Assembly: GCF_001953745.1 (NCBI RefSeq)
Contig: NZ_LWLN01000001.1
Location: 248,001-312,000 of the forward strand
Reading direction: 5' to 3'
Length of the DNA: 64,000 nt
Origin: Natrinema saccharevitans
GTDB taxonomy: Archaea; Halobacteriota; Halobacteria; Halobacteriales; Natrialbaceae
Part shown: positions 1 to 64,000 of the stretch, in pieces
Layout: the number at the start of each line of letters is the position of its first letter
Position numbering within the stretch: the stretch's first letter is position 1
Program-made: the position numbers and the translations under genes
The notes under the pieces: model-generated
The model's input: only the letters and a program-made list of their open reading frames with translations
What the model was told of the DNA's origin: nothing
Database searches by the model: none

Positions 1-1
1 G

Positions 2-1165
2 TTCGTCTGGTTCTCGCTGCCGGCCTATCTCTCGACGATCATCGCCGACCTCGGGCTCTCGGGCACGCAGGCCGGCGTCGTCGCCGGGGCGGTGCCGCTG
101 ACCTACATCCCGATCGCGCTGTTTTCGGGCGTCGTCGTCGACCGGGTCGGGCCGGGTCGGAGCCTCGCCGCGGGCGTGCTGATCTACGGTCTCGCACAGG
201 TCACTCGCAGCGTCGCGGCCGGCTTCCCTTCCCTGCTCGCTGCGACCCTCCTGATCGGCGTCGGCGCGACCGCGATCACCTTCGGCCTCCCGAAACTCGT
301 CTCCGTACTCTTCCCGCCCGACGAGACCGGCCTCCCCTCGTCGATCTACCTCGTCGGCGCGTCGACGGGGACCGCGAGCGTCTTCGCCGTCGGCCGGCCC
401 GTCCTCGGCCCGCTGCTCGGCGGCTGGCGGCCCCTCTTCTTCTGGAGCGGCGTCGTCGCGATCGCGTACGGCCTGCTGTGGTTCGGCGTCGCGCACCGAC
501 TGGGGATCGACGCCCGCAACCGCGCGGCTAACGACGCCGACGCGGCCGACTCCTCGCTCTCGCCGCGATCGATCGCTCGAGACCTGAAACTCGTCCTCAC
601 CCACCGCGAACTGCAGCTGGTGGTCGTCGTCGGGACGATGTACCTGCTGATCGCCCACGGCACCCAGAGCTGGCTCCCGACGCTGCTCGAGGCCCGTGGC
701 TACTCGGCCGATCGGGCCGGCCGGACGACGAGCCTGCTGGTGGCCGCGAACGTCGTCGGCGTGTTGACCGTCCCGGCGGTCGCCGACCGGCTGGGAGCTC
801 GCCGGACCGCCCTGATCGCCTGCGGGCTGATCGCCGGGATCGGCGTCTCCGGCATCCTCTCGAGCGGCCTCGGCCTCCTCCTGCTCGGCAGCGTCCTCGT
901 CACCGGCTTCGGCTACGGCGGTCTCTCGCCGCTCGTCCGGGCGATCCCGCCGGAACTCGAGGGGATCGGCGCGCGCCTGACCGGAACCGCGGTCGGGTTC
1001 ATTTTCGCCGTCGGCGAGATCGGCGGCTTCCTCGGGCCGGTGCTGGTCGGGACGCTGTACGACCGCACCGGATCGTACGCGCCGGGGCTGGGGCTGTTGG
1101 CCGCGGCTGGGCTCGTCGTGGCGGTCGCCGGCGGCGCGTTGCGGTTTCGGTACGGCGATTCCTGA
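2..1165 (+). CDS. MFS transporter, 5'-truncated by window edge
   Basis: Major facilitator superfamily carrier of the cytoplasmic membrane; substrate unknown. The frame is open from base 2, so the true start lies upstream and about 387 residues are visible. Around ten hydrophobic segments alternate with short loops. A charged cytoplasmic linker (about residues 145-180) separates two six-helix bundles, as in MFS proteins. The segment GRPVLGPLLGGWRPLFF and the G-rich helices near the end (FGYGGLSPLVRAIPPE) are typical of CynX/NreB-like MFS members. It ends with TGA and is followed by the convergent DCC-family gene. Family assignment is firm; specificity cannot be inferred. Confidence 0.85.
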   Translation, partial: FVWFSLPAYLSTIIADLGLSGTQAGVVAGAVPLTYIPIALFSGVVVDRVGPGRSLAAGVLIYGLAQVTRSVAAGFPSLLAATLLIGVGATAITFGLPKLVSVLFPPDETGLPSSIYLVGASTGTASVFAVGRPVLGPLLGGWRPLFFWSGVVAIAYGLLWFGVAHRLGIDARNRAANDADAADSSLSPRSIARDLKLVLTHRELQLVVVVGTMYLLIAHGTQSWLPTLLEARGYSADRAGRTTSLLVAANVVGVLTVPAVADRLGARRTALIACGLIAGIGVSGILSSGLGLLLLGSVLVTGFGYGGLSPLVRAIPPELEGIGARLTGTAVGFIFAVGEIGGFLGPVLVGTLYDRTGSYAPGLGLLAAAGLVVAVAGGALRFRYGDS

Positions 1166-1237
1166 CGGCCGCGACCGCACCGGCCACGGAACCGCCTCGC
1201 TCGAGGAACTGCAGGGTCGCGAGCCGCGGCCGAGCGA

Positions 1238-1624
1238 TTAGCCATCGCGCGACTTCCGTCGGGCCGGCGGCGTCTTCGAGAGGTACGTCCCCAACCGGCC
1301 GCGGTTGTCGGCGACCCACCGGTAGACCCGCTCGCGGAACCGCTCGTAGTCCTCGAACTGCCGGAGGAATTCGACGGCGTCACCGGCGGGTTCGACCACG
1401 TCCGTCCGCCTGAGCGCCTCCTCGATCGAGGCCCCGCAGGAGTACACCTCGTCGTCGGTCACCAGGTGCGAACAGTCCTCGTAGTCGTCGGGCAGCCGCC
1501 CCCGCAGGTCGTCCGTGAGGTCGCTGAAGCCGACGATCCGGAGCTCCGTCCGGTCGTCGAAGAAGTCGGCCCACCACGTACAGAACCCGCAGTCGTCGTC
1601 GTAGACGAGCGTCGCCTCGCTCAT
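1238..1624 (-). CDS. DCC-family thiol-disulfide oxidoreductase (DUF393)
   Basis: A 128-residue protein beginning MSEATLVYDDDCGFC. The DxDCxxC signature at residues 9-15 (Cys12, Cys15) defines the DCC family of predicted thioredoxin-like thiol-disulfide oxidoreductases. The C-terminal half is basic and aromatic (YRWVADNRGRLGTYL), as usual for the family. The start is the only ATG before the motif and lies 155 nt from the divergent nuclease-like gene at 1779. The physiological substrate is unknown. Confidence 0.85.
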   Translation of the reverse strand: MSEATLVYDDDCGFCTWWADFFDDRTELRIVGFSDLTDDLRGRLPDDYEDCSHLVTDDEVYSCGASIEEALRRTDVVEPAGDAVEFLRQFEDYERFRERVYRWVADNRGRLGTYLSKTPPARRKSRDG

Positions 1625-1778
1625 ACCCCATCTGGGGGCCCGACGCTACTAACGGTTGTTCTCGAGCGAGGGGAGTTCGGGCCGGCGCTGCGAGCGAACG
1701 CGAGTCGGCTGCGTTCGCCGCCCGTGGCGACTGGTTCTCCGCCGGAACCTTCTTGAAACAGCTGGGCAATCCTGTGCC

Positions 1779-3029
1779 ATGAGCAGCGCGGCCCGGCCGC
1801 TGTCGGAACCGCGGGTACTCGCCCACGCCAAGCGGCGGCTCTTTCCCGCCGACGACGAGTCGCCCGCCTACGCGGTGGCCGACACCCAGTTCGCCAGCGA
1901 GGAGTGGCTCCCCGGCCGCCCGGTCGCGCCCGCGATCCGCGAGCGGCTGGCCCCGTTCAACCACGTCCGACTCGGTAGCGGCTACCCCGACCTCGTCGGG
2001 GTTCGCGCCCTCGAGCCCGACCTGCTGGCGGTCGAGCGGGTCGGCGACGAGCCGCCCCTGATCGCGATCGAGGCGAAAGGCGAGACCAGCGGCGGCGTCG
2101 ACACCGAGCGCGGGATCGTCCAGGCCTACGACCGGCTCGGCGAGGCGAACGCGGCGTATCTCGCCGCCCCGATCGACGCGATCGCCGAGACCGATCGCAC
2201 GCTCGCGACCGAACTGAACGTCGGGATCCTCGGCGTCGACGGCGCGGGCTCGGTCGAGCCCCTCGAGGTGCCCCGCGTCGTCGGCAACCGGACGTCGACC
2301 GAGGCGACGGCGCTGCGGTTTCAGGCGAGCGTCCAGGGGGTCGCCGACGCCTCCTTCGGGCTGAACCATCCCAAGAACTACCTGGGGTATCCGCTGGCTC
2401 ACTACGCGGCCGGCGAGACGGCGACGCTGCTGTCGGAGTACGACGTCGTCGGGGCCGTCGACGACGCTCGCCGCGGGGCCGCGTTCCTTGGCCTGCTCGA
2501 GGACCGGCCCGGTCTCGAGGGCGATTCCCTGACGCCGCTGGGCGAGGAAGTCGTCCGGTTCGCGAAGAGCCACAGCGGGTCGGTCGAGGCAGCGCTTTCG
2601 GAGTTCGCGGACTGGTACCGCTCGCGGAAGCGATTCGTCGACCTCGCGCCGGCGTGGGGCCGGCTCGCACGGCGGGTCCTCTTCGACTACGAGGCGACGG
2701 GCCTGCTCGTCCGGGAACTCCAGCACATGCACGAGGACGGGATCGCCGATCCGTCGCTGGTCGACGTCCTCGAGTATCTTCACGCACTCCACCCCTCCTT
2801 CACCGTCGAGTTGTTCGTCCGCGGCGACGACGGCGTCCGCGGCCGGGTCCTGACCGACGACGGCGATCTGCGGCGCGGGCCCCTCGAGGACGGTTCGATC
2901 TACCACTCGCCGACCGTCTTCCAGCTGAAGACGATGCTGTTCCACGCGGGGATTCTCGATACGCGCGGGAGGGAGCCGCACCGGCTCGAGCCGCTCGCGG
3001 ACAGCTGGGCGCTTCGGGAGCCGGTGTGA
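1779..3029 (+). CDS. PD-(D/E)XK nuclease-like protein, function unknown
   Basis: A 416-residue protein. The ATG at 1779 is preferred to an in-frame start at 1656 because the extra 41 residues are basic, low in acidic residues and unlike haloarchaeal protein. Near the N-terminus, GYPD (residues 68-71), IAIEAKGE (Glu98, Lys100) and VQAYDRL (Gln115) are spaced like the D, ExK and downstream Q of PD-(D/E)XK nucleases. This suggests a metal-dependent nuclease core at about residues 60-160. The remaining 250 residues are mostly helical, acidic and without a recognised domain. It stands alone with no methyltransferase or helicase beside it, so its role (restriction, repair or abortive defence) is open. 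Confidence 0.7.
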   Translation: MSSAARPLSEPRVLAHAKRRLFPADDESPAYAVADTQFASEEWLPGRPVAPAIRERLAPFNHVRLGSGYPDLVGVRALEPDLLAVERVGDEPPLIAIEAKGETSGGVDTERGIVQAYDRLGEANAAYLAAPIDAIAETDRTLATELNVGILGVDGAGSVEPLEVPRVVGNRTSTEATALRFQASVQGVADASFGLNHPKNYLGYPLAHYAAGETATLLSEYDVVGAVDDARRGAAFLGLLEDRPGLEGDSLTPLGEEVVRFAKSHSGSVEAALSEFADWYRSRKRFVDLAPAWGRLARRVLFDYEATGLLVRELQHMHEDGIADPSLVDVLEYLHALHPSFTVELFVRGDDGVRGRVLTDDGDLRRGPLEDGSIYHSPTVFQLKTMLFHAGILDTRGREPHRLEPLADSWALREPV

Positions 3030-3041
3030 GACGCGACTGCT

Positions 3042-3296
3042 TCAGTCCTCTTCTAACTCGCCCGACTCGAGCGATTCGTCGAGATAGCGGGCACCCAGTT
3101 CGGTGAGCGAGTAGTAGCCGTCGCTTTCGCGGTCGAGCAGGCCGTGATCGGCGAGGGTTCGACAGCGCTGCCCGGTGTAATTCGGGTGGGAATCGATGTT
3201 GCGGCCGATGACTGCCGGCGGTACTTCGCCAGCGTCCCGAACGTACTCGAGAATAGCGTCGTCGGTGGGCACCATCCAGTCAGCGCGGTTTCGCAT
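3042..3296 (-). CDS. PhiH1-repressor-like winged-helix protein (copy 1)
   Basis: An 84-residue protein with the architecture of the small winged-helix regulators related to the halophage PhiH1 repressor: an MVPTDDAILEYV opening helix, a recognition region (PPAVIGRNIDSHPNYTGQRC), a wing (GLLDRESDGYYSL) and an acidic tail. The same fold recurs at 4488-4751 with clear but diverged sequence. It is transcribed away from the 'MSDDN' gene at 3545, and the 250-bp gap holds inverted and direct repeats that could be its operators. It probably represses itself and perhaps the divergent gene; that is inference from context. Confidence 0.75.
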   Translation of the reverse strand: MRNRADWMVPTDDAILEYVRDAGEVPPAVIGRNIDSHPNYTGQRCRTLADHGLLDRESDGYYSLTELGARYLDESLESGELEED

Positions 3297-3307
3297 ACCG
3301 GGGCCCG

Positions 3308-3327
3308 TGTTCTACTCGGCTATAGAA
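3308..3327. promoter_or_regulatory. Dyad next to repressor copy 1 start
   Basis: GTTCTA and TAGAAC arms surround an 8-bp spacer, 12 bp from the start codon of the winged-helix gene that begins at 3296. The position suits an autoregulatory operator. Six-bp arms are short, so chance is possible. Confidence 0.35.
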
Positions 3328-3353
3328 CCCGTTCATGCAAACGAAAATGCTTG

Positions 3354-3416
3354 CATATGCGAATTCTAACACTCGCACATACGCATCTGCGAATCTTCAG
3401 GTTCGTATCTGCGAAG
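3354..3416. repeat. Three short direct repeats, candidate operators
   Basis: Three related words built on (A/T)(C/T)TGCGAA occur at about 3356-3364, 3385-3394 and 3407-3416: TATGCGAAT, ATCTGCGAAT and ATCTGCGAAG. They lie between the divergent repressor and 'MSDDN' genes in a locally A+T-rich stretch. Spacings are about 30 and 22 bp. They may be binding sites for the PhiH1-type repressor; nothing in the sequence proves it. Confidence 0.4.
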
Positions 3417-3486
3417 AATCTAAGTGAATCAGTCACGAAACGCTACTCGGACGGCAGCTACAGTTCCCACTGGGACAGCCGAGAAA

Positions 3487-3513
3487 CGGATCGGTGTTCA
3501 CGGCACCGATCCG
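3487..3513 (+). repeat. Hairpin upstream of MSDDN gene copy 1
   Basis: CGGATCGGTG and CACCGATCCG form a perfect 10-bp stem with a 7-nt loop, 31 nt before the ATG at 3545. The equivalent position upstream of copy 2 (4920-4947) also forms a stem although its bases differ. This suggests the structure itself is conserved. Confidence 0.6.
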
Positions 3514-3544
3514 CGGTAGCTCCCGTACCAACGCTACGGAAGCC

Positions 3545-3907
3545 ATGTCCGACGACAATTCACGGGACCATGAAGGTCCCGACCGACCCGACGTATCGAT
3601 CCCAGCCGCGTCCGATGGCGAACTGACGGATGGCACCGTCCGCGAGCGCCTCGAGATGATCGACCGACTCACGCGGTCGTTGCTCGCCGATATCCAAGCC
3701 GGAGCGGGAGCCACCCCGATCGGGGACGCCGACGATCGCTCCGAGGCCTGCCGACACGTTCGGGAGATCAGAGCCGAGGCCAGCCGCGTCGGCCTCCTGC
3801 TGTTCGGTCCCGAGATGGCGATTCCCTACGACCCAGCGGCTCACGATGGTCTTTCTTGCTCTGGATCCGGGGTCGCTCGAGGACGGGACGATCCGTCGCT
3901 ACGATAA
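3545..3907 (+). CDS. MSDDN-family hypothetical protein, copy 1 (C-terminus replaced)
   Basis: A 120-residue acidic protein of unrecognised family. Residues 1-99 nearly match the protein at 4977 (substitutions at three positions). They consist of a disordered acidic N-terminus (MSDDNSRDHEGPDRPDVSI) and a helical core containing TVRERLEMIDRLTRSLLADI and RSEACRHVREIRAEAS. After AAHDG the two copies diverge abruptly; here the frame runs into the remains of a TumE-like toxin and stops 21 residues later. So the C-terminus seems to be a recombination product, not native. ATG 3545 matches the start of copy 2 and lies downstream of the shared hairpin leader. Confidence 0.65.
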   Translation: MSDDNSRDHEGPDRPDVSIPAASDGELTDGTVRERLEMIDRLTRSLLADIQAGAGATPIGDADDRSEACRHVREIRAEASRVGLLLFGPEMAIPYDPAAHDGLSCSGSGVARGRDDPSLR

Positions 3908-4057
3908 CGCCAACGAGGATACGAAGGGCCACGAATGCCACGTCGCGCCGGATTCAGCGCCCCAGTCGATCGAGTTTCCCGGACTGGTGAACTCTACGAG
4001 CGCTTCTGGGACGAGATTCCGAAGCCTCAGTTCGAGTCATCCGACGACAGCAGGTGA
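3870..4057 (+). pseudogene. TumE-like (DUF6516) toxin remnant
   Basis: In the frame from 3846 the DNA encodes EDGTIRRYDNANEDTKGHE followed by CHV and IEFPG, which resembles the RYDNAxxDxxxHxH core of TumE/DUF6516 toxins. The typical C-terminal helix ELYERFWDEIPKPQ then follows in a different frame, ending TGA at 4055-4057. A one-base frameshift near 3981-3990 therefore breaks it, and the N-terminal part is missing where the duplicated MSDDN gene abuts. It sits 6 nt before the antitoxin-like gene, as expected of a toxin-antitoxin pair. Family naming rests on remembered motifs. Confidence 0.6.
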
Positions 4058-4063
4058 TACATC

Positions 4064-4465
4064 ATGTCCACCACGAACGTACTCCTGGTCACGATCGGGG
4101 ACGCCGACGGACTCTCCGAGGAGGGCCGCGAGGCGATTCGAACGCTGCGGGGCGGCGAGTCCGTCGACCGACCGGCGACGGTAACGGTCGCGAACGAGCA
4201 GCAACTGAGCGACGTGTTCAACGAGCGAACGTACGCGCTGCTTCGCGTGATCCGCGACGAAAACCCCGAGAGCATCCGCGAGATGGCCCGGGTCGTCGGT
4301 CGCGACGTGAAAAACGTCCACGAGGAACTGACGACCCTCGAGGCCTTGGGGATCATCCGGTTCGACGACGACGGGCAATCGAAGCGGCCGGTCTTTCCCT
4401 ACGACGACCTCATCATCAGTCCCTTCGCGCACGACGGCGGTGATTCCGCTCCCGCAACTCCCTAA
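4064..4465 (+). CDS. TumA/HVO_A0114-type winged-helix antitoxin-like regulator
   Basis: A 133-residue protein with an N-terminal alpha/beta part (TNVLLVTIGDADGL) and a winged-helix domain from about residue 65: YALLRVIRDENPESIREMAR, RDVKNVHEELTTLEALGII, then the wing and VFPYDDLII. This matches the haloarchaeal HVO_A0114 type of DNA-binding protein commonly paired with a TumE-like toxin gene just upstream. Here the toxin is broken, so this looks like an orphan antitoxin. It would probably autorepress the pair. Confidence 0.7.
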   Translation: MSTTNVLLVTIGDADGLSEEGREAIRTLRGGESVDRPATVTVANEQQLSDVFNERTYALLRVIRDENPESIREMARVVGRDVKNVHEELTTLEALGIIRFDDDGQSKRPVFPYDDLIISPFAHDGGDSAPATP

Positions 4466-4487
4466 CTACCGCAGTGAGTGTCGACTC

Positions 4488-4751
4488 CTATTCACCATCG
4501 GATTCGAGATCGTCGGCATCGAGTTCTCCCTCGAGATACTGCACTCCGGGCATAGCGATTTCGTAGTAGCCGCGCTCGACTCGAGTGACGAGTCCGTACT
4601 CGACGAGGACAGAGAGACGGCGGTTCACGTGGACGCGCGACTTGTCGATATTCTTCGCGATGACTTGCGGCGAGAGCAGCAACCCCGAGTTGAGAATCTC
4701 GAGAATTCTCTCGTCGGTGGGTAATTGCATCCACTCGCCGGGTTGTCGCAT
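4488..4751 (-). CDS. PhiH1-repressor-like winged-helix protein (copy 2)
   Basis: An 87-residue winged-helix regulator with the order QLPTDERILEIL, LLLSPQVIAKNIDKSRVHVN (recognition helix), VEYGLVTRVERGYYEI (wing) and an acidic tail. It has the same position and orientation relative to the second MSDDN gene as 3042-3296 has to the first. The two repressors are far more diverged from each other than the adjacent cargo genes are, so repressor specificity may have changed after or independently of the duplication. Confidence 0.75.
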   Translation of the reverse strand: MRQPGEWMQLPTDERILEILNSGLLLSPQVIAKNIDKSRVHVNRRLSVLVEYGLVTRVERGYYEIAMPGVQYLEGELDADDLESDGE

Positions 4752-4825
4752 TGTTTTTGGGTAGCAAAACAGCTCCTTACGACTATCGATACGGTAGATA
4801 CACGCTACCCACAGAATTCACCAGT

Positions 4826-4841
4826 GTTACCAATTAGTAAC
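4826..4841. promoter_or_regulatory. GTTAC/GTAAC dyad between repressor 2 and MSDDN copy 2
   Basis: GTTAC and GTAAC arms enclose a 6-bp A+T-rich spacer. The dyad lies 75 bp upstream of the repressor start at 4751 and 135 bp upstream of the divergent ATG at 4977. It is a candidate operator for the local winged-helix protein. No matching dyad is seen in the first unit. Confidence 0.35.
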
Positions 4842-4919
4842 AAAAGTTATTAGGGAACGGCCAGAACTTGTTGGTACACGGGAACGAATCGTGAGGCGAC
4901 TCCCTCGTCTCAGGAGAAA

Positions 4920-4947
4920 GCGGCTCGGTGCCCTGACACCGGGCCGC
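4920..4947 (+). repeat. Hairpin upstream of MSDDN gene copy 2
   Basis: GCGGCTCGGTG and CACCGGGCCGC form an 11-bp stem with one mismatch and a 6-nt loop, 29 nt before the ATG at 4977. Position and loop size match the hairpin at 3487-3513, while several stem bases differ. Confidence 0.55.
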
Positions 4948-4976
4948 GACAGCTCCCGTATCACGCTACGGAAGCC

Positions 4977-5384
4977 ATGTCCGACGACAACTCACGGGAC
5001 CATGAAGGTCCCGACCGACCCGACGTATCGATCCCATCCGCGTCCGATGGCGAACTGACGGATGGCACCGTCCGCGAGCGCCTCGAGATGATCGACCGAC
5101 TCACGCGGTCGTTGCTCGCCGATATCCAAGCCGGAGCGGGAGCCACCCCGATCGGGGACGCCGACGATCGCTCCGAGGCCTGCCGACACGTTCGGGAGAT
5201 CAGGGCCGAGGCCAGCCACGTCGGCCTCCTGCTGTTCGGCCCGGAGATGGCGATTCACTACGACCCGGCGGCCCACGACGGCGATGCACCGGGGGTGTCT
5301 CGTAGTCGCTCGCTCACGACGGCGTTTCGAGGTCCGGAGCCGGGGGCGCTCGAGCAGGAACGTCAGCGGGACGGCGATGGATAG
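4977..5384 (+). CDS. MSDDN-family hypothetical protein, copy 2
   Basis: A 135-residue protein, probably the more intact member of the pair. The first ~99 residues match the copy at 3545, with about 10 base differences over ~295 bp, mostly third positions. The tail here is low-complexity and polar (SRSRSLTTAF, GALEQERQRDGDG). No enzymatic motif, signal peptide or membrane helix is visible; one Cys lies in EACRHVREI. The divergent winged-helix gene and shared hairpin leader suggest a small regulated cargo gene of a mobile or phage-derived unit. Function unknown. Confidence 0.65.
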   Translation: MSDDNSRDHEGPDRPDVSIPSASDGELTDGTVRERLEMIDRLTRSLLADIQAGAGATPIGDADDRSEACRHVREIRAEASHVGLLLFGPEMAIHYDPAAHDGDAPGVSRSRSLTTAFRGPEPGALEQERQRDGDG

Positions 5385-5850
5385 GTAACGGATTTCGTTC
5401 GTCAGGGTTCATTGTACGGGCTTTCTTCGATTTCGGCTCCTTGAAGGTCGATTCTGGTCTAATTAGTGAGACCTATCCAGGGACGCAGGCACAGATGGCC
5501 GAGAAGCGACGGTTCGAATTTTCATGCTCGTACACACGATCCGGTATCTCCTAGTTTTTCGACTCACTGAACGGCCCATTCTGTCCCCAAACCAGCGGAA
5601 CTTGTCGCTCATTCGAAGATACGTTCTATTCTCACCAGGAGCCGAACTCGAGATATGCATACGAGGATTCGCGTCTCGTGTGCATATTCGGGAATCGGAT
5701 TTTATCGACGTACAACCTCAGGGGGTTGGATCGAAACAGTGATTTACCATCTTCTATTCACTCAGTGGTTGGCTGAACGTCCCGATAACTATGTGTGCGT
5801 ATTGATCGCTCATCGTCATCCTTTTCGGCTGACTCTTTGAGGGGCTGCTT
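5385..5850. other. Gene-poor A+T-richer spacer
   Basis: I see no convincing gene in this stretch. The short open frames have no acidic bias and no start signals. The region is noticeably less G+C-rich than the flanking chromosome, like the pyrophosphohydrolase gene that follows. It contains a few ATGCATAC/GTGCATATTCG words resembling those at 3354-3416. It is best read as island DNA, perhaps eroded. Confidence 0.5.
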
Positions 5851-6165
5851 ATGGGACGCGAATTTGACAAGCTTGTCCGAGACGAGATTCCGGTGGTTAT
5901 CAAACAGAACGGAGAGAAGCCTGTAACCAGCAGAGTTACCGGCGAAGACTACTCTGACCGATTAGTGGAAAAGTTAGAGGAAGAGGTAGATGAGTACCGA
6001 GAATCACGTTCTTTGGAGGAGTTGGCGGATATCTTGGAGGTTGTCCACGCGATCCGGAAAAGAAAGGGTGTGAGTGTCGACGAGTTAAATGAAAAGCGAG
6101 CGCAAAAAGCAGAACAGCGAGGTCGTTTCGACGAAGGAGTTGTCCTCGAACGGGTTGAAAAATAG
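5851..6165 (+). CDS. MazG-like nucleoside triphosphate pyrophosphohydrolase
   Basis: A 104-residue all-alpha NTP pyrophosphohydrolase of the COG4997 / phosphoribosyl-ATP-pyrophosphohydrolase-like group. It opens with the signature FDKLVRDEIPVVI and carries the metal-binding acidic helices KLEEEVDEYRESR and EELADILEVVHAI. Such enzymes hydrolyse non-canonical NTPs to NMP and PPi. The gene is richer in A+T and less acidic than its neighbours, suggesting recent transfer together with the 3-6 kb island. A GAGG-like Shine-Dalgarno lies about 10 nt before the ATG. Confidence 0.85.
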   Translation: MGREFDKLVRDEIPVVIKQNGEKPVTSRVTGEDYSDRLVEKLEEEVDEYRESRSLEELADILEVVHAIRKRKGVSVDELNEKRAQKAEQRGRFDEGVVLERVEK

Positions 6166-6489
6166 CCATCCTGTACTTACCGCTCAGCCCCAGTCTAATC
6201 TCTCCTCTCCTAAGCGGACTCGACAACAATCGTTATCGAGGTGCCATCTTCATCTAATGCTGAAGTAGCACCGTTGTACCGTCTGGCACCGACCAGTTCG
6301 CCCTTCTCTCAGCGCGGCGCGCGCTCTGCGCGCCGCGCAATTGCCCTGCCCCCTTAGGGGCACCCTTTCCTGTCGGGGCTGCTCACCCTCGACTTCTCAG
6401 TACGAAACCAAAGACTTCGTCCACTGCGCTACGCGCCCTCGAGCGAACCCATCACCACGAAAAGGAGACCAATCCCCTCCCCGAGCCGC
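6166..6489. other. Non-coding spacer with strong hairpin and tRNA-like fragment
   Basis: No gene is supported here. The spacer holds the perfect GC hairpin at 6314-6340. On the minus strand between 6438 and about 6400 there is a stretch resembling the first half of a tRNA. It marks the boundary between the low-G+C island and the ordinary chromosome. Confidence 0.45.
6314..6340. repeat. Perfect 11-bp GC hairpin
   Basis: GCGCGGCGCGC and GCGCGCCGCGC form a perfect stem around GCTCT. No T-run follows, so it is not a classical terminator. It may still stop or stabilise transcripts at the island edge. Confidence 0.6.
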
Positions 6490-6771
6490 TTACCGCCCGA
6501 GTTCGGACGCGGCCGAATCTTCGAGCGCGACCTCGATCCCACCCTCTTCAGCAGAGACGGTGATCGAGTAGCCGTGATAGTCGAACGCAAGACTCTCGAA
6601 GCCCGCGGCATCGGGCAGCGAGTCCAGCAGGTCGGGATCGATCGCGTCGTAGAGCGGCTCGAGCGCCGTTGGATCGGCGTCCTCGAGTCGGGCGACGAGA
6701 TCGATGACGGCCATACTGAGCTGCTCGCCTTCACTGAGAGAAACGGCTGTCGTCTCGATCGATTGCATCAC
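6490..6771 (-). CDS. HalOD1 output-domain protein
   Basis: A 93-residue stand-alone HalOD1 domain, a haloarchaea-specific predicted signalling output module. Typical features are LSMAVIDLVARLEDADPTAL, LYDAIDPDLLDSL and the two closing beta strands around YHGYSITVSAEEGGIEVAL. Such proteins are short, soluble and of unknown biochemical activity. It is separated by 157 bp from the 6-phosphogluconate dehydrogenase gene upstream on the same strand. Start Met-Met; either could be used. Confidence 0.85.
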   Translation of the reverse strand: MMQSIETTAVSLSEGEQLSMAVIDLVARLEDADPTALEPLYDAIDPDLLDSLPDAAGFESLAFDYHGYSITVSAEEGGIEVALEDSAASELGR

Positions 6772-6928
6772 TCTTGCTGGGGGGCCGCCGGTAAAGAAAA
6801 TATCCCACTGTTGCAGCCGATCCGTTCTGGACGAAACGACAGTCAGGTTGTCCGATACGCGAGCGGCAGAGCGTCGGTGGGACGGCGGCGCTCGCAGTAC
6901 CCCGATCGTGGCGTCGCCGACTCGAGTG

Positions 6929-7828
6929 TCACTCCCGCCGGGGGACCTCGTGGCGACCGAAGCCGTACCGCAGGCGGTTGGCGAGCCGACGCGAGAACCG
7001 GCCGTCGTCGGCCCGCGAGCCGAACCGCTCGGAGAGGGCGGTGTAGATCAGCGGCAGCGGGACCTCCTGCTCGAGACCCTCCTGGACGGTCCAGGTGCCG
7101 GTCGAGCCGCCCTCGACGCGGTCCGCGACGGTGCCCAGATCGCCGCCCTCCTCGCGGAAGGCCTCCTCGCAGAGTTCCAGCAGCCACGAGCGGATCACCG
7201 CGCCGTTGTTCCAGACCGACGCGACCGACTCGAGGTCGAGGTCGTACCGGCCCTCGTGAAGCAGTTCGAACCCCTCGCCGTAGGCCTGCATCAGCGCGTA
7301 CTCGACGCCGTTGTGGATCATCTTGACGTAGTGGCCGGAGCCGGCGGGGCCCATCCGCCCGTGGCCGTCCGGGCCCGTCGCGACGGCGTCGAAGACCGGT
7401 GTCAGTTCGTCGTAGGCCCACTGGGGGCCGCCGACCATCAGCGAGAAGCCCAGTTCCGCGCCGGCGGGGCCGCCGGAGGTGCCGCAGTCGAGGTAGGCCG
7501 CGGGGCAGGACTCGGCCCGGCGGACCGAGTCCTCGAAGTAGGAGTTGCCGCCGTCGACGACGACGTCGTCGCCGTCGAGGTGGGGTGCGAGTTCCTCGAG
7601 GGTGACGTCGACCGCCTCGCCGGCGGGGACCATCAGCCAGATGCGCTTGTCCGCGCCCAGCCGGTCGACGAGGTCGTCGATCGAGTCGGCCGGGGTCGCG
7701 CCCGCGTCGGCGGCCGTCGCGACGGCCTCTTCGTCGAGGTCGAAGGCGACCACGTCGTGGCCCGCCGCGAGGGTTCGGTCGACGACGATCTGTCCCATTC
7801 GTCCGAGTCCGATTACGCCCAGTTGCAT
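6929..7828 (-). CDS. gndA: 6-phosphogluconate dehydrogenase (decarboxylating)
   Basis: A 299-residue enzyme converting 6-phosphogluconate to ribulose 5-phosphate, CO2 and NAD(P)H in the oxidative pentose phosphate route used by Halobacteria. It shows the N-terminal Rossmann motif GVIGLGRMG (residues 4-12) and the substrate motif CGTSGGPAGAELGFSLMVGG. GHYVKMIHNGVEYALMQAYGE follows with the catalytic Lys and the His-Asn pair. It is the short single-domain-repeat form (about 300 rather than 470 residues), as in other archaea and the Gram-positive YqeC type. The ATG is 66 nt from the end of the histidine kinase gene on the same strand. Confidence 0.93.
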   Translation of the reverse strand: MQLGVIGLGRMGQIVVDRTLAAGHDVVAFDLDEEAVATAADAGATPADSIDDLVDRLGADKRIWLMVPAGEAVDVTLEELAPHLDGDDVVVDGGNSYFEDSVRRAESCPAAYLDCGTSGGPAGAELGFSLMVGGPQWAYDELTPVFDAVATGPDGHGRMGPAGSGHYVKMIHNGVEYALMQAYGEGFELLHEGRYDLDLESVASVWNNGAVIRSWLLELCEEAFREEGGDLGTVADRVEGGSTGTWTVQEGLEQEVPLPLIYTALSERFGSRADDGRFSRRLANRLRYGFGRHEVPRRE

Positions 7829-7894
7829 GGATAGGGGTCGGCCGGCCGGTGTGGTAGGGGTTGCGGTTCCGGGTTCGCGGGCGCGTTGCCGGGG

Positions 7895-10159
7895 TCAGTC
7901 CCCGCGACGCGAGGCCGACGGCGCGGGCTCGAGCGAGATTTCGACCCGGCTGCCGCCCAGGTCCGATTCGCGAAAGGAGACGCTGCCGCCGTAGTTGTCG
8001 ACCATCCACCGGACCAGCCAGAGGCCGAGCCCGCTGCTGTGGGTCAGCTGCGTGATGTCGCTTGCGCCGGTGACGACGTCGATTTCGGCGGGCGGGATGC
8101 CGGGCCCGTCGTCGGCGACCGCCAGCCGGACCCGACAGTCCTCGCGTGCCACGGCGACCTCGACGGTCGGTGCCGGCCCCGCGTGTCGGATCGCGTTCTC
8201 GACGAGGTTCTCGACGACCAGGCCCAGTCCGGGATCGGCCCAGGCCAAGCAGTCGTCGGCCGTCGAGGCGGAGACGGTCGCATCGTCGGGGTCGAGCCCC
8301 TCGACGGTCTCCGTGACGGTCGCGGCGACGTCGACCGGCTCGAGGTCGCCGTCGCAATCGAGCGCGTACTGGATGGCGCGGGTCTTCTCGCTGGTGCCCG
8401 CGAGGTCGGTCGCGGTCTCTCTGAGCGTGTCGGCCGCGGCGGCCAGGTCCGGATCGTCGAGCCGTTCCCGGAGGAGTTCGGCGTAGCCGATGACGACGGT
8501 GAGGTCGTTCCGGAGGTTGTGCCGGAGGACGCGGTTGAGAACCTGCAGGTACTGTTCGCGCTCCTTGCGCTGGGTGATGTCCCTGACGACGCTGACGCTG
8601 CCGTGGAACTCGCCGTCGTCGTCGCGGGGCAACAGCGAACACTCGATCTCGACCGGGAACCGCTCCCCGTCGGCGGTCGTGTAGGTGGCTTCGAAGCCCC
8701 CGCTGTCGCACTCGTCGTCCGAGAGCAGGTCTCCGACGTGTTCGACCGCGCGGTCGTAGGACTCGTCGTCGAAGATGCGGGCCACGGGCTCGCCGACGAG
8801 TTCGTCCCGCTCGTAGCCCAACCGCTCGGCGAGCGGGTCGGTCACGAGCGTCAGGCGAGCGTCGCCGTCGATGGCGTACACCATCCCTTCGAGGGTCTCG
8901 AGGATCCGTTCGTGGCGCAGCAGTTCCTCGCCGCGCTCGGCCCGCTCGAGGGCGGCGGCCGCGCTGGCGGTCAGCAACCGTGCGAGTTGGACGTGCTGGT
9001 CGTCGAACGCGTCGACGACCGGCGACCCGACGTTGAGCAACCCGTGGTCCCCGATCGGGACGCACATGCCGGCCTGCAACTGTTCGTACTCGTGTGGCGA
9101 GTTGGTTCGGAGGTTCTCGATGAGGACCGGTTCGCCCCGGCGAAACGCCTCCACCATGGGCCCCTCGTCGAGGGCGACTCGCGTGCGGTCTCGGATTTGA
9201 TCGCCGCTGGCTTCCGAGACGGCCGTCAGGACGAGGTCGTCGGAGTCGGCGTCGTGAAGCCGGACCGTGGCGAGATCGAACCCGAGGACGCGTTCGGCGG
9301 CCTCGACGACGACGTCCGAGACGTCGGCGCGTGACTCGCAGGCGAACAGCGAGCGTGTCGTCTCGAGCAGTCCGGTGACGACGTCCGCACGGCGGCGGCG
9401 TTCGGTCACGTCGCGGACGACGCAGACGAACGCGACGTCGTCCGGATCGGCCGCCGAGAGCGGCGTGACGTTGGCCTCGACGCGGACGGTCCCGCCGCCG
9501 ACACGCCGGAGTTCGGTCTCGAACGTTTCGTGCCCCGTCTCGCCGCCGGTCGGCGACGCGACTGCGGCCGTCCAGTCGCAGCAGGCGTCCTCGCCGATGA
9601 TCGGCGCTACCGAACGTCCGACGAGTCGCTCCCGGGAAGCGCCCACGAGATCGGCGAAGGCGTCGTTGACGTGGACGAACCGCCGGTCCGAATCGACGAC
9701 GATGACGCCGTCGTCGATCGTCTCGCAGCGCTCCGCGGACCCGACCGGCGGCGCCTGCTCTTCGGCCGTTCCTGTTCGAGGAGGAGAGTCAGTTCGCACG
9801 TCGGCCGCGGTCGGCGGTTCGGTCGCGACGGCTCCGACGCGATCGGCGAGAGAGGGGCCACCCGTCCGGACGACGTACTCCGTCGCGCCGGCTCGCGTCG
9901 CCGCGGCCGCGACGGTCCCGTCGGGCGTCGCCGTCGTATAGATGACCGGCACTGCCGGTGCGACGTCCCGGACTGCGGCGACGGTCGCGACCCGGTCGCT
10001 TTCCGTCCCATCGACGACCACGCAATTGACCGGGGTCGTCTCGAGGCAGTCGACTACCGCCGCTCGGTCTCCCGGCCTGACCACGTCGAAGGCACCAGCG
10101 AGATCACGCGGCGGCGTCGGATCACCGACGAAGACGACGCGCTGGCCGACTCGGGACAC
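7895..10159 (-). CDS. PAS/GAF sensor histidine kinase
   Basis: A 754-residue soluble sensor kinase. Domains in order: a degenerate receiver-like region (about 1-115), PAS (about 140-250, opening CETIDDGVIVVDSDRRFVHV), GAF (about 265-405), PAS (about 415-530) and a HisKA-like domain with phospho-acceptor His in LNRVLRHNLRNDLTVVIGYA. The C-terminal HATPase has N-box NLVENAIRHAG and G-box DDGPGIP plus GLGLWLV. No membrane segment is evident, so it reads a cytoplasmic signal. The N-terminal domain may not be phosphorylated because the usual phospho-Asp context is lacking. No response regulator is adjacent, common for haloarchaeal kinases. Confidence 0.92.
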   Translation of the reverse strand: MSRVGQRVVFVGDPTPPRDLAGAFDVVRPGDRAAVVDCLETTPVNCVVVDGTESDRVATVAAVRDVAPAVPVIYTTATPDGTVAAAATRAGATEYVVRTGGPSLADRVGAVATEPPTAADVRTDSPPRTGTAEEQAPPVGSAERCETIDDGVIVVDSDRRFVHVNDAFADLVGASRERLVGRSVAPIIGEDACCDWTAAVASPTGGETGHETFETELRRVGGGTVRVEANVTPLSAADPDDVAFVCVVRDVTERRRRADVVTGLLETTRSLFACESRADVSDVVVEAAERVLGFDLATVRLHDADSDDLVLTAVSEASGDQIRDRTRVALDEGPMVEAFRRGEPVLIENLRTNSPHEYEQLQAGMCVPIGDHGLLNVGSPVVDAFDDQHVQLARLLTASAAAALERAERGEELLRHERILETLEGMVYAIDGDARLTLVTDPLAERLGYERDELVGEPVARIFDDESYDRAVEHVGDLLSDDECDSGGFEATYTTADGERFPVEIECSLLPRDDDGEFHGSVSVVRDITQRKEREQYLQVLNRVLRHNLRNDLTVVIGYAELLRERLDDPDLAAAADTLRETATDLAGTSEKTRAIQYALDCDGDLEPVDVAATVTETVEGLDPDDATVSASTADDCLAWADPGLGLVVENLVENAIRHAGPAPTVEVAVAREDCRVRLAVADDGPGIPPAEIDVVTGASDITQLTHSSGLGLWLVRWMVDNYGGSVSFRESDLGGSRVEISLEPAPSASRRGD

Positions 10160-10183
10160 GGTCTGACCGACGGTTGGTGCCGT

Positions 10184-10197
10184 TAGTCATTAATGTT
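10184..10197 (-). promoter_or_regulatory. Putative TATA box of the histidine kinase gene
   Basis: On the minus strand CATTAATGAC lies about 30 nt before the ATG at 10159. That spacing fits a leaderless haloarchaeal promoter. Confidence 0.45.
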
Positions 10198-10227
10198 GTG
10201 GCAGGGTACCATGGGGCGAGGCGCGAC

Positions 10228-10662
10228 CTACGCGACCGGTTCCTCGAGGCGTGCCCAGCCGATCGCATCGAGGACGACGATGCGGTCGTTGTACCGGACG
10301 TAGACCCCGTTGTACTCGCCGCCGTCGGCGTCGTAGTAGGGCAGCGACTGGCGGATCCGGTCGACGACCGACCACGCGCCGTCGCGCTCGAGCGTGACGT
10401 GTTCCCACTCCTCGTGTGCGCCGTTGCGGACCGCGCGCTCGAGCGCCTGTCGTGCGCCGGGAATCCGGCCGAGCCGTTCCGCCGAGGCGTCGACGACCGT
10501 GGCGTCGGCGGGGACTTCGTCCGGGCCGATGACCCGCGCGCCGAGGTCGGCTTTCGATCGCGAGGCGCCGGTCGCCGACCGCTCCGAACTGAGTACGTAG
10601 CCGGCGACGGCGGCCGTCCCGACCGCGAGCAGTGATAGTGCCACGTCCTTGCCCCTGATCAT
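10228..10662 (-). CDS. Membrane-anchored hypothetical protein
   Basis: A 144-residue protein with one N-terminal hydrophobic segment (DVALSLLAVGTAAVAGYVLS) followed by a soluble acidic domain. The domain contains AERLGRIPGARQALERAV and a closing beta-rich part (GVYVRYNDRIVVLDAIGW). The topology suggests an anchor with the domain outside the membrane, or an uncleaved signal. No family is recognised. The gene has its own leaderless-type promoter and is separated from the kinase gene by 68 nt. Confidence 0.7.
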   Translation of the reverse strand: MIRGKDVALSLLAVGTAAVAGYVLSSERSATGASRSKADLGARVIGPDEVPADATVVDASAERLGRIPGARQALERAVRNGAHEEWEHVTLERDGAWSVVDRIRQSLPYYDADGGEYNGVYVRYNDRIVVLDAIGWARLEEPVA

Positions 10663-10683
10663 TAGCGAGTACCTTACAGTAAC

Positions 10684-10702
10684 CGATTAAGTATCTTTCG
10701 CA
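10684..10702 (-). promoter_or_regulatory. BRE/TATA promoter for the 10662 gene
   Basis: Read on the minus strand, GCGAAAGATACTTAATCGG combines a purine-rich BRE (GCGAAAG) and TATA-like TACTTAA. It is centred about 29 nt before the ATG at 10662, a textbook haloarchaeal spacing for a leaderless transcript. Confidence 0.65.
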
Positions 10703-10752
10703 AGAACGTTCGTTGCTAAGGTGTTCCGACGGAAACCGATCCCCCATCGCCG

Positions 10753-11217
10753 TTACAGGAGACTGGCGACGTTACCCGACAGCAGCCCGGCGACTACCAG
10801 CAGACCGACGGCCGCGAGCGCTGCCGCCCGGAAAAAGGGCAGGGCGTCGCGAGCCGGCTCGCGGATCTTCTTGCCGGTGAGGCCGGCCTCGAGTCGCTTC
10901 GAACCGATCTCGACGAGGGCGGTCAGCACCAGCCAGAGCGCGACCATCGCGAGGACGAGGTGGCCGTTCGTCGAGCCGAAGAGCCTCTCACTCGTGTAGG
11001 TCCGTCCCGCCAGATGTCCGCCCGAGAGAAAGAGAACGAGCGAACTCACGCGCGAGACGGTCGTCAGCTTCCCCGAGATCACCTCGAGCGGGTGGGTCGT
11101 GTTGAACGCGCCGTCGCGTGCCAGCGGCAGGACGACGGCGGCGACGAAACAGACGCTGCCGGCCCAGAGGGCCGCGAAGACGAGATGAAGTGTTCTGGCG
11201 GCGAGAACGTCGATCAT
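10753..11217 (-). CDS. CopD-like four-helix membrane protein
   Basis: A 154-residue integral membrane protein with four hydrophobic segments, at about residues 8-30, 60-80, 84-103 and 130-150. The conserved opening AARTLHLVFAALWAGSV resembles CopD-type copper-resistance and related cytochrome-b-like membrane domains, where His and Trp of HLxxxxxWxG are typical. HPLEVISGKLTTVSRVSSLV also fits the family. Role is unproven; copper handling is only suggested by family. The divergent or upstream context gives no metal genes. Confidence 0.65.
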   Translation of the reverse strand: MIDVLAARTLHLVFAALWAGSVCFVAAVVLPLARDGAFNTTHPLEVISGKLTTVSRVSSLVLFLSGGHLAGRTYTSERLFGSTNGHLVLAMVALWLVLTALVEIGSKRLEAGLTGKKIREPARDALPFFRAAALAAVGLLVVAGLLSGNVASLL

Positions 11218-11301
11218 ACGGGATCGGTCGGACAGCGGGCGTATCAGCGTTCCGACTTCGGATCGCCCGACTGTCGCGGCGGTTGTCGCGTTCGCCCGCG
11301 G

Positions 11302-11856
11302 TCACTCGAGCCAGTCGGGCGTCCACGCGACCAGGCGTCGCCGACAGAGCGCGTAGAGCAGCGACACTGCGAGGCCGCCGGCGGCGGCGGTGACGAGCCA
11401 CCCCTCGAAGACGAGCAGGGTCGGGACGGCGAGCGCGACGCCGAGAACGGCGTCTTCCGGCGCGCCGTCGTAGCGGATCCAGCGCCGCGGGCGGAGCCAG
11501 CGGCCGCGCACGTGATCGTAGACCGCGCGATCGGTACGCTCGTTCCACGGGTCCATCTCGGGCCCGCCGCCGATCGAGTCACTGAGGGCGTGAAGCCAGG
11601 CCGTAACCGCGAACGCGGCGACCGCAAGCGTCGCGCTCGCCGGGGCGACGGCCGCGACGGCGACGGTGGGGACGGCGACCGCGATCCCGGCGACCGGGAA
11701 GTGAAACGTCCGCCGGTGGGCGAACACGAGGTCGAGGTCTGGGGCCAGCCCGCCGAGGATCGCCCCGAGCGCGAGCGCCGTCCCGAACTCGGGAACGTGG
11801 TACGCGACGGGGGCGACGACTGCGAGCCCGGTGAACACGTGCGTGGTCGCCATCAT
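11302..11856 (-). CDS. YdjM-like membrane-bound metal-dependent hydrolase
   Basis: A 184-residue membrane protein beginning MMATTHVFTGLAVV. The THxxxG opening, the GAILGGLAPDLDLVFAHRRTFHFPV segment and LHALSDSIGG provide the His/Asp residues typical of the LexA-regulated YdjM family (predicted metal-dependent hydrolases). Four or more hydrophobic stretches are present. The C-terminal half contains a charged loop (PWNERTDRAVYDHVRGRWL). Substrate unknown. It ends 84 nt before the CopD-like gene on the same strand. Confidence 0.75.
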   Translation of the reverse strand: MMATTHVFTGLAVVAPVAYHVPEFGTALALGAILGGLAPDLDLVFAHRRTFHFPVAGIAVAVPTVAVAAVAPASATLAVAAFAVTAWLHALSDSIGGGPEMDPWNERTDRAVYDHVRGRWLRPRRWIRYDGAPEDAVLGVALAVPTLLVFEGWLVTAAAGGLAVSLLYALCRRRLVAWTPDWLE

Positions 11857-11893
11857 CGGTACGGTCGGCTACGGGCGCGAGAAGCAAAAACAG

Positions 11894-12376
11894 TTAGTCG
11901 AGGTTCTCGCCCTGGTAGCTGCCCTCGTAGACGTCCTCGTGGTCGGCCCCGGCGAGCACCAGTTGGGCGATCCGCGCCCCGCGCTCGAGTTCGATGTCGT
12001 GGTGGACCTGCAGCAGGCCCTCGCCGCGGCCCTCGTAGCCGGCGTCCCAGACGGCCGTGTTGAGCATACAGGAGTTGCGCATGAGCGACGACCGGGGGTA
12101 GACGAAGCCGACGTGGCCCTCCGGGATGGCGATCCGCTCGCCGTATCGAACGACGTAGGCCCCCTTCGGCAGGTAGTAGGTATCGGGATCGGCCTCCTCG
12201 AGTTCCTCGAGCGGACGGGCGATCCGGTCGCCGATCTCCTTTCCGTCCCGGGTGATGCGGCCCGGTTCCAACTGCTCGAAGACGACGTCGGCGGTCAGGT
12301 CCACCCCGTTGGGCTGGACCTGCTCGTCGGTCGTCGGCGAAACGTGGTCGGCGACGAACGCACCGGAACGGAACAT
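11894..12376 (-). CDS. dut: dUTPase / dCTP deaminase-family nucleotidohydrolase
   Basis: A 160-residue enzyme of the dCTP deaminase-dUTPase superfamily, hydrolysing dUTP to dUMP and PPi to keep uracil out of DNA. Conserved motifs are QPNGVDLT (residues 21-28), YPRSSLMRNSC (93-103) and WDAGYEGRGEGLLQV (110-124). Sequence style follows the archaeal dUTPase subfamily; deaminase activity cannot be excluded. ATG 12376 is chosen over a longer frame from 12484 because homologues typically start MFRSGAF and the extension is Arg-rich. Confidence 0.85.
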   Translation of the reverse strand: MFRSGAFVADHVSPTTDEQVQPNGVDLTADVVFEQLEPGRITRDGKEIGDRIARPLEELEEADPDTYYLPKGAYVVRYGERIAIPEGHVGFVYPRSSLMRNSCMLNTAVWDAGYEGRGEGLLQVHHDIELERGARIAQLVLAGADHEDVYEGSYQGENLD

Positions 12377-12602
12377 CGTGTTGGTTCGACGCCGCGGCGA
12401 CGAGAAAAGCGTATCCGTTCGCGGTGACTCGACGGTGCGGTAGCATCCGTCACGCCGCGTCGTCCCCCTCGCCGCTCGTCCCACGGTTCCTGCCCGTCGG
12501 TTCGTGCCGTCCGCGCCGTCGTCGCTTCGCTACCGAGGAGCCACATGCGGCCGCTGAAAACGCGTTCGACGAACGATCTGTGGGCCGGCAATATTCACGG
12601 AT

Positions 12603-12624
12603 CCCCTTCCCATTCGGGAGGGGG
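12603..12624. repeat. GC-rich dyad upstream of aconitase promoter
   Basis: CCCCTTCCC and GGGAGGGGG form a 9-bp stem (one mismatch) around ATTC. It is about 35 bp upstream of the TATA box, a position where archaeal activators often bind. Confidence 0.4.
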
Positions 12625-12657
12625 AATTGGGCCCCACATCGGTAGAAACACGCTGGA

Positions 12658-12664
12658 TTTATCA
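12658..12664 (+). promoter_or_regulatory. TATA box of aconitase gene
   Basis: TTTATCA is centred 30 nt before the ATG at 12691, giving an expected transcription start at or next to the start codon (leaderless mRNA). The same heptamer precedes eif2g. Confidence 0.65.
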
Positions 12665-12690
12665 GGACGGACGGCCGACTTTTGGGTGCT

Positions 12691-14664
12691 ATGGGACAGA
12701 CTCTCACCGAAAAGATTCTCGACGACCACCTCGTCGAGGGCGAACTCGAGACCGGCGAGGAGATCGGGATCGAGATCGACCAGGTACTTACCCAGGACAC
12801 GACCGGAACGATGGTCTGGCTCCAGTTCGAAGCGATGGGACTGGACGAGGTCCAGACCGAAATCGCCGCGCAGTACTGCGACCACCAGACGTATCAGTTC
12901 GACTTTAAGAATACCGACGACCACCGTTTCCTGCGTTCTGCAGCCGGCAAATACGGCGCTTATTTCTCTCGACCCGGCAACGGCATCTGCCACAACGTCC
13001 ACCGCGAGAACTTCGCGGCCCCCGGCAAGACCCTGCTGGGTTCGGACAGCCACACGCCCACGCCCGGCGGCCTCGGTGAACTCGCCATCGGCGCCGGCGG
13101 GATCGACGTCACCGTCGCCATGGGCGGCGCACCCTACTACATCGAGATGCCCGAAGTCGTCAACGTCCGCCTCGAGGGCGAGCTCCCCGAGTGGGCCACC
13201 GCGAAAGACGTCATCCTCGAGCTGCTCCGTCGCCTGACCGTCAAAGGCGGCGTCGGCAAGATCCTCGAGTACACCGGCCCCGGCGTCGAGTCGCTGACCG
13301 CGCCCGAGCGGATGACCATCACCAACATGGGCACGGAACTGGGCGCGACCTCGTCGATCTTCCCGACCGACGAGCAGACCAAAGACTACCTCGAGCGTCT
13401 CGACCGCGGCGAGGAGTACGAGAAGCTCCAGCCCGACGACGACGCCGAGTACGACGACGAGATCGTCGTCGACCTCTCCGACCTCGAGCCGCTGATCGCA
13501 CAGCCCTCGATGCCGGACAAGGTCGTGCCGGTCCGCGAGGTCGCCGGCCAGTCCGTCGAACAGGTCATCGTCGGCTCCTGTACCAACGGCGGCTACGAGG
13601 ACGTCCTCCCGGCCGCGAAGATGCTCGAGGACCGCGAGGTCAACGCCACGACCGAGATGATCGTCGCACCCGGCTCCAAGCAGGCCTCCGAGATGCTCGC
13701 CCGCGAGGGCTGGGTCGCGGAGATGATGGCCGCCGGCGTCAACTTCTCCGAGGCGACGTGCGGTGCCTGTATCGGCATCGGTCACGTCCCCTCCTCGGAT
13801 TCGGTCTCGCTGCGGACGTTCAACCGCAACTTCGAGGGCCGCTCGGGCATCGAAGACGACAACGTCTTCCTCTGCTCGCCGGAGGTCGCCGCCGCCGCGG
13901 CGATCAAGGGCGAAATCATCGACCCGCGCGACCTCGCCGACGAGGAAGCGGGTCTCGAGGCTCCCGGCATCGAGCTGCCCGACGAGTACGACGGCTCGAA
14001 GACGGACCTCATCACGCCCGAGGAGGCCCCCGACGACGAACTCGTCAAGGGCCCGAACATCGGCGACGTCCCGCTGAAGGACCAGCTCGACGCCGACATC
14101 GCCGGCGAGGCCCTCCTCAAGATGGAGGACAACATCACGACCGACCACATCATTCCTGCGACCCAGGACATCCTGATGTACCGGTCGAACATCGACAAGC
14201 TCTCCGAGTTCACCCTCTCGCGCGTCGACGACACGTTCGCCGAGCGCGCCCGTGAGGCCGACGGCGGCGTCCTCGTCGCCGGCGAGAACTACGGCCAGGG
14301 CTCCTCGCGTGAACACGCCGCGATGTGTCCGATGTACCTCGGCATCGAGGCCGTCCTCGCACAGAGCTTCGCCCGGATCCACCGCGCGAACCTCTTCAAC
14401 TTCGGGATCGTCCCGCTGACGATCGACGAGGACACCTACGCCGACATCGACCAGGGCGACGAGGTCGAGATCGTCGACGACGTCTACGACGCCGTCACCT
14501 CCGGTCAGGAGGAGTTCACCGTCCGCGTCAACGGCGATGAGTACACGGCGACGCTCGATGCCTCCGAGCGCGAACGCGCGATCCTCGCGGCCGGCGGCAA
14601 GCTCTCCTGGACGAAAGAACAGGCCGAGAGCGGCGAGGGCGGCGCGACGCCCGCCGACGACTGA
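12691..14664 (+). CDS. acn: Aconitate hydratase
   Basis: A 657-residue [4Fe-4S] enzyme of the citric acid cycle (citrate-isocitrate isomerisation). Visible landmarks: LLGSDSHTPTPGGLGELAIG, the cluster Cys in VGSCTNGGYEDVL and the paired cluster Cys in EATCGACIGIGH. Also visible are NRNFEGRSG and the C-terminal swivelling domain with NYGQGSSREHAA holding the substrate-binding Ser/Arg. Its length and order match the mitochondrial-type (AcnA/IRP-like short) aconitases of Halobacteria. ATG 12691 fits the TATA box 30 nt upstream; a TTG start three codons earlier is less likely. Confidence 0.95.
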   Translation: MGQTLTEKILDDHLVEGELETGEEIGIEIDQVLTQDTTGTMVWLQFEAMGLDEVQTEIAAQYCDHQTYQFDFKNTDDHRFLRSAAGKYGAYFSRPGNGICHNVHRENFAAPGKTLLGSDSHTPTPGGLGELAIGAGGIDVTVAMGGAPYYIEMPEVVNVRLEGELPEWATAKDVILELLRRLTVKGGVGKILEYTGPGVESLTAPERMTITNMGTELGATSSIFPTDEQTKDYLERLDRGEEYEKLQPDDDAEYDDEIVVDLSDLEPLIAQPSMPDKVVPVREVAGQSVEQVIVGSCTNGGYEDVLPAAKMLEDREVNATTEMIVAPGSKQASEMLAREGWVAEMMAAGVNFSEATCGACIGIGHVPSSDSVSLRTFNRNFEGRSGIEDDNVFLCSPEVAAAAAIKGEIIDPRDLADEEAGLEAPGIELPDEYDGSKTDLITPEEAPDDELVKGPNIGDVPLKDQLDADIAGEALLKMEDNITTDHIIPATQDILMYRSNIDKLSEFTLSRVDDTFAERAREADGGVLVAGENYGQGSSREHAAMCPMYLGIEAVLAQSFARIHRANLFNFGIVPLTIDEDTYADIDQGDEVEIVDDVYDAVTSGQEEFTVRVNGDEYTATLDASERERAILAAGGKLSWTKEQAESGEGGATPADD

Positions 14665-14841
14665 TCGGCTACCCGCCGAGACGGTCGCCGACCCCAATTC
14701 TGTCTTTTTCACCGGGCTCGAGTGGCGACGCTCCCGTCGATCGGTTCCGCTCTTCGATCACAGTCGCGGGCTGGCGACCGATGCCGGCAACGGTACCGGA
14801 CAACGCCACCGTCATACCGTTCGGCCGGATAGCACGACCGA

Positions 14842-15765
14842 ATGCCCGCCGACGGACACGAAAACGCTGGCTACCGACGCCTGTTCGAGCCCGACGGTCT
14901 GACCTTCGGGACCGGCTTCCCCCTGACGGGGGCGAACCGATCGACGCCCGACATCGAGGCCGAACTCCGCCTCGCCGAACACGCCGAGGCGGTCGGCTTC
15001 GACGGCCTCTGGGCCCGCGACGTGCCGACCTACTGGCCGAAGTTCGGCGATTCGGGCCAGACGTTCGACACCTGGCCGTGGCTCTCCCACGTCGCGGCCC
15101 GGACCGACGAGATCGCGCTCGGCACCTCGAGCGTCGTCCTCACGCTCCGGCATCCCCTTCACGTCGCGAAGTCGGCCGCGACGGTCGACCGGCTCTCCGA
15201 CGGCCGGCTCGTCCTCGGAGTCGCCTCCGGCGACCGCGACCCGGAGTACCCCGCCTTCGACGTCGACCGCGAGGAGCGGGGCGCGCTGTTTCGCGAGTCC
15301 GTCGACGCCCTCCGAACGGTCTGGCGCGAGGAGTTCCCCGAACTCGAGGGTCGATGGGGCCGACTCGAGGGCGACCTCGACGTCGTGCCGAAGCCGACGA
15401 CCGAGACGATCCCCCTGTTACCGACCGGCAACGCCCGCCAGTCCCGCGAGTGGATCGCCGACCACGGCGACGGCTGGCTGTTCTATCACCTCCCCGAGTC
15501 GACCCTCGAGAGCTATCTGGCCGAGTGGCGCGCGGCCGCCGGCGACAAGCCCTTCGCGATCGCCGTCCGGGTCGAGTTGGCCGACGACCGGACGGCCGAT
15601 CCCGAACCGCTTCACCTGGGCTTTCGGGCCGGTGTCGAGTGGTTCCGAGACTACTTCCGTCGACTCGAGGCCTACGGCCTCGATCACGCGATTATCGGGA
15701 TTCAAAACGACGACCGCGAGGCCGCGCTGGCGACGTTCGCCGACGAGATCGTCGACGAACTGTAG
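14842..15765 (+). CDS. LLM-class (luciferase-like) oxidoreductase
   Basis: A 307-residue flavin-dependent oxidoreductase of the bacterial-luciferase/F420 TIM-barrel superfamily, probably of the TIGR03571 subgroup. It opens with TFGTGFPLTGANRSTPDIEA, then AEAVGFDGLWARDVPTYWP, VVLTLRHPLHVAKSAATVDRL and GRLVLGVASGDRDPEYPAF, and closes with a flavin-phosphate site near LLPTGNARQS. Substrate and cofactor (FMN or F420) cannot be told from sequence. It is a single gene, 177 nt after aconitase. Confidence 0.85.
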   Translation: MPADGHENAGYRRLFEPDGLTFGTGFPLTGANRSTPDIEAELRLAEHAEAVGFDGLWARDVPTYWPKFGDSGQTFDTWPWLSHVAARTDEIALGTSSVVLTLRHPLHVAKSAATVDRLSDGRLVLGVASGDRDPEYPAFDVDREERGALFRESVDALRTVWREEFPELEGRWGRLEGDLDVVPKPTTETIPLLPTGNARQSREWIADHGDGWLFYHLPESTLESYLAEWRAAAGDKPFAIAVRVELADDRTADPEPLHLGFRAGVEWFRDYFRRLEAYGLDHAIIGIQNDDREAALATFADEIVDEL

Positions 15766-15769
15766 CGGC

Positions 15770-16210
15770 TCACTCGCCGTCGCCGTCCTCGGCGCGCTCG
15801 CGCAACTGCCGCTTCTGGCGGCGCTCGGTCACGTGGTCGATCCCGTCGGCCAGCTCCTCCCGGACCTCGTCCTCGAACCCGTCGACCGCCTCGAGGAACT
15901 CCCCCGAGAACTCCTCGACGAGTTCGAAGGTCCACTGGTCGCTGATCGCGCCCGCGGGGAGATGCTCGTCCCGGAGGGCGTCGGCCCACTCCTCGTGGCC
16001 GGCCTCGCGGAGTCGGTCCTCCGCGTCGCCCATCCGGTCCATCGCGTGCCCGAGTTCGTGGTGGAACTCGAGCAGGGTACCGTACGCGCGGTGGACGTGT
16101 TCGATCCCCAACTGGAGTTCGTGTAGCGCCGCCAGTTCGGCCTCGCTTAGCTCGAGGTCGTCGAGGTCGACGTCCGTCTCGGGACCGGCGGTCGAGTCGT
16201 GATCTGTCAT
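15770..16210 (-). CDS. Conserved helical hypothetical protein
   Basis: A 146-residue, very acidic, almost entirely helical protein. Its His/Glu-rich segment (LEFHHELGHAMDRMGDAEDRL, residues about 46-66) and the stretch HEEWADALRDEHL could make a metal-binding four-helix bundle, but no known signature is met. It overlaps nothing and is convergent with the LLM gene, leaving 4 nt between stop codons. No function can be assigned. Confidence 0.7.
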   Translation of the reverse strand: MTDHDSTAGPETDVDLDDLELSEAELAALHELQLGIEHVHRAYGTLLEFHHELGHAMDRMGDAEDRLREAGHEEWADALRDEHLPAGAISDQWTFELVEEFSGEFLEAVDGFEDEVREELADGIDHVTERRQKRQLRERAEDGDGE

Positions 16211-16270
16211 GGGAGAACCGACGGCGACGCGGGTGAAAACGGTCGGCGTTGAGCCTGCCGGACCCGCCGG

Positions 16271-17500
16271 TCAACACTCGCAGCGGTCGCCGAGTTCCGG
16301 GGCGGTAGCGTCGACGCCGTCGGCGCGCAGTTCCTCGGCGAACGCCTCGCAACGGTCGCCGTGATTGATCAGGACGCGAGCGTCCTCGTAGGCCGCGAGG
16401 AACTCGCGGAGCCCGTCGCGGTCGGCGTGGGCCGAGAAGTCGTACTGTTCGACCTGTGCGCTGACCGCCAGCATCCGGCCGTCGATCTCGGCGCTGCCGG
16501 TCTCGAGCAGGTCTCGGCCCGGCGTTCCCTCGACCTGATAGCCGGTCATGGCGATCTTGTTTGTCGGATGCGAGCGGACGGCGGGGACGTACGTCATCGC
16601 GGGGCCGCCGTGGAGCATCCCGCTCGTCGTGATAATCGCCGTGTTCTGCTCGGCGATGCGCTCGCGCTGTCCGTCTCGTCCTGTGACGAACCGTGCGTGG
16701 GATTTCGCCCGCCCGAGCGCGTCCGCGTCGCGGACGAACTCGGGGTGATGCAGCAGCATCTCCGTGATTCGTTTCCCCATCCCGTCCACGTAGCAGGGGA
16801 TGTCGTGTCGCTCACAGAGCAGCAGCATCTCCTGCGTGCGGCCGATGGCGAACGCGGGGATCACGACGGTGCCGCCCTCCCAGAGCGTCCGCTCGAGGCT
16901 CTCGACGAACCGGTCTTCGACCGTCGGCCGATCCTCGTGTTCGACATCGGAATACGTACTTTCGCAGATCACGACGTCCGCATCGGGACGAGCAGTCGTC
17001 TCGGCCACCAGCCGCTGGTCGGTCGTATGGAAGTCTCCGGTGTAGAGGAGTCTCGTTTCGCCGTCGTCGACGAGTACGTGTGCCGAACCCGGGATGTGGC
17101 CGGCGTCGAAAAACGTCACGTCGTGACCGGCGGCCTCGAACGTCTCCCGGTAGCCGTGTGTCCTCGAGACCTGGGTGGCTCGCTGCACGTCGGTCTCGGT
17201 GAACGGACACTGTAGCGTTCCACCGTGTAATTTCAGCGTGTCCCGCGCGAGCGTCAGTGCGAGTTCGCGCGTCGGCGGCGTCCAGTGGATCGGCGGGCGG
17301 GCGTCGCCGCTGAGCAGCGAGGGAATCGCGCCGACGTGGTCCAGATGACCGTGACTTACCACGACCGCGTCGGGATCTGCGTCGCCCGGGAACTGCGGCG
17401 GGGTTCCCGATTTCATCCCGTAGTCGAGCAGGAGGCGATCGTTTACCAGGATCGCGCTCCGGCCGACTTCTCCCGCACCGCCCAGAAACCGAATCTCCAT
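16271..17500 (-). CDS. Beta-CASP metallo-beta-lactamase nuclease
   Basis: A 409-residue protein of the MBL/beta-CASP family (RNA exonuclease / CPSF73-like). Zinc motifs: SHGHLDHVGAIPSLL (His50, His52, Asp54, His55), the DAGHIPGSAHVLV and YTGDFHTTDQRLV His/Asp ligands, and beta-CASP motifs B and C (FSAHADRDGLREFL and LINHGDRCEAF). It lacks the N-terminal KH domains of aCPSF1, so it belongs to the shorter aRNase J/aCPSF2-like group. A decayed N-terminal fragment of a related gene lies at 22235-22469. Confidence 0.9.
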   Translation of the reverse strand: MEIRFLGGAGEVGRSAILVNDRLLLDYGMKSGTPPQFPGDADPDAVVVSHGHLDHVGAIPSLLSGDARPPIHWTPPTRELALTLARDTLKLHGGTLQCPFTETDVQRATQVSRTHGYRETFEAAGHDVTFFDAGHIPGSAHVLVDDGETRLLYTGDFHTTDQRLVAETTARPDADVVICESTYSDVEHEDRPTVEDRFVESLERTLWEGGTVVIPAFAIGRTQEMLLLCERHDIPCYVDGMGKRITEMLLHHPEFVRDADALGRAKSHARFVTGRDGQRERIAEQNTAIITTSGMLHGGPAMTYVPAVRSHPTNKIAMTGYQVEGTPGRDLLETGSAEIDGRMLAVSAQVEQYDFSAHADRDGLREFLAAYEDARVLINHGDRCEAFAEELRADGVDATAPELGDRCEC

Positions 17501-17715
17501 TAGCGACTGCTAGTCGCTCGTGCCGTTTGACAACGTCGAATCGCTCCGCTTTGTCGGGAGCCGAACGCTCACTGTCGTGGGTAAAGGGAACGAAACGGAA
17601 ATGCCAGCCGACCGTTTCGCCTCGAGTTCGGTCTCCCCTCGACGTCGCTGTGGTGAGACACGGCTGTCGGTTCGGACTGCACGCTCGACGAGTCGTTCGA
17701 AGGCGTGCGACTAGT

Positions 17716-17801
17716 CTATAGTAGCCGTTGAAACGATTTACACACTGGTCGCAACGCTGTCGTTCGATCAGGTGTGCAATGACGTTCAGCGGCTACTATA
17801 G
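17716..17801 (+). repeat. 86-bp palindromic element, copy 1
   Basis: Begins CTATAGTAGCCG and ends CGGCTACTATAG, a perfect 12-bp terminal inverted repeat. The interior continues as an imperfect hairpin with TTTACACACTGGTCGCAACG pairing against CGTTCGATCAGGTGTGCAA around a CTGT loop. Three further copies occur in the window. No transposase frame is inside. Confidence 0.85.
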
Positions 17802-17865
17802 CGGAACCTCGCGACGAAACGACCTCGGCGTTAGTAGACGATACAGCGTGTCATAGAATCATTCA

Positions 17866-17881
17866 CGAGGGTGTCATAGAA
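17866..17881 (+). repeat. Left arm of inverted repeat flanking lipoprotein gene
   Basis: CGAGGGTGTCATAGAA matches the reverse complement of 18598-18613 at 15 of 16 positions. Weaker similarity continues inward (AACAGTTTGCA against AACGCTTTCCA). Confidence 0.55.
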
Positions 17882-17959
17882 CAGTTTGCATACCTTGCTC
17901 TGCTGACCTCGGGAAGCGATAAGTACAGACGGCTCACATATATCCAGAGGAGTAGTAAA

Positions 17960-18481
17960 TCAAACGTCAGGGGCCAGATCTATTTGAACAGCAAATGGAT
18001 CATCTTCATTAGGCCCAAGGTCTGCTGGAGCAATTGTCAGATGGGGATCACTGATTGGACTAGCATAATCGAAACGATTTGTTACAGTCCCTCGACCCTC
18101 AACCGTAACTTCCGCTGTATACATACCTTTCTTATCCGCAATATGTGCGTGATTGTCATACGATTCTTTCGGCTTCATGCTAAATGAAGCCTCTCCAGTG
18201 ACATCCCCACTAATGTTCGTTATTTTAATTATTCCTTTTATTTCCTCATCGAACCCGTTCTCCACCGAAAACGTTCTCATTGTCCCCTTTGGTACCGTTT
18301 CATCGTCTTCCTCTGATTCTGTATCTTGCTCCGAGTCCTTGTCTTCTGTATCTTGCTCCGAATCCTTGTCTTCTGTTGAGTCATTTTCAGACGGTTCTGC
18401 TGTTCCTCCGTTACTGGTACTACATCCTGCAATTGTAGCGGTAGTGACGATCGCTGTAGTAAGGAATATCCGTCTTTTCAT
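17960..18481 (-). CDS. Tat-type lipoprotein, hypothetical
   Basis: A 173-residue exported lipoprotein. It opens MKRRIFLTTA, a twin-arginine signal, with lipobox TIAGC placing Cys at residue 20. An acidic Ser/Thr/Asp/Glu linker follows, containing the exact tandem EDKDSEQDT EDKDSEQDT, then a beta-sandwich-like domain (FSVENGFDEEIKGIIKITN, GMYTAEVTVEGRGTV). It would sit on the outer face of the membrane. The gene is clearly richer in A+T than its neighbours and lies inside a pair of 16-bp inverted repeats, suggesting acquisition. Function unknown. Confidence 0.75.
   Translation of the reverse strand: MKRRIFLTTAIVTTATIAGCSTSNGGTAEPSENDSTEDKDSEQDTEDKDSEQDTESEEDDETVPKGTMRTFSVENGFDEEIKGIIKITNISGDVTGEASFSMKPKESYDNHAHIADKKGMYTAEVTVEGRGTVTNRFDYASPISDPHLTIAPADLGPNEDDPFAVQIDLAPDV
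18319..18372. repeat. 27-bp tandem duplication inside lipoprotein gene
   Basis: Two adjacent 27-bp units, starting CTGTATCTTGCTCCGA, differ at one base. They encode the doubled acidic nonapeptide of the linker. Such repeats often vary in number between strains. Confidence 0.75.
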
Positions 18482-18597
18482 ATTTGTTGTAATTCACACG
18501 GTCTACAAGTGCTTTCGGGAAACGGCTGTTCACTTCGCAGACCTACTTATTGGTGCGTTCACTGTAGGCATGGGTGAAATCAATGCTGTGGAAAGCG

Positions 18598-18613
18598 TTC
18601 TACGACACCCTCG
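18598..18613 (-). repeat. Right arm of inverted repeat flanking lipoprotein gene
   Basis: TTCTACGACACCCTCG, the near-perfect inverted partner of 17866-17881. It lies 15 bp before the end of the MFS gene. Confidence 0.55.
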
Positions 18614-18628
18614 ACGATAGGTTCCTCC

Positions 18629-19918
18629 TCAATCCTCGGCCGTGACTTGCCCCGGTGCTTCTCGTGCAGGTGCTGGTGGCTCGTGGGTACCGAAGTCGGG
18701 ATGGGTCTCTTCCATCCACAGGAACACGACTGCCCCCGAGACGAACATCAAGAGCGCAGTCATGTAGAACGCGGCTTCGGTGTTCACGAACTGCATCGTG
18801 AGGCCGATCAGGATCGCGCCGACGCCGTAGCCCGAGTCGCGCCACATCCGGTAGACGCCCATGCCTGCCGACCGCCAGGTCGGGTGGGCGGCGTCGCTGG
18901 GTACCGTCATCAGGTTCGGGTAGAGCAGCGCCATCCCGAGACCAGAGACGCCGGCTAAAACGGCCCACGGGAGGTAGCTGTCGACGAACACCATTCCGAG
19001 GACGCCGGCACCGGCGACGAACATCCCCGCGACGACGGGCGGGCGGCGACCGATGCGGTCGGCGAGGCCGCCGGTCCCGATCTGGAGGAAGTACATCGCG
19101 CTGTGGACGCCGACGACGACGCCGACGGCCTCGATTGCGAGCCCCTGACTCGTGAGATACAGCGGCACGGCGATCCAGAACAGCGTGTCCACGAAGTTCT
19201 CGATGTGACCGGCCTGGGCCGCTGCGAACAGCGTCTTGTCGCCGTAGGTCGCGCGCTTCAGGACCTCGTTGAACGGCAGGTTCGCATCGTGGTGGTCGTC
19301 GTCGCCCTCCAGTTGCGCGAGGTGAACCGTCTCCTTGATCAGGAAGATCGAGATGAGGAACGCCAGCACCACCACGATGGCGAGGAAGTAGAACGGCTCG
19401 GGCCGGAGGTTCCACTGCCCGGCGATGACGCCGGTGATCCACGCCCCGGCTGCGACGCCGGTGTAGCCGAAGGCCTCGTCGATGCCGACGGCGAGCCCGC
19501 GCTGGTCGGGACTCGCGAGGTCGATCTTGGCGTTGATCGCCATGCTCCAGGTCAGCGCCTGGTTGATCCCCAGCAGGATGTTCCCGACGGTGATCCAACT
19601 CCAACTCGGCGCGTAGATGAGGATCACCGGGATCGGCAGCGCGGTGAGCCAGCCGAGAACGAGTACCGGCTTGCGGCCGTACTCCTCGCCCCACTTGCCG
19701 GCGTAGAGGTTGAGCAGCGCCTTGACGAAGCCGAAGGAGACGACGAACGAGCCGATGACGAAAAACGACTCGACGCCGAGCACGTCCTCGCCCAAGACGG
19801 GGACGACCGTGCGCTCGGAGCCGATCGTCAGCCCCGTCGCGAACACCAGCAGGACGTGCAGCGAGAACTGTCCGAGGTGTTCGCGAATGCCCTGTTTCAG
19901 GTCAGTTTGCCCGCTCAT
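18629..19918 (-). CDS. MFS transporter linked to persulfide dioxygenase
   Basis: A 429-residue twelve-helix MFS carrier. MFS loop motifs are visible: GKWGEEYGRKPVLVLGWL after helix 2 and GGLADRIGRRPPVVAGMF after helix 8. A charged cytoplasmic loop (LEGDDDHHDANLPFNEV) separates the halves. The start lies 3 nt after the stop of the rhodanese-ETHE1 gene, so they are co-transcribed. That link suggests transport of a sulfur compound (sulfite, thiosulfate or organic sulfur), or drug-type efflux; specificity is inferred only from context. Confidence 0.85.
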   Translation of the reverse strand: MSGQTDLKQGIREHLGQFSLHVLLVFATGLTIGSERTVVPVLGEDVLGVESFFVIGSFVVSFGFVKALLNLYAGKWGEEYGRKPVLVLGWLTALPIPVILIYAPSWSWITVGNILLGINQALTWSMAINAKIDLASPDQRGLAVGIDEAFGYTGVAAGAWITGVIAGQWNLRPEPFYFLAIVVVLAFLISIFLIKETVHLAQLEGDDDHHDANLPFNEVLKRATYGDKTLFAAAQAGHIENFVDTLFWIAVPLYLTSQGLAIEAVGVVVGVHSAMYFLQIGTGGLADRIGRRPPVVAGMFVAGAGVLGMVFVDSYLPWAVLAGVSGLGMALLYPNLMTVPSDAAHPTWRSAGMGVYRMWRDSGYGVGAILIGLTMQFVNTEAAFYMTALLMFVSGAVVFLWMEETHPDFGTHEPPAPAREAPGQVTAED

Positions 19919-19921
19919 CGA

Positions 19922-21034
19922 TTACTCGGCTGCACAGCGGTTCGGGCCCAGTTCGAGCTCGGACAGTTCGTCGTCGGGGACGTCCTCCTGCCCGACGTTG
20001 GTGCGCTTGACGCGCTCGAAGTTCGGCGGATGGTTCGGGATGTCCGAGGCGAGCGTCTCGACGAACTCCTCGCGGTCACGGCCGAGATCCTCGTTTTGCG
20101 CTTTGATGTCACCGAGTGTCGCAGTCACCGGTGGCTCGGGTGATCCGGGATCGTGTGCCGGCAGGACGACGGCGTCGTCCGGCCGATCCAGCAGGCGCTG
20201 GAGGCTCTCGTAGAGCGTGGCCGCGTTCCCTTCGATGTCGGACTCTTCGATCCCGGCTTCGACGCCGAGTTCGACGCGGCCGACGCTCTCGTGGAAGAGC
20301 GTATCGCCCGTGAGCAGGGCCTCGCCCTCGAGATCGAACGAGACGCTGCCCTCGCTGTGTCCCGGCGTGTGGATCACGTCGACGTCGACGGTCCCGATCT
20401 CGATCGACTCGCCGTCTTCGATCGGGGTCGCGTCGATCGCGAGCGCGTCCTTCGGGTGGAGGTAGTAGGGAACGTCGTGCCGCTCGGCGAGTTCCGCACC
20501 GCCGGAGACGTGGTCGGCGTGCGCGTGCGTGTCGAAAACGCCGACGAGGTCGGCGTCGTACTCCTCGAGGATCGCATCGTACTCGTCGAGGTAGTGGGAG
20601 GGATCGAACGCGGCGGCCTCGCCGTCCGAAACTAGGACGTGCGAGAGACAGCCCTTCCCGGGACGGGCGACCTGAACGAGCGTCCCGTCGAGATCGGTTT
20701 CAACGGGCGCGCTTCGGTGGACGCGGCTCCACCCGTTCATCCCGTCGGTCAGCGTCGCGGCGTCGTACCCCATCTCTCGCAGGACGTCCGTCGCCGTCTG
20801 CGCGACGACTCCCGCGGCGCAGACGGTGACGATCTCTTTCCCTTCCGGCAGGTCCTCGAGGGCATCCCCTGTCCTCTCCGGATCGTCCTGTAGTTCGTCG
20901 TAGACGTCGACGTTGACGCTGTCCGGGATATGCCATTCGTCGTAGTCCGCTCGGTGCCGAACGTCGAGGACGAGAACGTCGTCCCCGTCGGCCTGCAATC
21001 GCCCACTGAGTTCGTCCGGAGTCACTTCTGTCAT
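19922..21034 (-). CDS. Rhodanese-ETHE1 persulfide dioxygenase fusion
   Basis: A 370-residue two-domain enzyme. An N-terminal rhodanese domain (about 1-110) holds active-site Cys72 in VTVCAAGVVAQTA. It is followed by an ETHE1-type metallo-beta-lactamase domain (about 115-290) with the iron ligands DTHAHADHVSGG (His170, His172, Asp174), HTPGHSEGS and LLTGDTLF. ETHE1 enzymes oxidise persulfides to sulfite; the rhodanese would move sulfane sulfur to or from the site. The rhodanese-first order differs from many bacterial MBL-first fusions. First gene of an operon with the MFS carrier, divergent from an HTH_10 regulator. Confidence 0.9.
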   Translation of the reverse strand: MTEVTPDELSGRLQADGDDVLVLDVRHRADYDEWHIPDSVNVDVYDELQDDPERTGDALEDLPEGKEIVTVCAAGVVAQTATDVLREMGYDAATLTDGMNGWSRVHRSAPVETDLDGTLVQVARPGKGCLSHVLVSDGEAAAFDPSHYLDEYDAILEEYDADLVGVFDTHAHADHVSGGAELAERHDVPYYLHPKDALAIDATPIEDGESIEIGTVDVDVIHTPGHSEGSVSFDLEGEALLTGDTLFHESVGRVELGVEAGIEESDIEGNAATLYESLQRLLDRPDDAVVLPAHDPGSPEPPVTATLGDIKAQNEDLGRDREEFVETLASDIPNHPPNFERVKRTNVGQEDVPDDELSELELGPNRCAAE

Positions 21035-21052
21035 CGGTGGTCTCCGATAAGA

Positions 21053-21067
21053 GGCATATCTGCATAT
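21053..21067 (-). promoter_or_regulatory. Candidate TATA region of persulfide operon
   Basis: GCATATCTGCATATG lies 19-33 nt upstream of the ATG at 21034 on the minus strand. Its A+T-rich core is well placed for a leaderless or short-leader promoter. Confidence 0.4.
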
Positions 21068-21072
21068 GGGTG

Positions 21073-21092
21073 GTGCCGGTCATGACCGGCAC
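21073..21092. promoter_or_regulatory. Perfect 20-bp palindrome, likely operator/UAS
   Basis: GTGCCGGTCATGACCGGCAC reads identically on both strands. It lies between the divergent persulfide dioxygenase (ATG 21034) and HTH_10 regulator (ATG 21123), just upstream of the expected TATA box for each. This is the position of an upstream activating site. The neighbouring regulator is the natural candidate to bind it. Confidence 0.7.
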
Positions 21093-21122
21093 AGCTATTG
21101 CGATAGCGATCGAATAGCGCGT

Positions 21123-21857
21123 ATGAGCCTGTACGAGGCCTCGTTCCGGGTGAAACACGAGTGTCCCTATCGGGAGATCTCGGAACGGCACCCGGACCTC
21201 ACGATACGCGAGTGGTATCTGAGCGACTGCCAGGTACTCGAGATCACGTCCTCGGAAACCCCGACGGACGATCTGCTCGCGGAGATCGACAGTCTGGGGA
21301 CGATCCTGCACCGATCGATCGACGACTCCGGGTTGCACGTCGTCACGCAGGCGTGTCTCTGTTCGCTGGAGGGGTCGATCATCGACCGATTCGAGGAGTA
21401 CAACTGCCTGTACCAACCGCCGACGATCCATCGGCAGGGCTGGGAACACTACTCGGTGATCGCGTTCGACGAGGGCGACGTGCGAGCGCTGATTCGGGAC
21501 CTCGAGTCCGACCGGGATATCGACGTCCTCTCGAAGACGGCCATCGAGGAACAGCAGATCCCACACAGCATGTTAGCGCCCGTCGATCAGCTCTTCGAGG
21601 ATCTCACCGACCGACAGCTGGCGGCGCTCCGGTTGGCCCTCGAGAGCGGATACTACGAACAGCCCCGGAAGACGTCGCTACGCGAGTTGGCCGAGCGGAC
21701 GTCCGTTGCGCGCTCGACGTACGAGGAGCACCTTCGGAAAGCCGAGAACAAACTCCTCACGAACGCGGGCGAGTTCTTGCGGTTGGTGACGGCGACGTCC
21801 ACGGGAGACCCACTGCACGTCGAGCAACCACGGACGCCCGAACAGAGCGCCGACTGA
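21123..21857 (+). CDS. HTH_10 (bacterioopsin-activator type) regulator, cysteine-rich
   Basis: A 244-residue transcription factor. The C-terminal HTH_10 domain (about 175-235) is clear: LTDRQLAALRLALESGYYEQ, TSLRELAERTSVARSTYEEH and LRKAENKLL. The N-terminal sensor domain carries five cysteines (14, 36, 78, 80, 95), including ACLCS, unusual for acidic haloarchaeal proteins and suited to thiol or persulfide sensing. It is divergent from the persulfide dioxygenase operon across a perfect palindrome, so it probably controls that operon. ATG 21123 is preferred to 21066, whose extension is non-haloarchaeal and covers the operator. Confidence 0.88.
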   Translation: MSLYEASFRVKHECPYREISERHPDLTIREWYLSDCQVLEITSSETPTDDLLAEIDSLGTILHRSIDDSGLHVVTQACLCSLEGSIIDRFEEYNCLYQPPTIHRQGWEHYSVIAFDEGDVRALIRDLESDRDIDVLSKTAIEEQQIPHSMLAPVDQLFEDLTDRQLAALRLALESGYYEQPRKTSLRELAERTSVARSTYEEHLRKAENKLLTNAGEFLRLVTATSTGDPLHVEQPRTPEQSAD

Positions 21858-21886
21858 CCACGCGACGAGCCGACGCCGTCGTCGCG

Positions 21887-22207
21887 TCAGCCGATGGTCA
21901 GTACTTCGTCGGCGTCTTCGACGATGCGAAGGCAGTCGCCCATCGTCGAACGGGGCCTGAGGTCGTCGGGGTCGATGTCACGAGAGTCGAGGCAGGTACC
22001 ACAGGCGAAGAGGTCCCCGCCGTTTTGCGTGTACTTCCGCATGACTCCGTGCGGGTTGAACTTCTCGTGCTCGAGGTCGGGCGCTTCGACGCCATCGCCC
22101 AGCAGGAACACCTCGACCACGTGTTCCGCATCGAGGGCGGTGTTCGCCAGTCGAAATCCGTTCCAGACGCGCTCGGGGTCCGTCTCGAGGATGAGTCAGA
22201 GGTGCAT
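21887..22207 (-). pseudogene. DsrE-like gene with in-frame TGA at codon 4
   Basis: The reading frame encodes a DsrE/TusD-like sulfur-carrier-related protein: LILETDPERVWNGFRLANTA, VEVFLLGDGVEAPDLE and the CxxC of DLFACGTCLDSRDI. The natural start ATG (22207) reads Met-His-Leu-stop, with TGA at 22196-22198, before the conserved LILETD. Without a start between that stop and the first strand, the gene is either dead or makes a shortened protein from an internal GTG (22120). It lies directly beside the persulfide locus, matching a sulfur-trafficking role for its ancestor. Confidence 0.75.
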
Positions 22208-22234
22208 ACCGGCATTTGGTCTGGGAGCCACTCG

Positions 22235-22469
22235 TGAGCGGCGCCGTCCGGTGGATATCGGGGTGGACGTCGTCCGACAGCAGCACCGGGACCGTACCGA
22301 CGTGATCGAGTTGGCCGCGGTCGACGACGACGGTCTCGGGGCCGATGTCGCCGATCGGAAACGCCGGCGGATTCCCCGAGTCCATCCCGAAATCGGGAAC
22401 GGGCCTCTCGTCGATACAGAGCGCGCTCCGACCGATCTCGCCGGCACCGCCGAGAAACCGTCCGTCCAT
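22235..22469 (-). pseudogene. Relic of beta-CASP MBL nuclease N-terminus
   Basis: From ATG 22469 the frame reads MDGRFLGGAGEIGRSALCID, then DFGMDSGNPPAFP, VVVDRGQLDHVGTVPVLLS and HPDIHRTAPLTS. This matches the first ~75 residues of the intact beta-CASP protein at 16271-17500. The zinc motif HGHLDH is degraded to RGQLDH, homology stops abruptly and the frame continues as nonsense into the DsrE-like gene. It is a truncated, inactive fragment. Confidence 0.8.
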
Positions 22470-22603
22470 TACACGCAACCGCCCGGACCGTTCGACGCCA
22501 TCGGCTACCACCGACTGCGCTCGAGCGAGCGCGCCCTCGCGAACGGCCCGACGGACTGGTCACCGAAAGAGAATAGGCTCGGGTGCGTCAAGGGAATGCA
22601 CGG

Positions 22604-23122
22604 ATGAACGACACACTCGACGAGCGGGACGTCAAGATTCTCTTTGCGATCGCCGATCGGGAGACCGATAACACGGAAATCATCCACGAGGAGACGGGCA
22701 TCCCGAAGTCGACGGTTCACTACCGCTTGCAGAATCTCAAGGAGGCGGGCGTCATCACGAACGATCTGTACGAACTCGATCTCGACGAGGTCGGCCTGGG
22801 GCTGACCGTCATCTCCGAGGTCTGGGCGGAGTTCGACGAGGGGTATCACGAACGAGTCGGCGAACAGCTCGCCGATATCGAGGGGATCAATCAGGTGTAT
22901 TTCACGATGGGCGACACCGACTTCGTCCTCATCGGGCGGCTCACCTCGCGGGATATGGTCGAGCGACTCGTGGAGGACTACGAATCGATCGACGAGATCA
23001 ACCGGACGAGTTCGAAGTTCGTCATCTCGACGATCAAGACGAGCGAGGGGATCGGCACCCTGCGCGACTACGATCGGAAATCGTTTCTCGAGGCACACGG
23101 CCTCGCGGACGAGACGGAGTAG
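22604..23122 (+). CDS. Lrp/AsnC-family transcriptional regulator
   Basis: A 172-residue regulator. The N-terminal winged helix (LDERDVKILFAIADRETDN, GIPKSTVHYRLQNLKEAGVI) is followed by an AsnC/RAM effector domain (about 75-150). A C-terminal extension (RKSFLEAHGLADETE) ends the protein. ATG 22604 is preferred to an in-frame start at 22583 because homologues begin just before the LDERD helix. Adjacent genes for glutaryl-CoA dehydrogenase, an aminotransferase and a permease suggest it senses an amino acid or derivative and controls that catabolic set. Confidence 0.9.
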   Translation: MNDTLDERDVKILFAIADRETDNTEIIHEETGIPKSTVHYRLQNLKEAGVITNDLYELDLDEVGLGLTVISEVWAEFDEGYHERVGEQLADIEGINQVYFTMGDTDFVLIGRLTSRDMVERLVEDYESIDEINRTSSKFVISTIKTSEGIGTLRDYDRKSFLEAHGLADETE

Positions 23123-23301
23123 CTATCGCCCGGTATCACACGAATCGGCCGTCCATCGCCGGCTCCTGACTCGCCGCTACTGCTTGCCGGGGGGTCTCGA
23201 GTTTCGAGTCCCATCCCGGCGTCGAGAGTCGGCGACGGTCGCCCGAAACGCCTCGAGGTGACGGGACGACGGCGGTGTCCCCACCACCGCTTCCCGGTCG
23301 C

Positions 23302-24465
23302 TCATTCGTAGGCGGGGATGCCGGTGAACTCCTCGCCGAGGACGAGCGTGTGGATGTCGTGGGTTCCCTCGTAGGTGTAGACCGTCTCGAGGTTGGACAT
23401 GTGCCGCATCGGCGAGTAGTCGGTGGTGATGCCGTTGCCGCCGAGCATCTCGCGGGCGATCCGGGCCTGATTGCGCGCCATGCGGACGTTGTTTCGCTTC
23501 GACATCGAGACGTGCTGTGGCCGCATCTCGCCGCGCTCTTTGAGTTCGGCGAGCCGGTGGGCGAGCAGTTGCGCCAGCGTGATCTGGGTACCCATCTCCG
23601 CGAGCTTGCGCTGCTGGAGCTGGAACCGACCGATCGGGCCGCCGAACTGGTCGCGGTCTTTCGCGTACTGGCGGGCCTCCTCGAAGCAGTCGCGGGCGGC
23701 CCCGACGGCACCCCAGGCGATGCCGTAGCGGGCCTGCGTGAGACAGGACAGCGGCCCCTTCATGCCCTCGACGCCCGGGAGGACGTTCTCCTCGGGGACG
23801 TGGACGTCGTTCAGGCCGATCTCGCCCGTGATCGAGGCCCGCAGCGAGAGCTTGTCGTCGATCTTGTTGGTCGTGACGCCGTCGCGGTCGGTCTCGACGA
23901 GGAACCCGCGAACGGGGTCGTCCGCCGCCGACTTGTCGCGCGCCCAGACGACGGCCACGTCGGCGATCGGCGAGTTCGTGATCCAGGTCTTGGAGCCGTT
24001 GAGAACGTAGCCGTCCCCGTCGCGCTCGGCGCGGGTCTCCATCGCCGACGGGTTCGAGCCGTGTTCGGGTTCGGTGAGACCGAAGCAGCCGACGGCCTCA
24101 CCGTTGCCCAGTTTCGGGAGCCACTCCGATTTCTGGGCCTCGCTCCCGTAGGCGTGGATCGGGTACATGACCAGCGCGCCCTGAACCGACGCCATCGAGC
24201 GCAGCCCCGAGTCACAGGCCTCGAGTTCCCGCATCAACAGGCCGTAGGCCGTCTCGGAGACGTTCGGCGAGCCGTAGCCCTCGAGATTGGGGGCGTAAAA
24301 CCCCATCTCGCCCATCTCCGGGATCAGCTCGGTGGGGAAGGTGCCGTTCTCGAAGTGGTCGCCGACGTCCGGGCGCACCCGGTCGTCGACGAACTCCCGG
24401 GCCGTGTCCCGGATCAGCCGCTCTTCGTCCGTGAGTTCCGACTCGAGGTCGAGGAAATCGAACAT
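23302..24465 (-). CDS. Acyl-CoA dehydrogenase, glutaryl-CoA dehydrogenase-like
   Basis: A 387-residue flavoprotein. Landmarks: FGLTEPEHGSNPS (FAD/substrate loop), WITNSPIADVAVVWA, RDQFGGPIGRFQLQQRKLAEM and the catalytic base Glu366 in YTYEGTHDIHTLVLG, the arrangement of glutaryl-CoA dehydrogenase rather than short-chain enzymes. It would oxidise and decarboxylate glutaryl-CoA to crotonyl-CoA. The ATG overlaps the stop of the upstream aminotransferase (ATGA), indicating translational coupling. Together they fit the end of the 5-aminovalerate/lysine route; exact substrate is inferred. Confidence 0.88.
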   Translation of the reverse strand: MFDFLDLESELTDEERLIRDTAREFVDDRVRPDVGDHFENGTFPTELIPEMGEMGFYAPNLEGYGSPNVSETAYGLLMRELEACDSGLRSMASVQGALVMYPIHAYGSEAQKSEWLPKLGNGEAVGCFGLTEPEHGSNPSAMETRAERDGDGYVLNGSKTWITNSPIADVAVVWARDKSAADDPVRGFLVETDRDGVTTNKIDDKLSLRASITGEIGLNDVHVPEENVLPGVEGMKGPLSCLTQARYGIAWGAVGAARDCFEEARQYAKDRDQFGGPIGRFQLQQRKLAEMGTQITLAQLLAHRLAELKERGEMRPQHVSMSKRNNVRMARNQARIAREMLGGNGITTDYSPMRHMSNLETVYTYEGTHDIHTLVLGEEFTGIPAYE

Positions 24466-25838
24466 CAGTTCGTCCCCTCCGTGGCACTCGCTCGAATCGC
24501 GTTACAGAGGATGTCCATTCCGACCTCGGCCTGTTCTCGGGTGAGGACGAGCGGCGGGATCAGCCGCAACACGTTCCCGTGTCGGCCGGCGTTCCAGACG
24601 AGGAGCCCGTTCTCGTAACAGCGGGTCTGGATCGCTTCGACCAGGTCGGCGTCGGGGTCGCCGTCGGCGTCGACGAACTCCGCGCCGACGAAGAGCCCTT
24701 TGCCCCGCACGTCCACCAGTTCCGGCGTCGTCTCCGCGACCTCGTCGAGCCGATCGCGGAGATACTGTCCGAGCGTCGTCGCGTGTGACAGCAGGTCGTG
24801 GGATTCGATGTACTCGATCGCTCGCAGCCCGCCGACCATCGCCGGCGCGTTGCCGCGGAAGGTCCCGACGTGGCCGCCGGGCCCCCACGTATCGAAGTCC
24901 TCGTGATAGAGCATCGCCCCGATCGGCAGGCCGGTCCCGCCCAGCGCTTTCGCCATCGTGATCGCGTCGGGGGTCACGTCGAAGTGGTCGGTCGCGAACC
25001 ACTCGCCGGTTCGTCCCAGTCCGGTCTGGATCTCGTCGACGATCAACATCGCGTCGTTGTCGTCAGCGATGTCGCGAAGCCCCTGTAAGAACCCCTCCGG
25101 GGGAACGACGACGCCGCCCTCGCCCTGGATCGGCTCGACCCAGATCCCGGCGGGCGTCTCGTGACCGCCGTAGGGAGCCTCGAACTTTCGCTTGACGGCG
25201 TCGAGACACCGCTCACACGCGTTTCGATCGCCCGCGCCCGCGTTGCGCGTCGGATACGGGACGTGAACGGCGTCCGCCAGTAGCGGCCCGTACCCCTCTT
25301 TGTACTTCTTGCCCGCGGTGAGACTGAGCGCGCCGGCGGTCGTCCCGTGATACGCACCCTCGAAGCCCAGGATCCCGTGGCGACCCGTGTTGTGTTTGGC
25401 GAGTTTGATCGACCCCTCGATCGCGTCGCTCCCGCTCGGACCGCCGAACACGACGTTGCTCGAGCCGGCCAGACCGCCCGGGGCGATCGTTCGCAGTTTC
25501 TCGATGAGATCGACCCGCGCCTCGGTCGGGAAGTCGATCGTGTGCGCGATCGACTCGAGTTGCTCCTGGGTCCCCTCGAGAACGTAGGGGTTGGAGTGCC
25601 CGACGTTCAGGACGCCGATCCCCGCGAAGAAGTCGAGGAAGGTGTTTCCGTCGACGTCCCGGATCGTCGCTCCCCGCGCCTCCTCGAGCGCGACGGGGAC
25701 GCGGCGCGGATACGCCACCGCGTTGCTGTCGATCTCTCGTTGGCGTTTCAGTAGTGTCCGTGAGTTCGGTCCCGGCACCTCGTCGACCGATGGTTCGGTC
25801 GCGAAGTGAAGCTCGTCGATCGATGGGCCTACGGCCAT
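24465..25838 (-). CDS. Class III aminotransferase (GABA/5-aminovalerate type)
   Basis: A 457-residue PLP enzyme. Features: [20 protein letters not shown], the phosphate-binding [50 protein letters not shown] (Asp268) and the PLP Lys297 in [15 protein letters not shown]. It resembles GabT/DavT enzymes that transaminate 4-aminobutyrate or 5-aminovalerate. Coupling to a glutaryl-CoA dehydrogenase favours 5-aminovalerate to glutarate semialdehyde. An AGGAGGGTG Shine-Dalgarno sits about 10 nt before ATG 25838, and an AAATATAT box is just upstream. Confidence 0.88.
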
Positions 25839-26178
25839 GGGCCATAGTCACCCTCCTAGGATATATTTGGTTTGGTTACGATTATAGCGCCTTACTGTAG
25901 GTAAAAAGCTACAATTAGGGTACAAAATAGGATTATATCTAAATGCATTGTTTCACTGACCTCTATATCTCGTTCCTCGAGGGGTGGTTGCCGCGTATTG
26001 TCGGGCGTCCGCTCGCCGGCAGTCGGACGACCGTTCCCCATGTAAAATCCAATACTGTGGCTAAAAATCGGATGAACAGCATTATAGAGAACAGATTCTG
26101 GTAATAATCCTATCTGTGCGGAAGATATAAGTGGCATACCATTTATGGAGTATGTGTAACGGAGACACACGACACACC
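25839..26178. other. A+T-rich divergent promoter region
   Basis: No gene is supported. It separates the minus-strand aminotransferase operon from the plus-strand permease. It contains TATA-like tracts near 25859-25869 (minus) and at 26124-26130 and 26142-26148 (plus). Both catabolic units may be co-regulated from here. Confidence 0.5.
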
Positions 26179-27584
26179 ATGTCAGAGACCACACAGAGCG
26201 GACTGGAGAAGGCGCTCGGAAGCAAAGAGATGCTGATTCTGGCGTTCGGAGCGATGATCGGGTGGGGATGGATCATCCTCGCCGGCGACTGGATCAACGA
26301 AGGGGCCCGCTTGGTGCGATCGTCGCGTTTCTCGGCGGGGCCGTCGTCGTCGGTATCGTCGCGGTCATTTACAGCGAACTCGCCGCTGCGATGCCGTTAG
26401 TCGGGGGAGAACACGTCTATAGCCTCCGCGCGCTCGGACCGATCGGTTCGTTCGTCTGTACCTGGGCGATCGTCTTCGGATACGTTACCGTCGCCGCCTT
26501 CGAAGCGGTCGCGCTCCCGTCCGCGATGGCGTTTATCGTTCCCGGCTTCAATGCGATCCCGCTCTGGGACGTCGCCGGCGAACCGGTGTACGCGACGTGG
26601 ATTCTCGTCGGCGTACTCGGCACGCTCGCTATCACGTACCTGAACTATATCGGAATTCGGATCGCCGCGCAGTTTCAGATCATCATGACCGTCGTCATCG
26701 CGCTCGCCGGCGTCGTCCTGATCGCCGGGGCGGTCACCAACGGGCAACCGTCGCCCGATAGCTCGTTCGGTGCCGGAACCGCCGGCGTCTTCACCGTCGT
26801 GTTGATGACGCCGTTCATGTTCGTCGGCTTCGACGTCATTCCGCAGTCGGCCGAAGAAGCCGACGTTCCGGCGCGGACGCTGGGGCTGTTGATCGTGTTC
26901 GCCGTCGGGCTGGCCGCCCTGTTCTACATGGCCGTCATCTGGGGCTCGAGTCGCGCGCTCTCCGGCGGTGCCCTCGTCGACAGCTCGCTCCCCGCAGCGG
27001 CGGCGATGGCCGAACTGTACGACAGCCCGACCGCCGGCCAACTCATGGCTCTCGCGGGTGTCGCGGGGATCCTCACGAGTTGGAACGCGTTCATCATCGG
27101 CGGCAGTCGGGCGCTCTTTGCGCTCTCCGAGTCTGGGATGCTCCCGGAACCGCTTTCGAAAGTCCACCCCGAACACAATACCCCGAGCAACGCGATCCTG
27201 TTGGTCGGCGGTCTGTCAGCGCTCGCGCCGTTTTTCGGCGAACGGATGCTCACGTGGATCGTCAACGCGGGCGGGCTCGGGATCGTCGTCGCCTGGTTCA
27301 TCGTCGTCGTCTCGTTTCTGGTCCTGCGCTACCGTGAACCCGACATGGATCGGCCGTACGCGGTCCCCGGCGGTCCCGTCGTCGGCGTCCTCGGGTTCGT
27401 GGCGACGGCGATTTTCATCACGCTCTACCTGCCGGGCGGTCAATCGGCGTTGCTGTGGCCCTACGAGTGGCTCATCGTCCTCGGCTGGTGTGTCCTCGGG
27501 CTCGTCCTGTACGCGTTCTCCGGCGACAGGTCGGTCGAAACGGCCGACGAAGTGGTGCGCAGAATCGAAGCGCTGGACGAGTAA
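26179..27584 (+). pseudogene. APC-family amino acid permease, frameshifted
   Basis: The first part (MSETTQSGLEKALGSKEMLI, then GAMIGWGWIILAGDWINE) is the APC-permease N-terminus with the helix-1 GAMIGxG motif. The continuation GPLGAIVAFLGGAVVVGIVA and eleven further helices lies in another frame. The join is at about 26304-26312, in a GGGGCCC run, where one extra base would restore one ~468-residue protein. Twelve helices, PFMFVGFDVIPQSAEEA and GILTSWNAFIIGGSRALFAL match amino acid permeases. It is either a real mutation or a sequencing error. Confidence 0.8.
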
Positions 27585-27618
27585 CGGCCGCGGCCGATCG
27601 GTAGCCTCCGGACCGGCG

Positions 27619-28017
27619 CTATCGTTCCCGGTGGCGGCGACGCGAACGGCCGGTCTCGACGTCGTCGTCGACACCGAGCGTCTCCTCGCCGAGAACCCGC
27701 TCGAGTTCCCGTTCGAACGCCTCGTCGTCGAGGTCGCCGTCGACGTACCGTGAGCGAACGCGTTCTTCGGGGGCGAGTCGATTGTCGGCCGTGGCGTCCG
27801 CGTCGCTCCCGGCGCTCGAGTCCGCGTCGAACAGCGTGTGCAGTCCGACGGCGGCCAGGACGACCACCGACAGGACGGCAAGCGTCAGTACCAGCGAGAG
27901 GACGGACGCGATCACCGAGAGGGCGATACCGACGATCGTCGCGACGACGCTCAACACGACGAGCGCGAGGACGAGCGCGCCGAGCCCTTTGTACAGGACG
28001 GAACTGAGACGTCCCAT
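27619..28017 (-). CDS. SHOCT-domain membrane protein
   Basis: A 132-residue protein with two or three closely packed hydrophobic segments (about residues 10-75). An acidic linker follows, then a C-terminal SHOCT-type motif: LAPEERVRSRYVDGDLDDEA, FERELERVLG. SHOCT modules are short oligomerisation-like helices found at protein ends. ATG 28017 is chosen over 28050 as it starts just before the first helix (MGRLSSVLYKGLGALVL). Function unknown. Confidence 0.75.
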   Translation of the reverse strand: MGRLSSVLYKGLGALVLALVVLSVVATIVGIALSVIASVLSLVLTLAVLSVVVLAAVGLHTLFDADSSAGSDADATADNRLAPEERVRSRYVDGDLDDEAFERELERVLGEETLGVDDDVETGRSRRRHRER

Positions 28018-28089
28018 AGTCGTCGTTCGGTCGATGGGCACAAAAACCACGCGGGGTAATCACACGGACCGACGTCGCCGTCGGGATCG

Positions 28090-28434
28090 TCAGGAACTGT
28101 TCGAGCGACGGTCGTCCGCGCCGGCCGGCGGGAGGCCGGTGCGTTCGGCTAACCCGATGAGATAGACGTCGAGCAGACAGACCAGCAGGATCGTCAGCGG
28201 AACCGCGACGTCGGTGTAGCGCACGGCGTCGAACTGCAGCGCCGTCACCACGAACGGCTCCTCGAGGCTGAGCGCGCCCGAGACGGTTCGCGCGCTCAGG
28301 AACACGAGCGCGAGGCCGTAACAGAGAAACCAGATTCCGCCGCGTTTCCACCGGCCGAGATAACAGTGGCCGAGGCCGGCGACGAGTACCGACAGCGGGT
28401 ACGCCGGCCAGACCGGTCGCGACAGTTCGCTCAT
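28090..28434 (-). CDS. TM2-like small membrane protein
   Basis: A 114-residue protein with three hydrophobic segments. The motif LVAGLGHCYLGRWKRGGIWF (residues 17-36) resembles TM2-like domains (GxGxxYxGxxxxGxxxL). It is in tandem with the SHOCT protein. Role unknown. Confidence 0.65.
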   Translation of the reverse strand: MSELSRPVWPAYPLSVLVAGLGHCYLGRWKRGGIWFLCYGLALVFLSARTVSGALSLEEPFVVTALQFDAVRYTDVAVPLTILLVCLLDVYLIGLAERTGLPPAGADDRRSNSS

Positions 28435-28487
28435 CGGGATCCCCTACGGACTGAAGGACAATCGGTGTTACTCTTCGTTGCAGGACG

Positions 28488-28766
28488 TTATTTCCGATAC
28501 TGACGAATGTCGAACCGGCCGTAGCCGCCGTATGCAAGCTCGAGCGAGCCGATCCACCAGTTCCACCGCTCGGGCGGGGTTCCCTCGGGGGCGTCGGCCA
28601 ACTCCTCGAGGACGATCTCGTTGGTCAGGGCGGTCCCGACGTCCGCTTCGTACCTCCCCGAGTCTGCGAGGTCGACGGCCTGTCGGACGACGACCCGCGA
28701 CTGCCCCATCGTCCCGCCGAACTCCTCGCGCAGGCGAATCTCGAGCCGCCCCGGATCGATGAACAC
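28488..28766 (-). CDS. Small conserved hypothetical protein
   Basis: A 92-residue soluble protein, opening MFIDPGRLEIRLREEFGGTM and ending GGYGRFDIRQYRK. It has a mixed alpha/beta pattern with several Trp (PPERWNWWIGSLELAYGG). The codon and residue bias is haloarchaeal and the start is clear. No domain recognised. Confidence 0.65.
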   Translation of the reverse strand: MFIDPGRLEIRLREEFGGTMGQSRVVVRQAVDLADSGRYEADVGTALTNEIVLEELADAPEGTPPERWNWWIGSLELAYGGYGRFDIRQYRK

Positions 28767-29121
28767 GGCTCGAGGTAGGCGGTGCAGCTACTTGACTGTT
28801 CGAGCGGACTGACCGCTGGATCGAAACGGACCTCGGATCAGTGGCCGGGAGGACGACTCGAGCGCTGCGAGAGCCGTCCGATCCGGGGAAGGGCAGGCCT
28901 CCCCCTGTTTGTCACCGCGACCGAGGCCGTGCGCGGCGCTACGCGCCGCTCACGGGCGATCGAGCGGGCCGACGACCGATGTGGAGAGCGCGGAGCGCTC
29001 GGAACGGAGGAAGGTGGCTTTTCATCGAACTTTTGCCGAGGGTGCGGCTGTGCCGCGCCCGCAGCGCAAAAGTTCGGTGGCGATCGATGATCTTTTGAGC
29101 GACCGCCGTCTTCCGTCGGGC
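28767..29121. other. Non-coding region upstream of rps6e
   Basis: No gene is supported. The region holds the long hairpin at 29026-29076 and the TATA-like ATCTTTTGA about 30 nt before the rps6e start. Confidence 0.5.
29026..29076. repeat. Long hairpin in rps6e upstream region
   Basis: CGAACTTTTGC and GCAAAAGTTCG are perfect 11-bp outer arms. Inside them GGGTGCGGC pairs with GCCGCGCCC (one mismatch, TGT loop). It ends 45 nt before the S6e start codon. Confidence 0.7.
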
Positions 29122-29517
29122 ATGGCAAGCTTCACTGTCGTCGTCGGCGATCCCGACTCGGGGATGGCCTACCAGCTCGAGGCGGAGGAACAGGACGCGA
29201 ACCGCTTTATCGGCAAGTCGATCGGCGAGGAAGTCGACGGCGGTGCCGTCGGTCTCGACGGCTACACGCTCGAGATCACCGGCGGCTCCGACGAGGCGGG
29301 CCGCCCGCTCAACGAGGAGGTCGCCGGTTCGAACCTGAAGGAAGTGCTGATGGACGGTCGACAGACCGGCTACAAGCCGTCCCGCGACGGCGAGCGCCGC
29401 CGGATCACCGTCCGCGGCCGCGAGGTCTCCGACGCCGTCGCTCAGATCAACGCCTCGATCACCGAGCGCGGCAGCAGCGACGTCGACGAACTCCTCGGCG
29501 ACGGCGACGACGAGTAA
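29122..29517 (+). CDS. rps6e: Ribosomal protein S6e
   Basis: A 131-residue small-subunit ribosomal protein of the archaeal/eukaryotic S6e family. The order [46 protein letters not shown] and [19 protein letters not shown] is diagnostic. The start ATG follows a TATA-like box by about 30 nt. The following gene starts 22 nt downstream, so it may be co-transcribed. Confidence 0.95.
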
Positions 29518-29539
29518 CCCCCGTCACCTTTCGTTTTCC

Positions 29540-29977
29540 ATGTCAGATCGAATTCCGAGCGATCACCCCTCGGTGCGGACGGTCCGTGCGACGTGTACGG
29601 AGACGGCCACCGGGGTCAAACTCGAGGTGCCGGCCGACGACCGCGACGCGTTTCCGACCGACGAAGTCGTCCGGATCGTCCTCGAGGGCGAGGAACTGTT
29701 CGCACAGATCGAGCGCGCGCTGACCGGCGACGAGCTGTCGGTACCGGGCGTCTACGAGACGCCGGACGACGCCCGCGATCCCAGCGGCGCAACCGATCGA
29801 CTCCCGGCGTGGGTCGACGATCACGACGTGTCTCCCGGCGGCTCGGTACTGATCGACATCGTCGAGCCCGAGTTCCTCTACGGCTGTCGCGCGCCCGGCG
29901 AAACGGTCTTTTACGCCGCCCGCGAGCCCCCAAGCGACAGCCTGAGCGAGATCGCGAAGGACCTCGAGGGCGAGTAA
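29540..29977 (+). CDS. Conserved haloarchaeal hypothetical protein downstream of S6e
   Basis: A 145-residue acidic protein, probably a small beta-barrel: ATCTETATGVKLEVPADD, EVVRIVLEGEELFAQIE and PGGSVLIDIVEPEFLYGCRA, ending in a helix (SLSEIAKDLEGE). The regular strand pattern suggests an OB- or double-psi-barrel-like fold, but no family is certain. Its 22-nt spacing behind rps6e suggests co-expression with translation genes. Confidence 0.75.
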   Translation: MSDRIPSDHPSVRTVRATCTETATGVKLEVPADDRDAFPTDEVVRIVLEGEELFAQIERALTGDELSVPGVYETPDDARDPSGATDRLPAWVDDHDVSPGGSVLIDIVEPEFLYGCRAPGETVFYAAREPPSDSLSEIAKDLEGE

Positions 29978-30128
29978 CCACGCGCGATCGCTGACGTGGT
30001 GGCCTGTCCGTCGCCGGCCGGATCGGCTCGAGGGCGGCGGTCGTGACGGCGCGGCCGCTGTCGGAAGTCGTCGACCGAAGCGGAGGGCAGACACAGTGTT
30101 AGCGCTGTTGGAGCGGAGACGAGCGATG

Positions 30129-30629
30129 CTACAGTCGGGGGAGGAACGCGTACAGCAACAGGCCGAAGGCCAGGTGTTGGACCATCGTCCGTTCGACGGT
30201 CGCACGGACGTACTCCTCGTCGTCGATGGAGTACTCCTTGGTCCGGACCTTGGCGTGCATCGAGAGGACATCCTCGTCCTCCAGGTTGTGCAGACTCGGA
30301 TAGACGGTGCCCGGGCTGAGTTGGGCGCCGAAGAGGTGGGTTAGATCCGAGAGGAGTTCCTTCCCGTGTGTTTCCTCGTGGAGCGCGATGAGCATCAGGA
30401 GGATCTCGTCCAAGTTCTCCTTGATGATGGCCTCGTCGAACTGAACCTCGTCGGTCGGGAGCGCGCCGTTTACCTGCTCCATCAGTTCGTCGAGTTCGCG
30501 CTCGACGTCTCTGGTCGAGTCTTCGGTGGACCCGAGCGAGATGTCGTACGATTCCGACTGGTTGTCCGCAGTCGCCGCCCTCGATAGTTCGTCGAGTACG
30601 GAATCGGTGTCTGGTCTGTCCTCACGCAT
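30129..30629 (-). CDS. PadR-family regulator next to archaellum cluster
   Basis: A 166-residue protein with a ~75-residue acidic N-terminal extension and a PadR winged helix (about 80-150): LDEILLMLIALHEETHGKEL, LTHLFGAQLSPGTVYPSLH, LEDEDVLSMHAKVRTKEYSI. GTVYPSLxxL is the PadR recognition-helix signature. A short hydrophobic C-terminus (HLAFGLLLYAFLPRL) could be a membrane tether or dimer helix. Located beside arlD, it may regulate archaellum or surface-structure genes; this is inference. Confidence 0.85.
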   Translation of the reverse strand: MREDRPDTDSVLDELSRAATADNQSESYDISLGSTEDSTRDVERELDELMEQVNGALPTDEVQFDEAIIKENLDEILLMLIALHEETHGKELLSDLTHLFGAQLSPGTVYPSLHNLEDEDVLSMHAKVRTKEYSIDDEEYVRATVERTMVQHLAFGLLLYAFLPRL

Positions 30630-30972
30630 TGACGATCACTAGGTGGGAGTTCGTGACGTGGTCCCGCTCGGAACCGCCGACCACGCACCGTCGACGGTGT
30701 TTCGAGGGGGACGCCTGTTCACGACTATTGGGTTACTGGTACCGTCCCATATTAAGTAGCAGGGACGTGAACGGTACAAAAATAATATAAATCAAGTACT
30801 CGTGACTGACACACGAACTGTCTAATCGGGGATCGGCGACTGATAGTCGAGTTGCGCCGGAATAATATCTATAGTATATGGACGATAACCGGTTAAAAGT
30901 AATCGTTTGTAACACTATATCGGCCAACCCAAAGTCATTGATAACTGTTCTGGCCACTTGGAGGATATATGA
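30630..30972. other. A+T-rich spacer between arlD and the PadR gene
   Basis: No gene is supported. It contains the dyad at 30739-30777 and several AATAATATAA-like tracts. These probably include the PadR promoter and the 3' end of the archaellum transcript. Confidence 0.5.
30739..30777. promoter_or_regulatory. Dyad with central TATA-like core upstream of PadR gene
   Basis: GTACCGTCCC and GGGACGTGAACGGTAC form an interrupted dyad (GTACCGT/ACGGTAC outer arms, TCCC/GGGA inner arms) around ATATTAAGTA. PadR regulators commonly bind such dyads and repress themselves. It is about 110 nt from the start codon. Confidence 0.45.
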
Positions 30973-31428
30973 TCAGTGTGCCGATGGGCCATCGCGGATG
31001 ATACTGACCATCTCGTCGGGGCCGTCCCGCTCGTCGTCGTCGATCCGACGTTCGACGCGCCGTTCGGCCATTCGGGCGATCATCACGTGTTCCTCGAGGT
31101 CGTCGCCACGGATCTTCGCGATGTACTCGAGGCTCTGGGCGTGTGCGCTAAAGAGCGTCCCGCTCAGTGACTCGAGGGGGTACTCGAGGGTGGTCGGTTC
31201 GTCGTAACGTTTGTTGTGGATCTCCCCCATCGAGAGCCCGCGCAGGTACGAGGTCATCTGTTTGCGGACCAGCGAACTGATCCAGCCCAGATCCTCGTAG
31301 TAGCGCAGGCAGTTCAACGCGCCGGTGGTGCCGAAGGTCTCGCCGAGAAAGCGTGCCCACTGGATGGTGGCATCGGTGCGCCCAGCCGATCGTTCGAGCG
31401 TCTCGAGGTAGGGCTTTGCGTGTGACAT
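30973..31428 (-). CDS. arlD: Archaellum protein ArlD/ArlE-domain
   Basis: A 151-residue archaellum accessory protein. It carries the FlaD/E domain: WARFLGETFGTTGALNCLRY, YEDLGWISSLVRKQMTSYL, RGLSMGEIHNKRYDE, LSGTLFSAHAQSLEYIAKI. The same domain closes the ArlCE protein at 36638 (EWLTELVRTAGPAATLRAI). In Haloarchaea ArlC/D/E form the cytoplasmic ring that links the motor to the chemotaxis adaptor CheF. Last gene of the minus-strand cluster, 138 nt after arlJ. Confidence 0.85.
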   Translation of the reverse strand: MSHAKPYLETLERSAGRTDATIQWARFLGETFGTTGALNCLRYYEDLGWISSLVRKQMTSYLRGLSMGEIHNKRYDEPTTLEYPLESLSGTLFSAHAQSLEYIAKIRGDDLEEHVMIARMAERRVERRIDDDERDGPDEMVSIIRDGPSAH

Positions 31429-31566
31429 AGGTGGCCGGCGAAGCCGGTCTACTACGTTTCCAGTCGCGGAACGGTCAAGAAGATTCGCGTCATTACGAGC
31501 GGTGAGTCGTTCCCGGTAGAGGAGAGGGCAGAGCGATTCCGGTGAGCGGTGGTCGTACGGTCCCGC

Positions 31567-33294
31567 TTAGACGCTAATGACGACGTTGACCACGTACTGG
31601 GTGACGACGGCGATGACGGCCCCGAGCCACGTCATGAACACGAAATGGACCAGTCCGCTGATGATGTGTCCTCGGTCGGTGATCCGGATCATGACCGCCG
31701 AGAGCGCGGCGTTGATCAGGATCGTCAGGAGCAACAGGTACTCGATGGTCTGAATGTCGTACTGTTCGGTACTGAGCAGGTTCCCGGCGACGTCGCTCTG
31801 TTGTTCTAGGTCCATCTCGCTTGTGATTCCCATCATGATATCGACGACCTCGAGACCGACGAAAAACGAGAAGACGGCCGCCGCCGTGATGCCGTAGAGG
31901 ACGCCGATCAGCGTCATCGTCGCCTGCTCGCGTTTCTCCCTGACCTTGAGGACCTCGTTCTGGTTCTCACTGATGACTCGGCCGAGGACCTGCGGATCCC
32001 CGCCCATCTGGCGGCCGATAACGTACATGTCGCCGAACTTCTGGATCAGGTAGGAGCCCGTTTCGGCGGCGAACAGTCGCCACGACCGGATGTCGTCGAT
32101 TCGCATGTTCAGTCGCTTGTACAGCGCATCGACGTTGTCCGTCAGCGCGCCGAAGTCCTTGCGTCGCAGGCTCTCGAGGACGCTGCCGGTCGAGGTCTGT
32201 TTGACGCTCTCGACGGTGCCAAGCGCCCGGATGAAACTGGGGAACTCGCCGTCCCGATCTTTCACCTTCTGTTCTTCCTGGCGCATCCGCCAGCCGGGTA
32301 ACAACAGCGGCGTGACGGGGATCGCGACCATGAGCGGCATCGGAACGCGGGCGGCAACGACTGGGACGATCCCGAGGACGGCAAGTACCATGATGACCGC
32401 GAGGACGACGCTACAGCCGACGCCGATCGCGAGCGCCCGCGGGATGCGGGTCAGCGGGCCGGTCCCTTCGGTCTCTTCGATGTACCAGACGGGGTCGTAC
32501 GGCGAGACGACGTGGATCGCGTAGACGAACCCCGCCTGGACGATCGCGAACATGACGATGGTACCGGCGATCAGGATCGTCGGGCTGACTCCGATCAGGA
32601 TCGGGAGGACGATCGCGAACACCAGCACGAACGCCACCGATAGCATCATCGACATGTACAGTTCCTTCATCACGTCGAGTTTCGCCAGATCCGACTCGTA
32701 GCGGGTGACGAACTGCTGGATGATGGTGTCCTGTTCGTCCATCAGGAACTCGCTGATCTGCTGGCCGCCCCCGACCGTGTAGGCCAGTCGCTCGAGGAAG
32801 TCGGTCAGCAGCGGGCTGGTGGTCTGTTTGGCCCGCAGTCGGCAGGCGTCGTCCAGACTCTGGTTCCACGTGTCGACCAAGGCGACGAGATGCCCCATCT
32901 CCTCCGCGAGGGCGTCGTACTCGTCTTCCTCCGCGAGGGTGCGGAAGATCTCGACCCGGTTGATGTTGGTCATCGAGAGGACGGTGATGTGGGTCAGAAA
33001 GAGATGAAAGCGCTGGCGGACCTGCTTTCGCTTGCGGTCCTGGGCCAGTTTCGGATAGATGACCGCGACGACCATCGCCAGCGCCCCCAGCAACACGACC
33101 GGGAGCGCCAGCATCAGCGAGAGTCCGAGGAAGAGAGCTATCACGGCCGTCCCGAGGAAGAAGACGAACGCGGGGAAGATGATCAGCAGGAGGTACCGCG
33201 ACGCGGGCATGTCCATGTTCGCGTAGGCCCTATTGAGCGACTCGAGCGTCGATCGAGCGCTCAGATCCGGCGCGGACTGGGAGTCGGTAGACAT
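31567..33294 (-). CDS. arlJ: Archaellum platform membrane protein ArlJ
   Basis: A 575-residue polytopic membrane protein of the TadC/GspF-like family. Two clusters of helices lie near residues 40-90 and 215-330, and a C-terminal group is at about 460-575. Two T2SSF-like cytoplasmic helical domains are present (RFHLFLTHITVLSMTNINR and FIRALGTVESVKQTSTGSVL). It anchors the ArlI/ArlH motor in the membrane. It starts 4 nt after arlI. Confidence 0.95.
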   Translation of the reverse strand: MSTDSQSAPDLSARSTLESLNRAYANMDMPASRYLLLIIFPAFVFFLGTAVIALFLGLSLMLALPVVLLGALAMVVAVIYPKLAQDRKRKQVRQRFHLFLTHITVLSMTNINRVEIFRTLAEEDEYDALAEEMGHLVALVDTWNQSLDDACRLRAKQTTSPLLTDFLERLAYTVGGGQQISEFLMDEQDTIIQQFVTRYESDLAKLDVMKELYMSMMLSVAFVLVFAIVLPILIGVSPTILIAGTIVMFAIVQAGFVYAIHVVSPYDPVWYIEETEGTGPLTRIPRALAIGVGCSVVLAVIMVLAVLGIVPVVAARVPMPLMVAIPVTPLLLPGWRMRQEEQKVKDRDGEFPSFIRALGTVESVKQTSTGSVLESLRRKDFGALTDNVDALYKRLNMRIDDIRSWRLFAAETGSYLIQKFGDMYVIGRQMGGDPQVLGRVISENQNEVLKVREKREQATMTLIGVLYGITAAAVFSFFVGLEVVDIMMGITSEMDLEQQSDVAGNLLSTEQYDIQTIEYLLLLTILINAALSAVMIRITDRGHIISGLVHFVFMTWLGAVIAVVTQYVVNVVISV

Positions 33295-33298
33295 GGTA

Positions 33299-34978
33299 TC
33301 AGGCGAACTGGTCGATGCCGCTGATCCGGATGGGAAGCCCCTCGAGGCCGTCCCGTTGGAAGCTCGCGATCGCGTCGTTGACCTCGTGATAGCCCAGCAC
33401 GTCGGCGTCGATCAGTTGGCGAATGATCTCGGCCCGCCGGTCGAGTTCGTCGTAGATCTTCCGGGTGTCCTCGTAGCCGAGCAACGTCGCGATCTGTTCC
33501 TCGAGGACGTAGGAGTTGTTCCGGCCGGTAAAGGCGACCTCGTCGTCGCGGGGGTCCCACTTGAACGCCTGTCGGGTGACGACCCCGCCCTCGTAGTCGG
33601 AGTAGCCCTCGATCTCCTGGACCGACGTGACCCGCCGGAGGACGTCGTCGCCCTGCTTGACGCGGTTCTGGAACAGCGCGACGTCGCAGTTGTCCATGAA
33701 CGTCTCGGGGACGTTGATCGGTGCCCCGGTAAAGCGCTGGATCATCGAGACGATGTCGCTGGCGTGGAAGGTCAGCATGACGGGGTGACCGGTCTGGGCC
33801 GCCTGGAACGCCATCTGGCCTTCCGCCCCGCGGACCTCGCCCACGACGATGTAGTCCGGCCGGGATCGCAACGCGGCGGCGACCAGGTCGAACATGTCCA
33901 CGTCGGCCGACTCGTCGCCCGACCCCTCGCGGGTGAGCAGTTGCTGCCAGGTGTTGTGGGGCGGGATGACCTCCGCGGTGTCTTCGGCGGTGTATATCTT
34001 CGCGTCCCGCGGGATAAACGACAGCGCCGCGTTCAGTGTCGTCGTCTTCCCCGACGCCGTCTCGCCGACGACGAAGACGGTCTGTTCGTTCTCGAGACAG
34101 AGCCAGAGGTACGCGGCCAGCTCCGGGCTCAGCGTTCCCCACTTCGTGATCTGGAACACCGACAGCGGGATCTCCTCGCCCTGTCGGATGGTCAGGGAGG
34201 GGCCCTGTACCGAGACGTCGTCGGAGTAGATGATGTTGATACGCGAGCCGTCGGGCAGCGTCGCGTCGATCACCGGGTCGGAGTCGCTGACCGGGTGGTT
34301 CATCCGCTCGCCCATGTTGCGCAGCCACTGCTCGAACTCCTCGGGGGTCCCGAAGTCGACGGTCGCCGAGATCATCCCGTAGGTGCCGTGATCGAGGTAA
34401 CACTGCTTGGGCCCGATCACGTGGATGTCCTCGTTAGCTGGGTCAGTCATCACGGGCTCTAAGGGACCGAGCCCGACGATGTCGCGCTGGAGCTGGTAGC
34501 GCAGCCGCGTGAATTGATCCTGCGAGAGCGCGATTTTGCTGGTACCGAGCGACTTGAGCCGACCGATCGACTGCCCCGCGATCCCCGACCCGACCGCGAC
34601 GACTTCGTCGAGCAGTTCGTCCAGGTGTTCCTCGAACTCCTCGTCGTCGCCCGGTGCCGGCCGGGTGACGCTCTTGTCGAGGATTCGCTGCCGGATGCGG
34701 TTGTACAGTGCCTTGTCCTCGCTTTCCAGGGTCGGCTCGACGCAGTAGTAGGTGGTGTCGATTCCCAGATCACCGTGGACGTGACAGAAGATCGGCTCCT
34801 CGGCCGTGTAGATGACGTTGGGCCGGTCGGACTCCCACTCGCCGCCGGGCTCGTCGATGAGTTTCGGGTACTCGTTGTACTCGTCGTGAAACCACTCGAG
34901 GTGTTCCCGGAGGTGTGGGTACTCGTCGGCCAACGTGTCGAGTTCGCTCTCGAGTCGTGCAGTCCCGAAGTCCGACAT
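33299..34978 (-). CDS. arlI: Archaellum assembly/rotation ATPase ArlI
   Basis: A 559-residue secretion-type ATPase. Walker A GETASGKTT (residues 305-313), the Asp box IYTAEDTAEV, Walker B PDYIVVGEVRG and the His box GHPVMLTFHA are all intact. It powers both filament assembly and rotation. The start MSDFGTARLES (ATG 34978) is used because its codon shares a base with the arlH stop (TAATG); the longer frame upstream is antisense-like. Confidence 0.95.
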   Translation of the reverse strand: MSDFGTARLESELDTLADEYPHLREHLEWFHDEYNEYPKLIDEPGGEWESDRPNVIYTAEEPIFCHVHGDLGIDTTYYCVEPTLESEDKALYNRIRQRILDKSVTRPAPGDDEEFEEHLDELLDEVVAVGSGIAGQSIGRLKSLGTSKIALSQDQFTRLRYQLQRDIVGLGPLEPVMTDPANEDIHVIGPKQCYLDHGTYGMISATVDFGTPEEFEQWLRNMGERMNHPVSDSDPVIDATLPDGSRINIIYSDDVSVQGPSLTIRQGEEIPLSVFQITKWGTLSPELAAYLWLCLENEQTVFVVGETASGKTTTLNAALSFIPRDAKIYTAEDTAEVIPPHNTWQQLLTREGSGDESADVDMFDLVAAALRSRPDYIVVGEVRGAEGQMAFQAAQTGHPVMLTFHASDIVSMIQRFTGAPINVPETFMDNCDVALFQNRVKQGDDVLRRVTSVQEIEGYSDYEGGVVTRQAFKWDPRDDEVAFTGRNNSYVLEEQIATLLGYEDTRKIYDELDRRAEIIRQLIDADVLGYHEVNDAIASFQRDGLEGLPIRISGIDQFA

Positions 34979-35706
34979 TATGCCACCGTCCTGCTGACGA
35001 TCGAGACGCCACGGCCCTGCTGGACGCTGAAGCCGATGGAGTCGTCGACCGGACTCTTCATGTTCTGGAACCGTCGGACCAGGATCTTCCGCCTGATCTC
35101 CTGACCGACCGTGCTCGTCTCGATCTGAAAGTAGATATCGGCCACGTTCTGCAGCGGCCGTAAGGCGTCGTCGGCGACGCTGGTCGGATCGACCGTCAGG
35201 ACGACCGACTTGTCCTTCATCGTCATCTGTCGCAGGAACGTGACCAGCCGCTGGATGACGTGGTCCTCGTCGCCGTCGTCGATGACGCTCTCGTAGTTGG
35301 GATCGTTTCGCAACAGTGACGAGAGGGTATCCACGAAGACGACATCGGCCTTCCACAGCGTCTTGGCGTCCGCGAGGCGGGCGAGCAACTGCCGTTTCCG
35401 GCCCTCGTCGTGGGTGTCGACGTTGGCGTGCAGGAACAGCAACTGCTCGTCAAGCAGCAGGTCGACCACGTCATAGGACAGCGAGTGCATCTGCTGGACG
35501 AACTCCCACGATTTCAGCTCCGTCGAGACGTACGTGACGTAGGCATCCTCCGTCGCCATCCCGTAGGAGAACCGCTGGGTGAGGGCGCTCTTGCCCGCCC
35601 CGTCCTGACCTTCGATGAGTACGATGCTGCCCGCGGGGACCCCGCCGCCGATGGCGGTGTTCACGCGATCCCGTCCTGTCAGTCCGATCGAGTAGTAGTC
35701 CGTCAT
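34978..35706 (-). CDS. arlH: Archaellum RecA-like protein ArlH
   Basis: A 242-residue KaiC/RecA-like protein with Walker A GQDGAGKS (residues 33-40) and Walker B-like KADVVFVDTLSSLL. ArlH binds ATP and regulates ArlI at the motor platform. The ATG at 35706 overlaps the arlG stop (ATGA), and the stop overlaps the arlI start. Confidence 0.95.
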   Translation of the reverse strand: MTDYYSIGLTGRDRVNTAIGGGVPAGSIVLIEGQDGAGKSALTQRFSYGMATEDAYVTYVSTELKSWEFVQQMHSLSYDVVDLLLDEQLLFLHANVDTHDEGRKRQLLARLADAKTLWKADVVFVDTLSSLLRNDPNYESVIDDGDEDHVIQRLVTFLRQMTMKDKSVVLTVDPTSVADDALRPLQNVADIYFQIETSTVGQEIRRKILVRRFQNMKSPVDDSIGFSVQQGRGVSIVSRTVA

Positions 35707-36167
35707 GGGACGTAGAATTCGAACACCTCCTCCGCGCCGTTGATCGTCACGACGACCCGGTGTTCCGCGTCGGTCGCCAGCGACCGATCGATCTCGAGTT
35801 GCGCGACGGTTCCCGACCGCCACTGGCTGCCGCCGTCGCGGACCGTTACCGTGAACTCGTCGCTCGAGACGTACGTGCCGTTGACCAGTACGTCGAGGTC
35901 GCTCTCGTCGGTTGCAAGGGTCTTCTGGCCGGTGTTTTTCACCAACAGCGTGATGTTTTCCGACCCGTCGGAGTCGTACACCGCGTCGCTGCCCGGATCG
36001 CTGATGATCTCGATGTCGGTGTCGATCTTGTCGGTCACGTCGCCGCTGTGGGCCTCGACCGAGTTACTGATCTCGTTGACGTTGGTCACCAGCGTGCCGG
36101 CGACGCCGGCGGCGACCAGCATCGCGGCGATGAACAGGATCAGCGTCGAGACGGAGTCACCTGCCAT
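35703..36167 (-). CDS. arlG: Archaellum stator protein ArlG
   Basis: A 154-residue protein with one N-terminal membrane helix (TLILFIAAMLVAAGVAGTLV) and an extracytoplasmic beta-sandwich (ENITLLVKNTGQKTL, LDVLVNGTYVSSDEF). ArlG with ArlF anchors the motor to the S-layer. It overlaps arlH by four bases and starts 3 nt after arlF. Confidence 0.93.
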   Translation of the reverse strand: MAGDSVSTLILFIAAMLVAAGVAGTLVTNVNEISNSVEAHSGDVTDKIDTDIEIISDPGSDAVYDSDGSENITLLVKNTGQKTLATDESDLDVLVNGTYVSSDEFTVTVRDGGSQWRSGTVAQLEIDRSLATDAEHRVVVTINGAEEVFEFYVP

Positions 36168-36170
36168 CGG

Positions 36171-36602
36171 TCACACCCCCGTCACCGTCTCGGCGACCCC
36201 GTAGTCGGTCACGACCTTCGCCCTGTCCGGTCGCGGCGTCGACACCTCCATCGTCAGCGTTTCGCCGGGTTGCCACAGTTCCCGACCGCCGTCGCCGTCG
36301 ACGCTGGTCGCGTACGACTCTTGGTAGACGCCGTCGAGCAGCAGCGCCGTCTCCGGAACCGACAGCGTCGTCGACCCGGTGTTGTCCACGCTCATGGTGA
36401 AGTTTTCGTCGCCGCTCTCGTTGTAGCTCCAGGACGCGACCTCGATCCCCGTGTTCCGCACGTCGAGCTGTCGGTCGTCGCGGTCCGCGATCGCGTCTCG
36501 CCGTTGTTCCTGTGCCGTCTGGAACACCGGGTACGCGATCCCCGCCGCGACGAGGACCCCGACGAAGACGATCGCCGTCGCGCCGCTGGTACTGAATCCC
36601 AC
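36171..36602 (-). CDS. arlF: Archaellum stator protein ArlF
   Basis: A 143-residue protein with an N-terminal helix (GATAIVFVGVLVAAGIAYPV) and a beta-sandwich (NFTMSVDNTGSTTLSVPETA). In characterised systems ArlF binds the S-layer protein and acts as part of the stator with ArlG. Encoded between arlCE and arlG. Confidence 0.93.
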   Translation of the reverse strand: MGFSTSGATAIVFVGVLVAAGIAYPVFQTAQEQRRDAIADRDDRQLDVRNTGIEVASWSYNESGDENFTMSVDNTGSTTLSVPETALLLDGVYQESYATSVDGDGGRELWQPGETLTMEVSTPRPDRAKVVTDYGVAETVTGV

Positions 36603-36637
36603 GTTCGATCACCGTTCCCCGTCGGCCGCGATCACGG

Positions 36638-37723
36638 TCACGCCTCCGTCTCCGCGTCCGGTTCGACCTCCTGCTTCGTCTCGTGGATCTTCTGGAGTTT
36701 CATGATGTAGGTGTAGCTGTCCGCGTGGTCCTCGGCGGTCAACTCGTCGGGCGTCGCCCCCGGATCGACGTGGATGTCGAGGTCCGGGCCGCTGAGCGTC
36801 GCCTCGAGGTGGGCCTTGACGTCCTCGCCGATCCAGCCGATCTCGGCGTAGTAGGAGATCGCGCGCAACGTCGCCGCCGGGCCGGCCGTCCGGACCAACT
36901 CGGTGAGCCACTCCAACACGATGATGTCCGTCGCGTACGTGTCCGCGAGCGCCTCGAGGGTGACGTCTGAATCGCCGTCTGCGCCGTCCGTCTCGTCTTC
37001 GATCGGGTCGGCGTCGGCCGAATCATCGACGCTGTCGGTCGCCTGTACCTCGACGCGGGTGTCGTCGTCGCCGTCGATCTCGGTCTCGAACGCGAGCCGT
37101 TCGCCGTCCCCGTCGCGCCGCTGGGCCGCGTCCTCGATGACGCCTTTCAGGTCGTCGAACGAGACCGATTCCTCGCCGCGCCGGGAGCGGTCGTCGACCG
37201 CCGTCTGGCGCGTCTCGGTCCCGCCGTCGGTCACCGACTCGTCCTCGCCGAAGACGCCGAACCCGTTTCGCTCCTCGCCGTCCCCGGTGAAGGGGTTCAC
37301 GTCGTCGGTCAACATGTCGTAGACCCCCAGTAGCTGCCGGACCGTGTCGTTCATCTCCTCGACCTGATCCGCGACCTGCTGTTGGGAGTCGCGGACCGAG
37401 CCCAGCTCTGACTCCTTGTCCGCGAGCTGGTCCTCGAGTTCCTCGATCCGGTAGTGCAGATCGTCGAGGTCCTCCTCGTCGCTCGAGCCGCCCCTGCCGA
37501 ACAACCCACCACCGCCGCTGTCGGACTCGGACTCGCTCGGCTCGGCCGTTTCGGCCGGCTCGTCGGAGCCGTCCTGCGTTTCCGCGTCGGCCGCGGACTC
37601 GGTATCGCCGTCGTCGACCTCGCCCTGCTGCCGGCGCTGCTCGCGCTCCCGGCCTCGACGACCGCCGCTGTCGCTGAGGAAGTCTTCGAGCAGGGTTCGC
37701 AGGGAGTCGAGTCCGAAGTCCAT
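36638..37723 (-). CDS. arlCE: Archaellum accessory fusion ArlCE
   Basis: A 361-residue protein combining an acidic disordered N-terminus, a coiled coil (about 85-125, YRIEELEDQLADKESELGSV), the ArlC segment LLGVYDMLTDDVNPFTG and a C-terminal ArlE domain (about 255-345, YATDIIVLEWLTELVRTAG). Such fusions are typical of Halobacteria and connect to CheF. First gene of the arlCE-F-G-H-I-J-D unit, divergent from the archaellins. Confidence 0.92.
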   Translation of the reverse strand: MDFGLDSLRTLLEDFLSDSGGRRGREREQRRQQGEVDDGDTESAADAETQDGSDEPAETAEPSESESDSGGGGLFGRGGSSDEEDLDDLHYRIEELEDQLADKESELGSVRDSQQQVADQVEEMNDTVRQLLGVYDMLTDDVNPFTGDGEERNGFGVFGEDESVTDGGTETRQTAVDDRSRRGEESVSFDDLKGVIEDAAQRRDGDGERLAFETEIDGDDDTRVEVQATDSVDDSADADPIEDETDGADGDSDVTLEALADTYATDIIVLEWLTELVRTAGPAATLRAISYYAEIGWIGEDVKAHLEATLSGPDLDIHVDPGATPDELTAEDHADSYTYIMKLQKIHETKQEVEPDAETEA

Positions 37724-38150
37724 GGCTACCTCCGTGCCGCTCGATGTGTCGCTGTCAGTCGCCGATAGCGGCGGTCCCCGTCGTCCGATACGGTCATGCT
37801 ACTCACTCGTAGCGGGGGTGTTCGTATAGATGTCCGCTCGAGTTCGCCCCCCGAATCGGCCCGCGTTTCGAGTCGTGAGTCGAGTCTCGATACGCCGGCT
37901 GAAGTGATACTGAGCTTGATACTCCGGTTAGCCCTTGTCTCCGTCGGGGTACATCCCCAGAATCTGTGATGCCAACGGCCTCGTCACGCGCCGGCCTTCG
38001 GCGGGATACGACCGGTGTCCCGTCGCCACGCCTACGGAGGGAGCGGCGGGTTCGGCCCGTCGAGCCGGCGGGTGACGTTCGCGTTCGCGCGGACGGCACG
38101 CGTCGCGACGACGCGGCGGCGACGAGGACGGCATGCAGGGTGTACACACT
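37724..38150. other. Divergent control region arlCE / archaellins
   Basis: No gene is supported. The stretch next to the archaellins is very G+C-rich with no clear TATA box at -30 of ATG 38151, so the archaellin transcript probably has a long leader. A GCTAC/GTAGC dyad lies at 37797-37812. Confidence 0.45.
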
Positions 38151-38870
38151 ATGTTCGAAGCAATAACAGACTACGACAACGACGACCGCGGGCAGGTCGG
38201 GATCGGGACGCTCATCGTGTTCATCGCGATGGTCCTGGTCGCGGCGATCGCGGCAGGGGTACTGATCAACACGGCTGGTGTTCTGCAAACGCAGGCATCC
38301 GACACCGGCTCCGAAACACAGGAAGCAGTTGCGAATCAGATCGAAGTGACACATGCTAGTGGGAACGTGACTCCTGGGTACGGGGATGGACGGACTGTCG
38401 ACGTCGTCAACCTGTCCGTCATGAAGTCGGCTGGTTCCGACTCGATCGATCTCGAATCAATGACGATTCAGTATACGAGTTCGTCTGTTGACCAGACGTT
38501 GACCTACGGCGGTAATAATTTCGTTACTCCAGACTACAGTAGTGATGGAACAAGTGGACTCACGAATACGGCAGACACCTATACTGATGGCACATCCGCT
38601 GCAAACCACACGGCCTTTGCAACGGAGAACATTGCCGGTGATGATGGTGGTGACACTGAACTCATTAGCACTGATGACCGAGTAAAGGTTACACTATTTG
38701 TTGCCGCAATTGAGGAAGGGTCCGGCGCAGACGGGGATGTCAATGCAGATAGTGGTCTCACGGGTGGTGAGAGTGCAACGATTAAGCTGACGGACCAGTC
38801 CGGTGCGGAATTCTCCTACGGCATCAGTGTTCCATCGACCTTCGGCAACAAACAAATCGTGGAGGTGTGA
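38151..38870 (+). CDS. Archaellin 1
   Basis: A 239-residue archaellin. After the prepilin-type leader ending DRGQVGIG comes the hydrophobic assembly helix [20 protein letters not shown], then the surface domain and the closing [13 protein letters not shown]. ArlK (PibD) would cleave before the helix, after the glycine of the leader. ATG 38151 is chosen by comparison with the two following paralogues, which also begin MFE. Ser/Thr/Asn-rich loops with NxS/T sites (NHT, NLS) suggest N-glycosylation. Confidence 0.93.
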
Positions 38871-38872
38871 CG

Positions 38873-39580
38873 ATGTTCGAGAAAATAACTGACGATAATG
38901 AGCGTGCACAGGTCGGGATCGGGACCTTGATCGTGTTCATCGCGATGGTCCTGGTCGCAGCGATCGCAGCGGGCGTCCTGATCAACACGGCTGGAGTCCT
39001 GCAAACGCAGGCCTCTGACACCGGCTCCGAAACGCAAGAGGCGGTCGCTAATCAGGTGGAGGTCACACATGCATCTGGGAACGTCTCCGGAACGGACAAG
39101 ATCGATTCGGTCAACCTGACGATCATGAAATCGGCCGGTTCGAACGCGATCGATCTCGAGTCGATGACGATCCAGTACACCAGTGATAGCGTCGACCGGA
39201 CGTTGACTCATGGTGGAAACGACGTCGGAGCCACTAATGATGTTGATTATAGTTCCAGTACTACTGATGACCTTGGTGTCTTAAATGCCACCCAGTTCGC
39301 GACCAACAATATCGCTGGCGACGACGGTGGCGATAATGAACTCATCAGTACCGACGACCGAGTGACAGTTACACTTCAAGTAGCCGCAATTGAGGCTGGT
39401 GCAGAAGGTGACGGTTCTGCTACGCCACTTAGTGAGGGCGATATCGAGAACCTCAATGAAGACGGTCTCGAGGGCGGAGACAGCGTCACGCTAACGCTAA
39501 CCGACCAGTCGGGCGCCGAGTTCACCTACGGGATCAGCGTCCCGTCGACCTTCGGGAACAAGCGCATCGTGGAGGTATAG
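38873..39580 (+). CDS. Archaellin 2
   Basis: A 235-residue archaellin, nearly identical to archaellin 1 over the first ~70 residues (leader, helix and [20 protein letters not shown]) and at the C-terminus ([17 protein letters not shown]), with a variable middle. It begins 2 nt after the stop of archaellin 1. Its Shine-Dalgarno GGAGGTG (38861-38867) is made from the last codons of the preceding gene. Confidence 0.93.
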
Positions 39581-40483
39581 ATGTTCGAACGACTCGTAGA
39601 CGAACGCGAGCGCGGGCAAGTCGGGATCGGGACACTCATCGTGTTCATCGCGATGGTCCTGGTCGCAGCGATCGCTGCGGGCGTCCTGATCAACACCGCT
39701 GGCGTTCTACAGACCCAGGCGTCTGATACGGGATCAGAAACGCAGGAGGCCGTTGCCAACCAGATCGAAGTCACCCACGCTGCCGGTCAGGTTAGCGGCG
39801 ATGTCGTTGATCAAGTGGATCTGACGCTCATGAAGTCGGCGGGGTCGAACGCGATCGACCTCGAGGCGATGACCGTGCAGTACACGAGTTCCAGTACTGA
39901 TGCGACTCTCACGTACGAAGACGGCACCACTGATGGAGACCACTTCGATACGGAAGAACTAGCTGGCGTAACCGATGGAACGTCGCTAACGACGACTGAA
40001 GACCGAGTTAAACTCATGCTAAATACCGCTGCGCTCGAAGGAGGAGGCGGCAGTGAGACTACGGGTCAGGCTACGTTGGATCTAGTCTCGGATGGGTCTG
40101 AAGTCGATACCGCAACTATTGACACGCAGCCCACATCCGGTGGTGATTTAGTCTTCTCGGTGGGAAGCAATTCGGGTTCATTCGACTCTGAAACAATCAC
40201 TATCTATGATAGTACCGATAGTTCTATCGGAACAATAGATGGAAGTGCTAGTGAAACGGAAGTTACAGTAGATAGTGGAGACTTCAGTGATGGCGAGCAA
40301 TTGACTGCGGAGGTCACGGACGGTAATGGAGATACGGTCACAGTTGACTATGCCTCAAACGGCGCTGGTCTTGAGTCCGGTTCGAGCGCGACCGTTTCGC
40401 TCGTCGATCAGTCCGGTGCGAAGTTCACCTACGGGATCAGCGTCCCGTCGACCTTCGGCAACAAGCAGGTCGTCGAAGTCTAA
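39581..40483 (+). CDS. Archaellin 3 with inserted domain
   Basis: A 300-residue archaellin sharing leader, helix and C-terminus with the other two, but longer by a block at about residues 162-263. The block is beta-rich and Ser/Thr/Asp/Gly-rich ([53 protein letters not shown]), like a bacterial-Ig-type repeat, and would project from the filament. Its DNA (40064-40369) is richer in A+T than the rest of the gene. It starts immediately after the stop of archaellin 2, with GGAGGT 4 nt upstream. Confidence 0.9.
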
Positions 40484-40517
40484 CGTATAGCCTTCCAACC
40501 AACTTCTCGCACACACT

Positions 40518-40934
40518 ATGACCCCCAACGGTTCACAGGACGACGGTATTCTCACCCCTGACGAGCTGCAGCTCGAGGACGAGAACGTCGCGAAACTGAG
40601 TGAGAACCGCTATCTCGTCCGAGCGGACGCTGCCGACGAGGAGCCGTCCGCCGACGCCACGACGATCACCGACTCCGACGCGAGTTCCACGCACCTCGAG
40701 TCGGAACGCGCACAGACGGCGTCGGAGACGGCCCTCGCCGACGCGGCCGAACCGCACGGGGTCGACATCACGCTGAAGACCGACGGGGAGATCGCACACC
40801 ATCACGCGACGTCACACGACGTCCGCGAGGTGTTCGTCGACCTCCTGACCTGGTACGCGGGCCAGCTCGACGACGACATGTCGCCCAGCGAGGCGCTGCG
40901 GGTCATGCTGGCCGCGTCCGATCTCGAGGTCTGA
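40518..40934 (+). CDS. Small acidic protein linked to archaellins
   Basis: A 138-residue acidic protein. A disordered N-terminal half (LTPDELQLEDENVAKLSENR) leads to a compact C-terminal domain, VDITLKTDGEIAHHHATSHD then VREVFVDLLTWYAGQLDDDM and SEALRVMLAASDLEV. The HHH cluster is notable. It begins 34 nt after archaellin 3 in the same direction, so it is probably co-expressed and may act in archaellin handling or regulation. No family function known to me. Confidence 0.75.
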   Translation: MTPNGSQDDGILTPDELQLEDENVAKLSENRYLVRADAADEEPSADATTITDSDASSTHLESERAQTASETALADAAEPHGVDITLKTDGEIAHHHATSHDVREVFVDLLTWYAGQLDDDMSPSEALRVMLAASDLEV

Positions 40935-41097
40935 GACGACCGTCACCCGTCGAACCGCTCACGAACGACAGGGCGTGAGTAGACAGGGTACCACGGCGTT
41001 TCCTTTTTGTCGCGACTCCAAGGCGACCAGTGGCGACCGACGGTTCGATGAACCGCGAATACGGTCCTTTTTCCACCTCGAGCGCGAATCCGGGGCC

Positions 41098-41526
41098 ATG
41101 ACTGACCAACGCGCGGAGTTCCTCGCCGGCGAGCGCCCCGAGGACGTGGCGCTGTTTCTGGCCGACTCGTACGTCTCCGACGACCGCCTCGAGCAGTTCG
41201 GCGACGCCGTCGCGGACGGGACGCTGATCGTCGTCGACGGCGAGCGCGGCCGCAACGCGTTCCAGGCGGCGACCGGCACCGGGGCGATGGAGTTCGCCAA
41301 GTCCGCGATGAGTACCGAAGGGGAGATCGACGCCGACCTCGCGGGCGCGCAGTGTCCGGACGCGGGAGACGACGGCGACCACGCGATCCAGTTCGTCTTC
41401 GCCTTCGCGGAGGAACAAAACGAGGAGGTCGGCGGGATTTACGCCGACGGCGACGTGATCCACGCCTACGCCCAGTGTACCTGCGGCACGGCGTTTTCCG
41501 ACCGCTGGAACGTCACCGAGGCGTAG
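41098..41526 (+). CDS. Conserved haloarchaeal hypothetical protein (DUF5807-like)
   Basis: A 142-residue soluble alpha/beta protein: FLAGERPEDVALFLADSYVS, GTLIVVDGERGRNAFQAATG and a C-terminal Cys pair QCTCGTAFSDRW. ATG 41098 excludes a basic upstream extension. The pattern resembles haloarchaeal proteins listed only as DUFs. The Cys pair could bind metal, but no partner gene suggests a role. Confidence 0.7.
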   Translation: MTDQRAEFLAGERPEDVALFLADSYVSDDRLEQFGDAVADGTLIVVDGERGRNAFQAATGTGAMEFAKSAMSTEGEIDADLAGAQCPDAGDDGDHAIQFVFAFAEEQNEEVGGIYADGDVIHAYAQCTCGTAFSDRWNVTEA

Positions 41527-41592
41527 CTTCCGGGAGAACCCCAGTCAACGGTCGGCCACAGGCTTTTGCGTCTCACCGTCGTGTTCGCTGCC

Positions 41593-42288
41593 ATGAGCGC
41601 GACCGAAACCCCGTCCGAGACCCGCCGCGGGTTCGGTCTCTCGAGTCGGGACGCGCGGGTTATCGGCGGCGCGAGCCTGCTTATGGCGATCAACGTGATC
41701 GTGATGTACATCCTCGCGGTGACGCCGCTGGCGGCGGTCAACGACGCCCTCTTCGCGTTCCCCATCGTCGGCGCGCTCGCCTACGGCGCGGCGATCGTGG
41801 CCGGTCAGCTGGTCGCCGAGCGCGGCGTCTCCGGCGGCGATACCGGGGTCGCGGTCGTCGGGATGGTGATCCTGCAACTGGCCTTCGGCGTCTTCGGGGC
41901 CGGCGTGTTGCGGTTCGTGCCGCGGGCGTCCCAACTGACAGTTCTCGCCGTGACGGCCGTCGTCGTCGCGGTGCTGACGGCGGTCATCGCCGCCTACGTC
42001 TACGCCCGCTCGAGCGACTTCGATCACTGGGGATCGTACGCCAACTACGCCTTCATCGGCGGGCTCGTCGCCATCGCCGTCGGAACCTTCTACGCGCCGG
42101 TGTTGCTCGCCGGCTTCGTCCTGCTCTTTCTGGGCTTTCTGCTGCGACTCGGCTGGGAGATCTGGAAGGTTCGAGACGAGCGGACGGCGTCGGTCGCGCT
42201 CCAGACAATTGGCGTCTACATCGCCGTCGCCGGCGTCTTCGTCCACGTGTTGCAACTCGTGTTGCGGTACGTCGCGTCTCGAGGGTAG
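41593..42288 (+). CDS. Six- to seven-helix membrane protein, unknown
   Basis: A 231-residue polytopic membrane protein with hydrophobic segments near residues 25-47, 55-72, 85-105, 110-133, 145-185 (two) and 205-225. The soluble N-terminus is short. It starts 66 nt after the DUF5807-like gene on the same strand. No substrate or cofactor motif is visible. Confidence 0.75.
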   Translation: MSATETPSETRRGFGLSSRDARVIGGASLLMAINVIVMYILAVTPLAAVNDALFAFPIVGALAYGAAIVAGQLVAERGVSGGDTGVAVVGMVILQLAFGVFGAGVLRFVPRASQLTVLAVTAVVVAVLTAVIAAYVYARSSDFDHWGSYANYAFIGGLVAIAVGTFYAPVLLAGFVLLFLGFLLRLGWEIWKVRDERTASVALQTIGVYIAVAGVFVHVLQLVLRYVASRG

Positions 42289-42641
42289 GGGCGTACTCGA
42301 GCGATTGTTTCACAAACGGAGTGAGCGATACGGAACGTGGCTGTGGGACGGAGGTCTGCTATCGGGGCAACACGGAGGGGCCACGCCCTCCCCAGCCGAT
42401 TTCTCCCCACGGGTGCATCGCACCCGTTCGGATGGTTCGCGGGACCTGTGGTCCCGCGCTAACGCTCGGTCGCGAGATTCCCTCGCTCATCCCTCGCACA
42501 GTGTCGTCTCCCGTCCTCACTATCGTTCGGCCGGTCGACAGTGCGCGCCACCGCATACCAGCCGGTCAGCACGGAGTGATGCCTCGGTGGCTTCGCTCTC
42601 GGTAGCAAGAGAAAAACCGGTATGGGCGCTCTTCGAGCCGA
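42289..42641. other. Intergenic region with tandem hairpins between convergent genes
   Basis: No gene is supported. Two perfect hairpins occur: GGGTGC-ATC-GCACCC (42411-42425) and GCGGGACC-TGT-GGTCCCGC (42439-42457). The location between convergent 3' ends suits transcription termination or transcript protection. Confidence 0.55.
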
Positions 42642-43910
42642 TCAGCTCTCGCTGGTGTCGCCGCTCTCGTCTTCGTCCGCTTCGTCGACGACCTCGCGGA
42701 ACGCGTCGAGGATGACCTGTTTCGTCACCGCGCCGCGGGTCGTCCAGTGGTTCGCGAAGTCGAGCATGTCGTCGTAGACGTCGGGCTTGCAGCCGGCGGC
42801 CTTCGGGTGGCCGCCGCCGTTTACCTTCCCCGCGACCTCGTGGCAGCGGTCGAACGCGTCGGTGCCCCGGATCGAGGCCGAGCCGGCGGGTTTGACGATC
42901 ACCGAGGCGTCGGCCCCTTCCTCGCGCATCGCCTCCGCGACCTCGTTTTGCGAACAGCGGCCGTAGGTCACGCCGACGGTGTAGCCGCCGATCTCGCGGT
43001 ACTCGGCGCGCCCGACCGCCCGGTCGATCAGCGCCTCCTTCTCGACGCGGCGTTCGGCGATGAAGTCTGCGACCCACGCGGGCAGGTCGGCGCCGTACTC
43101 GCGGACGACCTCGACGTACTCCGCGGGGTCGGTCCAGTAGGCGTAGTCCGCCAGGTCGTCGCTGCGGGGGTCCTCGCGCAGCCAGAGGTCGTGGTCCCGC
43201 GTCACGGCGGCCAGTTCCTCGTACATCGGGTCGAACTCGTACTCGAGCGAGCGATAGACCACGTCGGCGGAACACTCCTCCTCGGAGTCGCCGATCGCGA
43301 GGTCGACGCCGGCCTCGCGGACCGCCGCCGCGACGTCGTCGCCCCACTGATGGTGGTCGTACCACGAGACGCGATCGGCCGTCTCGAGCGCCGCGTCGAG
43401 TTCCGACTCGACGTACTCGTATCTGTCCGGCGCGAGGTCACAGACGTAGAGATCGATCCCCTCGTCGCCGTACTCGGCGACGCGAGCGAGCGCGTCCTCG
43501 ACGTCGTGGGGACTGGCCGGAAGCAACGCGACGCCGTGGGGCGTCGGATCGGATTCCGCGAGCGGGTCGTCGGCCTCGCCGACCGCGACCGCCAGTTCCG
43601 CCTCGTCGCCGTCGTCGGTCGCGTCGGCTGCCGGCTCGGCCTCGTCGTCGCTCGCAGCGCCCTCGTCCGCGTCGTCGGGCTCTGGTACGTTTCCCACGTC
43701 GTCGTAGGCCTCCCGGAGCAGGGCCACGCAGGCCAGTCCGTCGGCGTCCGGATCCGCGACGACGGCGACCTCGGCCCCCTCGAGGGCGACCGCGGCCTGC
43801 TGTTCTTCTAAGTCCTCCTCGAGGTCGTCTGGCAGAAAGAAGCCGGTTCCCGGGAGGACGGATTTCCGCGAGAGGGGGAGATCGCCGCTCTCGATGAGTT
43901 CGTCGTACAT
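42642..43910 (-). CDS. DHH-family phosphoesterase
   Basis: A 422-residue DHH/DHHA1 protein (RecJ-like or oligoribonuclease-like). The N-terminal Asp motif VADPDADGLACVALLREAY, the DHH motif WYDHHQWGDD and the C-terminal DHHA1 GGGHPKAAG box are present. A long acidic insertion (about residues 80-130) separates motifs. Substrates of such archaeal proteins include short RNAs and single-stranded DNA. ATG 43910 is used; an in-frame start at 43937 would add nine residues. Confidence 0.88.
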   Translation of the reverse strand: MYDELIESGDLPLSRKSVLPGTGFFLPDDLEEDLEEQQAAVALEGAEVAVVADPDADGLACVALLREAYDDVGNVPEPDDADEGAASDDEAEPAADATDDGDEAELAVAVGEADDPLAESDPTPHGVALLPASPHDVEDALARVAEYGDEGIDLYVCDLAPDRYEYVESELDAALETADRVSWYDHHQWGDDVAAAVREAGVDLAIGDSEEECSADVVYRSLEYEFDPMYEELAAVTRDHDLWLREDPRSDDLADYAYWTDPAEYVEVVREYGADLPAWVADFIAERRVEKEALIDRAVGRAEYREIGGYTVGVTYGRCSQNEVAEAMREEGADASVIVKPAGSASIRGTDAFDRCHEVAGKVNGGGHPKAAGCKPDVYDDMLDFANHWTTRGAVTKQVILDAFREVVDEADEDESGDTSES

Positions 43911-43988
43911 GCTTCCCCGTGGGTCATCGGTGGGCAAGTAACCGCCGGTCTCGAGAGCGCCGCGGGCCGGCAGCGGCGGCCCGCGGAG

Positions 43989-44447
43989 TCAGGCGTCGAC
44001 CGCCGCCTCGTCGCCGTCGTCGGCCGGATCGAGCTGACGGACGGTCAACACGGGCACGGGCGAGGTGCGGACGACCCGCTCGGCGACGCTGCCCAGCAGG
44101 AGCCGGTTCTCGCCGTGGCGACCGCGGGTTCCGGTCGCGACGACGTCGGCGTCGACCTCGCGGGCGTACTCGCAGATCTCGGCGGCGGGCCGGCCGTCGC
44201 GGATCGCGGTCGTCACTCCCCTGTCGGCTCGGTCCTCGACGGTGGCAAGCGCCGCGTCCGAGGTCGTCTCGAGGGCGGTGCGGAGTTCGTCCCGGAGCTG
44301 CTGGGGCGAGGCGTCGACCTCGCTGGCGTCGACCACCGAGAGGGCGTGGACGTCGGCCTCGAAGCGGGCGGCGAGATCGAGCGCGACGTCGACCGCCCGT
44401 TTGACGCTGTCGGAGCCGTCGGTCGCGACCACGACGGTATCGAACAT
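43989..44447 (-). CDS. Universal stress protein (UspA family)
   Basis: A 152-residue UspA domain: FDTVVVATDGSDSVKRAVDV, HALSVVDASE and the ATP-binding GTRGRHGENRLLLGSVAERV followed by SPVPVLTV. The GxxGxxxxxxGS site is intact, so it should bind ATP. Divergent from another UspA-like gene at 44562. Confidence 0.92.
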   Translation of the reverse strand: MFDTVVVATDGSDSVKRAVDVALDLAARFEADVHALSVVDASEVDASPQQLRDELRTALETTSDAALATVEDRADRGVTTAIRDGRPAAEICEYAREVDADVVATGTRGRHGENRLLLGSVAERVVRTSPVPVLTVRQLDPADDGDEAAVDA

Positions 44448-44561
44448 AGCGGGGGGTTTCGCTCGCGAGCGCTTAAACTTCCCCGTTCGACGGGGCGAAC
44501 GGCTGCCGGCGCGCCGCCGCGGTGGGGTGGCTTTTTCATGCCGGCCCACCCACTGCCGCGT

Positions 44562-45020
44562 ATGGACGCCAGCGAGCCGTTTACCGTCGACACCGTCCTC
44601 GCGACGGTCGACGGGAGCGAGGAGTCAGCCACCGCCGTCGAGTACGCCGTCGCCGTCGCCGACCGCTACGACGCCAGCGTCCACGCGCTGTTCGTCCTCG
44701 GACGCGGGGTCGTCCGCGGGTTAGACGCCGGCACGGTCGACGAGACGGACGTCGCGGAGACGACCCAGGAGTTCTTCGACGACGTCCGCCGGATCGCCGA
44801 CGACGCGGGCGTCGACCTCGCGACCTCAGTCGACGACGGCTTCTCGCAGACGCGCAAGACCCGCCACCCCGGCAACGTCGTCCTCGACACGGCCGACGCC
44901 GTCGACGCCGACTTCGTCGTCCTCCCTCGGGAGCCGGTCACCGGCACCGAGGCGGAGGTCCTGGAGCAGGCGGCCGAGTACGTCCTCTCCTACGCGAGCC
45001 AGCCCGTGCTGTCGGTATAG
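44562..45020 (+). CDS. Universal stress protein-like, divergent
   Basis: A 152-residue UspA-fold protein: FTVDTVLATVDGSEESATAV and ASVHALFVLGRGVVRGL, closing with YASQPVLSV. The usual ATP-binding GxxGxxxxxxGS stretch is replaced by PREPVTGTEAEVLEQAAEYV, so ATP binding is doubtful. An upstream in-frame ATG at 44538 is possible. Confidence 0.85.
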   Translation: MDASEPFTVDTVLATVDGSEESATAVEYAVAVADRYDASVHALFVLGRGVVRGLDAGTVDETDVAETTQEFFDDVRRIADDAGVDLATSVDDGFSQTRKTRHPGNVVLDTADAVDADFVVLPREPVTGTEAEVLEQAAEYVLSYASQPVLSV

Positions 45021-45039
45021 CGAGGGCGCCAGCTCCGGC

Positions 45040-45615
45040 TCAGTCCTCGGTCTCGAGCAGGATCGCCATCTCCTGTTCGAAGCTCTCGGTGCCGGTCGAC
45101 TCGAACCCGACCCGTTCGTAGAGGGCGATCGCCGGGTTGTTCCAGCGCTCGACGGTCAGCCAGACGCGTTCGATCCCGATCTCGGCCGCGTAGCCCAGCA
45201 GATTCTCGAGCAACACGGTGCCGATCCCGGCCTGCTGATAGGCCTGCAGGACGAAAATCGCCAGCTCCCACTCGATGTCGGCGTTGTCCTCGATCGCCGA
45301 CGGATCGTCGGTGTCGGGGACCAACATCGCGTGGCCGATGGCGTCGTCCTCGTGGGAGGCGACGACGTTGACGCTGTCCTCGCCGATCGTCTCGAGCCAG
45401 TTGCGGATGCGGCTCTCGCCGGTCGGCGGAATGCCCTGTGCCCGATCGGCGGGATCGAACTCGAGGTACATCTCGACGACGTCCTCGAGTTCACCCTCGG
45501 CGAACGAGCCGACGGCGCGGATCTCGATGGCGCGATCCTCGCGGTCCTCGATCGTCGCCGGCGGCGCGGGAAACGGTCCGGACGGTTCGTCCGGGTACTG
45601 ACGCGACCCCGACAT
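45040..45615 (-). CDS. GNAT-family N-acetyltransferase
   Basis: A 191-residue GNAT protein. The acetyl-CoA binding motif A is ELAIFVLQAYQQAGIGTVLL, and the C-terminal ERWNNPAIALYERVGFESTG is typical. An acidic N-terminus (about 40 residues) precedes the domain. It is 2 nt downstream of a UspA gene on the same strand, suggesting a stress-related operon. Substrate unknown. Confidence 0.88.
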   Translation of the reverse strand: MSGSRQYPDEPSGPFPAPPATIEDREDRAIEIRAVGSFAEGELEDVVEMYLEFDPADRAQGIPPTGESRIRNWLETIGEDSVNVVASHEDDAIGHAMLVPDTDDPSAIEDNADIEWELAIFVLQAYQQAGIGTVLLENLLGYAAEIGIERVWLTVERWNNPAIALYERVGFESTGTESFEQEMAILLETED

Positions 45616-45617
45616 CG

Positions 45618-45989
45618 TTATCGCACCAACTTGACGGTCGTGGGGGCGTTCAGCAGGACGAACTCGGTGATCGGCCCGAGCTGTATCTTCCCCATCGGGC
45701 TCAGCGTCCCGCCGCCGATGACCAGCTGGTCGTACTCGCCCTGTTCGGCGTAATCGACGAGCGCGCTGCCCGGATCGCCCTCGAGTTTTTCGACGGGTCT
45801 GTCCTCGAGGCCGGCCTCGTCGAGGGCCTCGCGGGCCTGCTGGTACATTTCGTCTTGCGATCGCTTCGACTCGGGCTTGTCGACGATGACGACGGTCAGG
45901 TCGTCGCCGACGTCGGTCGTTCGCTCGATCGTCCGTCGGAGCGTCTTCACCGACTCGTCGCTCCCGCCGAGACCCAGTAACACGTTCAT
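45618..45989 (-). CDS. Short universal stress protein
   Basis: A 123-residue UspA-fold protein beginning MNVLLGLGGSDESVKTLRRT and ending with YDQLVIGGGTLSPMGKIQLG, FVLLNAPTTVKLVR. The glycine-rich site IGGGxxSPxGKIxLG is a reduced ATP-binding loop. It precedes the GNAT gene by 2 nt. Confidence 0.85.
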   Translation of the reverse strand: MNVLLGLGGSDESVKTLRRTIERTTDVGDDLTVVIVDKPESKRSQDEMYQQAREALDEAGLEDRPVEKLEGDPGSALVDYAEQGEYDQLVIGGGTLSPMGKIQLGPITEFVLLNAPTTVKLVR

Positions 45990-46101
45990 GCACGTGACTG
46001 TGAGCCGATACACGAAAACGGTTGTGCCCCGTTTCGCCGAACTGCGGCGACCGAACCGTTCGCGGGCCGGCCGATCGCAGACGTTGTGCAGGACGACGCT
46101 G

Positions 46102-46107
46102 TTAAGA
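46102..46107 (+). promoter_or_regulatory. TATA box of AAA+ ATPase gene
   Basis: TTAAGA lies 25-30 nt before ATG 46132, the spacing expected of a leaderless haloarchaeal transcript. Confidence 0.5.
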
Positions 46108-46131
46108 GCGTGTAGTGAATACGTTGACCGA

Positions 46132-47595
46132 ATGAGTGACGCAGCGCTCGATGTCGTGGAGTTTCTGCTCACGACGAGCGTGTATTCGGACGACCGGACG
46201 CTAGACGAGAACGATCTCCCGCCGGCGTTTCGCCGGGTCTACTGGACCGGCGGCGTCGACGAGGACGGGGACGACGGGGGCTCGAGCCGCAAACCCGCGG
46301 GCATCGATCGCCCGCTCTCGGTCACCACCACGACTGCCCGCGAGGCGACCGACGTCGACCGGCCGTGGGAAGCCGTCTCCGACCTGATGTTCACCGAGCG
46401 CGACGAGTTCTCGGGGACGATCACCCTCGCCCAACGGGACATGGCCGAGGAGTGGTTCGCCGAACGCGTCGACGCGGAGCGCCTGCTGGAGAACCCGACG
46501 CTGGCGAAACACTTCGAGCGCCACGACGACTACGACGTCGACGTCTCCCACGAGGAAGCGCGGGAGCGAAACCGACCGATCCAGGCCGACCGAGTCTGGA
46601 TCGACGGCCTGCTGAACGAGTACTTCGACGAGGAGGAAGACGAGGAGATGTTGGACCTCGTGGAGGTGCGCGCGCCCGAGGAGGTCGACATGTCGCTGGA
46701 CGACCTCGTGCTGACCGACGACCAGCAGAACGAACTCGACAAGATCTCGAAGGCCATCGAACACCGCGACTACCTCGCGGATATCGGCCTGCGCGAGATC
46801 GGAAAGCTGCTGTTCGTCGGACCGCCGGGGACCGGGAAGACCTCGACCGCACAGGCGCTCGCACAGGACATGGACCTGCCGTTCGTCGAGGTCAAGCTCT
46901 CGATGATCACCTCGCAGTACTTAGGCGAGACGGCGAAAAACGTCGACAAGACGTTCGAGGTCGCCAAGCGACTCTCGCCGTGTATCCTCTTTATCGACGA
47001 GTTCGACTTCGTCGCCAAGACCCGCCGTAGCGACGAACACGCCGCGCTGAAGCGAGCGGTCAACACCCTCCTCAAGAGCATCGACAACATCTCGCTCATC
47101 GAGGACGACGTCTTGCTCATCGGGGCGACCAACCACCCCGACCAGCTCGACGACGCCGCCTGGCGGCGCTTCGACGAGATCATCAACTTCCCCAAACCCG
47201 ACCAGGGCATGCGGGCGGACATCCTCGGACTCATCACCCGGACGATGGACATCGACGAGTTCGACCCCCAGCTCATCGCCGACGTCACCGAGGGGCTGAC
47301 CGGCAGCGACCTCCGGATGGTCCTCCGGGAGGCGGTCCTCGAGGCCCTCACCGAGGACCGGACGACGCTGACCCAGCAGGACCTCCTGAACGCCGTCGAG
47401 GAGTTCGAGGAACGAGACACGTTAAAGAACATGGACATGATGGGGGGCGACCACGACGCGCTGGTCGCCGGCGGCGACCTCGACAAGGCCAGCGACGGTG
47501 GTGAGCCGAGCGACGCGAGGCGATCCTCGTCGGACCGCGGGTCCGACGGTGGGCATTCTCACGACCACGATCACGATCACGATCACGACCACTGA
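46132..47595 (+). CDS. AAA+ ATPase with His-rich C-terminal tail
   Basis: A 487-residue single-ring AAA+ protein. An N-terminal helical domain (about 1-180) precedes the ATPase: Walker A GPPGTGKT (230-237), Walker B ILFIDEFD (285-292), sensor 1 LLIGATNHPDQLDD, the RR arginine finger region AAWRRFDEI and sensor 2 GLTGSDLRMVLREAV. The pore-loop region MITSQYLGET resembles Cdc48/katanin-type unfoldases. The tail ends in an alternating His-Asp run (about residues 475-487) likely to bind divalent metal. The substrate is unknown. Confidence 0.9.
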   Translation: MSDAALDVVEFLLTTSVYSDDRTLDENDLPPAFRRVYWTGGVDEDGDDGGSSRKPAGIDRPLSVTTTTAREATDVDRPWEAVSDLMFTERDEFSGTITLAQRDMAEEWFAERVDAERLLENPTLAKHFERHDDYDVDVSHEEARERNRPIQADRVWIDGLLNEYFDEEEDEEMLDLVEVRAPEEVDMSLDDLVLTDDQQNELDKISKAIEHRDYLADIGLREIGKLLFVGPPGTGKTSTAQALAQDMDLPFVEVKLSMITSQYLGETAKNVDKTFEVAKRLSPCILFIDEFDFVAKTRRSDEHAALKRAVNTLLKSIDNISLIEDDVLLIGATNHPDQLDDAAWRRFDEIINFPKPDQGMRADILGLITRTMDIDEFDPQLIADVTEGLTGSDLRMVLREAVLEALTEDRTTLTQQDLLNAVEEFEERDTLKNMDMMGGDHDALVAGGDLDKASDGGEPSDARRSSSDRGSDGGHSHDHDHDHDHDH

Positions 47596-47758
47596 GCGCT
47601 GCGCCGCTCGTTCGAGCCGTACCGATCCGTTTTCTCGGTGAGTTCGATGCTCCCTCGAGCGCTGGCTCCGAGTCGACGGCGCGACCCGGACTCGCATCGC
47701 GAACGCGGGGACGAGGACGACCCGGGACGGCGGAGCGCCCGTTCCGCGGGGAATACCC

Positions 47759-47766
47759 TTTATGCG
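47759..47766 (+). promoter_or_regulatory. TATA box before 47787 gene
   Basis: CTTTATGC is centred about 25 nt upstream of ATG 47787, consistent with a short-leader or leaderless transcript. Confidence 0.45.
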
Positions 47767-47786
47767 ACGGCTGTCAAGACACCCCT

Positions 47787-48116
47787 ATGAGCGATAGCGA
47801 GCCACAGGGCGACGCCGCGGCGACGTTCGCGGCCCGGGCACAGGCCGACCACGGCGAGGCGATCCGCGACCTCGTCGTCTTCGGCGACGCCCCCCGGGGT
47901 GACGACCGCGGCGTCCACGCGTCGGTCGAGGTACTGCTGGTCCTCGAGGAGCCGGATCCGGAACGCGAGCGGCGACTCGAGGCGCTGGCCGAGCGGACCG
48001 GGGCCGAACACGGCGTCGTCTTCGAGGTACACGTCCTGCCGGTCGACCGGGTCGAGGCGAATTCGGACCACCCGTTCATCCGGACGGCGCTCGAGAAAGG
48101 GCGATCGTATGTGTAG
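47787..48116 (+). CDS. Degenerate nucleotidyltransferase-like protein
   Basis: A 109-residue protein. RDLVVFGDAPRGDDRGVHAS then VEVLLVLE recalls the strand-loop-strand GSxxxGxxxxxSDxDL core of minimal nucleotidyltransferases, but GS is GD and the DxD pair is not clear. Catalysis is doubtful. It is upstream of the PhnP-like hydrolase on the same strand (69 nt gap). Confidence 0.6.
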   Translation: MSDSEPQGDAAATFAARAQADHGEAIRDLVVFGDAPRGDDRGVHASVEVLLVLEEPDPERERRLEALAERTGAEHGVVFEVHVLPVDRVEANSDHPFIRTALEKGRSYV

Positions 48117-48185
48117 GCGACGAGCCGGGAGTCGCGACCCCTTCGAGCCGACCCGCCGCAGCGCCGCTGGAGGGACGAACTGACG

Positions 48186-49010
48186 ATGCGGGTGACGCTT
48201 CTCGGGACCGGGGACACGACCGGGACGCCCACCGTCGGCTGCGACTGCGACACCTGCGACGCCGCTCGAGAGCGCGGCGTCGAGCGCACGCGCTTTTCGG
48301 TCCACGTCGAGAACGAGCGCGTCGACGAGTCGCTGCTGATCGACTTCAGCCCCGACTTCCGGTACCAGTTCCTCCGCGACGAGGTCCCCCTGCCCGACGC
48401 CGCCGTCATCACCCACATTCACTTCGACCACCTCGACGGGCTGGGCAACGTCTTCCGCGTGCTGGACTCCCTCGAGATCTACGCGGCCGACGAGACCGAT
48501 CCCGAGACGGGCAAGAGCGTCGCCGAGACGGTCGACGACGACTACCACTACCTCGATCCGCTCACGGTCGTCCCGACGACGCCCCTCGAGACGGTCCGGG
48601 TCTGCGGGCTCGACGTGACGCTGGTGCCGGTCGACCACCCGCCGCTGGTCTGTTACGGCCTCTCCGTCGAGGACCCCGTGACGGGCGCGAAGCTGTCGAT
48701 CACGGGCGATACGAGCTACAACGTCCCCGAAGCGTCGCGGGCGGTGCTTGCCGACGCCGACCTCCTGCTGGCCGACGGTATCGTCCCGGCGAGCCTGGCC
48801 GACTACCACCCGCTCGGCGGCCGTCACGAAGGCCCCGACGGCGTCGCTCGAACGTTCGGGACGAAACACATGACTCGCGAGGGCGCGCTCGCGCTGGCCG
48901 AGGAACTGAACGCCGACCGGACGCGGCTGGTCCACCTCGCGCACTTCTACCCCGCGGACGAGGCGTTCGCGGAGCCGCTGGCGGTCGACGGCGAGGTCTA
49001 CGAGCTGTAG
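48186..49010 (+). CDS. PhnP-like metallo-beta-lactamase hydrolase
   Basis: A 274-residue MBL phosphodiesterase of the PhnP/tRNase Z-like type. It has the N-terminal GTGDTTGTPTVGCDCDTCDA zinc-knuckle (CxCxxC), then ITHIHFDHLDGL (HxHxDH), VPVDHPPL, LSITGDTSYN and the closing LVHLAHFYP. PhnP enzymes hydrolyse cyclic phosphodiesters; here no phn genes are near, so the substrate is open. Confidence 0.88.
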   Translation: MRVTLLGTGDTTGTPTVGCDCDTCDAARERGVERTRFSVHVENERVDESLLIDFSPDFRYQFLRDEVPLPDAAVITHIHFDHLDGLGNVFRVLDSLEIYAADETDPETGKSVAETVDDDYHYLDPLTVVPTTPLETVRVCGLDVTLVPVDHPPLVCYGLSVEDPVTGAKLSITGDTSYNVPEASRAVLADADLLLADGIVPASLADYHPLGGRHEGPDGVARTFGTKHMTREGALALAEELNADRTRLVHLAHFYPADEAFAEPLAVDGEVYEL

Positions 49011-49079
49011 TGTAGGTCGACCGGCTCAGCGACCGCGACGGCAAGCGCTCGAGGCTCGAGCGACGGCCCCTCTCCCCGG

Positions 49080-50084
49080 TTACCCGAACCGATCGAGTCC
49101 GGCCTGTCGCCGCCGCTTGCCGTCCGGATCGGCTTCCCAGGCGGTCCGGCGGTCGCGTTCGGCCTCGAGGTCGACCGCCATCTCGGCCGCCGACCCCGGT
49201 TCGTGGCCCGGACAGTCCGGGCCGCACTCCGAGTTGGCGTCGACGACTCGGTCCTTCCACTCGCAGTACGGCACCGTCGCTCCGCTCGCGCCGTCGGGAC
49301 GACAGGCCTCGCAGTCGGGAAACTGGTAGGTCCGCCAGCCCTTGCCGTAGGCCCGTTCGGCGAGGCGGCGGCGCGCCCGCGCCTTCGCGTCGGGTGAGAC
49401 GACCTCGATCTCCGTCCGTCCCGCGTGGGAGGTGAGCGGCTCGATCCCGGGTTCGTCGGGGGCGAGCGGCGCGGGCTCGCGGATCACCTCGATCTCGAGG
49501 CCGTCGCCCGCGGCGGCCTCGTCGCGGTGGACCCGCCAGACGCCGACCGCGTCGGGGAGCCGGTGCAGGTGCGCGCGCGTGACGTAGCTCTCGGTCGCGA
49601 GGATCGCCTCGTCGACCAGCGCGAGGCCCACGTCGGTCCGCAGTTGGGCCTCGAGGTCGCCGGGCCGCCCCAGGTCGGGCTTGTTCTCGATCCCGACGAT
49701 GCGGTCGTACCAGTCGGGGTAGCGGGCGACCTGCCGGACGTACTCGCGGTTGCTAGCCGCGCTTGCCTCGCGGTCGCGTTCGAAGAAGCCGATCTCGAGG
49801 GCCCGCTCGGTGGCGCTGCGGGCGCGCTCGGGGTGGCAGTCGAAGGCCGCTTTCCAGTAGCGGGCCCGCCCGGTGCCGACCGCCGACTCGATGGCGGCGT
49901 CGGGGATCGTCTCGCCGGTGAGTTCGATCCGATCGTCGAACTCGGGACCCGGCTCGACGCGGACCACGTCGAGGATCCGGCCGCCGGGATCGGCCACGCT
50001 GCCCCCGAGCTGGCGGGCGACGATCCCATCGGCGCGCTGCTCGAGATGGGCACACAACTCGAGTTCGAACGCGAACTCGGACAC
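49080..50084 (-). CDS. Cysteine-rich PD-(D/E)XK-like hypothetical protein (DUF5787-like)
   Basis: A 334-residue protein. Asp39 (RILDVVRV), IVGIENKPD (Glu133, Lys135) and LEAQLRTD (Gln147) are spaced like a PD-(D/E)XK nuclease core. The C-terminus carries five cysteines (258, 261, 274, 287, 291) in CEAC, YCEW and ECGPDC, suggesting a zinc or iron-sulfur cluster. A GTG start at 50084 (VSEFAFELELCAHLEQ) is chosen because the longer frame to 50156 adds a basic Arg-rich stretch. It is divergent from eif2g. Nuclease activity is a prediction. Confidence 0.7.
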   Translation of the reverse strand: MSEFAFELELCAHLEQRADGIVARQLGGSVADPGGRILDVVRVEPGPEFDDRIELTGETIPDAAIESAVGTGRARYWKAAFDCHPERARSATERALEIGFFERDREASAASNREYVRQVARYPDWYDRIVGIENKPDLGRPGDLEAQLRTDVGLALVDEAILATESYVTRAHLHRLPDAVGVWRVHRDEAAAGDGLEIEVIREPAPLAPDEPGIEPLTSHAGRTEIEVVSPDAKARARRRLAERAYGKGWRTYQFPDCEACRPDGASGATVPYCEWKDRVVDANSECGPDCPGHEPGSAAEMAVDLEAERDRRTAWEADPDGKRRRQAGLDRFG

Positions 50085-50202
50085 GATACCTGGGAGGGGC
50101 GGACGGGAGATAAGTCGTCGGGATCGCCGGCGCGGAACCGCCCGCCCGGCAGACATTCACACGGTCCCGCCGACCTCGAAATCGACGGGATAGCTCGCAA
50201 CC

Positions 50203-50209
50203 TTTATCA
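50203..50209 (+). promoter_or_regulatory. TATA box of the eif2g operon
   Basis: TTTATCA lies 42-48 nt before ATG 50251, preceded by a BRE-like CGCAACC. This implies a leader of about 15-20 nt. The same heptamer serves aconitase. Confidence 0.55.
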
Positions 50210-50250
50210 GTCGCACAGCGGAATCACTACCTAAGATTACTCATCGTCTT

Positions 50251-51483
50251 ATGGTAGGAAATCGACAACCGGAGGTGAACATCGGGCTCGTCGGTCACGT
50301 CGACCACGGCAAGACGACGCTGGTGCAAGCGCTCAGCGGCTCGTGGACGGACCAACACAGCGAGGAGATGAAACGCGGGATCTCCATCAGGCTCGGCTAC
50401 GCCGACGCCACGTTCCGCCACTGTGACGGCCTCGATGAACCCGAGTGTTACACCGTCGAACCGGAGTGTCCGGACGGCTCGGAAAGCGAGCCGCTGCGGA
50501 CCGTCTCGTTCGTCGACGCCCCGGGACACGAGACCCTGATGGCGACGATGCTGTCGGGCGCGTCCCTGATGGACGGCGCGGTGCTGGTCGTCAGCGCCAA
50601 CGAACCCGTCCCCCAGCCCCAGACGGAGGAACACCTGATGGCGCTGGACATCATCGGGATCGACAACATCGTCATCGCCCAGAACAAGGTCGACCTCGTC
50701 GACGCCGACACCGCCCGCGACAACTACGAGGAGATCAAAGAGTTCGTCGAAGGCACCGTCGCCGAGGACGCACCCATCGTCCCCGTCTCCGCGGGTCAGG
50801 AGGTCAACCTCGACCTGCTGATTCAGGCGATCGAGGAGGAGATCCCTACACCCGATCGGGATCCCGACGCCGATCCCCGGATGCACGTCGCCCGCAGCTT
50901 CGATATCAACAAACCCGGCACGTCGGCGAAAGACCTCGCCGGCGGCGTCCTCGGGGGCAGCCTCGTCGCGGGCGAACTCGAGGTCGGCGACGAGATCGAG
51001 ATCCGGCCCGGCCGCGAGGTCGAGGAAGGCGGGCAGACGGAGTACGTTCCGATCGAGACGACGATCCGGTCGCTACAGGCCGGCGGCGAGACCGTCGACA
51101 CCGTCACGCCGGGCGGTCTGCTCGGCGTCGGGACCGGACTCGACCCCTCGCTCACCAAAGGTGACGCGCTGGCCGGCCGGATGGCCGGCCCGCTGGGGAC
51201 GCTGCCGCCGACCTGGAACGAGTTCACGATGGAAGTCGACCTGCTCGAGCGGGTCGTCGGCGCGGATCAGGGCGAGACGGTCGACGAAATCAGCACCGGC
51301 GAACCGCTGATGATGACCGTCGGCACGGCCACGACCGTCGGAGCCGTCACCAGTGCCCGCGAAGGCGAGTGCGAGGTCAACCTCAAGCGCCCCGTCGCCG
51401 CTGAGCCGGGAACGAAGATCGCGATCAATCGCCGCATCGGCGCGCGCTGGCGGCTGATCGGCCTCGGCACGCTGACGGACTGA
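50251..51483 (+). CDS. eif2g: Translation initiation factor aIF2 subunit gamma
   Basis: A 410-residue GTPase carrying initiator tRNA to the ribosome. G1 GHVDHGKT (residues 15-22), G3 VDAPGHE and G4 AQNKVDLV are intact. A Cys-bearing insert ([17 protein letters not shown]) matches the aIF2-gamma zinc knuckle. Domains II and III follow ([20 protein letters not shown]). It leads a tight operon: the next start is 1 nt after its stop. Confidence 0.96.
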
Positions 51484-51484
51484 G

Positions 51485-51877
51485 ATGGGACAGTCGACGC
51501 GGGTCGCTCTCGACACGAGCGCGCTCATGATGCCGGTCGAACTCGACGTGCGGCTGTTCGACGAACTCGAGCGGCTCGTGGACGACTACGAGCCGACGAT
51601 TCCACAGGCCGTCCTCGAGGAACTCCGGCGGCTCTCGGAGACGGGCGGACAGGAGGGGACGGCCGCGACCGTCGGCCACGACCTGGCGACCGAGCGCTGT
51701 CTCGTCGTCGACACCGAGGCATCGTACGCCGACGACGCACTGGTCGAACTCGCCCGCGAGGGGAACGTCGAGTACGTCGTCACGAACGACCGCCCGCTGC
51801 GCGACCGGGTCCTCGAAGCGGGGAGACCGGTAATTGCATTACGCGGGAGAAACAAGTTAGCGATCACTCAACCATAG
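51485..51877 (+). CDS. PIN-domain RNase (FCF1/Nob1-like fold)
   Basis: A 130-residue PIN domain: VALDTSALMMPVE with the first catalytic Asp, VLEELRRLSE, and ADDALVELA...VVTNDRPLRDRVLEAG with the later acidic residues, ending VIALRGRNKL. The fixed location between aIF2-gamma and Rpo7 in archaea suggests an rRNA-processing role rather than a toxin. No antitoxin is adjacent. Confidence 0.85.
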   Translation: MGQSTRVALDTSALMMPVELDVRLFDELERLVDDYEPTIPQAVLEELRRLSETGGQEGTAATVGHDLATERCLVVDTEASYADDALVELAREGNVEYVVTNDRPLRDRVLEAGRPVIALRGRNKLAITQP

Positions 51878-52447
51878 ATGTACAAACGGGTTAGATTGAA
51901 GGACACGGTAGAAGTACCGCCGAAAGAGCTCGGCGACGTTTCGCCGGATCGAGTCAAACGACTGCTCCAGGACAAACTCGAGGGGCGCATGGACGAGGAG
52001 GTGGGCAGCGTCGTCTCCGTCACGGAGGTTCACGACATCGGCGAGGGGACGGTCCTGCCCAACCGGCCGGGAGTCTACTACGAGGCGGAGTTCGACGCGG
52101 TGACGTTCGATCCGCAGATGCAGGAAGTCGTCGACGGCACCGTCGTCGAAGTCGTCGAGTTCGGTGCCTTCGTCGGTATCGGCCCCGTCGACGGCCTGCT
52201 CCACGTCTCACAGATTAGCGACGAATACCTCGCGTTCGACGGCGAGAACCAGCGGCTCTCCTCGAACGAGTCCGACCGCGCGCTCGGCGTCGACGACGCC
52301 GTCCGCGCCCGCATCGTCACCAAGAGCATCGACGAGCGCAACCCGCGGGACTCGAAGATCGGGCTCACCGCGAAACAGCCCGGCCTCGGCAAACACGGCT
52401 GGCTCGAAGAGGAACGGGAGAAACGCGAAGCCACGGCGGGTGAGTAA
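51878..52447 (+). CDS. rpo7: RNA polymerase subunit Rpo7
   Basis: A 189-residue stalk subunit of archaeal RNA polymerase. The N-terminal tip domain MYKRVRLKDTVEVPPKELG is followed by an S1 domain (about 80-165, GTVVEVVEFGAFVGIGPVDG, LLHVSQISDEY). It begins at the base after the PIN gene stop and pairs with Rpo4 elsewhere. Confidence 0.96.
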   Translation: MYKRVRLKDTVEVPPKELGDVSPDRVKRLLQDKLEGRMDEEVGSVVSVTEVHDIGEGTVLPNRPGVYYEAEFDAVTFDPQMQEVVDGTVVEVVEFGAFVGIGPVDGLLHVSQISDEYLAFDGENQRLSSNESDRALGVDDAVRARIVTKSIDERNPRDSKIGLTAKQPGLGKHGWLEEEREKREATAGE

Positions 52448-52449
52448 CC

Positions 52450-52647
52450 ATGGCATCCGATCGGCTCGTCTGTCGCGAGTGTCACCGGGTCAACGAACCC
52501 GACAACGAGACGTGTGACGCCTGCAACTCCTCGTCGCTGACCGAAGACTGGGCGGGCTACGTCATCATCGCCCACCCCGAGGAAAGCGAGATCGCGACGG
52601 AGATGCAGATCACCGAGCCGGGCGCGTACGCCCTGAAGGTTCGCTGA
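52450..52647 (+). CDS. spt4: Transcription elongation factor Spt4
   Basis: A 65-residue zinc protein: CRECHRVNEPDNETCDACNS supplies four Cys, followed by EDWAGYVIIAHPEESEIAT. Spt4 partners Spt5 in elongation. It starts 2 nt after the rpo7 stop. Confidence 0.95.
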   Translation: MASDRLVCRECHRVNEPDNETCDACNSSSLTEDWAGYVIIAHPEESEIATEMQITEPGAYALKVR

Positions 52648-52650
52648 CGC

Positions 52651-53220
52651 GTGACTCCCGACGACAACGACGACGCGTTCGCCGACGACGAGCAGCTACT
52701 CGTGCTGCCCGACGCGTTGCGCCACGAACTCAAGGAGCCGATGGGACCGATCGAGACCGACACGGACCGGCTCCTCGAGGCGGTCGACGGCCCCCTGATC
52801 GCCGTCGGCGACGTCGTCACCTATCACCTCCTGCAGGCGGACCGCCGACCCGACGTCGCGCTCGTCGACGGCCGGACCAAACGCAGCGAAGTGGACGAAG
52901 AGATCCGCGAAGCGGTCACCGAGGGCGCGAGTATCGAGGTTCGAAACCCGCCCGCCGAACTCGGCGTGCCGGTCGTGCGGGCGCTTCGGCGCGCGCTCTC
53001 GACCGACGACCCGACCACGATCTTGGTCGACGGCGAGGAGGATCTCGTCGCCCTGCCGGCGATCGTCGCCGCGCCCGAGGGCGCGAGCGTCGTTTACGGC
53101 CAGCCCGACGAGGGAATGGTCCACGTGAAAGTCACCGACGACCACCGCGCGGAGATGCGCGAGTTGCTCGAGCGTTTCGAGGGCGACACCGAGCGGTTCT
53201 GGGACCTGCTCGAGGGTTGA
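52651..53220 (+). CDS. GTP-dependent dephospho-CoA kinase (DUF359)
   Basis: A 189-residue enzyme of the archaeal DUF359 family, now assigned to the final step of CoA biosynthesis (dephospho-CoA to CoA using GTP). Visible: LIAVGDVVTYHLLQADRRPD, ALVDGRTKRSEVDEE, TTILVDGEEDLVALPAIVAA and GASVVYGQPDEGMVHVKVT. A GTG start sits 3 nt after the spt4 stop. The palindromic element begins 1 nt after its own stop codon. Confidence 0.9.
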   Translation: MTPDDNDDAFADDEQLLVLPDALRHELKEPMGPIETDTDRLLEAVDGPLIAVGDVVTYHLLQADRRPDVALVDGRTKRSEVDEEIREAVTEGASIEVRNPPAELGVPVVRALRRALSTDDPTTILVDGEEDLVALPAIVAAPEGASVVYGQPDEGMVHVKVTDDHRAEMRELLERFEGDTERFWDLLEG

Positions 53221-53221
53221 A

Positions 53222-53306
53222 TTATAGCGCCACTGACAGTCATTGCACATCAGATCGCACGACAGCGTCGTGATCAGTGCGTGAATCGTTTCAGTGGCCA
53301 CTATAG
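53222..53306 (-). repeat. Palindromic element, copy 2
   Basis: Inverted orientation relative to copy 1 and the most diverged at its tips (TTATAGCGCCACTGA against TCAGTGGCCACTATAG). The core GTCATTGCACATCAGATCGC and ATCGTTTCAGTGG clearly matches. It follows the kinase stop directly and contains the stop codon (53291-53293) of the photolyase gene. Confidence 0.8.
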
Positions 53307-54694
53307 CCGTCGTCTCGTTTTCCGAGCGCCCGTTCGAAGACCCGCTGGGCCCGCTCGTAGGCGTCCGTTCTGTCGACGATCGGGGCCGGGTAGTCGGGCG
53401 CGAGTTCGGACCGGCGATCGGCCGGCAGCGTCGGCCACTCGACGATCGCTCCGGCGGGCACGTCGGCCAGTTCGGGGACGTACTCGCGGACGAACGCCCC
53501 GGTGTCGTCGTACTTGGCGGCCTGCGCGACCGGGTCGAAGATCCGGACGTCGACCGAATCCGTCCCCGTCGAGGCGATCCACTGCCAGTTCCCTGAGTTG
53601 ACCGCCGGGTCGTGATCGACCAACCGGTCTCGGAAGTGGGCCGCGCCGCGTCGCCAGTCGAGCAGGAGGTGTTTCGTCAGAAAGCTCGCGACCACCTGTC
53701 GCGGTCGGTTGTGGATATACCCCTCCCGCTCTAACTGTCGCATCCCGGCGTCGACGAGGGGATACCCCGTCTCGCCGCGTTTCCAGGCGCGGAAGGCGGC
53801 CTCGTCCGTTCGCCACGCAATCTCGTTCGGGAACTGCTTGTAGTCCTCCGTCGCCAACTCCGGCGCGTGGGCGAGCAGGAGGTAGTACAGTTCGCGCCAC
53901 GAGAGCTCGAACGCGTACTTGTCGACGCTGCGTCGCTCGTCGCCGTCGACGGCGTCGCGAACGTCGGTCACGGTCTTCCAGACCTCGCGGATCCCGATCG
54001 CGCCGGCGGCCAGATACGGCGAGAGCCGCGAGACGGCCTCGAGCGGGCGCTCGACCGCGGCCGCGAGATCGTCCCGGGTGTCGGCGTAGCTTCGCAGTCC
54101 GGCGTCGCGGAACGACGCGAGGCGCTCGCGGGCGGCCTCGGTCCCCGCCGCGGGGAGGTCGATATCGCTGTCGGCGATCGGGACCGGCTCGTCGGCGGTG
54201 ACGTCGGCGAGCGCGTCCGGGTCGGGCTCGGGTACCGTGGCCGGCTTCGGCCGCTCCCGCCAGTCCGCGTGAAACTGGCTGTGGGTCGGGTACGAAGGTG
54301 CGAGCGTCCGCGGATCGACCAGGACGGCGTCTACGTGGGTCTCGAGGGGGACCGCGAGCGCGGCGTCGACGGCGGTCGTGCGGTCCCGTCGGACGGGCTC
54401 GTAGCACTCCGTCGTGACGACGCGGTCGACGTCGTATTCGCTGCAGAGTTCGGCGAGGACGTCGGGGGCCGGTCCCGACCGCACGAGGAGGTCGCTCTCG
54501 AGGTCGCGGTACCGCTCCCGGAGCGTCCGGACGGTCCGATCGACGAACGCGCGTTTTCGCGTCCCGAGGCCGTCGGTGACTGCGGGGTCGAACACGTAGA
54601 CGGGAAGGACGGGCCCCTCCGCGGCGGCGACCGCGGCGGCCAGTCCCCGATCGTCGGCCGTGCGCCGATCCCGCCGATGCCAGTACAGGAGCAT
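53291..54694 (-). CDS. phr: Deoxyribodipyrimidine photolyase
   Basis: A 467-residue blue-light DNA repair flavoprotein. The N-terminal photolyase domain (LLYWHRRDRRTADDRGLAAA, LPVYVFDP) precedes the FAD domain with RLSPYLAAGAIGIREVW, ELSWRELYYLLL, YPLVDAGMRQLEREGYIHNR, RQVVASFLTKHLLLDWR and VNSGNWQWIAS. It repairs cyclobutane dimers using reduced FAD. The last four residues (YSGH) and TGA are encoded by the palindromic element, so the original C-terminus may have been replaced. Confidence 0.94.
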   Translation of the reverse strand: MLLYWHRRDRRTADDRGLAAAVAAAEGPVLPVYVFDPAVTDGLGTRKRAFVDRTVRTLRERYRDLESDLLVRSGPAPDVLAELCSEYDVDRVVTTECYEPVRRDRTTAVDAALAVPLETHVDAVLVDPRTLAPSYPTHSQFHADWRERPKPATVPEPDPDALADVTADEPVPIADSDIDLPAAGTEAARERLASFRDAGLRSYADTRDDLAAAVERPLEAVSRLSPYLAAGAIGIREVWKTVTDVRDAVDGDERRSVDKYAFELSWRELYYLLLAHAPELATEDYKQFPNEIAWRTDEAAFRAWKRGETGYPLVDAGMRQLEREGYIHNRPRQVVASFLTKHLLLDWRRGAAHFRDRLVDHDPAVNSGNWQWIASTGTDSVDVRIFDPVAQAAKYDDTGAFVREYVPELADVPAGAIVEWPTLPADRRSELAPDYPAPIVDRTDAYERAQRVFERALGKRDDGYSGH

Positions 54695-54792
54695 AGTAGC
54701 GCTAAGCGACTCGAGGGTGTAATGTCCTCGGCCGTACTGGCCGTCATTCGTGTTCGTCTCCTCGTTCCTGGTGAGCGCTCGTCCTCCCGTGC

Positions 54793-55197
54793 GTGTTCGC
54801 GCTGTGGGTGCGCTATGCCGACGTGATCCGCATCGTGAAGGGGCCGGAACCGACGGTGGCCGGTACCGGCGACGACTCTGGCGCCACCCTCCGTATCGCG
54901 TTCGGGTCGAACTGGTTCCTGGTCGCCGCCGTGGTCGCGCTGTACGCCGGCTGGGGGTACTTCGCCGTCGCGTACCGTCGGCTGCTCGCCGCCGAGTTCC
55001 CCGCGTTCGACCGGTCGGCGGATCGGCTCGGCTACGGGATCGGCCTCTTCGGCCTCAGTATCGGTCCCGTCGCCGTCAGCCGACAGCTCACGACGGCCGA
55101 TATCAGCGGGCAGCTCTTCGTCGCCTATCTCGGCGTCGTCGGTTTTCTGCTCACTTCGAGCGCCGCGGCGGTCGGGAGCGAACGCGACGCCCGGTAA
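54793..55197 (+). CDS. Small membrane protein, possibly N-terminally frameshifted
   Basis: A 134-residue protein from GTG 54793 with three hydrophobic stretches (WFLVAAVVALYAGWGYFAVA, LGYGIGLFGLSIGPVAV, LFVAYLGVVGFLLTSSAAAV). Upstream, three different frames each encode hydrophobic fragments between ATG 54722 and 54793 (MSSAVLAVI; VFVSSFLVS; ALVLPCVFALWV), which together would make a missing first helix. One or two indels may have damaged the N-terminus, or GTG is the true start. No family recognised. Confidence 0.5.
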   Translation: MFALWVRYADVIRIVKGPEPTVAGTGDDSGATLRIAFGSNWFLVAAVVALYAGWGYFAVAYRRLLAAEFPAFDRSADRLGYGIGLFGLSIGPVAVSRQLTTADISGQLFVAYLGVVGFLLTSSAAAVGSERDAR

Positions 55198-55211
55198 CGC
55201 CGCGAGCGGCG

Positions 55212-56198
55212 CTACTCGACGACCGTGTGTTCGAGCGTCCCGATCCCTTCGACCTCGAGTGCGACGGTGTCGCCGTCCTCGAGCCACTGTCCTAGCTCGA
55301 GGCCACAGCCCTCGCCGACGGTGCCGCTGCCGATGACGTCGCCGGGATGGAGCGTCTCGGACTGGGAGACGTGTTCGATGATCTCGGCGAAGGAGTGATA
55401 CATTTCGTCGACGGTACCCTCAGACCAGACCTCGCCGTCGATCCGGGCGGTCATCGGCGCCGAGAGGACGTCGACGTCCTCGCGCGGGACGAAATAGGGG
55501 CCCAGCCCGTTCGCGAAGTCCTTCCCCTTCGCGGGGCCGAGTCGGCCTTTCATCTCCTCGCCCTGGATGTCGCGGGCGCTGAAGTCGTTGAAGACGGTGT
55601 AGCCGGCGATGTACGCCTCGGCCTCGTCGGCGGGGATGTCGCGGCCGCGCGTGCCGATCACCGCCGCGATCTCGAGTTCGTAGTCCATAATCCGTGAGTA
55701 GTCGGGCCACCGGATCGTCTCGCCGGGCGCGACGACGCTGTCGGCGTTGCCCTTGTAGTAGACCGGTAGCTCGTACCAGACGTCGGCGATCTCGCCGTCC
55801 ATGCTGTTCTGGACGTGTTCCTCGATGGCCATGCAATCGCGCAGCGAGTTGGGACGCGGCAGCGGCGCGAGCAGCCGGTACTCGCCGGGTTCGTACCGAA
55901 GTTTCGCGCCGCCGGGCCCGCGCTCCGCGTCGGTCTCGGCCGCGTACTCGAGGGCCTCGCGGGCGTCCGCGATCGCCCGGTCGCCGCGCTCTAAGAAGGC
56001 GATCATCTCCGGCGGGACGTGCGCGCGGGCCAGATCCGCGGGTGCCGGTTCGCCCTCGGCTGCGAGGGCCGCGCCGTAGGCCGCCGTCAGATCGACGAGG
56101 GTCGCGTCGCCGGCCGCGGCGTCGCCGGACTCGTCGACGGCACCGATGCGTTCGACCGGACCGACCGGCGTGTCGACTTCGAAGGTCGCGAGTTTCAT
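55212..56198 (-). CDS. Fumarylacetoacetate hydrolase-family protein
   Basis: A 328-residue FAH-superfamily enzyme (C-C bond hydrolase, isomerase or decarboxylase for beta-diketo acids). Core features: PVYYKGNADSVVAPGETIRW, metal ligands in MDYELEIAAVIG and the FNDFSARDIQGEEM motif. It closes with HPGDVIGSGTVGEGCG. It overlaps the upstream cyclase gene by ATGA, so both act in one catabolic route, probably of an aromatic or tryptophan-derived acid; the substrate is not clear. Confidence 0.88.
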   Translation of the reverse strand: MKLATFEVDTPVGPVERIGAVDESGDAAAGDATLVDLTAAYGAALAAEGEPAPADLARAHVPPEMIAFLERGDRAIADAREALEYAAETDAERGPGGAKLRYEPGEYRLLAPLPRPNSLRDCMAIEEHVQNSMDGEIADVWYELPVYYKGNADSVVAPGETIRWPDYSRIMDYELEIAAVIGTRGRDIPADEAEAYIAGYTVFNDFSARDIQGEEMKGRLGPAKGKDFANGLGPYFVPREDVDVLSAPMTARIDGEVWSEGTVDEMYHSFAEIIEHVSQSETLHPGDVIGSGTVGEGCGLELGQWLEDGDTVALEVEGIGTLEHTVVE

Positions 56199-57019
56199 GC
56201 GCTCTCACCTCCCGTCTCGTCCCCAATAAGGGCGACCGGTCGCACCCAGCCCGCGCTCCCGCCCTCGATCTCGATGGGGAACGCGACGATCGGGACGTCG
56301 GTCTTTCGCGGCAACGCGTCGAGGTTGGCCATCTTTTCGATCTGGCAGTACTCGACCTCCCGCCCCGCGAAGTGGGCCGGCCACAGTTCCGACTCCTCGC
56401 CCGATTCGACGTAGCGCTCGCCCATCGCCGCGAAGGGCTTGTCGAAACCGTAGGCGTCGGTGCCGATCACCTTCACGCCCTGTTCGACGAGGAACCGCGT
56501 TCCCTCGGCGCTCATTCCCGGAAACTCGGTCAGGTACTCCGGCTGCCCCCACAGCTCGTCGGCCCCGGTCTGGAGCAGGACGATCTCGCCGGGCGAGAGA
56601 TCGTGACCGAGGTCGTCGAGGGCGGCCTCCAGGTCCCCGACCCCGATCTCCTCGCCGGGATCCATCGATCGGAAATCGAGGACGACCGCGTTCCCACGGC
56701 ACCACTCGAGGGGGATCTCGTCGATCGTCTTCGCGGGCTCGCCGTCGACCTCGGGGCCGTAATGCCACGGCGCGTCGAGGTGGGTGCCGGCGTGGGGGAT
56801 GACCGCGAGGTCCTCCCACGCCAGTCCCATCCCCTCGGGGAAGTCCGCTGGATCGACGTCGTAGCCCTGTTCCTGCAGGGTCTCGGCGAGGCGTTTCGCC
56901 CCCGCTTCGTGGTCGAAGGCGTCGATCTCCGGTGGGGTTGGTTCGCTCGCGATGCCGTCCTCGAGGCCGATGCTCAGATCGACGAGCGTGGTCTCGTCGG
57001 CTGTCACCAAATCTCGCAT
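56195..57019 (-). CDS. Cyclase-family (kynurenine formamidase-like) hydrolase
   Basis: A 274-residue metal-dependent amidase/cyclase. The signature HAGTHLDAPWHYG (HxGTHxDxPxH) provides the metal ligands, with VDLSIGLEDGIASEP at the N-terminus and VKVIGTDAYGFDKPF later. Family members hydrolyse N-formylkynurenine or related ring amides/lactones. ATG 57019 avoids a basic extension from 57043. Operon with the FAH-family gene. Confidence 0.87.
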   Translation of the reverse strand: MRDLVTADETTLVDLSIGLEDGIASEPTPPEIDAFDHEAGAKRLAETLQEQGYDVDPADFPEGMGLAWEDLAVIPHAGTHLDAPWHYGPEVDGEPAKTIDEIPLEWCRGNAVVLDFRSMDPGEEIGVGDLEAALDDLGHDLSPGEIVLLQTGADELWGQPEYLTEFPGMSAEGTRFLVEQGVKVIGTDAYGFDKPFAAMGERYVESGEESELWPAHFAGREVEYCQIEKMANLDALPRKTDVPIVAFPIEIEGGSAGWVRPVALIGDETGGESA

Positions 57020-57135
57020 AGTGGCCACGACTCGAGGAAACACCGTAAGGATACCTGTCAGGGTCGGTGTGGGACCGACCGCCGGGTGTGCCCCCGAGGG
57101 TGTTCGACCCGCACCCGCGGGAGAATCTCGAGAAC

Positions 57136-57143
57136 CTATTTAC
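57136..57143 (+). promoter_or_regulatory. TATA box of geranylgeranyl-reductase-like gene
   Basis: CTATTTAC is 24-31 nt before ATG 57167, fitting a leaderless transcript. Confidence 0.5.
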
Positions 57144-57166
57144 CGTCCGGCGTGAACGTCCCCAGC

Positions 57167-58252
57167 ATGTACGATTTCGTCGTCGTCGGCGTCGGCCCGC
57201 CGGGGGCGCGGTTCGCCCGCCGGGCCGCCGAGGAAGGCTACGACGTCCTCGCTCTCGAGAAGGGGGCGGTCGGCGAGCCGCTGGCCTGTTCGGGCCACGT
57301 GAGTACTGACGTCTGGGAGTTCACCGGCGAGGGGGCGCGCGAGGACCTCTTTCAGAACGAGATCTACGGCGCGCGCTTTCACGTCGGCGGACCCGGCAGC
57401 GACGCCTATCCGTTCTACAAGGACGCGGTCGCGTCGAACGTCATCGACCGCGTCGGGCTCGATCGCCACCTCGCCGAACTGGCCCGCGAGGCGGGCGCGG
57501 ACGTCCGCGAGGGCCACACCGTCACCGCGGTCACGGAACACCGCGACCGGGTCGCGGTCGTCGCCAGCGGCCCCGACGGCCGCCTCGAGGTCGAGGCGAA
57601 GATGGTCGCGGGCTGTGACGGGCCGCGCTCGCGGGTGCGGGACGAACTCGGGCTCCCACAGCCCGACGAGCTGCTCCACGGCGTCCTCGCCTTCTCCGAG
57701 GAGGTGGACCACCAGGACTTCGTCGACGTTCACCTCACGCCGCCGACGTTCTTCGCGTGGCGGATCCCCCGCGGCGAGGCCGGCGTCGAGTACGGGCTGG
57801 CGGCCCCGCCGGGCGTTCAGGTCACCAAGCACTTCGAGGAGCTGATCGACGGCTACGAGGTCGACGTCTCGCACCGCTGTTCGGGCGCGATCCCGGTCGG
57901 GCCGCCCGACCGCGTGACGTCCCGGCGGGCCTTCCTCGTCGGAGACGCGGCCGCCCAGACCAAGCCCTTCACCGGCGGCGGCATCCTCTACGGCATGACC
58001 AGCGCCGACCACGCTGCCCGCGAGATCGACCCCGATCGGCCGACGACGCTGGCGGCCTACGAGCGCGCCTGGCGCGACGACTTGGCGCGCGAGCAGACGC
58101 TCGGCCGCTGGATCCGGCGCGCCTACTCGCTGCCCGAACCCGTCCAGCGGCTGGGGCTGGGCGCGCTGTCGGGCGAGATCGGCGTCCACATGGACCGGCC
58201 GACCTCGCTGGTCTCGCTCGATCACCTCAGGGCCGTCCTCTCAGGGTCGTGA
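57167..58252 (+). CDS. Geranylgeranyl reductase-family flavoprotein
   Basis: A 361-residue FAD oxidoreductase. The dinucleotide motif VVVGVGPPGARFARRAAEEG, the CSGHVST motif near residue 43 and LVGDAAAQTKPFTGGGILYG are those of the geranylgeranyl reductase family, which saturates isoprenoid chains of archaeal lipids or quinones. Single gene with its own TATA box. Which isoprenoid it acts on is unknown; other copies usually exist in the genome. Confidence 0.9.
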   Translation: MYDFVVVGVGPPGARFARRAAEEGYDVLALEKGAVGEPLACSGHVSTDVWEFTGEGAREDLFQNEIYGARFHVGGPGSDAYPFYKDAVASNVIDRVGLDRHLAELAREAGADVREGHTVTAVTEHRDRVAVVASGPDGRLEVEAKMVAGCDGPRSRVRDELGLPQPDELLHGVLAFSEEVDHQDFVDVHLTPPTFFAWRIPRGEAGVEYGLAAPPGVQVTKHFEELIDGYEVDVSHRCSGAIPVGPPDRVTSRRAFLVGDAAAQTKPFTGGGILYGMTSADHAAREIDPDRPTTLAAYERAWRDDLAREQTLGRWIRRAYSLPEPVQRLGLGALSGEIGVHMDRPTSLVSLDHLRAVLSGS

Positions 58253-58263
58253 CTACCGATCCT

Positions 58264-58349
58264 CTATCGTAGCCGCTGAAAGTCATTGCACACCTGATCG
58301 CACGACAGCGTTGCGATCAGTGTGTAAATCGTTTCAGCGGCTACGATAG
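58264..58349 (-). repeat. Palindromic element, copy 3
   Basis: CTATCGTAGCCGCTGAAA at one end and TTTCAGCGGCTACGATAG at the other are perfect 18-bp inverted repeats, the cleanest tips of the four. Orientation as copy 2. It begins 11 nt after the stop of the preceding plus-strand gene and contains the stop codon of the following minus-strand gene. Confidence 0.85.
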
Positions 58350-58907
58350 GACCGCCATGGCGACCGTTCCCAGGCCGATGCTACTGATGACGAATCCGAC
58401 GACGGGACCGAGGACCGGAACCGAACCGACCGCCACGGAAACGACGATCGCGCACCCCAGCGCGAGGAGCCGGTTGTCGCTGACGAGTCGACCGACGGCG
58501 AGGTAGCCGTACTCGCCGGCCACCAGCGCCACGAGGGCAAACACCAGGAGCAGCGGAATCGCGAGGACGAGTCCGATCACCGTGATCGCCAACAGAACCG
58601 ACGCGCCGATCACGGCCACCAGGCTGGCGATACCGTAGGCGAACGCGATCCCGGGCGACTCGAGCGCGCGATCGGTTTGCCGCCGCGTGCTGTCGGGTGC
58701 GACCGCGACCAGCAGGCCGCCGACGACGAGCGTGACGAGTCCGGCGCCGATCGCCTGGACGTACCACGGCGTGGCGGCCGCGGTCTCGGTACCGGTTTCG
58801 ACCCCGTTCGGCGCTCGCCGGGCGAGCGCCGCGGCGGGAACGCCCGTCAGGCCCAGCACGGTCGCGAAGGCACCGCTCCGAAACGAACGGCGGGAGGGCA
58901 GGCACAT
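58341..58907 (-). CDS. Membrane protein with signal peptide, unknown
   Basis: A 188-residue protein. An N-terminal signal-like segment (SFRSGAFATVLGLTGVPAAA) is followed by four hydrophobic helices (AIGAGLVTLVVGGLLVAV, IASLVAVIGASVLLAITVIG and two more). It resembles haloarchaeal membrane proteins found with bactofilin-like polymer genes, but no such partner is here. Its final Leu-Ser and TAG stop come from the palindromic element. ATG 58907 is preferred to 58952 because it directly precedes the signal. Confidence 0.7.
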   Translation of the reverse strand: MCLPSRRSFRSGAFATVLGLTGVPAAALARRAPNGVETGTETAAATPWYVQAIGAGLVTLVVGGLLVAVAPDSTRRQTDRALESPGIAFAYGIASLVAVIGASVLLAITVIGLVLAIPLLLVFALVALVAGEYGYLAVGRLVSDNRLLALGCAIVVSVAVGSVPVLGPVVGFVISSIGLGTVAMAVLS

Positions 58908-59021
58908 GCGTGGACCTGTCAAAGAGATCCGATAATACTTCCGATCCGTCACGTTTCGCGACCCCCGCCTCGAGTGCTGGAGTCGACAGACCGAAGGTCG
59001 CAGTGACGAAACGGGCGGTCG

Positions 59022-60458
59022 ATGACGGGCCAGCAGTGGCGGGCGACCGCGCTCGCGTTCGTCGCCGGGGCGCTCGAGCGGGCCGGCATCATCGACGGGG
59101 AGCGGCTTCGCCCGACGATGGAACTGGCCTGGCCCCGGATCGTCACCGGCTTCGCGATCATGTCCAAGCAGACGGTCGACCTCGCGATGGTCGGGGCGGC
59201 CGTCGGGACGGCCGGCACGGCGGGGATGGCGTTCGCGCTCGGGTACTGGCAGATCGTCACGCTGTTGGGACTCGGTGTGGCGGGCGGGACCGTCACGCTC
59301 GTCTCGCAGAACTACGGCGGCGAAGCGACCGAGCGCGCGTCGGTGGCGGTCAACCAGAGTATCGTCCTCGCGACCGCGCTGGCGGTGCCGATCGCGCTCC
59401 TGTTCGTCGCCGTCCCCGGTCCCCTAATCGCCCTGCTCGGTTCCGGGCCGGACGCGCTCGTCCACGGGCGGCTCTACCTCGTCTACGTCGCGCCCGCGGT
59501 GGTCTTCGAACTGCTCAACCTGATCGCCAGTCGGACCTACACCGGCGTCGGCGACACGTTCACCGAGATGGTCGCCCGCGCCGGCGGCGCGGTCCTTAAC
59601 GTCGTCCTCAGCGGCCTGCTGATATTCGGCTTCGGTCTCGGTTCCGCGGGCGCGGCCATCGGGACCACCCTCGCCAGCGGGTTCGTGACGGTCGTCCTCG
59701 CGTGGGGGATGCTCGGCCGCTCCTACGGCCGGCTCGGCATGGAATCCAGCCCCGTCCCGATCACCCGGTCGGGGCCGTGGCTCGAGCCGACGCTGTTGCG
59801 ACAGTTGATCGAGATCTCGCTGCCGGAGATCGGCCGCCGGCTCGCGCAGGGGGCCGTCGTCTTCCCGCTGTTGTGGATCGCCGCCTCCTTCGGCCCGGTC
59901 GTTGTGACGGCGCTCGAGGTCGGCCGGCGGGTGCGGGCCCTGCTCAACAGCGTCAACTGGGGGCTGTCCCTGGCCGCGAGTTCGCTGGTCGGCCAACACC
60001 TCGGCGCGGGCGAGGAGGCGGAGGCGGGGGCCTACGGCGCGGCGATCGTTCGGCTCTCGACGGTGATCTACGCCGTCGTCGGGGCGCTAGTCCTCGTCTT
60101 CGCCCGGCCGATCGCGGGGCTGTTCGTAAGCGACCCCGCGGCGGTCACCCAGGCTTCGGTCTTCGTCGCCGTCGGCGCGGTCAGTTCGGTCGGCTACGGG
60201 ATCGACGGGGCCGCCGCTGGAGCCCTCTTGGGTGCCGGCGACACCCGCTGGCCGTTCGTCGCCTCGCTGCTGGGCCGGTACGCCTTCGCGCTCCCCGCGG
60301 CCGCGCTCGGGCTGGTCACGCCGCTCGCCGTCGGCGGGCTCTATCTCGCACTCTTCCTCGAGACGAGCGTCCCCGGCGGGATCAACTACTGGCTGTTCCG
60401 CAGCGGGCGCTGGAAGGCAGTGAGCCGGCGCTATCGGCCGTCGTCGGACCCCGGCTGA
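59022..60458 (+). CDS. MATE-family efflux transporter
   Basis: A 478-residue membrane protein with twelve hydrophobic helices in two related halves. Typical MATE segments: LAWPRIVTGFAIMSKQTVDL, VAGGTVTLVSQNYGGEATER and a second-half counterpart SLVGQHLGAGEEAEAGAYGA. It would export cationic or drug-like compounds using Na+ or H+. The ATG is 14 codons before the family core; no regulator is adjacent. Confidence 0.92.
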   Translation: MTGQQWRATALAFVAGALERAGIIDGERLRPTMELAWPRIVTGFAIMSKQTVDLAMVGAAVGTAGTAGMAFALGYWQIVTLLGLGVAGGTVTLVSQNYGGEATERASVAVNQSIVLATALAVPIALLFVAVPGPLIALLGSGPDALVHGRLYLVYVAPAVVFELLNLIASRTYTGVGDTFTEMVARAGGAVLNVVLSGLLIFGFGLGSAGAAIGTTLASGFVTVVLAWGMLGRSYGRLGMESSPVPITRSGPWLEPTLLRQLIEISLPEIGRRLAQGAVVFPLLWIAASFGPVVVTALEVGRRVRALLNSVNWGLSLAASSLVGQHLGAGEEAEAGAYGAAIVRLSTVIYAVVGALVLVFARPIAGLFVSDPAAVTQASVFVAVGAVSSVGYGIDGAAAGALLGAGDTRWPFVASLLGRYAFALPAAALGLVTPLAVGGLYLALFLETSVPGGINYWLFRSGRWKAVSRRYRPSSDPG

Positions 60459-60512
60459 ACGGTCGGCGACGACTCGCCGATCGACCGCCCCGACACCTCC
60501 CCGGCCGCGGAC

Positions 60513-61874
60513 TCACGGACGGCTCTCGGCGGCCGCCGTTCGCCGGCCGCGTTCGATCGTCGCTTCCGCGGTGGCGTTTTCGCCCCGTTCCTCGGCGACG
60601 ACGTACTGGACTTCGACGACCAGCGGGCCGTCGCTGTGGGGCCCGATCGCCTTGTAGAGCCGATCGGCGAGCCCCGGTTCCGGGCCGGGTTCGCGCCCGG
60701 AGACCGTCACGACCACCCGGTCGACCGACTGGGTCGGGTAGTCGCCGTCGAGTTCGACCGCGACCTCGTCGCTCTCGAGTTCGTCGTACTGTGGCTCCGC
60801 GAGCACCGCATTGACCTCGCTTTCGGCGGCCGACTGGAGTTCGGTCGTGTGGAAATCGAGCAGGGTAACGCCGGCGAGCGGCGCGGCGAGTATCAGGAGC
60901 CCGATCCCGAATATCGCCGCGTACGTGTACGTCGGCGTCCGGGTCGGCGACACGTCGAAGGGGCCCTGCGGGCGGTAGCCGGCGATCCACAGCGTCGCCA
61001 GCGCGGCGAGGTTGATCGACAGGAGGTTGACGACCACGAGGCCGGCGGCACCGATCGCCGCGCCGGACATCCCCCAGGCGACCGTGATACCGACCGCGGC
61101 CGACGGCGGGATCAGCGCCGCGGCGATCATCACGCCGACGATGGCCTCCGAAAAACCCCGCGTGAGACTCAGGATGCCGGCGATTCCCGCGCCCAGCGCG
61201 ACCGCCAGCGAGAACAGGTTCGGCGCGACCCGCTCCTCGAGCTCGGTCGCGGCGACGATGTCGACCCCGGCGGGCTCGAGGCCGGCCAGCCGAGCCAGCA
61301 TCGCGAGGGCGACCGAAGCGACGATGACCATCGTCACGCCGGCGATCTGGTAGGTGAAGCCGGTCGACTTGAGCCGGCCGTCGCCGGTCACGATGCCGAC
61401 GTTGGCGGCCAGCGCGGGTCCCAAAAGCGGCGCGATGACCATCGCGCCGATCACGACCGCCGGCGAATCGGCGAGCAGCCCCGCCGTGGCGACGACCGCG
61501 CTGATCAGCAGCATGACGGTGTAGATCGCGAAGGGCGGCGTGAGTTCGTCGGCCTTCGTTCGCAACACCTGTCGTGAGGTGCGCGAACCCGTCTGGCCGC
61601 CGCGGCTGTACCGCTCGCGAAGCGTCGCGAACTCCTCGGAGACGACCGTTTCGGCGTTGATGACGACGACGCTTGCCTCGTCGCCGATCCCGGCCCGCTC
61701 GAGCCGATCGAGCAGCGGTTCGACGGCCTGGGTCGGGACCGGAAACCGGACGACGGCCGCCTTCCCCCGCCCGCTGGTCTCGTCGCTGACGACGTAGTCG
61801 AACCCCTCGTCCTCGAGGACGTCGAGAACGGCCCGCCGCTTCCCCTCGGGGACCGTGATCTCGAGATAGCGCAT
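60513..61874 (-). CDS. DUF389 / TIGR00341 membrane protein
   Basis: A 453-residue protein. The cytoplasmic N-terminal ACT-like domain (MRYLEITVPEGKRRAVLDVL) leads into the DUF389 membrane core of seven or so helices, including VIGAMVIAPLLGPALAANVG and EAIVGVMIAAALIPPSAAVG. A soluble C-terminal domain ends it. Family function is unknown; homologues are widespread in archaea and actinobacteria. ATG 61874 is used rather than a far upstream start. Confidence 0.9.
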   Translation of the reverse strand: MRYLEITVPEGKRRAVLDVLEDEGFDYVVSDETSGRGKAAVVRFPVPTQAVEPLLDRLERAGIGDEASVVVINAETVVSEEFATLRERYSRGGQTGSRTSRQVLRTKADELTPPFAIYTVMLLISAVVATAGLLADSPAVVIGAMVIAPLLGPALAANVGIVTGDGRLKSTGFTYQIAGVTMVIVASVALAMLARLAGLEPAGVDIVAATELEERVAPNLFSLAVALGAGIAGILSLTRGFSEAIVGVMIAAALIPPSAAVGITVAWGMSGAAIGAAGLVVVNLLSINLAALATLWIAGYRPQGPFDVSPTRTPTYTYAAIFGIGLLILAAPLAGVTLLDFHTTELQSAAESEVNAVLAEPQYDELESDEVAVELDGDYPTQSVDRVVVTVSGREPGPEPGLADRLYKAIGPHSDGPLVVEVQYVVAEERGENATAEATIERGRRTAAAESRP

Positions 61875-62117
61875 ACGGGGGCCACACCGGAGTCGCGGAT
61901 AGTCCTCCGGGCGGCAGTGGACGGGTTCGGATTCCCCAGGCATCTCCGGCGTCGATTCGGCAGGGTATGGCCTCGCGGGTGTCACCGCCCCGTGGTGGGC
62001 CGTGGCTCGGCGCCGTGATCGAGTCCGAACTGATACCCGGTCGGTAGAGTACAGTCTAACTCCGTAGAATACGTATGATGACGGGGTAATTATTTCCAAC
62101 AAGCGTAATGATCCAGT

Positions 62118-62549
62118 ATGAAGAGAAGAGAACTATTGGCGATTTCCGGAACGATGTTGCTTAGCGGGTGCGGTGTGTTCGACTCGAGGGTCCGCCTCGG
62201 CGGGGTTCGTCTCGAGAATTTCGAGACAAACTCGAGGGAGGTCGACATTCGCGTCGAGAAGGACGGCGATATCGTCTACGACGGGACAGTTTCGATCGAC
62301 CCGCCCTCGGACACCGTCTCGACGCGGATTATCGATTGTACGTGGGATACTGACGCAGCGAGCGCGTACTCCGTGGCCGCGAAACTGTTCGACCGAGCGG
62401 AGTGGACCGAACTCGCACTGGACGAGGAAGGGGGTGCCTGCCAGTGGGTTTCGGTCCAGTGTGAGTATGGTGCTATTCATTTAGACTCCAAAAACTGTAA
62501 TGACTATCCTGAGATCCCTTGTGATCTCCCCTCGAGTTACTCCCGATGA
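62118..62549 (+). CDS. Tat-type lipoprotein, hypothetical
   Basis: A 143-residue lipoprotein: MKRRELLAISGTMLLSGCGV holds a twin-arginine motif and a lipobox with Cys18. A beta-sandwich-like domain follows (VRLENFETNSREVDIRVEKD), with a Cys-bearing C-terminus (GGACQWVSVQCEYGA). Similar small lipoproteins are abundant in Halobacteria and of unknown role. Slightly A+T-richer than flanking genes. Confidence 0.75.
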   Translation: MKRRELLAISGTMLLSGCGVFDSRVRLGGVRLENFETNSREVDIRVEKDGDIVYDGTVSIDPPSDTVSTRIIDCTWDTDAASAYSVAAKLFDRAEWTELALDEEGGACQWVSVQCEYGAIHLDSKNCNDYPEIPCDLPSSYSR

Positions 62550-62677
62550 CGGAGTCACCGACAGCAGTCTGTGTGCGCTTCGACGTACCCACACGAACCG
62601 GCGATAGCGCGACCGTCGGCGCGGACGCACTATCGACTACCCTTGGCGGTACCTCCGCGATAGCAACTTCAGCGAAA

Positions 62678-62763
62678 TTATAGTAGCCGCTGAAACGATT
62701 TACACACTAATCGCGACGCTGTCGTTCGATTAGGTGTGCAATGACTTTCAGCGGCTACGATAC
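62678..62763 (+). repeat. Palindromic element, copy 4
   Basis: Same orientation as copy 1. Tips TTATAGTAGCCGCTGAAA and TTTCAGCGGCTACGATAC; core TACACACTAATCGCGACGCT and GTCGTTCGATTAGGTGTGCA. The G-to-A and C-to-T changes (CTAATCG / CGATTAG) are paired, so stem complementarity is kept. It lies 1 nt beyond the stop codon of the minus-strand gene at 62765. Confidence 0.85.
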
Positions 62764-62764
62764 C

Positions 62765-63172
62765 CTACTCGTCTGTCCCAACGACTCCGCAGGCGATCGC
62801 TTCGGGCTCGAGCAGGTCCGTACCGTCGACGGCGTCGGGATGGACCACGAGGATCGTGTCGTCGGGCATCTCGCTCTCGACCCGTACGCCACAGCCCAGG
62901 GCCGACTCGAGGTCGCCGACGTCGTCGATCCCGGACTCGCGGTCGATGCACAGGTCGACGTTAGTCCGCGAACAGACGACCACGAGTTCCCCCGGCTCGA
63001 GGTGTTCGCTCTCGGCGGCCGCGAGTAAGGTCTCGAGCGCGTCGAAGCGGACGGCCTCGAGCGACCGGATCGTCACGCGCTCGGTGTCGGAGCCGGGCGC
63101 TCGCTGGGACTGGATGCGGACGCGGGCGGCCAGTTCCGCGAAGTCGGTCTCGGCGTCGAGATCGGCGGTCAT
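62765..63172 (-). CDS. Conserved haloarchaeal hypothetical protein
   Basis: A 135-residue acidic alpha/beta protein. A helical N-terminus (DFAELAARVRIQSQRAPGSD) and a strand-rich core (EPGELVVVCSRTNVDLCIDR, DTILVVHPDAVDGTDLLEPE) suggest a small compact domain. No motif is diagnostic. The stop codon abuts palindromic element copy 4. Confidence 0.7.
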   Translation of the reverse strand: MTADLDAETDFAELAARVRIQSQRAPGSDTERVTIRSLEAVRFDALETLLAAAESEHLEPGELVVVCSRTNVDLCIDRESGIDDVGDLESALGCGVRVESEMPDDTILVVHPDAVDGTDLLEPEAIACGVVGTDE

Positions 63173-63306
63173 GGGCGGTCGTCGTCGTCGGCCGGCCTTG
63201 AGAACTCGGCCGGCCAGTTCCGGCTCTCGAGAGCCGCCGCGAGGCGATTCGACCGCGACGGAAACGGCGGTATCAGCCAGCGCGACAGTCAGGCTCGTCG
63301 CGACAG

Positions 63307-63315
63307 CGGTTTTTA
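63307..63315 (+). promoter_or_regulatory. TATA-like element of 63340 gene
   Basis: A TTTTTACC-type tract lies about 25-32 nt before ATG 63340, suitable for a leaderless promoter. Confidence 0.4.
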
Positions 63316-63339
63316 CCCACCGGCGGTGTACGACGCCCG

Positions 63340-63999
63340 ATGTCGACGATAGCCGATCTCCGGCTGCCGGCCGCGGAAACGGCGCTTGCCACCGCCTTCG
63401 AGCGCGCGCCGGCGGCCACGTTCGAACTCGAGTCCTCGGTCTCGAAGACCCGCCCCTCGCTGTGGGTGGCCGACGTGGATCGCGAGACGGCCGACGCCGC
63501 CTTCCGCGCGGACCCGTCGGTCGAGGCCGCCGAACTGCTCGTCGAGACCGACGCCAGGCTACTGTACGACGTGACCTTCGCCGACGAGTCGGGGACCGGC
63601 CGCCTCTGGGAGGACCTGCTGGTCGACGGCGGCTCCCTGCTCGAGGCCCGGGCCAGCGACGGCTGGTGGCAGGTGACGGTCCGCTACCGGGATCGCGAGA
63701 CGCTCTGTGAGGCCTACGAGCGGCTGCTCGAGCGGGGAATCAACGTCGAACTCCGGCGCGTGACCGACGTGACCGATACCGGCGGCCACGCGACGCGGCT
63801 CACGCCCGAACAGCAGGAGGCCTTGGAGGCCGCGCTCGAGTACGGCTACTTCGAGATCCCTCGCGGGGTGTCGATGGAGGAACTGGCCGACGAACTGGGA
63901 ATCTCGCATCAGGCGCTCTCCGAGCGGTTCCGCCGGGCCTACGAGACGCTGGTCGACGCCGAACTCCAGCCGGTCGGCGAGGGGTCGCGGTTCGACTGA
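63340..63999 (+). CDS. HTH_10 (bacterioopsin-activator type) regulator
   Basis: A 219-residue transcription factor complete in the window. The sensor region (about 1-150) is followed by the C-terminal HTH_10 domain: LTPEQQEALEAALEYGYFEI, VSMEELADELGISHQALSER and FRRAYETLV. Unlike the regulator at 21123 it has only one cysteine (ETLCEAYERL), so it probably senses a different signal. Targets unknown. Confidence 0.9.
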   Translation: MSTIADLRLPAAETALATAFERAPAATFELESSVSKTRPSLWVADVDRETADAAFRADPSVEAAELLVETDARLLYDVTFADESGTGRLWEDLLVDGGSLLEARASDGWWQVTVRYRDRETLCEAYERLLERGINVELRRVTDVTDTGGHATRLTPEQQEALEAALEYGYFEIPRGVSMEELADELGISHQALSERFRRAYETLVDAELQPVGEGSRFD

Positions 64000-64000
64000 G

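Follow-up and report, generated by a model that had tools for sequence, protein, structure and literature searches.

An archaellin of Natrinema saccharevitans with a large acidic insert in the last loop of its head and no N-glycosylation sequons

Introduction

The archaellum locus of Natrinema saccharevitans contains three archaellin genes in tandem, the last of which encodes a protein with about 100 extra residues and with none of the N-glycosylation sequons that both of its neighbors possess. This raises the question of what the additional block does in a filament subunit, how it came to be there, and whether its presence is connected with the missing sequons. The role of glycans in archaella is still under study. 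We analyzed the locus within a stretch of 64,000 nucleotides (positions 248,001 to 312,000 of contig NZ_LWLN01000001.1), referred to here as the window, and compared its archaellins with those of other haloarchaea. A preliminary description of the same DNA had pointed out the block and proposed that it decorates the filament surface and may be a module exchanged between archaellins or surface proteins.

The archaellin genes and the archaellum locus

All three archaellin genes are located on the forward strand: archaellin 1 at 38151..38870 (239 residues if started at MFEAI; an upstream ATG at 38133 would make it 245 residues), archaellin 2 at 38873..39580 (235 residues) and archaellin 3 at 39581..40483 (300 residues), the trio spanning lengths of 235–300 residues. 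Each matches PF01917 (E = 4e-30, 3e-32 and 6e-26, respectively). The genes adjoin an archaellum motor operon at 33.3–37.7 kb on the reverse strand, which encodes FlaC/FlaDE, two PF01917 accessory proteins, a KaiC-type and a T2SSE protein. ArlCE (36638..37723), with FlaC_arch and Arch_fla_DE domains, is divergent from the archaellins. The accessory proteins are ArlF-like (36171..36602; E = 1e-8) and ArlG-like (35703..36167; E = 3e-25), F and G being told apart by gene order, and the names of the ArlH-like KaiC-type ATPase (34978..35751) and the ArlI-like T2SSE ATPase (33299..34990; the listed frame starts farther upstream than this annotation) were given by position. Archaellin 3 is immediately followed by a DUF7500 gene (PF24332) of the same orientation at 40518-40934. 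The archaellum appears to be patchily distributed in the genus, since an archaellin match at E 1e-5 was obtained in only 11 of 29 genomes.

The three archaellins share nearly identical ends, as had been described: 49 of 49 residues agree over QVGIG..AVANQ, and 24–26 of the last 30. Recent gene conversion of the common N-terminal stretch is unsupported, because third-position identity there is only 0.53–0.65. The signal peptide and hydrophobic helix of archaellin 3 match TIGR02537 (E = 1.4e-10; 40.4 bits against a cut-off of 20), its head core matches PF01917 over residues 12–150 with 92 bits, and its C-terminal hairpin aligns in a set of 359 archaellins. Judged by sequence, archaellin 3 is a normal filament subunit with signal peptide, hydrophobic helix and beta-rich head. 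It shares the signal peptide, hydrophobic helix, core strands and C-terminal hairpin with haloarchaeal archaellins (ArlA/ArlB; PF01917), its siblings in the window included, and differs from them by an insert of about 106 residues in the last loop and by the absence of any N-glycosylation sequon. A separate observation concerns archaellin 2, in which Ala precedes the expected signal-peptide cleavage site, presumably between NERA and QVGIG by the cleavage rule that we assume; this position is Gly in archaellins 1 and 3 as well as in the consensus.

The inserted block

Multiple alignment placed 105–106 extra residues at core column 155/156 of archaellin 3 alone among the trio, in agreement with the preliminary description of about 100. 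The block had been assigned to 40064-40369, which is correct; our own delimitation begins seven codons earlier and gives 40043..40369 on the forward strand, i.e. 109 codons or about 106 residues above the consensus. It lies between the strand ending in TAALE (TAALEGGGG) and the last beta-hairpin, so that the insert site is the loop before the last hairpin of the archaellin head. The richness in Ser, Thr and Asp noted earlier was borne out, with 34 S+T and 22 D+E among the 109 residues and not a single K or R.

The block was also described as richer in A+T than its flanks. This is the case (GC 0.498, compared to 0.578 in the N-terminal and 0.613 in the C-terminal part; GC3 of the insert 0.422; window mean GC 0.660), but the composition is not special to the insert, as it is usual in the outer parts of archaellins. 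Archaellins 1 and 2 do not have the block, yet the GC of their variable regions is 0.506 and 0.511. Among 185 archaellins sampled from the family, 173 are lower in GC in the variable middle than in the N-terminal helix, and for 19 large inserts located at a different loop the mean GC is 0.489 and the mean GC3 0.45. Low GC is thus the rule for archaellin outer parts and no sign of a foreign origin of the insert; with similar values in the sibling variable regions and in other inserts, we rejected composition as an argument for recent transfer.

With respect to the fold, AlphaFold models built from the window archaellin sequences only or from the block alone contained 8 and 7 strands at low confidence (pLDDT 39.1 and 42.9), by which prediction the insert is likely beta-rich. 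An Ig-like fold, as suggested before, was a guess to which neither a profile nor a PDB match corresponds: searches of the insert against Pfam, NCBIfam and PDB sequences yielded no match.

Inserts in other haloarchaeal archaellins

For comparison, 359 archaellins were drawn from fetched regions of 144 genomes: a first set of 185 from 72 family genomes, a second of 84 from another 34 genomes, and a last batch of 90. Candidates were collected by the N-terminal motif and a frame of at least 120 residues (185 of 191 candidates kept in the first set, 84 kept in the second) or by a complete frame of at least 150 residues (90 kept). PF01917 was matched in 85 genomes of the family, of which 72 were used, including our own, and 13 were left out (e.g. 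G242, G261 and G290). The 34 further genomes were picked from the better-scoring rows of a search with the archaellin of genome G305 described below, which biases against long archaellins, while 20 regions and a few others in the last batch were chosen for long open frames, which enriches inserts; insert counts in the 359 set are therefore not frequencies.

Inserts of more than 50 residues were present in 42 of the 359 archaellins, 21 at core column 73, 19 at column 118 and two at column 155, and insert-bearing archaellins are now known to us from 35 genomes. The insert of archaellin 3 is thus not at either of the two common loops, and its site is shared by one other archaellin of the 359, a 306-residue protein of G305, a genome of another genus. 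Apart from these two, the first set contains 183 archaellins, and in none of them does the region of the column-155 loop exceed 29 residues, seven core columns included. When the full-length G305 archaellin was searched against 391 genomes of the class, with five candidates scored per genome, only the protein itself and archaellin 3 aligned end to end among the matches listed.

Surface decoration by the block, as proposed earlier, is supported by its position: the loop is variable in length in other archaellins, and comparable blocks occur at two other loops, one of which holds the insert in the solved 463-residue archaellin 9v96. This protein (9v96/9xtb) resembles archaellin 3 (phmmer E = 2e-21) and likewise carries an outer domain inserted in its head; 9v95 (454 residues; E = 1e-20) is close to it in length and score. 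In contrast to that of archaellin 3, the insert of 9v96, as read off the alignment, belongs to the first loop, following residue 73 or so of archaellin 3, and has about 2.5 times the length. Archaellins with inserted domains are already known, and the column-155 loop is a third head loop that accepts a whole domain. In the literature searched, which covers part of the field and was available in part, there was no mention of an insert at this third loop or of core sequons being scarcer in insert-bearing archaellins.

Sequons and inserts

Archaellin 1 contains the sequons NVT72, NLS87 and NHT152, and archaellin 2 contains NVS70, NLT81 and NAT138. Archaellin 3 has no N-x-S/T sequon at all; where archaellins 1 and 2 have their NL[ST] sequon, it reads DLT, with Asp80 (codon 39818..39820, forward strand) instead of the Asn. 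In a gap-free alignment, Asp80 pairs with Asn80 of 9eq7_A, a solved archaellin chain that we infer, by linking the entry to its paper, to be the consensus archaellin of Halobacterium salinarum. Asn80 of that archaellin is glycosylated according to the accessible part of the publication (PMC11239922). Around core column 118, near their third sequon, archaellins 1 and 2 exceed archaellin 3 in length; archaellin 1 has 27 residues above the consensus there, and archaellin 3 is devoid of that third sequon.

The same relation was observed across the 359 set. Core sequons were absent from 37 of 42 insert-bearing archaellins as compared to 76 of 317 un-inserted ones, and with the insert included in the count, 30 of the 42 were sequon-free. 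Compared to shuffled sequences, the heads of insert-bearing archaellins outside the insert contained 9 sequons versus 41.3±5.7 expected, and the inserts themselves 41 versus 65.5±6.7, whereas the heads of 245 un-inserted archaellins contained 633 versus 386.7±17.6. Loss of the enzyme as the cause was rejected: the oligosaccharyltransferase family PF02516 (STT3/AglB) was detected in 30 of 30 genomes, a sample with 18 of the 35 known insert genomes, the 17 found later lying outside it, so the oligosaccharyltransferase has not been lost in the genomes tested. In 40 of 42 cases, the insert was more negative than its own core.

Five insert-bearing archaellins keep core sequons, namely those of G227 (358 residues; six sequons), G006 (three, with a 52-residue insert), G145 (312 residues; two), G294 (456 residues; one) and G258 (487 residues; one); G227, G294 and G258 sit on long branches of the 358-row tree. 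Sequons inside the insert itself occurred in 11 of 42, with a maximum of 12, and were most numerous in genus g29, which is by inference Halorubrum (12 in one archaellin of G464, 8 in G395, 6 in G092, 5 in G449 and 4 in G468). The 404-residue archaellin of G464 (L216) carries a 204-residue insert at column 118 with all 12 sequons and has none in its core, and smaller versions of this pattern were seen at L228, L223, L221 and L214. Such sequon-rich inserts would fit glycans shifted outward onto the insert rather than a glycan-free coat.

Based on these results, we propose, with the chances for and against about evenly balanced, that archaellin 3 is a normal subunit whose acidic outer domain of about 106 residues before the last hairpin replaces the glycan coat. 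In Halobacterium salinarum, truncated glycans lead to bundling of the filaments, for which the authors invoke the negative charge of the glycan in the part of PMC11239922 available to us. Archaellin 3 would be incorporated into the filament, its acidic inserted domain would project from it, and this domain would supply the repulsion that otherwise comes from the charged glycan. With repulsion provided by the insert, the core sequons of archaellin 3 may have been free to decay, if insertion indeed came first.

A serious contender, though one that we hold to be somewhat less probable, is that certain lineages tend both to lose sequons and to acquire inserts, for example by way of another surface chemistry or of O-glycosylation, with no causal link between the two and with the insert as a simply tolerated outer domain. 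Among the insert genomes, 13 of 18 in the 269 set and 24 of 35 in the 359 set, the latter count including genomes that have no un-inserted sibling, lacked any un-inserted sibling with a sequon, so the sequons may have been lost at the level of the genome rather than in connection with the insert. An insert-bearing sibling occurred in the genome for 29 of 76 sequon-free but only 16 of 241 sequon-bearing un-inserted archaellins. By parsimony, inserts arose about seven times, and phylogenetically independent pairs did not reach significance: on supported branches of the 358-row tree, 2.4 of 4 pairs pointed the same way and 0.2 the opposite way, and in the 269 set 3.0 of 5 and 0.0, respectively. 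However, the contrast within the operon of our own genome, with three sequons in each of archaellins 1 and 2 and zero in archaellin 3, speaks against a lineage effect. G095 shows the same contrast (0 versus 3, 3 and 1), and the deficit relative to the shuffles, in the inserts as well as in their cores, also argues against it.

Relation to the inserts of Halorubrum

Archaellins of Halorubrum (335–456 residues) with central inserts that match AidA-like or DUF4397 domains are already in print and, in the part of the paper available (PMC7349177), are similar to our case in that a long insert-bearing archaellin lies beside a short sibling. They differ with regard to site, the 18 inserts of genus g29 being at core column 118 and that of archaellin 3 at column 155, and with regard to family, since the insert of archaellin 3 has no family match. 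These proteins bring up the possibility, which we regard as unlikely, that the insert is a module for binding or escape, i.e. an adhesin-like domain or a product of variation driven by viruses that use the archaellum for attachment. The AidA-type domain of the Halorubrum inserts was described as one 'with probable adhesive properties' in the same part of that paper, and most inserts compared show no clear similarity to that of archaellin 3, which would both be in line with such a role. The failure of the archaellin 3 insert to match any family in Pfam or NCBIfam speaks against it.

Descent of archaellin 3 and search for a donor

The G305 archaellin (L115:2725-3642:-) has an insert of 114–115 residues in the same loop, lacks sequons, is 57–59% identical to archaellin 3 overall, and is its probable sister by core sequence. 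The trees on which this is based are quick searches on overlapping data, those of 87 and 79 rows using subsets; in the 358-row tree, one row of 97 residues was left out and inserts were counted only if they had at least 80 residues. On core columns, the pair received SH-aLRT values of 90 (79 rows), 97 (269 rows) and 92 (358 rows), and in the 87-row tree the two proteins were mutually nearest by path. Grouping of archaellins 1–3 into one clade was not rejected either (p-AU 0.504, 79-row tree). The cores of archaellin 3 and the G305 archaellin probably are sisters, and the insert site shared by these nearest core relatives favors inheritance of an insert-bearing subtype.

The two inserts themselves differ markedly. 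That of G305 is far more acidic (net 0.44 versus 0.21 per residue in archaellin 3), is about 33% identical to the archaellin 3 insert and not clearly homologous to it, and is the only one of the two to hit DUF6406, at 21.3 bits (E = 3e-4) and hence below the cut-off of 26.9. BLAST without composition correction gave E = 3e-8 for the pair. We nevertheless do not claim homology, since the shuffle Z was 2.8–3.1 and inserts from other loops gave equal or higher values. A single insertion followed by strong divergence and two events at the same loop are both possible.

That the block is a cassette recently exchanged from another surface protein, as the preliminary description had proposed, appears very improbable to us. 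Within the genus, where 29 genomes including our own were searched and 11 had an archaellin match, the block was found in our own genome only; its absence from the other 28, 10 of them with archaellin matches, would agree with a recent arrival, as would its GC content below that of the flanks. In 392 genomes of the order, with up to 12 candidates scored per genome, only two weak matches were obtained, both to long surface-protein frames, which would fit such a source; one of them (L037) was 33% identical over 87 residues. However, the composition is normal for outer parts of archaellins, and the closest core relative carries its insert in the very same loop. No donor was found either: our own genome contained no copy of the block beyond weak matches, the genome_contigs collection, in a search suited to close relatives only, gave just two weak bacterial matches to Bacteroidota contigs, and neither plasmids nor viral contigs contained a copy. 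Four plasmid records did match archaellin 3, the best being a protein of Natronosalvus amylolyticus, which was rejected as a carrier because its 242 residues are too few for such a block. Target-site repeats were likewise absent, with only 12-nt pairs detected and none flanking the block. As neither a donor nor another copy was found, recent exchange is unsupported, and there is no positive evidence for a recent swap of a ready-made module. The observation in the preliminary description was therefore confirmed in part, and of its interpretation surface decoration is supported and the exchanged module is not.

Discussion

Our analysis identified archaellin 3 as an apparently normal archaellin with an acidic domain in a loop that rarely holds a large insert among the archaellins compared. 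A specialized minor archaellin, i.e. a hook-like or capping subunit encoded by the last cluster gene and with an insert serving that place in the filament, is hardly to be expected: archaellin 3 is indeed the last of three genes, and ArlB3 of M. villosus, also a third archaellin, did not match the filament map (PMC8821640, in the part available), but the insert-bearing archaellins were one of two (G163) or three of four (G145, G199) in the fetched regions, so that it is not only extra copies that carry inserts.

Returning to replacement of the glycan coat by the inserted domain, a wider version of this reading may be considered, which we put forward tentatively and think fairly unlikely. Haloarchaea may repeatedly have replaced the N-glycan coat of the archaellum with acidic domains at any of three head loops, the core sequons being lost though the oligosaccharyltransferase stays, and archaellin 3 may represent a case caught within one operon beside siblings that keep their sequons. 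If inserted acidic domains do perform the job of the glycan, insert-bearing archaellins would be natural low-glycan filaments, and, if this is true, an operon with two sequon-bearing subunits and one that is sequon-free and insert-bearing would provide a direct test. In addition, a third insert-tolerant loop of the archaellin head could serve for protein display on filaments.

Follow-up and report, generated by a model that had tools for sequence, protein, structure and literature searches.

A widespread haloarchaeal MITE, probably of IS630 type, that targets CTAG and sometimes supplies stop codons and C-termini to neighbouring genes

Four imperfect palindromes in a 64,000-nucleotide stretch of a Natrinema saccharevitans chromosome (the window; C1:248001-312000 of a 3.98-Mb genome) are copies of a new MITE of the IS630 type that is very widespread in haloarchaea and works like the RUP element of Streptococcus pneumoniae. 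Very probably, the palindrome unites, back to back within 80 bp, the two ends (left and right) of an insertion sequence of the haloarchaeal ISNma7/ISNpe3 group, which belongs to the IS630 family. Members of this repeat family insert at TA, preferentially within CTAG, duplicate the TA, share their ends with IS630 elements, vary in occupancy among related genomes and change the C-termini of neighbouring proteins; we infer that they are mobilised by an IS630 transposase. A previous reading of the window, made from the sequence only, had interpreted the palindromes as being inserted at, or selected for, gene ends, perhaps as bidirectional terminators with built-in stop codons. The four palindromic copies are real, and two of them do supply a stop codon and a C-terminus, to a photolyase (copy 2) and to a putative membrane protein (copy 3).

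All four window copies are versions of one 80-bp imperfect palindrome (TAGTAGCC...GGCTACTA) with the duplicated TA on both sides. The general layout is C-TA-(80-bp core)-TA-G, that is 86 bases with the flanks (Table 1). The two arms differ, one carrying GAAACGATTTACACAC and the other GAAAGTCATTGCACAC. Copy 3 is identical in sequence to a copy located elsewhere in the genome (L001). All four copies fold into hairpins that are much stronger than those of shuffled sequences (z from -3.5 to -10.4), and an alignment of 39 copies shows compensatory changes at 6 of 33 pairs. In alignment A3, such changes affect the column pairs 28-57, 31-55 and 32-54 and thus reach the inner stem, past the outermost terminal repeats. 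None of the Rfam covariance models matched copies 2-4. In the consensus, all six reading frames run into a stop, after 6, 16 and 86 nt on each strand. The element is short, repeated and devoid of a transposase gene, as is an IS630-derived MITE.

Empty sites were located in related genomes from the flanks of copies of the window genome, and they show that the target is a TA that is duplicated upon insertion. The sites of L001 and L003 read CTAG in three of three relatives, and that of L016 reads CTAG in N. thermotolerans. The site of a copy found in another genome (G052) is likewise an empty CTAG at the matching position of G072. Other targets exist: the empty sites of L010 and L022 read CCAG, those of L011 and L027 contain TA in other contexts, and the copy 3 site, which reads CCAG or CCTG in relatives, is at most suggestive of CTAG. 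Among 61 rebuilt targets, C precedes the TA in 45 and G follows it in 42. The sites of copies 2 and 3 and of L001, L003 and L010 are empty in relatives, showing insertion polymorphism. A palindromic target, hinted at by one empty site of copy 3, was also considered and was rejected after the CTAG empty sites had been seen.

Such a palindromic target would have been reminiscent of the small mobile repeats SMR-A and SMR-B of Haloquadratum walsbyi (PMC3119063). Like the present element, these are haloarchaeal repeats of 80-110 bp with inverted ends and a high copy number. However, their descriptions set them apart, since they are reported to lack target duplication and transposon-like ends and SMR-A is aimed at IS605-type palindromes (PMC3119063). 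It is very improbable that the element is an SMR, moving without target duplication and by a mechanism of unknown nature: despite the likeness in size, inverted ends, host group and copy number, the TA is duplicated, the ends match those of IS630 elements, and insertion is into CTAG within ordinary intergenic DNA. The two readings would merge only if SMRs turned out to be IS630 MITEs themselves.

The IS630 parentage is argued from the ends and from the target. That IS630-family elements transpose into TA and duplicate it is established (PMC2170065), and a preference of IS630 for CTAG appears in the title of a paper cited therein. Thirty-one IS630 elements among those examined carry the ends TA-TAGTA...TACTA-TA, mostly in a C...G context, and the majority measure 1059 bp. 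The haloarchaeal ISNma7/ISNpe3 group, the name of which is taken from a plasmid annotation, resembles the MITE in its TA-TAGTA ends, in its C-TA-G target and in matching left and right ends. It differs in being about 1059 bp long with a transposase, whereas the MITE consists of the two ends only. Past the TAGTAG motif, the MITE and IS630 ends agree at 24.3 of 44 positions, as compared with a mean of 11.1 and a maximum of 21.7 in 20,000 shuffles. Moreover, the left-to-left and right-to-right fit (24.3) is better than the swapped one (22.5). This similarity is partial, at about 17-19 of 28 positions on average. MITE and IS630 elements also share the same CTAG target context (IS sites are mostly C-TA...TA-G). 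Other haloarchaeal IS630 subgroups were considered as parents and rejected, their ends being different (for example, TGA-TA-GTGATTAAGG). At two loci, L140 (about 1362-2510) and L161 (about 796-2010), an IS630 element is nested in a CTAG inside a MITE copy.

The presence of GTAG near the start of both arms, together with a stable imperfect hairpin, could also evoke a palindrome of the REP/BIME type, dispersed by a RAYT (Y1) transposase. We regard this as extremely improbable. Indeed, the 80-bp size, the inverted ends, the TA duplication and the CTAG targets fit cut-and-paste DDE transposition, and REPs are described as 20-40 bp sequences with the tag at one end (PMC3733652), while the element has GTAG in both arms.

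IS630 transposases occur in 75 of the 125 genomes of the family. No IS630 transposase or autonomous partner was found in the window genome, yet it contains near-identical copies, which suggest recent movement; the IS630 source of that movement is therefore either lost from the genome or external. In the mechanism that we propose, an IS630-type transposase acting in trans would excise the element and paste it into a TA, preferably in CTAG, with duplication of the TA. Because CTAG is avoided inside haloarchaeal genes, yet is present wherever a TAG stop follows a C, stop codons are among the few tolerated targets in or beside genes. The inserted element opens with TAG behind the duplicated TA and stops all three frames from either side (6, 16 or 86 nt). 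If the insertion falls on the stop codon, the gene gains four residues (Tyr-Ser-Ser-Arg type) followed by TGA; if it falls a few codons before the stop, the gene loses its tail and ends with Leu-TAG or Leu-Ser-TAG. Finally, selection purges insertions within genes and just upstream of start codons, which leaves an apparent link with gene ends.

Table 1. Copies of the MITE and neighbouring genes in the window (window coordinates)
Feature	Position	Strand	Description
MITE copy 1	17716..17801	+	C-TA-(80-bp core 17719-17798)-TA-G
MITE copy 2, diverged	53222..53306	-	T-TA-(79-bp core 53225-53303)-TA-G
Duplicated TA of copy 2	left 53223..53224, right 53304-53305		based on GAATCAGCC / GAGTTACCC in relatives
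MITE copy 3	58264..58349	-	C-TA-(80-bp core 58267-58346)-TA-G
MITE copy 4	62678..62763	+	T-TA-(80-bp core 62681-62760)-TA-C
DUF359 protein (dephospho-CoA kinase in the sequence-only reading)	52651..53220	+	Pfam
Photolyase gene	53291..54694	-	Pfam DNA_photolyase + FAD_binding_7
FAD-binding protein (geranylgeranyl reductase-like)	57167..58252	+	converges on copy 3; stop outside element
Putative membrane protein	58341..58952	-	no Pfam family
Gene at copy 4	62765..63172	-	TAG stop 62765-62767, 2 nt from copy 4, unaltered

In the window, the C-termini encoded next to copies 2 and 3 were compared with those of relatives, two of which (G062 and G075) belong to the same genus. This is the comparison that the sequence-only reading had proposed, and in both genes the relatives without the element have different C-termini. 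The photolyase ends as had been read, with Tyr-Ser-Gly-His-TGA: its final codons, TAT AGT GGC CAC TGA (stop 53291-53293), lie within copy 2. The protein terminates with ...DDGYSGH-stop in the window and with ...DG-stop in three relatives devoid of copy 2. The site is empty in G062, G065 and G075. The DNA at this position reads GAATCAGCCGTCG or GAGTTACCCGTCG in relatives and GAATTA[element]TAGCCGTCG in the window, a comparison that makes the TA of the photolyase stop codon itself the likely target. On the other side, the DUF359 gene ends identically in relatives. Copy 2 had been described as starting 1 nt past its stop; the spacing is close to this, the target beginning 1-2 nt past the TGA (53218-53220).

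Copy 3 truncates the membrane protein, which ends with ...AMAVLS-stop, as compared with ...VMAFLEGRNSRP-stop in G062. The Leu-Ser-TAG end noticed earlier is correct, with the stop (58341-58343) contained in the first 9 nt of the copy, read from the gene. The site is empty in G062, G063, G078 and other genomes. In G061, the same site (L051, about 5075-5460) carries no MITE and has an insertion of ~360 bp encoding the zinc-ribbon end of a TnpB-like protein. This insertion likewise alters the C-terminus of the membrane protein (...VMAFLEGRG-stop), and the TnpB-like remnant suggests that the junction simply tolerates insertions.

At copy 4, the gap between the TAG of the adjacent gene and the duplicated TA is 2 nt, and not 1 nt as first proposed. 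This copy is also found at the same site in G075 (N. thermotolerans) and, because it is common to both, is taken to be older. Three of the four window copies lie between converging genes. The remaining one, copy 1, is flanked by two minus-strand genes, 215 nt upstream of a start and 158 nt from a stop, and provides no gene end. The placement at gene ends that had been emphasized does not extend to copy 1, and 11 of 29 classifiable copies of the genome lie between divergent genes.

Elsewhere too, the C-termini of relatives diverge exactly at the insertion sites. At L016, one stop codon is seen in three states: the protein ends with DAI-stop at the empty site, with DAIYSSR-stop in the window genome and with DAIDSSS-stop in two relatives that have a different copy. 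When CTA is in frame, the gene ends with Leu-TAG; elements with the TATCG variant, such as copy 3, give Leu-Ser-TAG instead. The insertion at L011 leaves the protein unaltered. The flanks are near-identical at the L016 copy (1501-1586) and at the corresponding site of L190, L211 and L212, the site being empty in N. thermotolerans. G062 and G065 carry there a clearly different MITE copy with arms GTAGCTCTTG...CAAGAGCTAC. This diversity could result from independent insertion at one CTAG or from replacement through recombination between copies.

Placement relative to genes was counted using gene calls from a simple codon-usage script and the best-scoring copies, which are not a random sample. 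CTAG is scarce, with 381 occurrences in 1.25 Mb, at 0.17 per kb in predicted genes vs. 0.74-1.0 per kb between them, and 28 genes in 1.25 Mb end with C-TAG. Among the 61 copies with clear ends, 9 fall on a stop codon, one of which (L013, equal to copy 4) was assigned there because the script misplaced a boundary, and 44 lie in non-coding DNA, while the corresponding ratio for CTAG sites is 28:203 (p=0.37). Few copies are found in gene interiors and none between 35 nt upstream of a start and 10 nt into the gene, an interval that holds 42 of 378 CTAG sites. Since stop codons are hit as expected from CTAG availability and copies near starts or within genes are absent or few, target choice together with purging of harmful insertions explains most of the placement pattern.

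These counts bear on the idea that the element is kept at gene ends as a bidirectional terminator, or as a hairpin at mRNA 3' ends with built-in stops. The strong hairpin with its compensatory changes, the closure of every frame, the three window copies between converging genes and a mild excess of copies within 35 nt of stops (22:39 vs. 51:190 for CTAG sites, p=0.019) are in line with it. However, the comparison group for this excess includes purged start-proximal sites, exact stop-codon placements fit CTAG availability (p=0.37), and the 29 classifiable copies comprise 11 in divergent, 11 in tandem and 7 in convergent contexts. In addition, relatives without the element keep the same gene pairs. 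Terminator-like motifs (a G+C-rich stem plus a T-tract, a consensus of bacterial type) occur twice vs. 3.4 times expected from shuffles, and at neither copy 3 nor copy 4. Thus, insertion at gene ends with built-in stops stands, as all frames are closed, C-termini are altered and, of 68 copies examined, about 20 provide the stop of a neighbouring gene. Neither selection for gene ends nor a terminator role is supported, because stop placement agrees with CTAG availability and 11 of 29 classifiable copies lie between divergent genes. Overall, the terminator interpretation appears quite improbable, although hairpins at gene ends could affect transcription. A broader proposal, in which the MITE repeatedly provides haloarchaeal genes with short C-terminal tails and stable hairpins at their 3' ends, CTAG targeting directs it to TAG stops and some copies have been kept as 3'-end or termination signals, is rather unlikely.

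The window genome contains at least about 130 copies: 148 covariance-model matches minus 16 duplicates on both strands leave 132, a lower bound from scoring the best 150 candidates. The smaller replicon (contig C2, 422 kb) carries about 30 copies, ~70 per Mb vs. ~30 per Mb on the main chromosome. Matches were found in 98 of the 125 genomes of the family and, at the level of the class, in 150 of 391 sampled genomes representing 39 of 86 genera. The element is also present on haloarchaeal plasmids, and no match was found in phage or viral collections and contigs. In the draft genome of N. thermotolerans, the junction between neighbouring head-to-tail copies contains an N, and the arrangement may have arisen during assembly.

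Our literature search, in which subscription papers were mostly out of reach, returned the Haloquadratum SMRs and bacterial MITEs but no published description of this repeat. The closest parallel is RUP, a 107-bp element with 108 copies, for which IS630-Spn1 was proposed as the mover (PMC2229807). Both elements are short and non-coding, have inverted ends shared with IS630-family elements, target and duplicate TA, reach ~100 copies and carry stops in six frames (PMC2229807). In contrast to RUP, the MITE has an unrelated sequence, a host from another domain, a strong CTAG preference and a size of 80 bp, and no IS630 was found in its host genome. Correia/NEMIS elements of Neisseria and ERIC of enterobacteria are also short palindromic mobile repeats with TA ends, target duplication and hairpin transcripts; they differ in sequence and hosts, and the review consulted does not establish an IS parent for them.

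A widespread haloarchaeal repeat is thereby explained and linked to a named IS group through a mechanism that can be tested. The CTAG preference makes stop codons natural landing sites, where proteins are lengthened or trimmed by a few residues and are not destroyed. For annotators, C-termini such as ...YSSR-stop or ...YSGH-stop may be transposon-derived.

Two further features are present in the window. A 300-bp direct repeat (3531-3830 and 4963-5262; 98% identical, spacing 1432 bp) has ORFs for which no Pfam match was found. Positions 38133-40483 carry three archaeal flagellin genes (PF01917) in tandem, parts of which are 76-86% alike.
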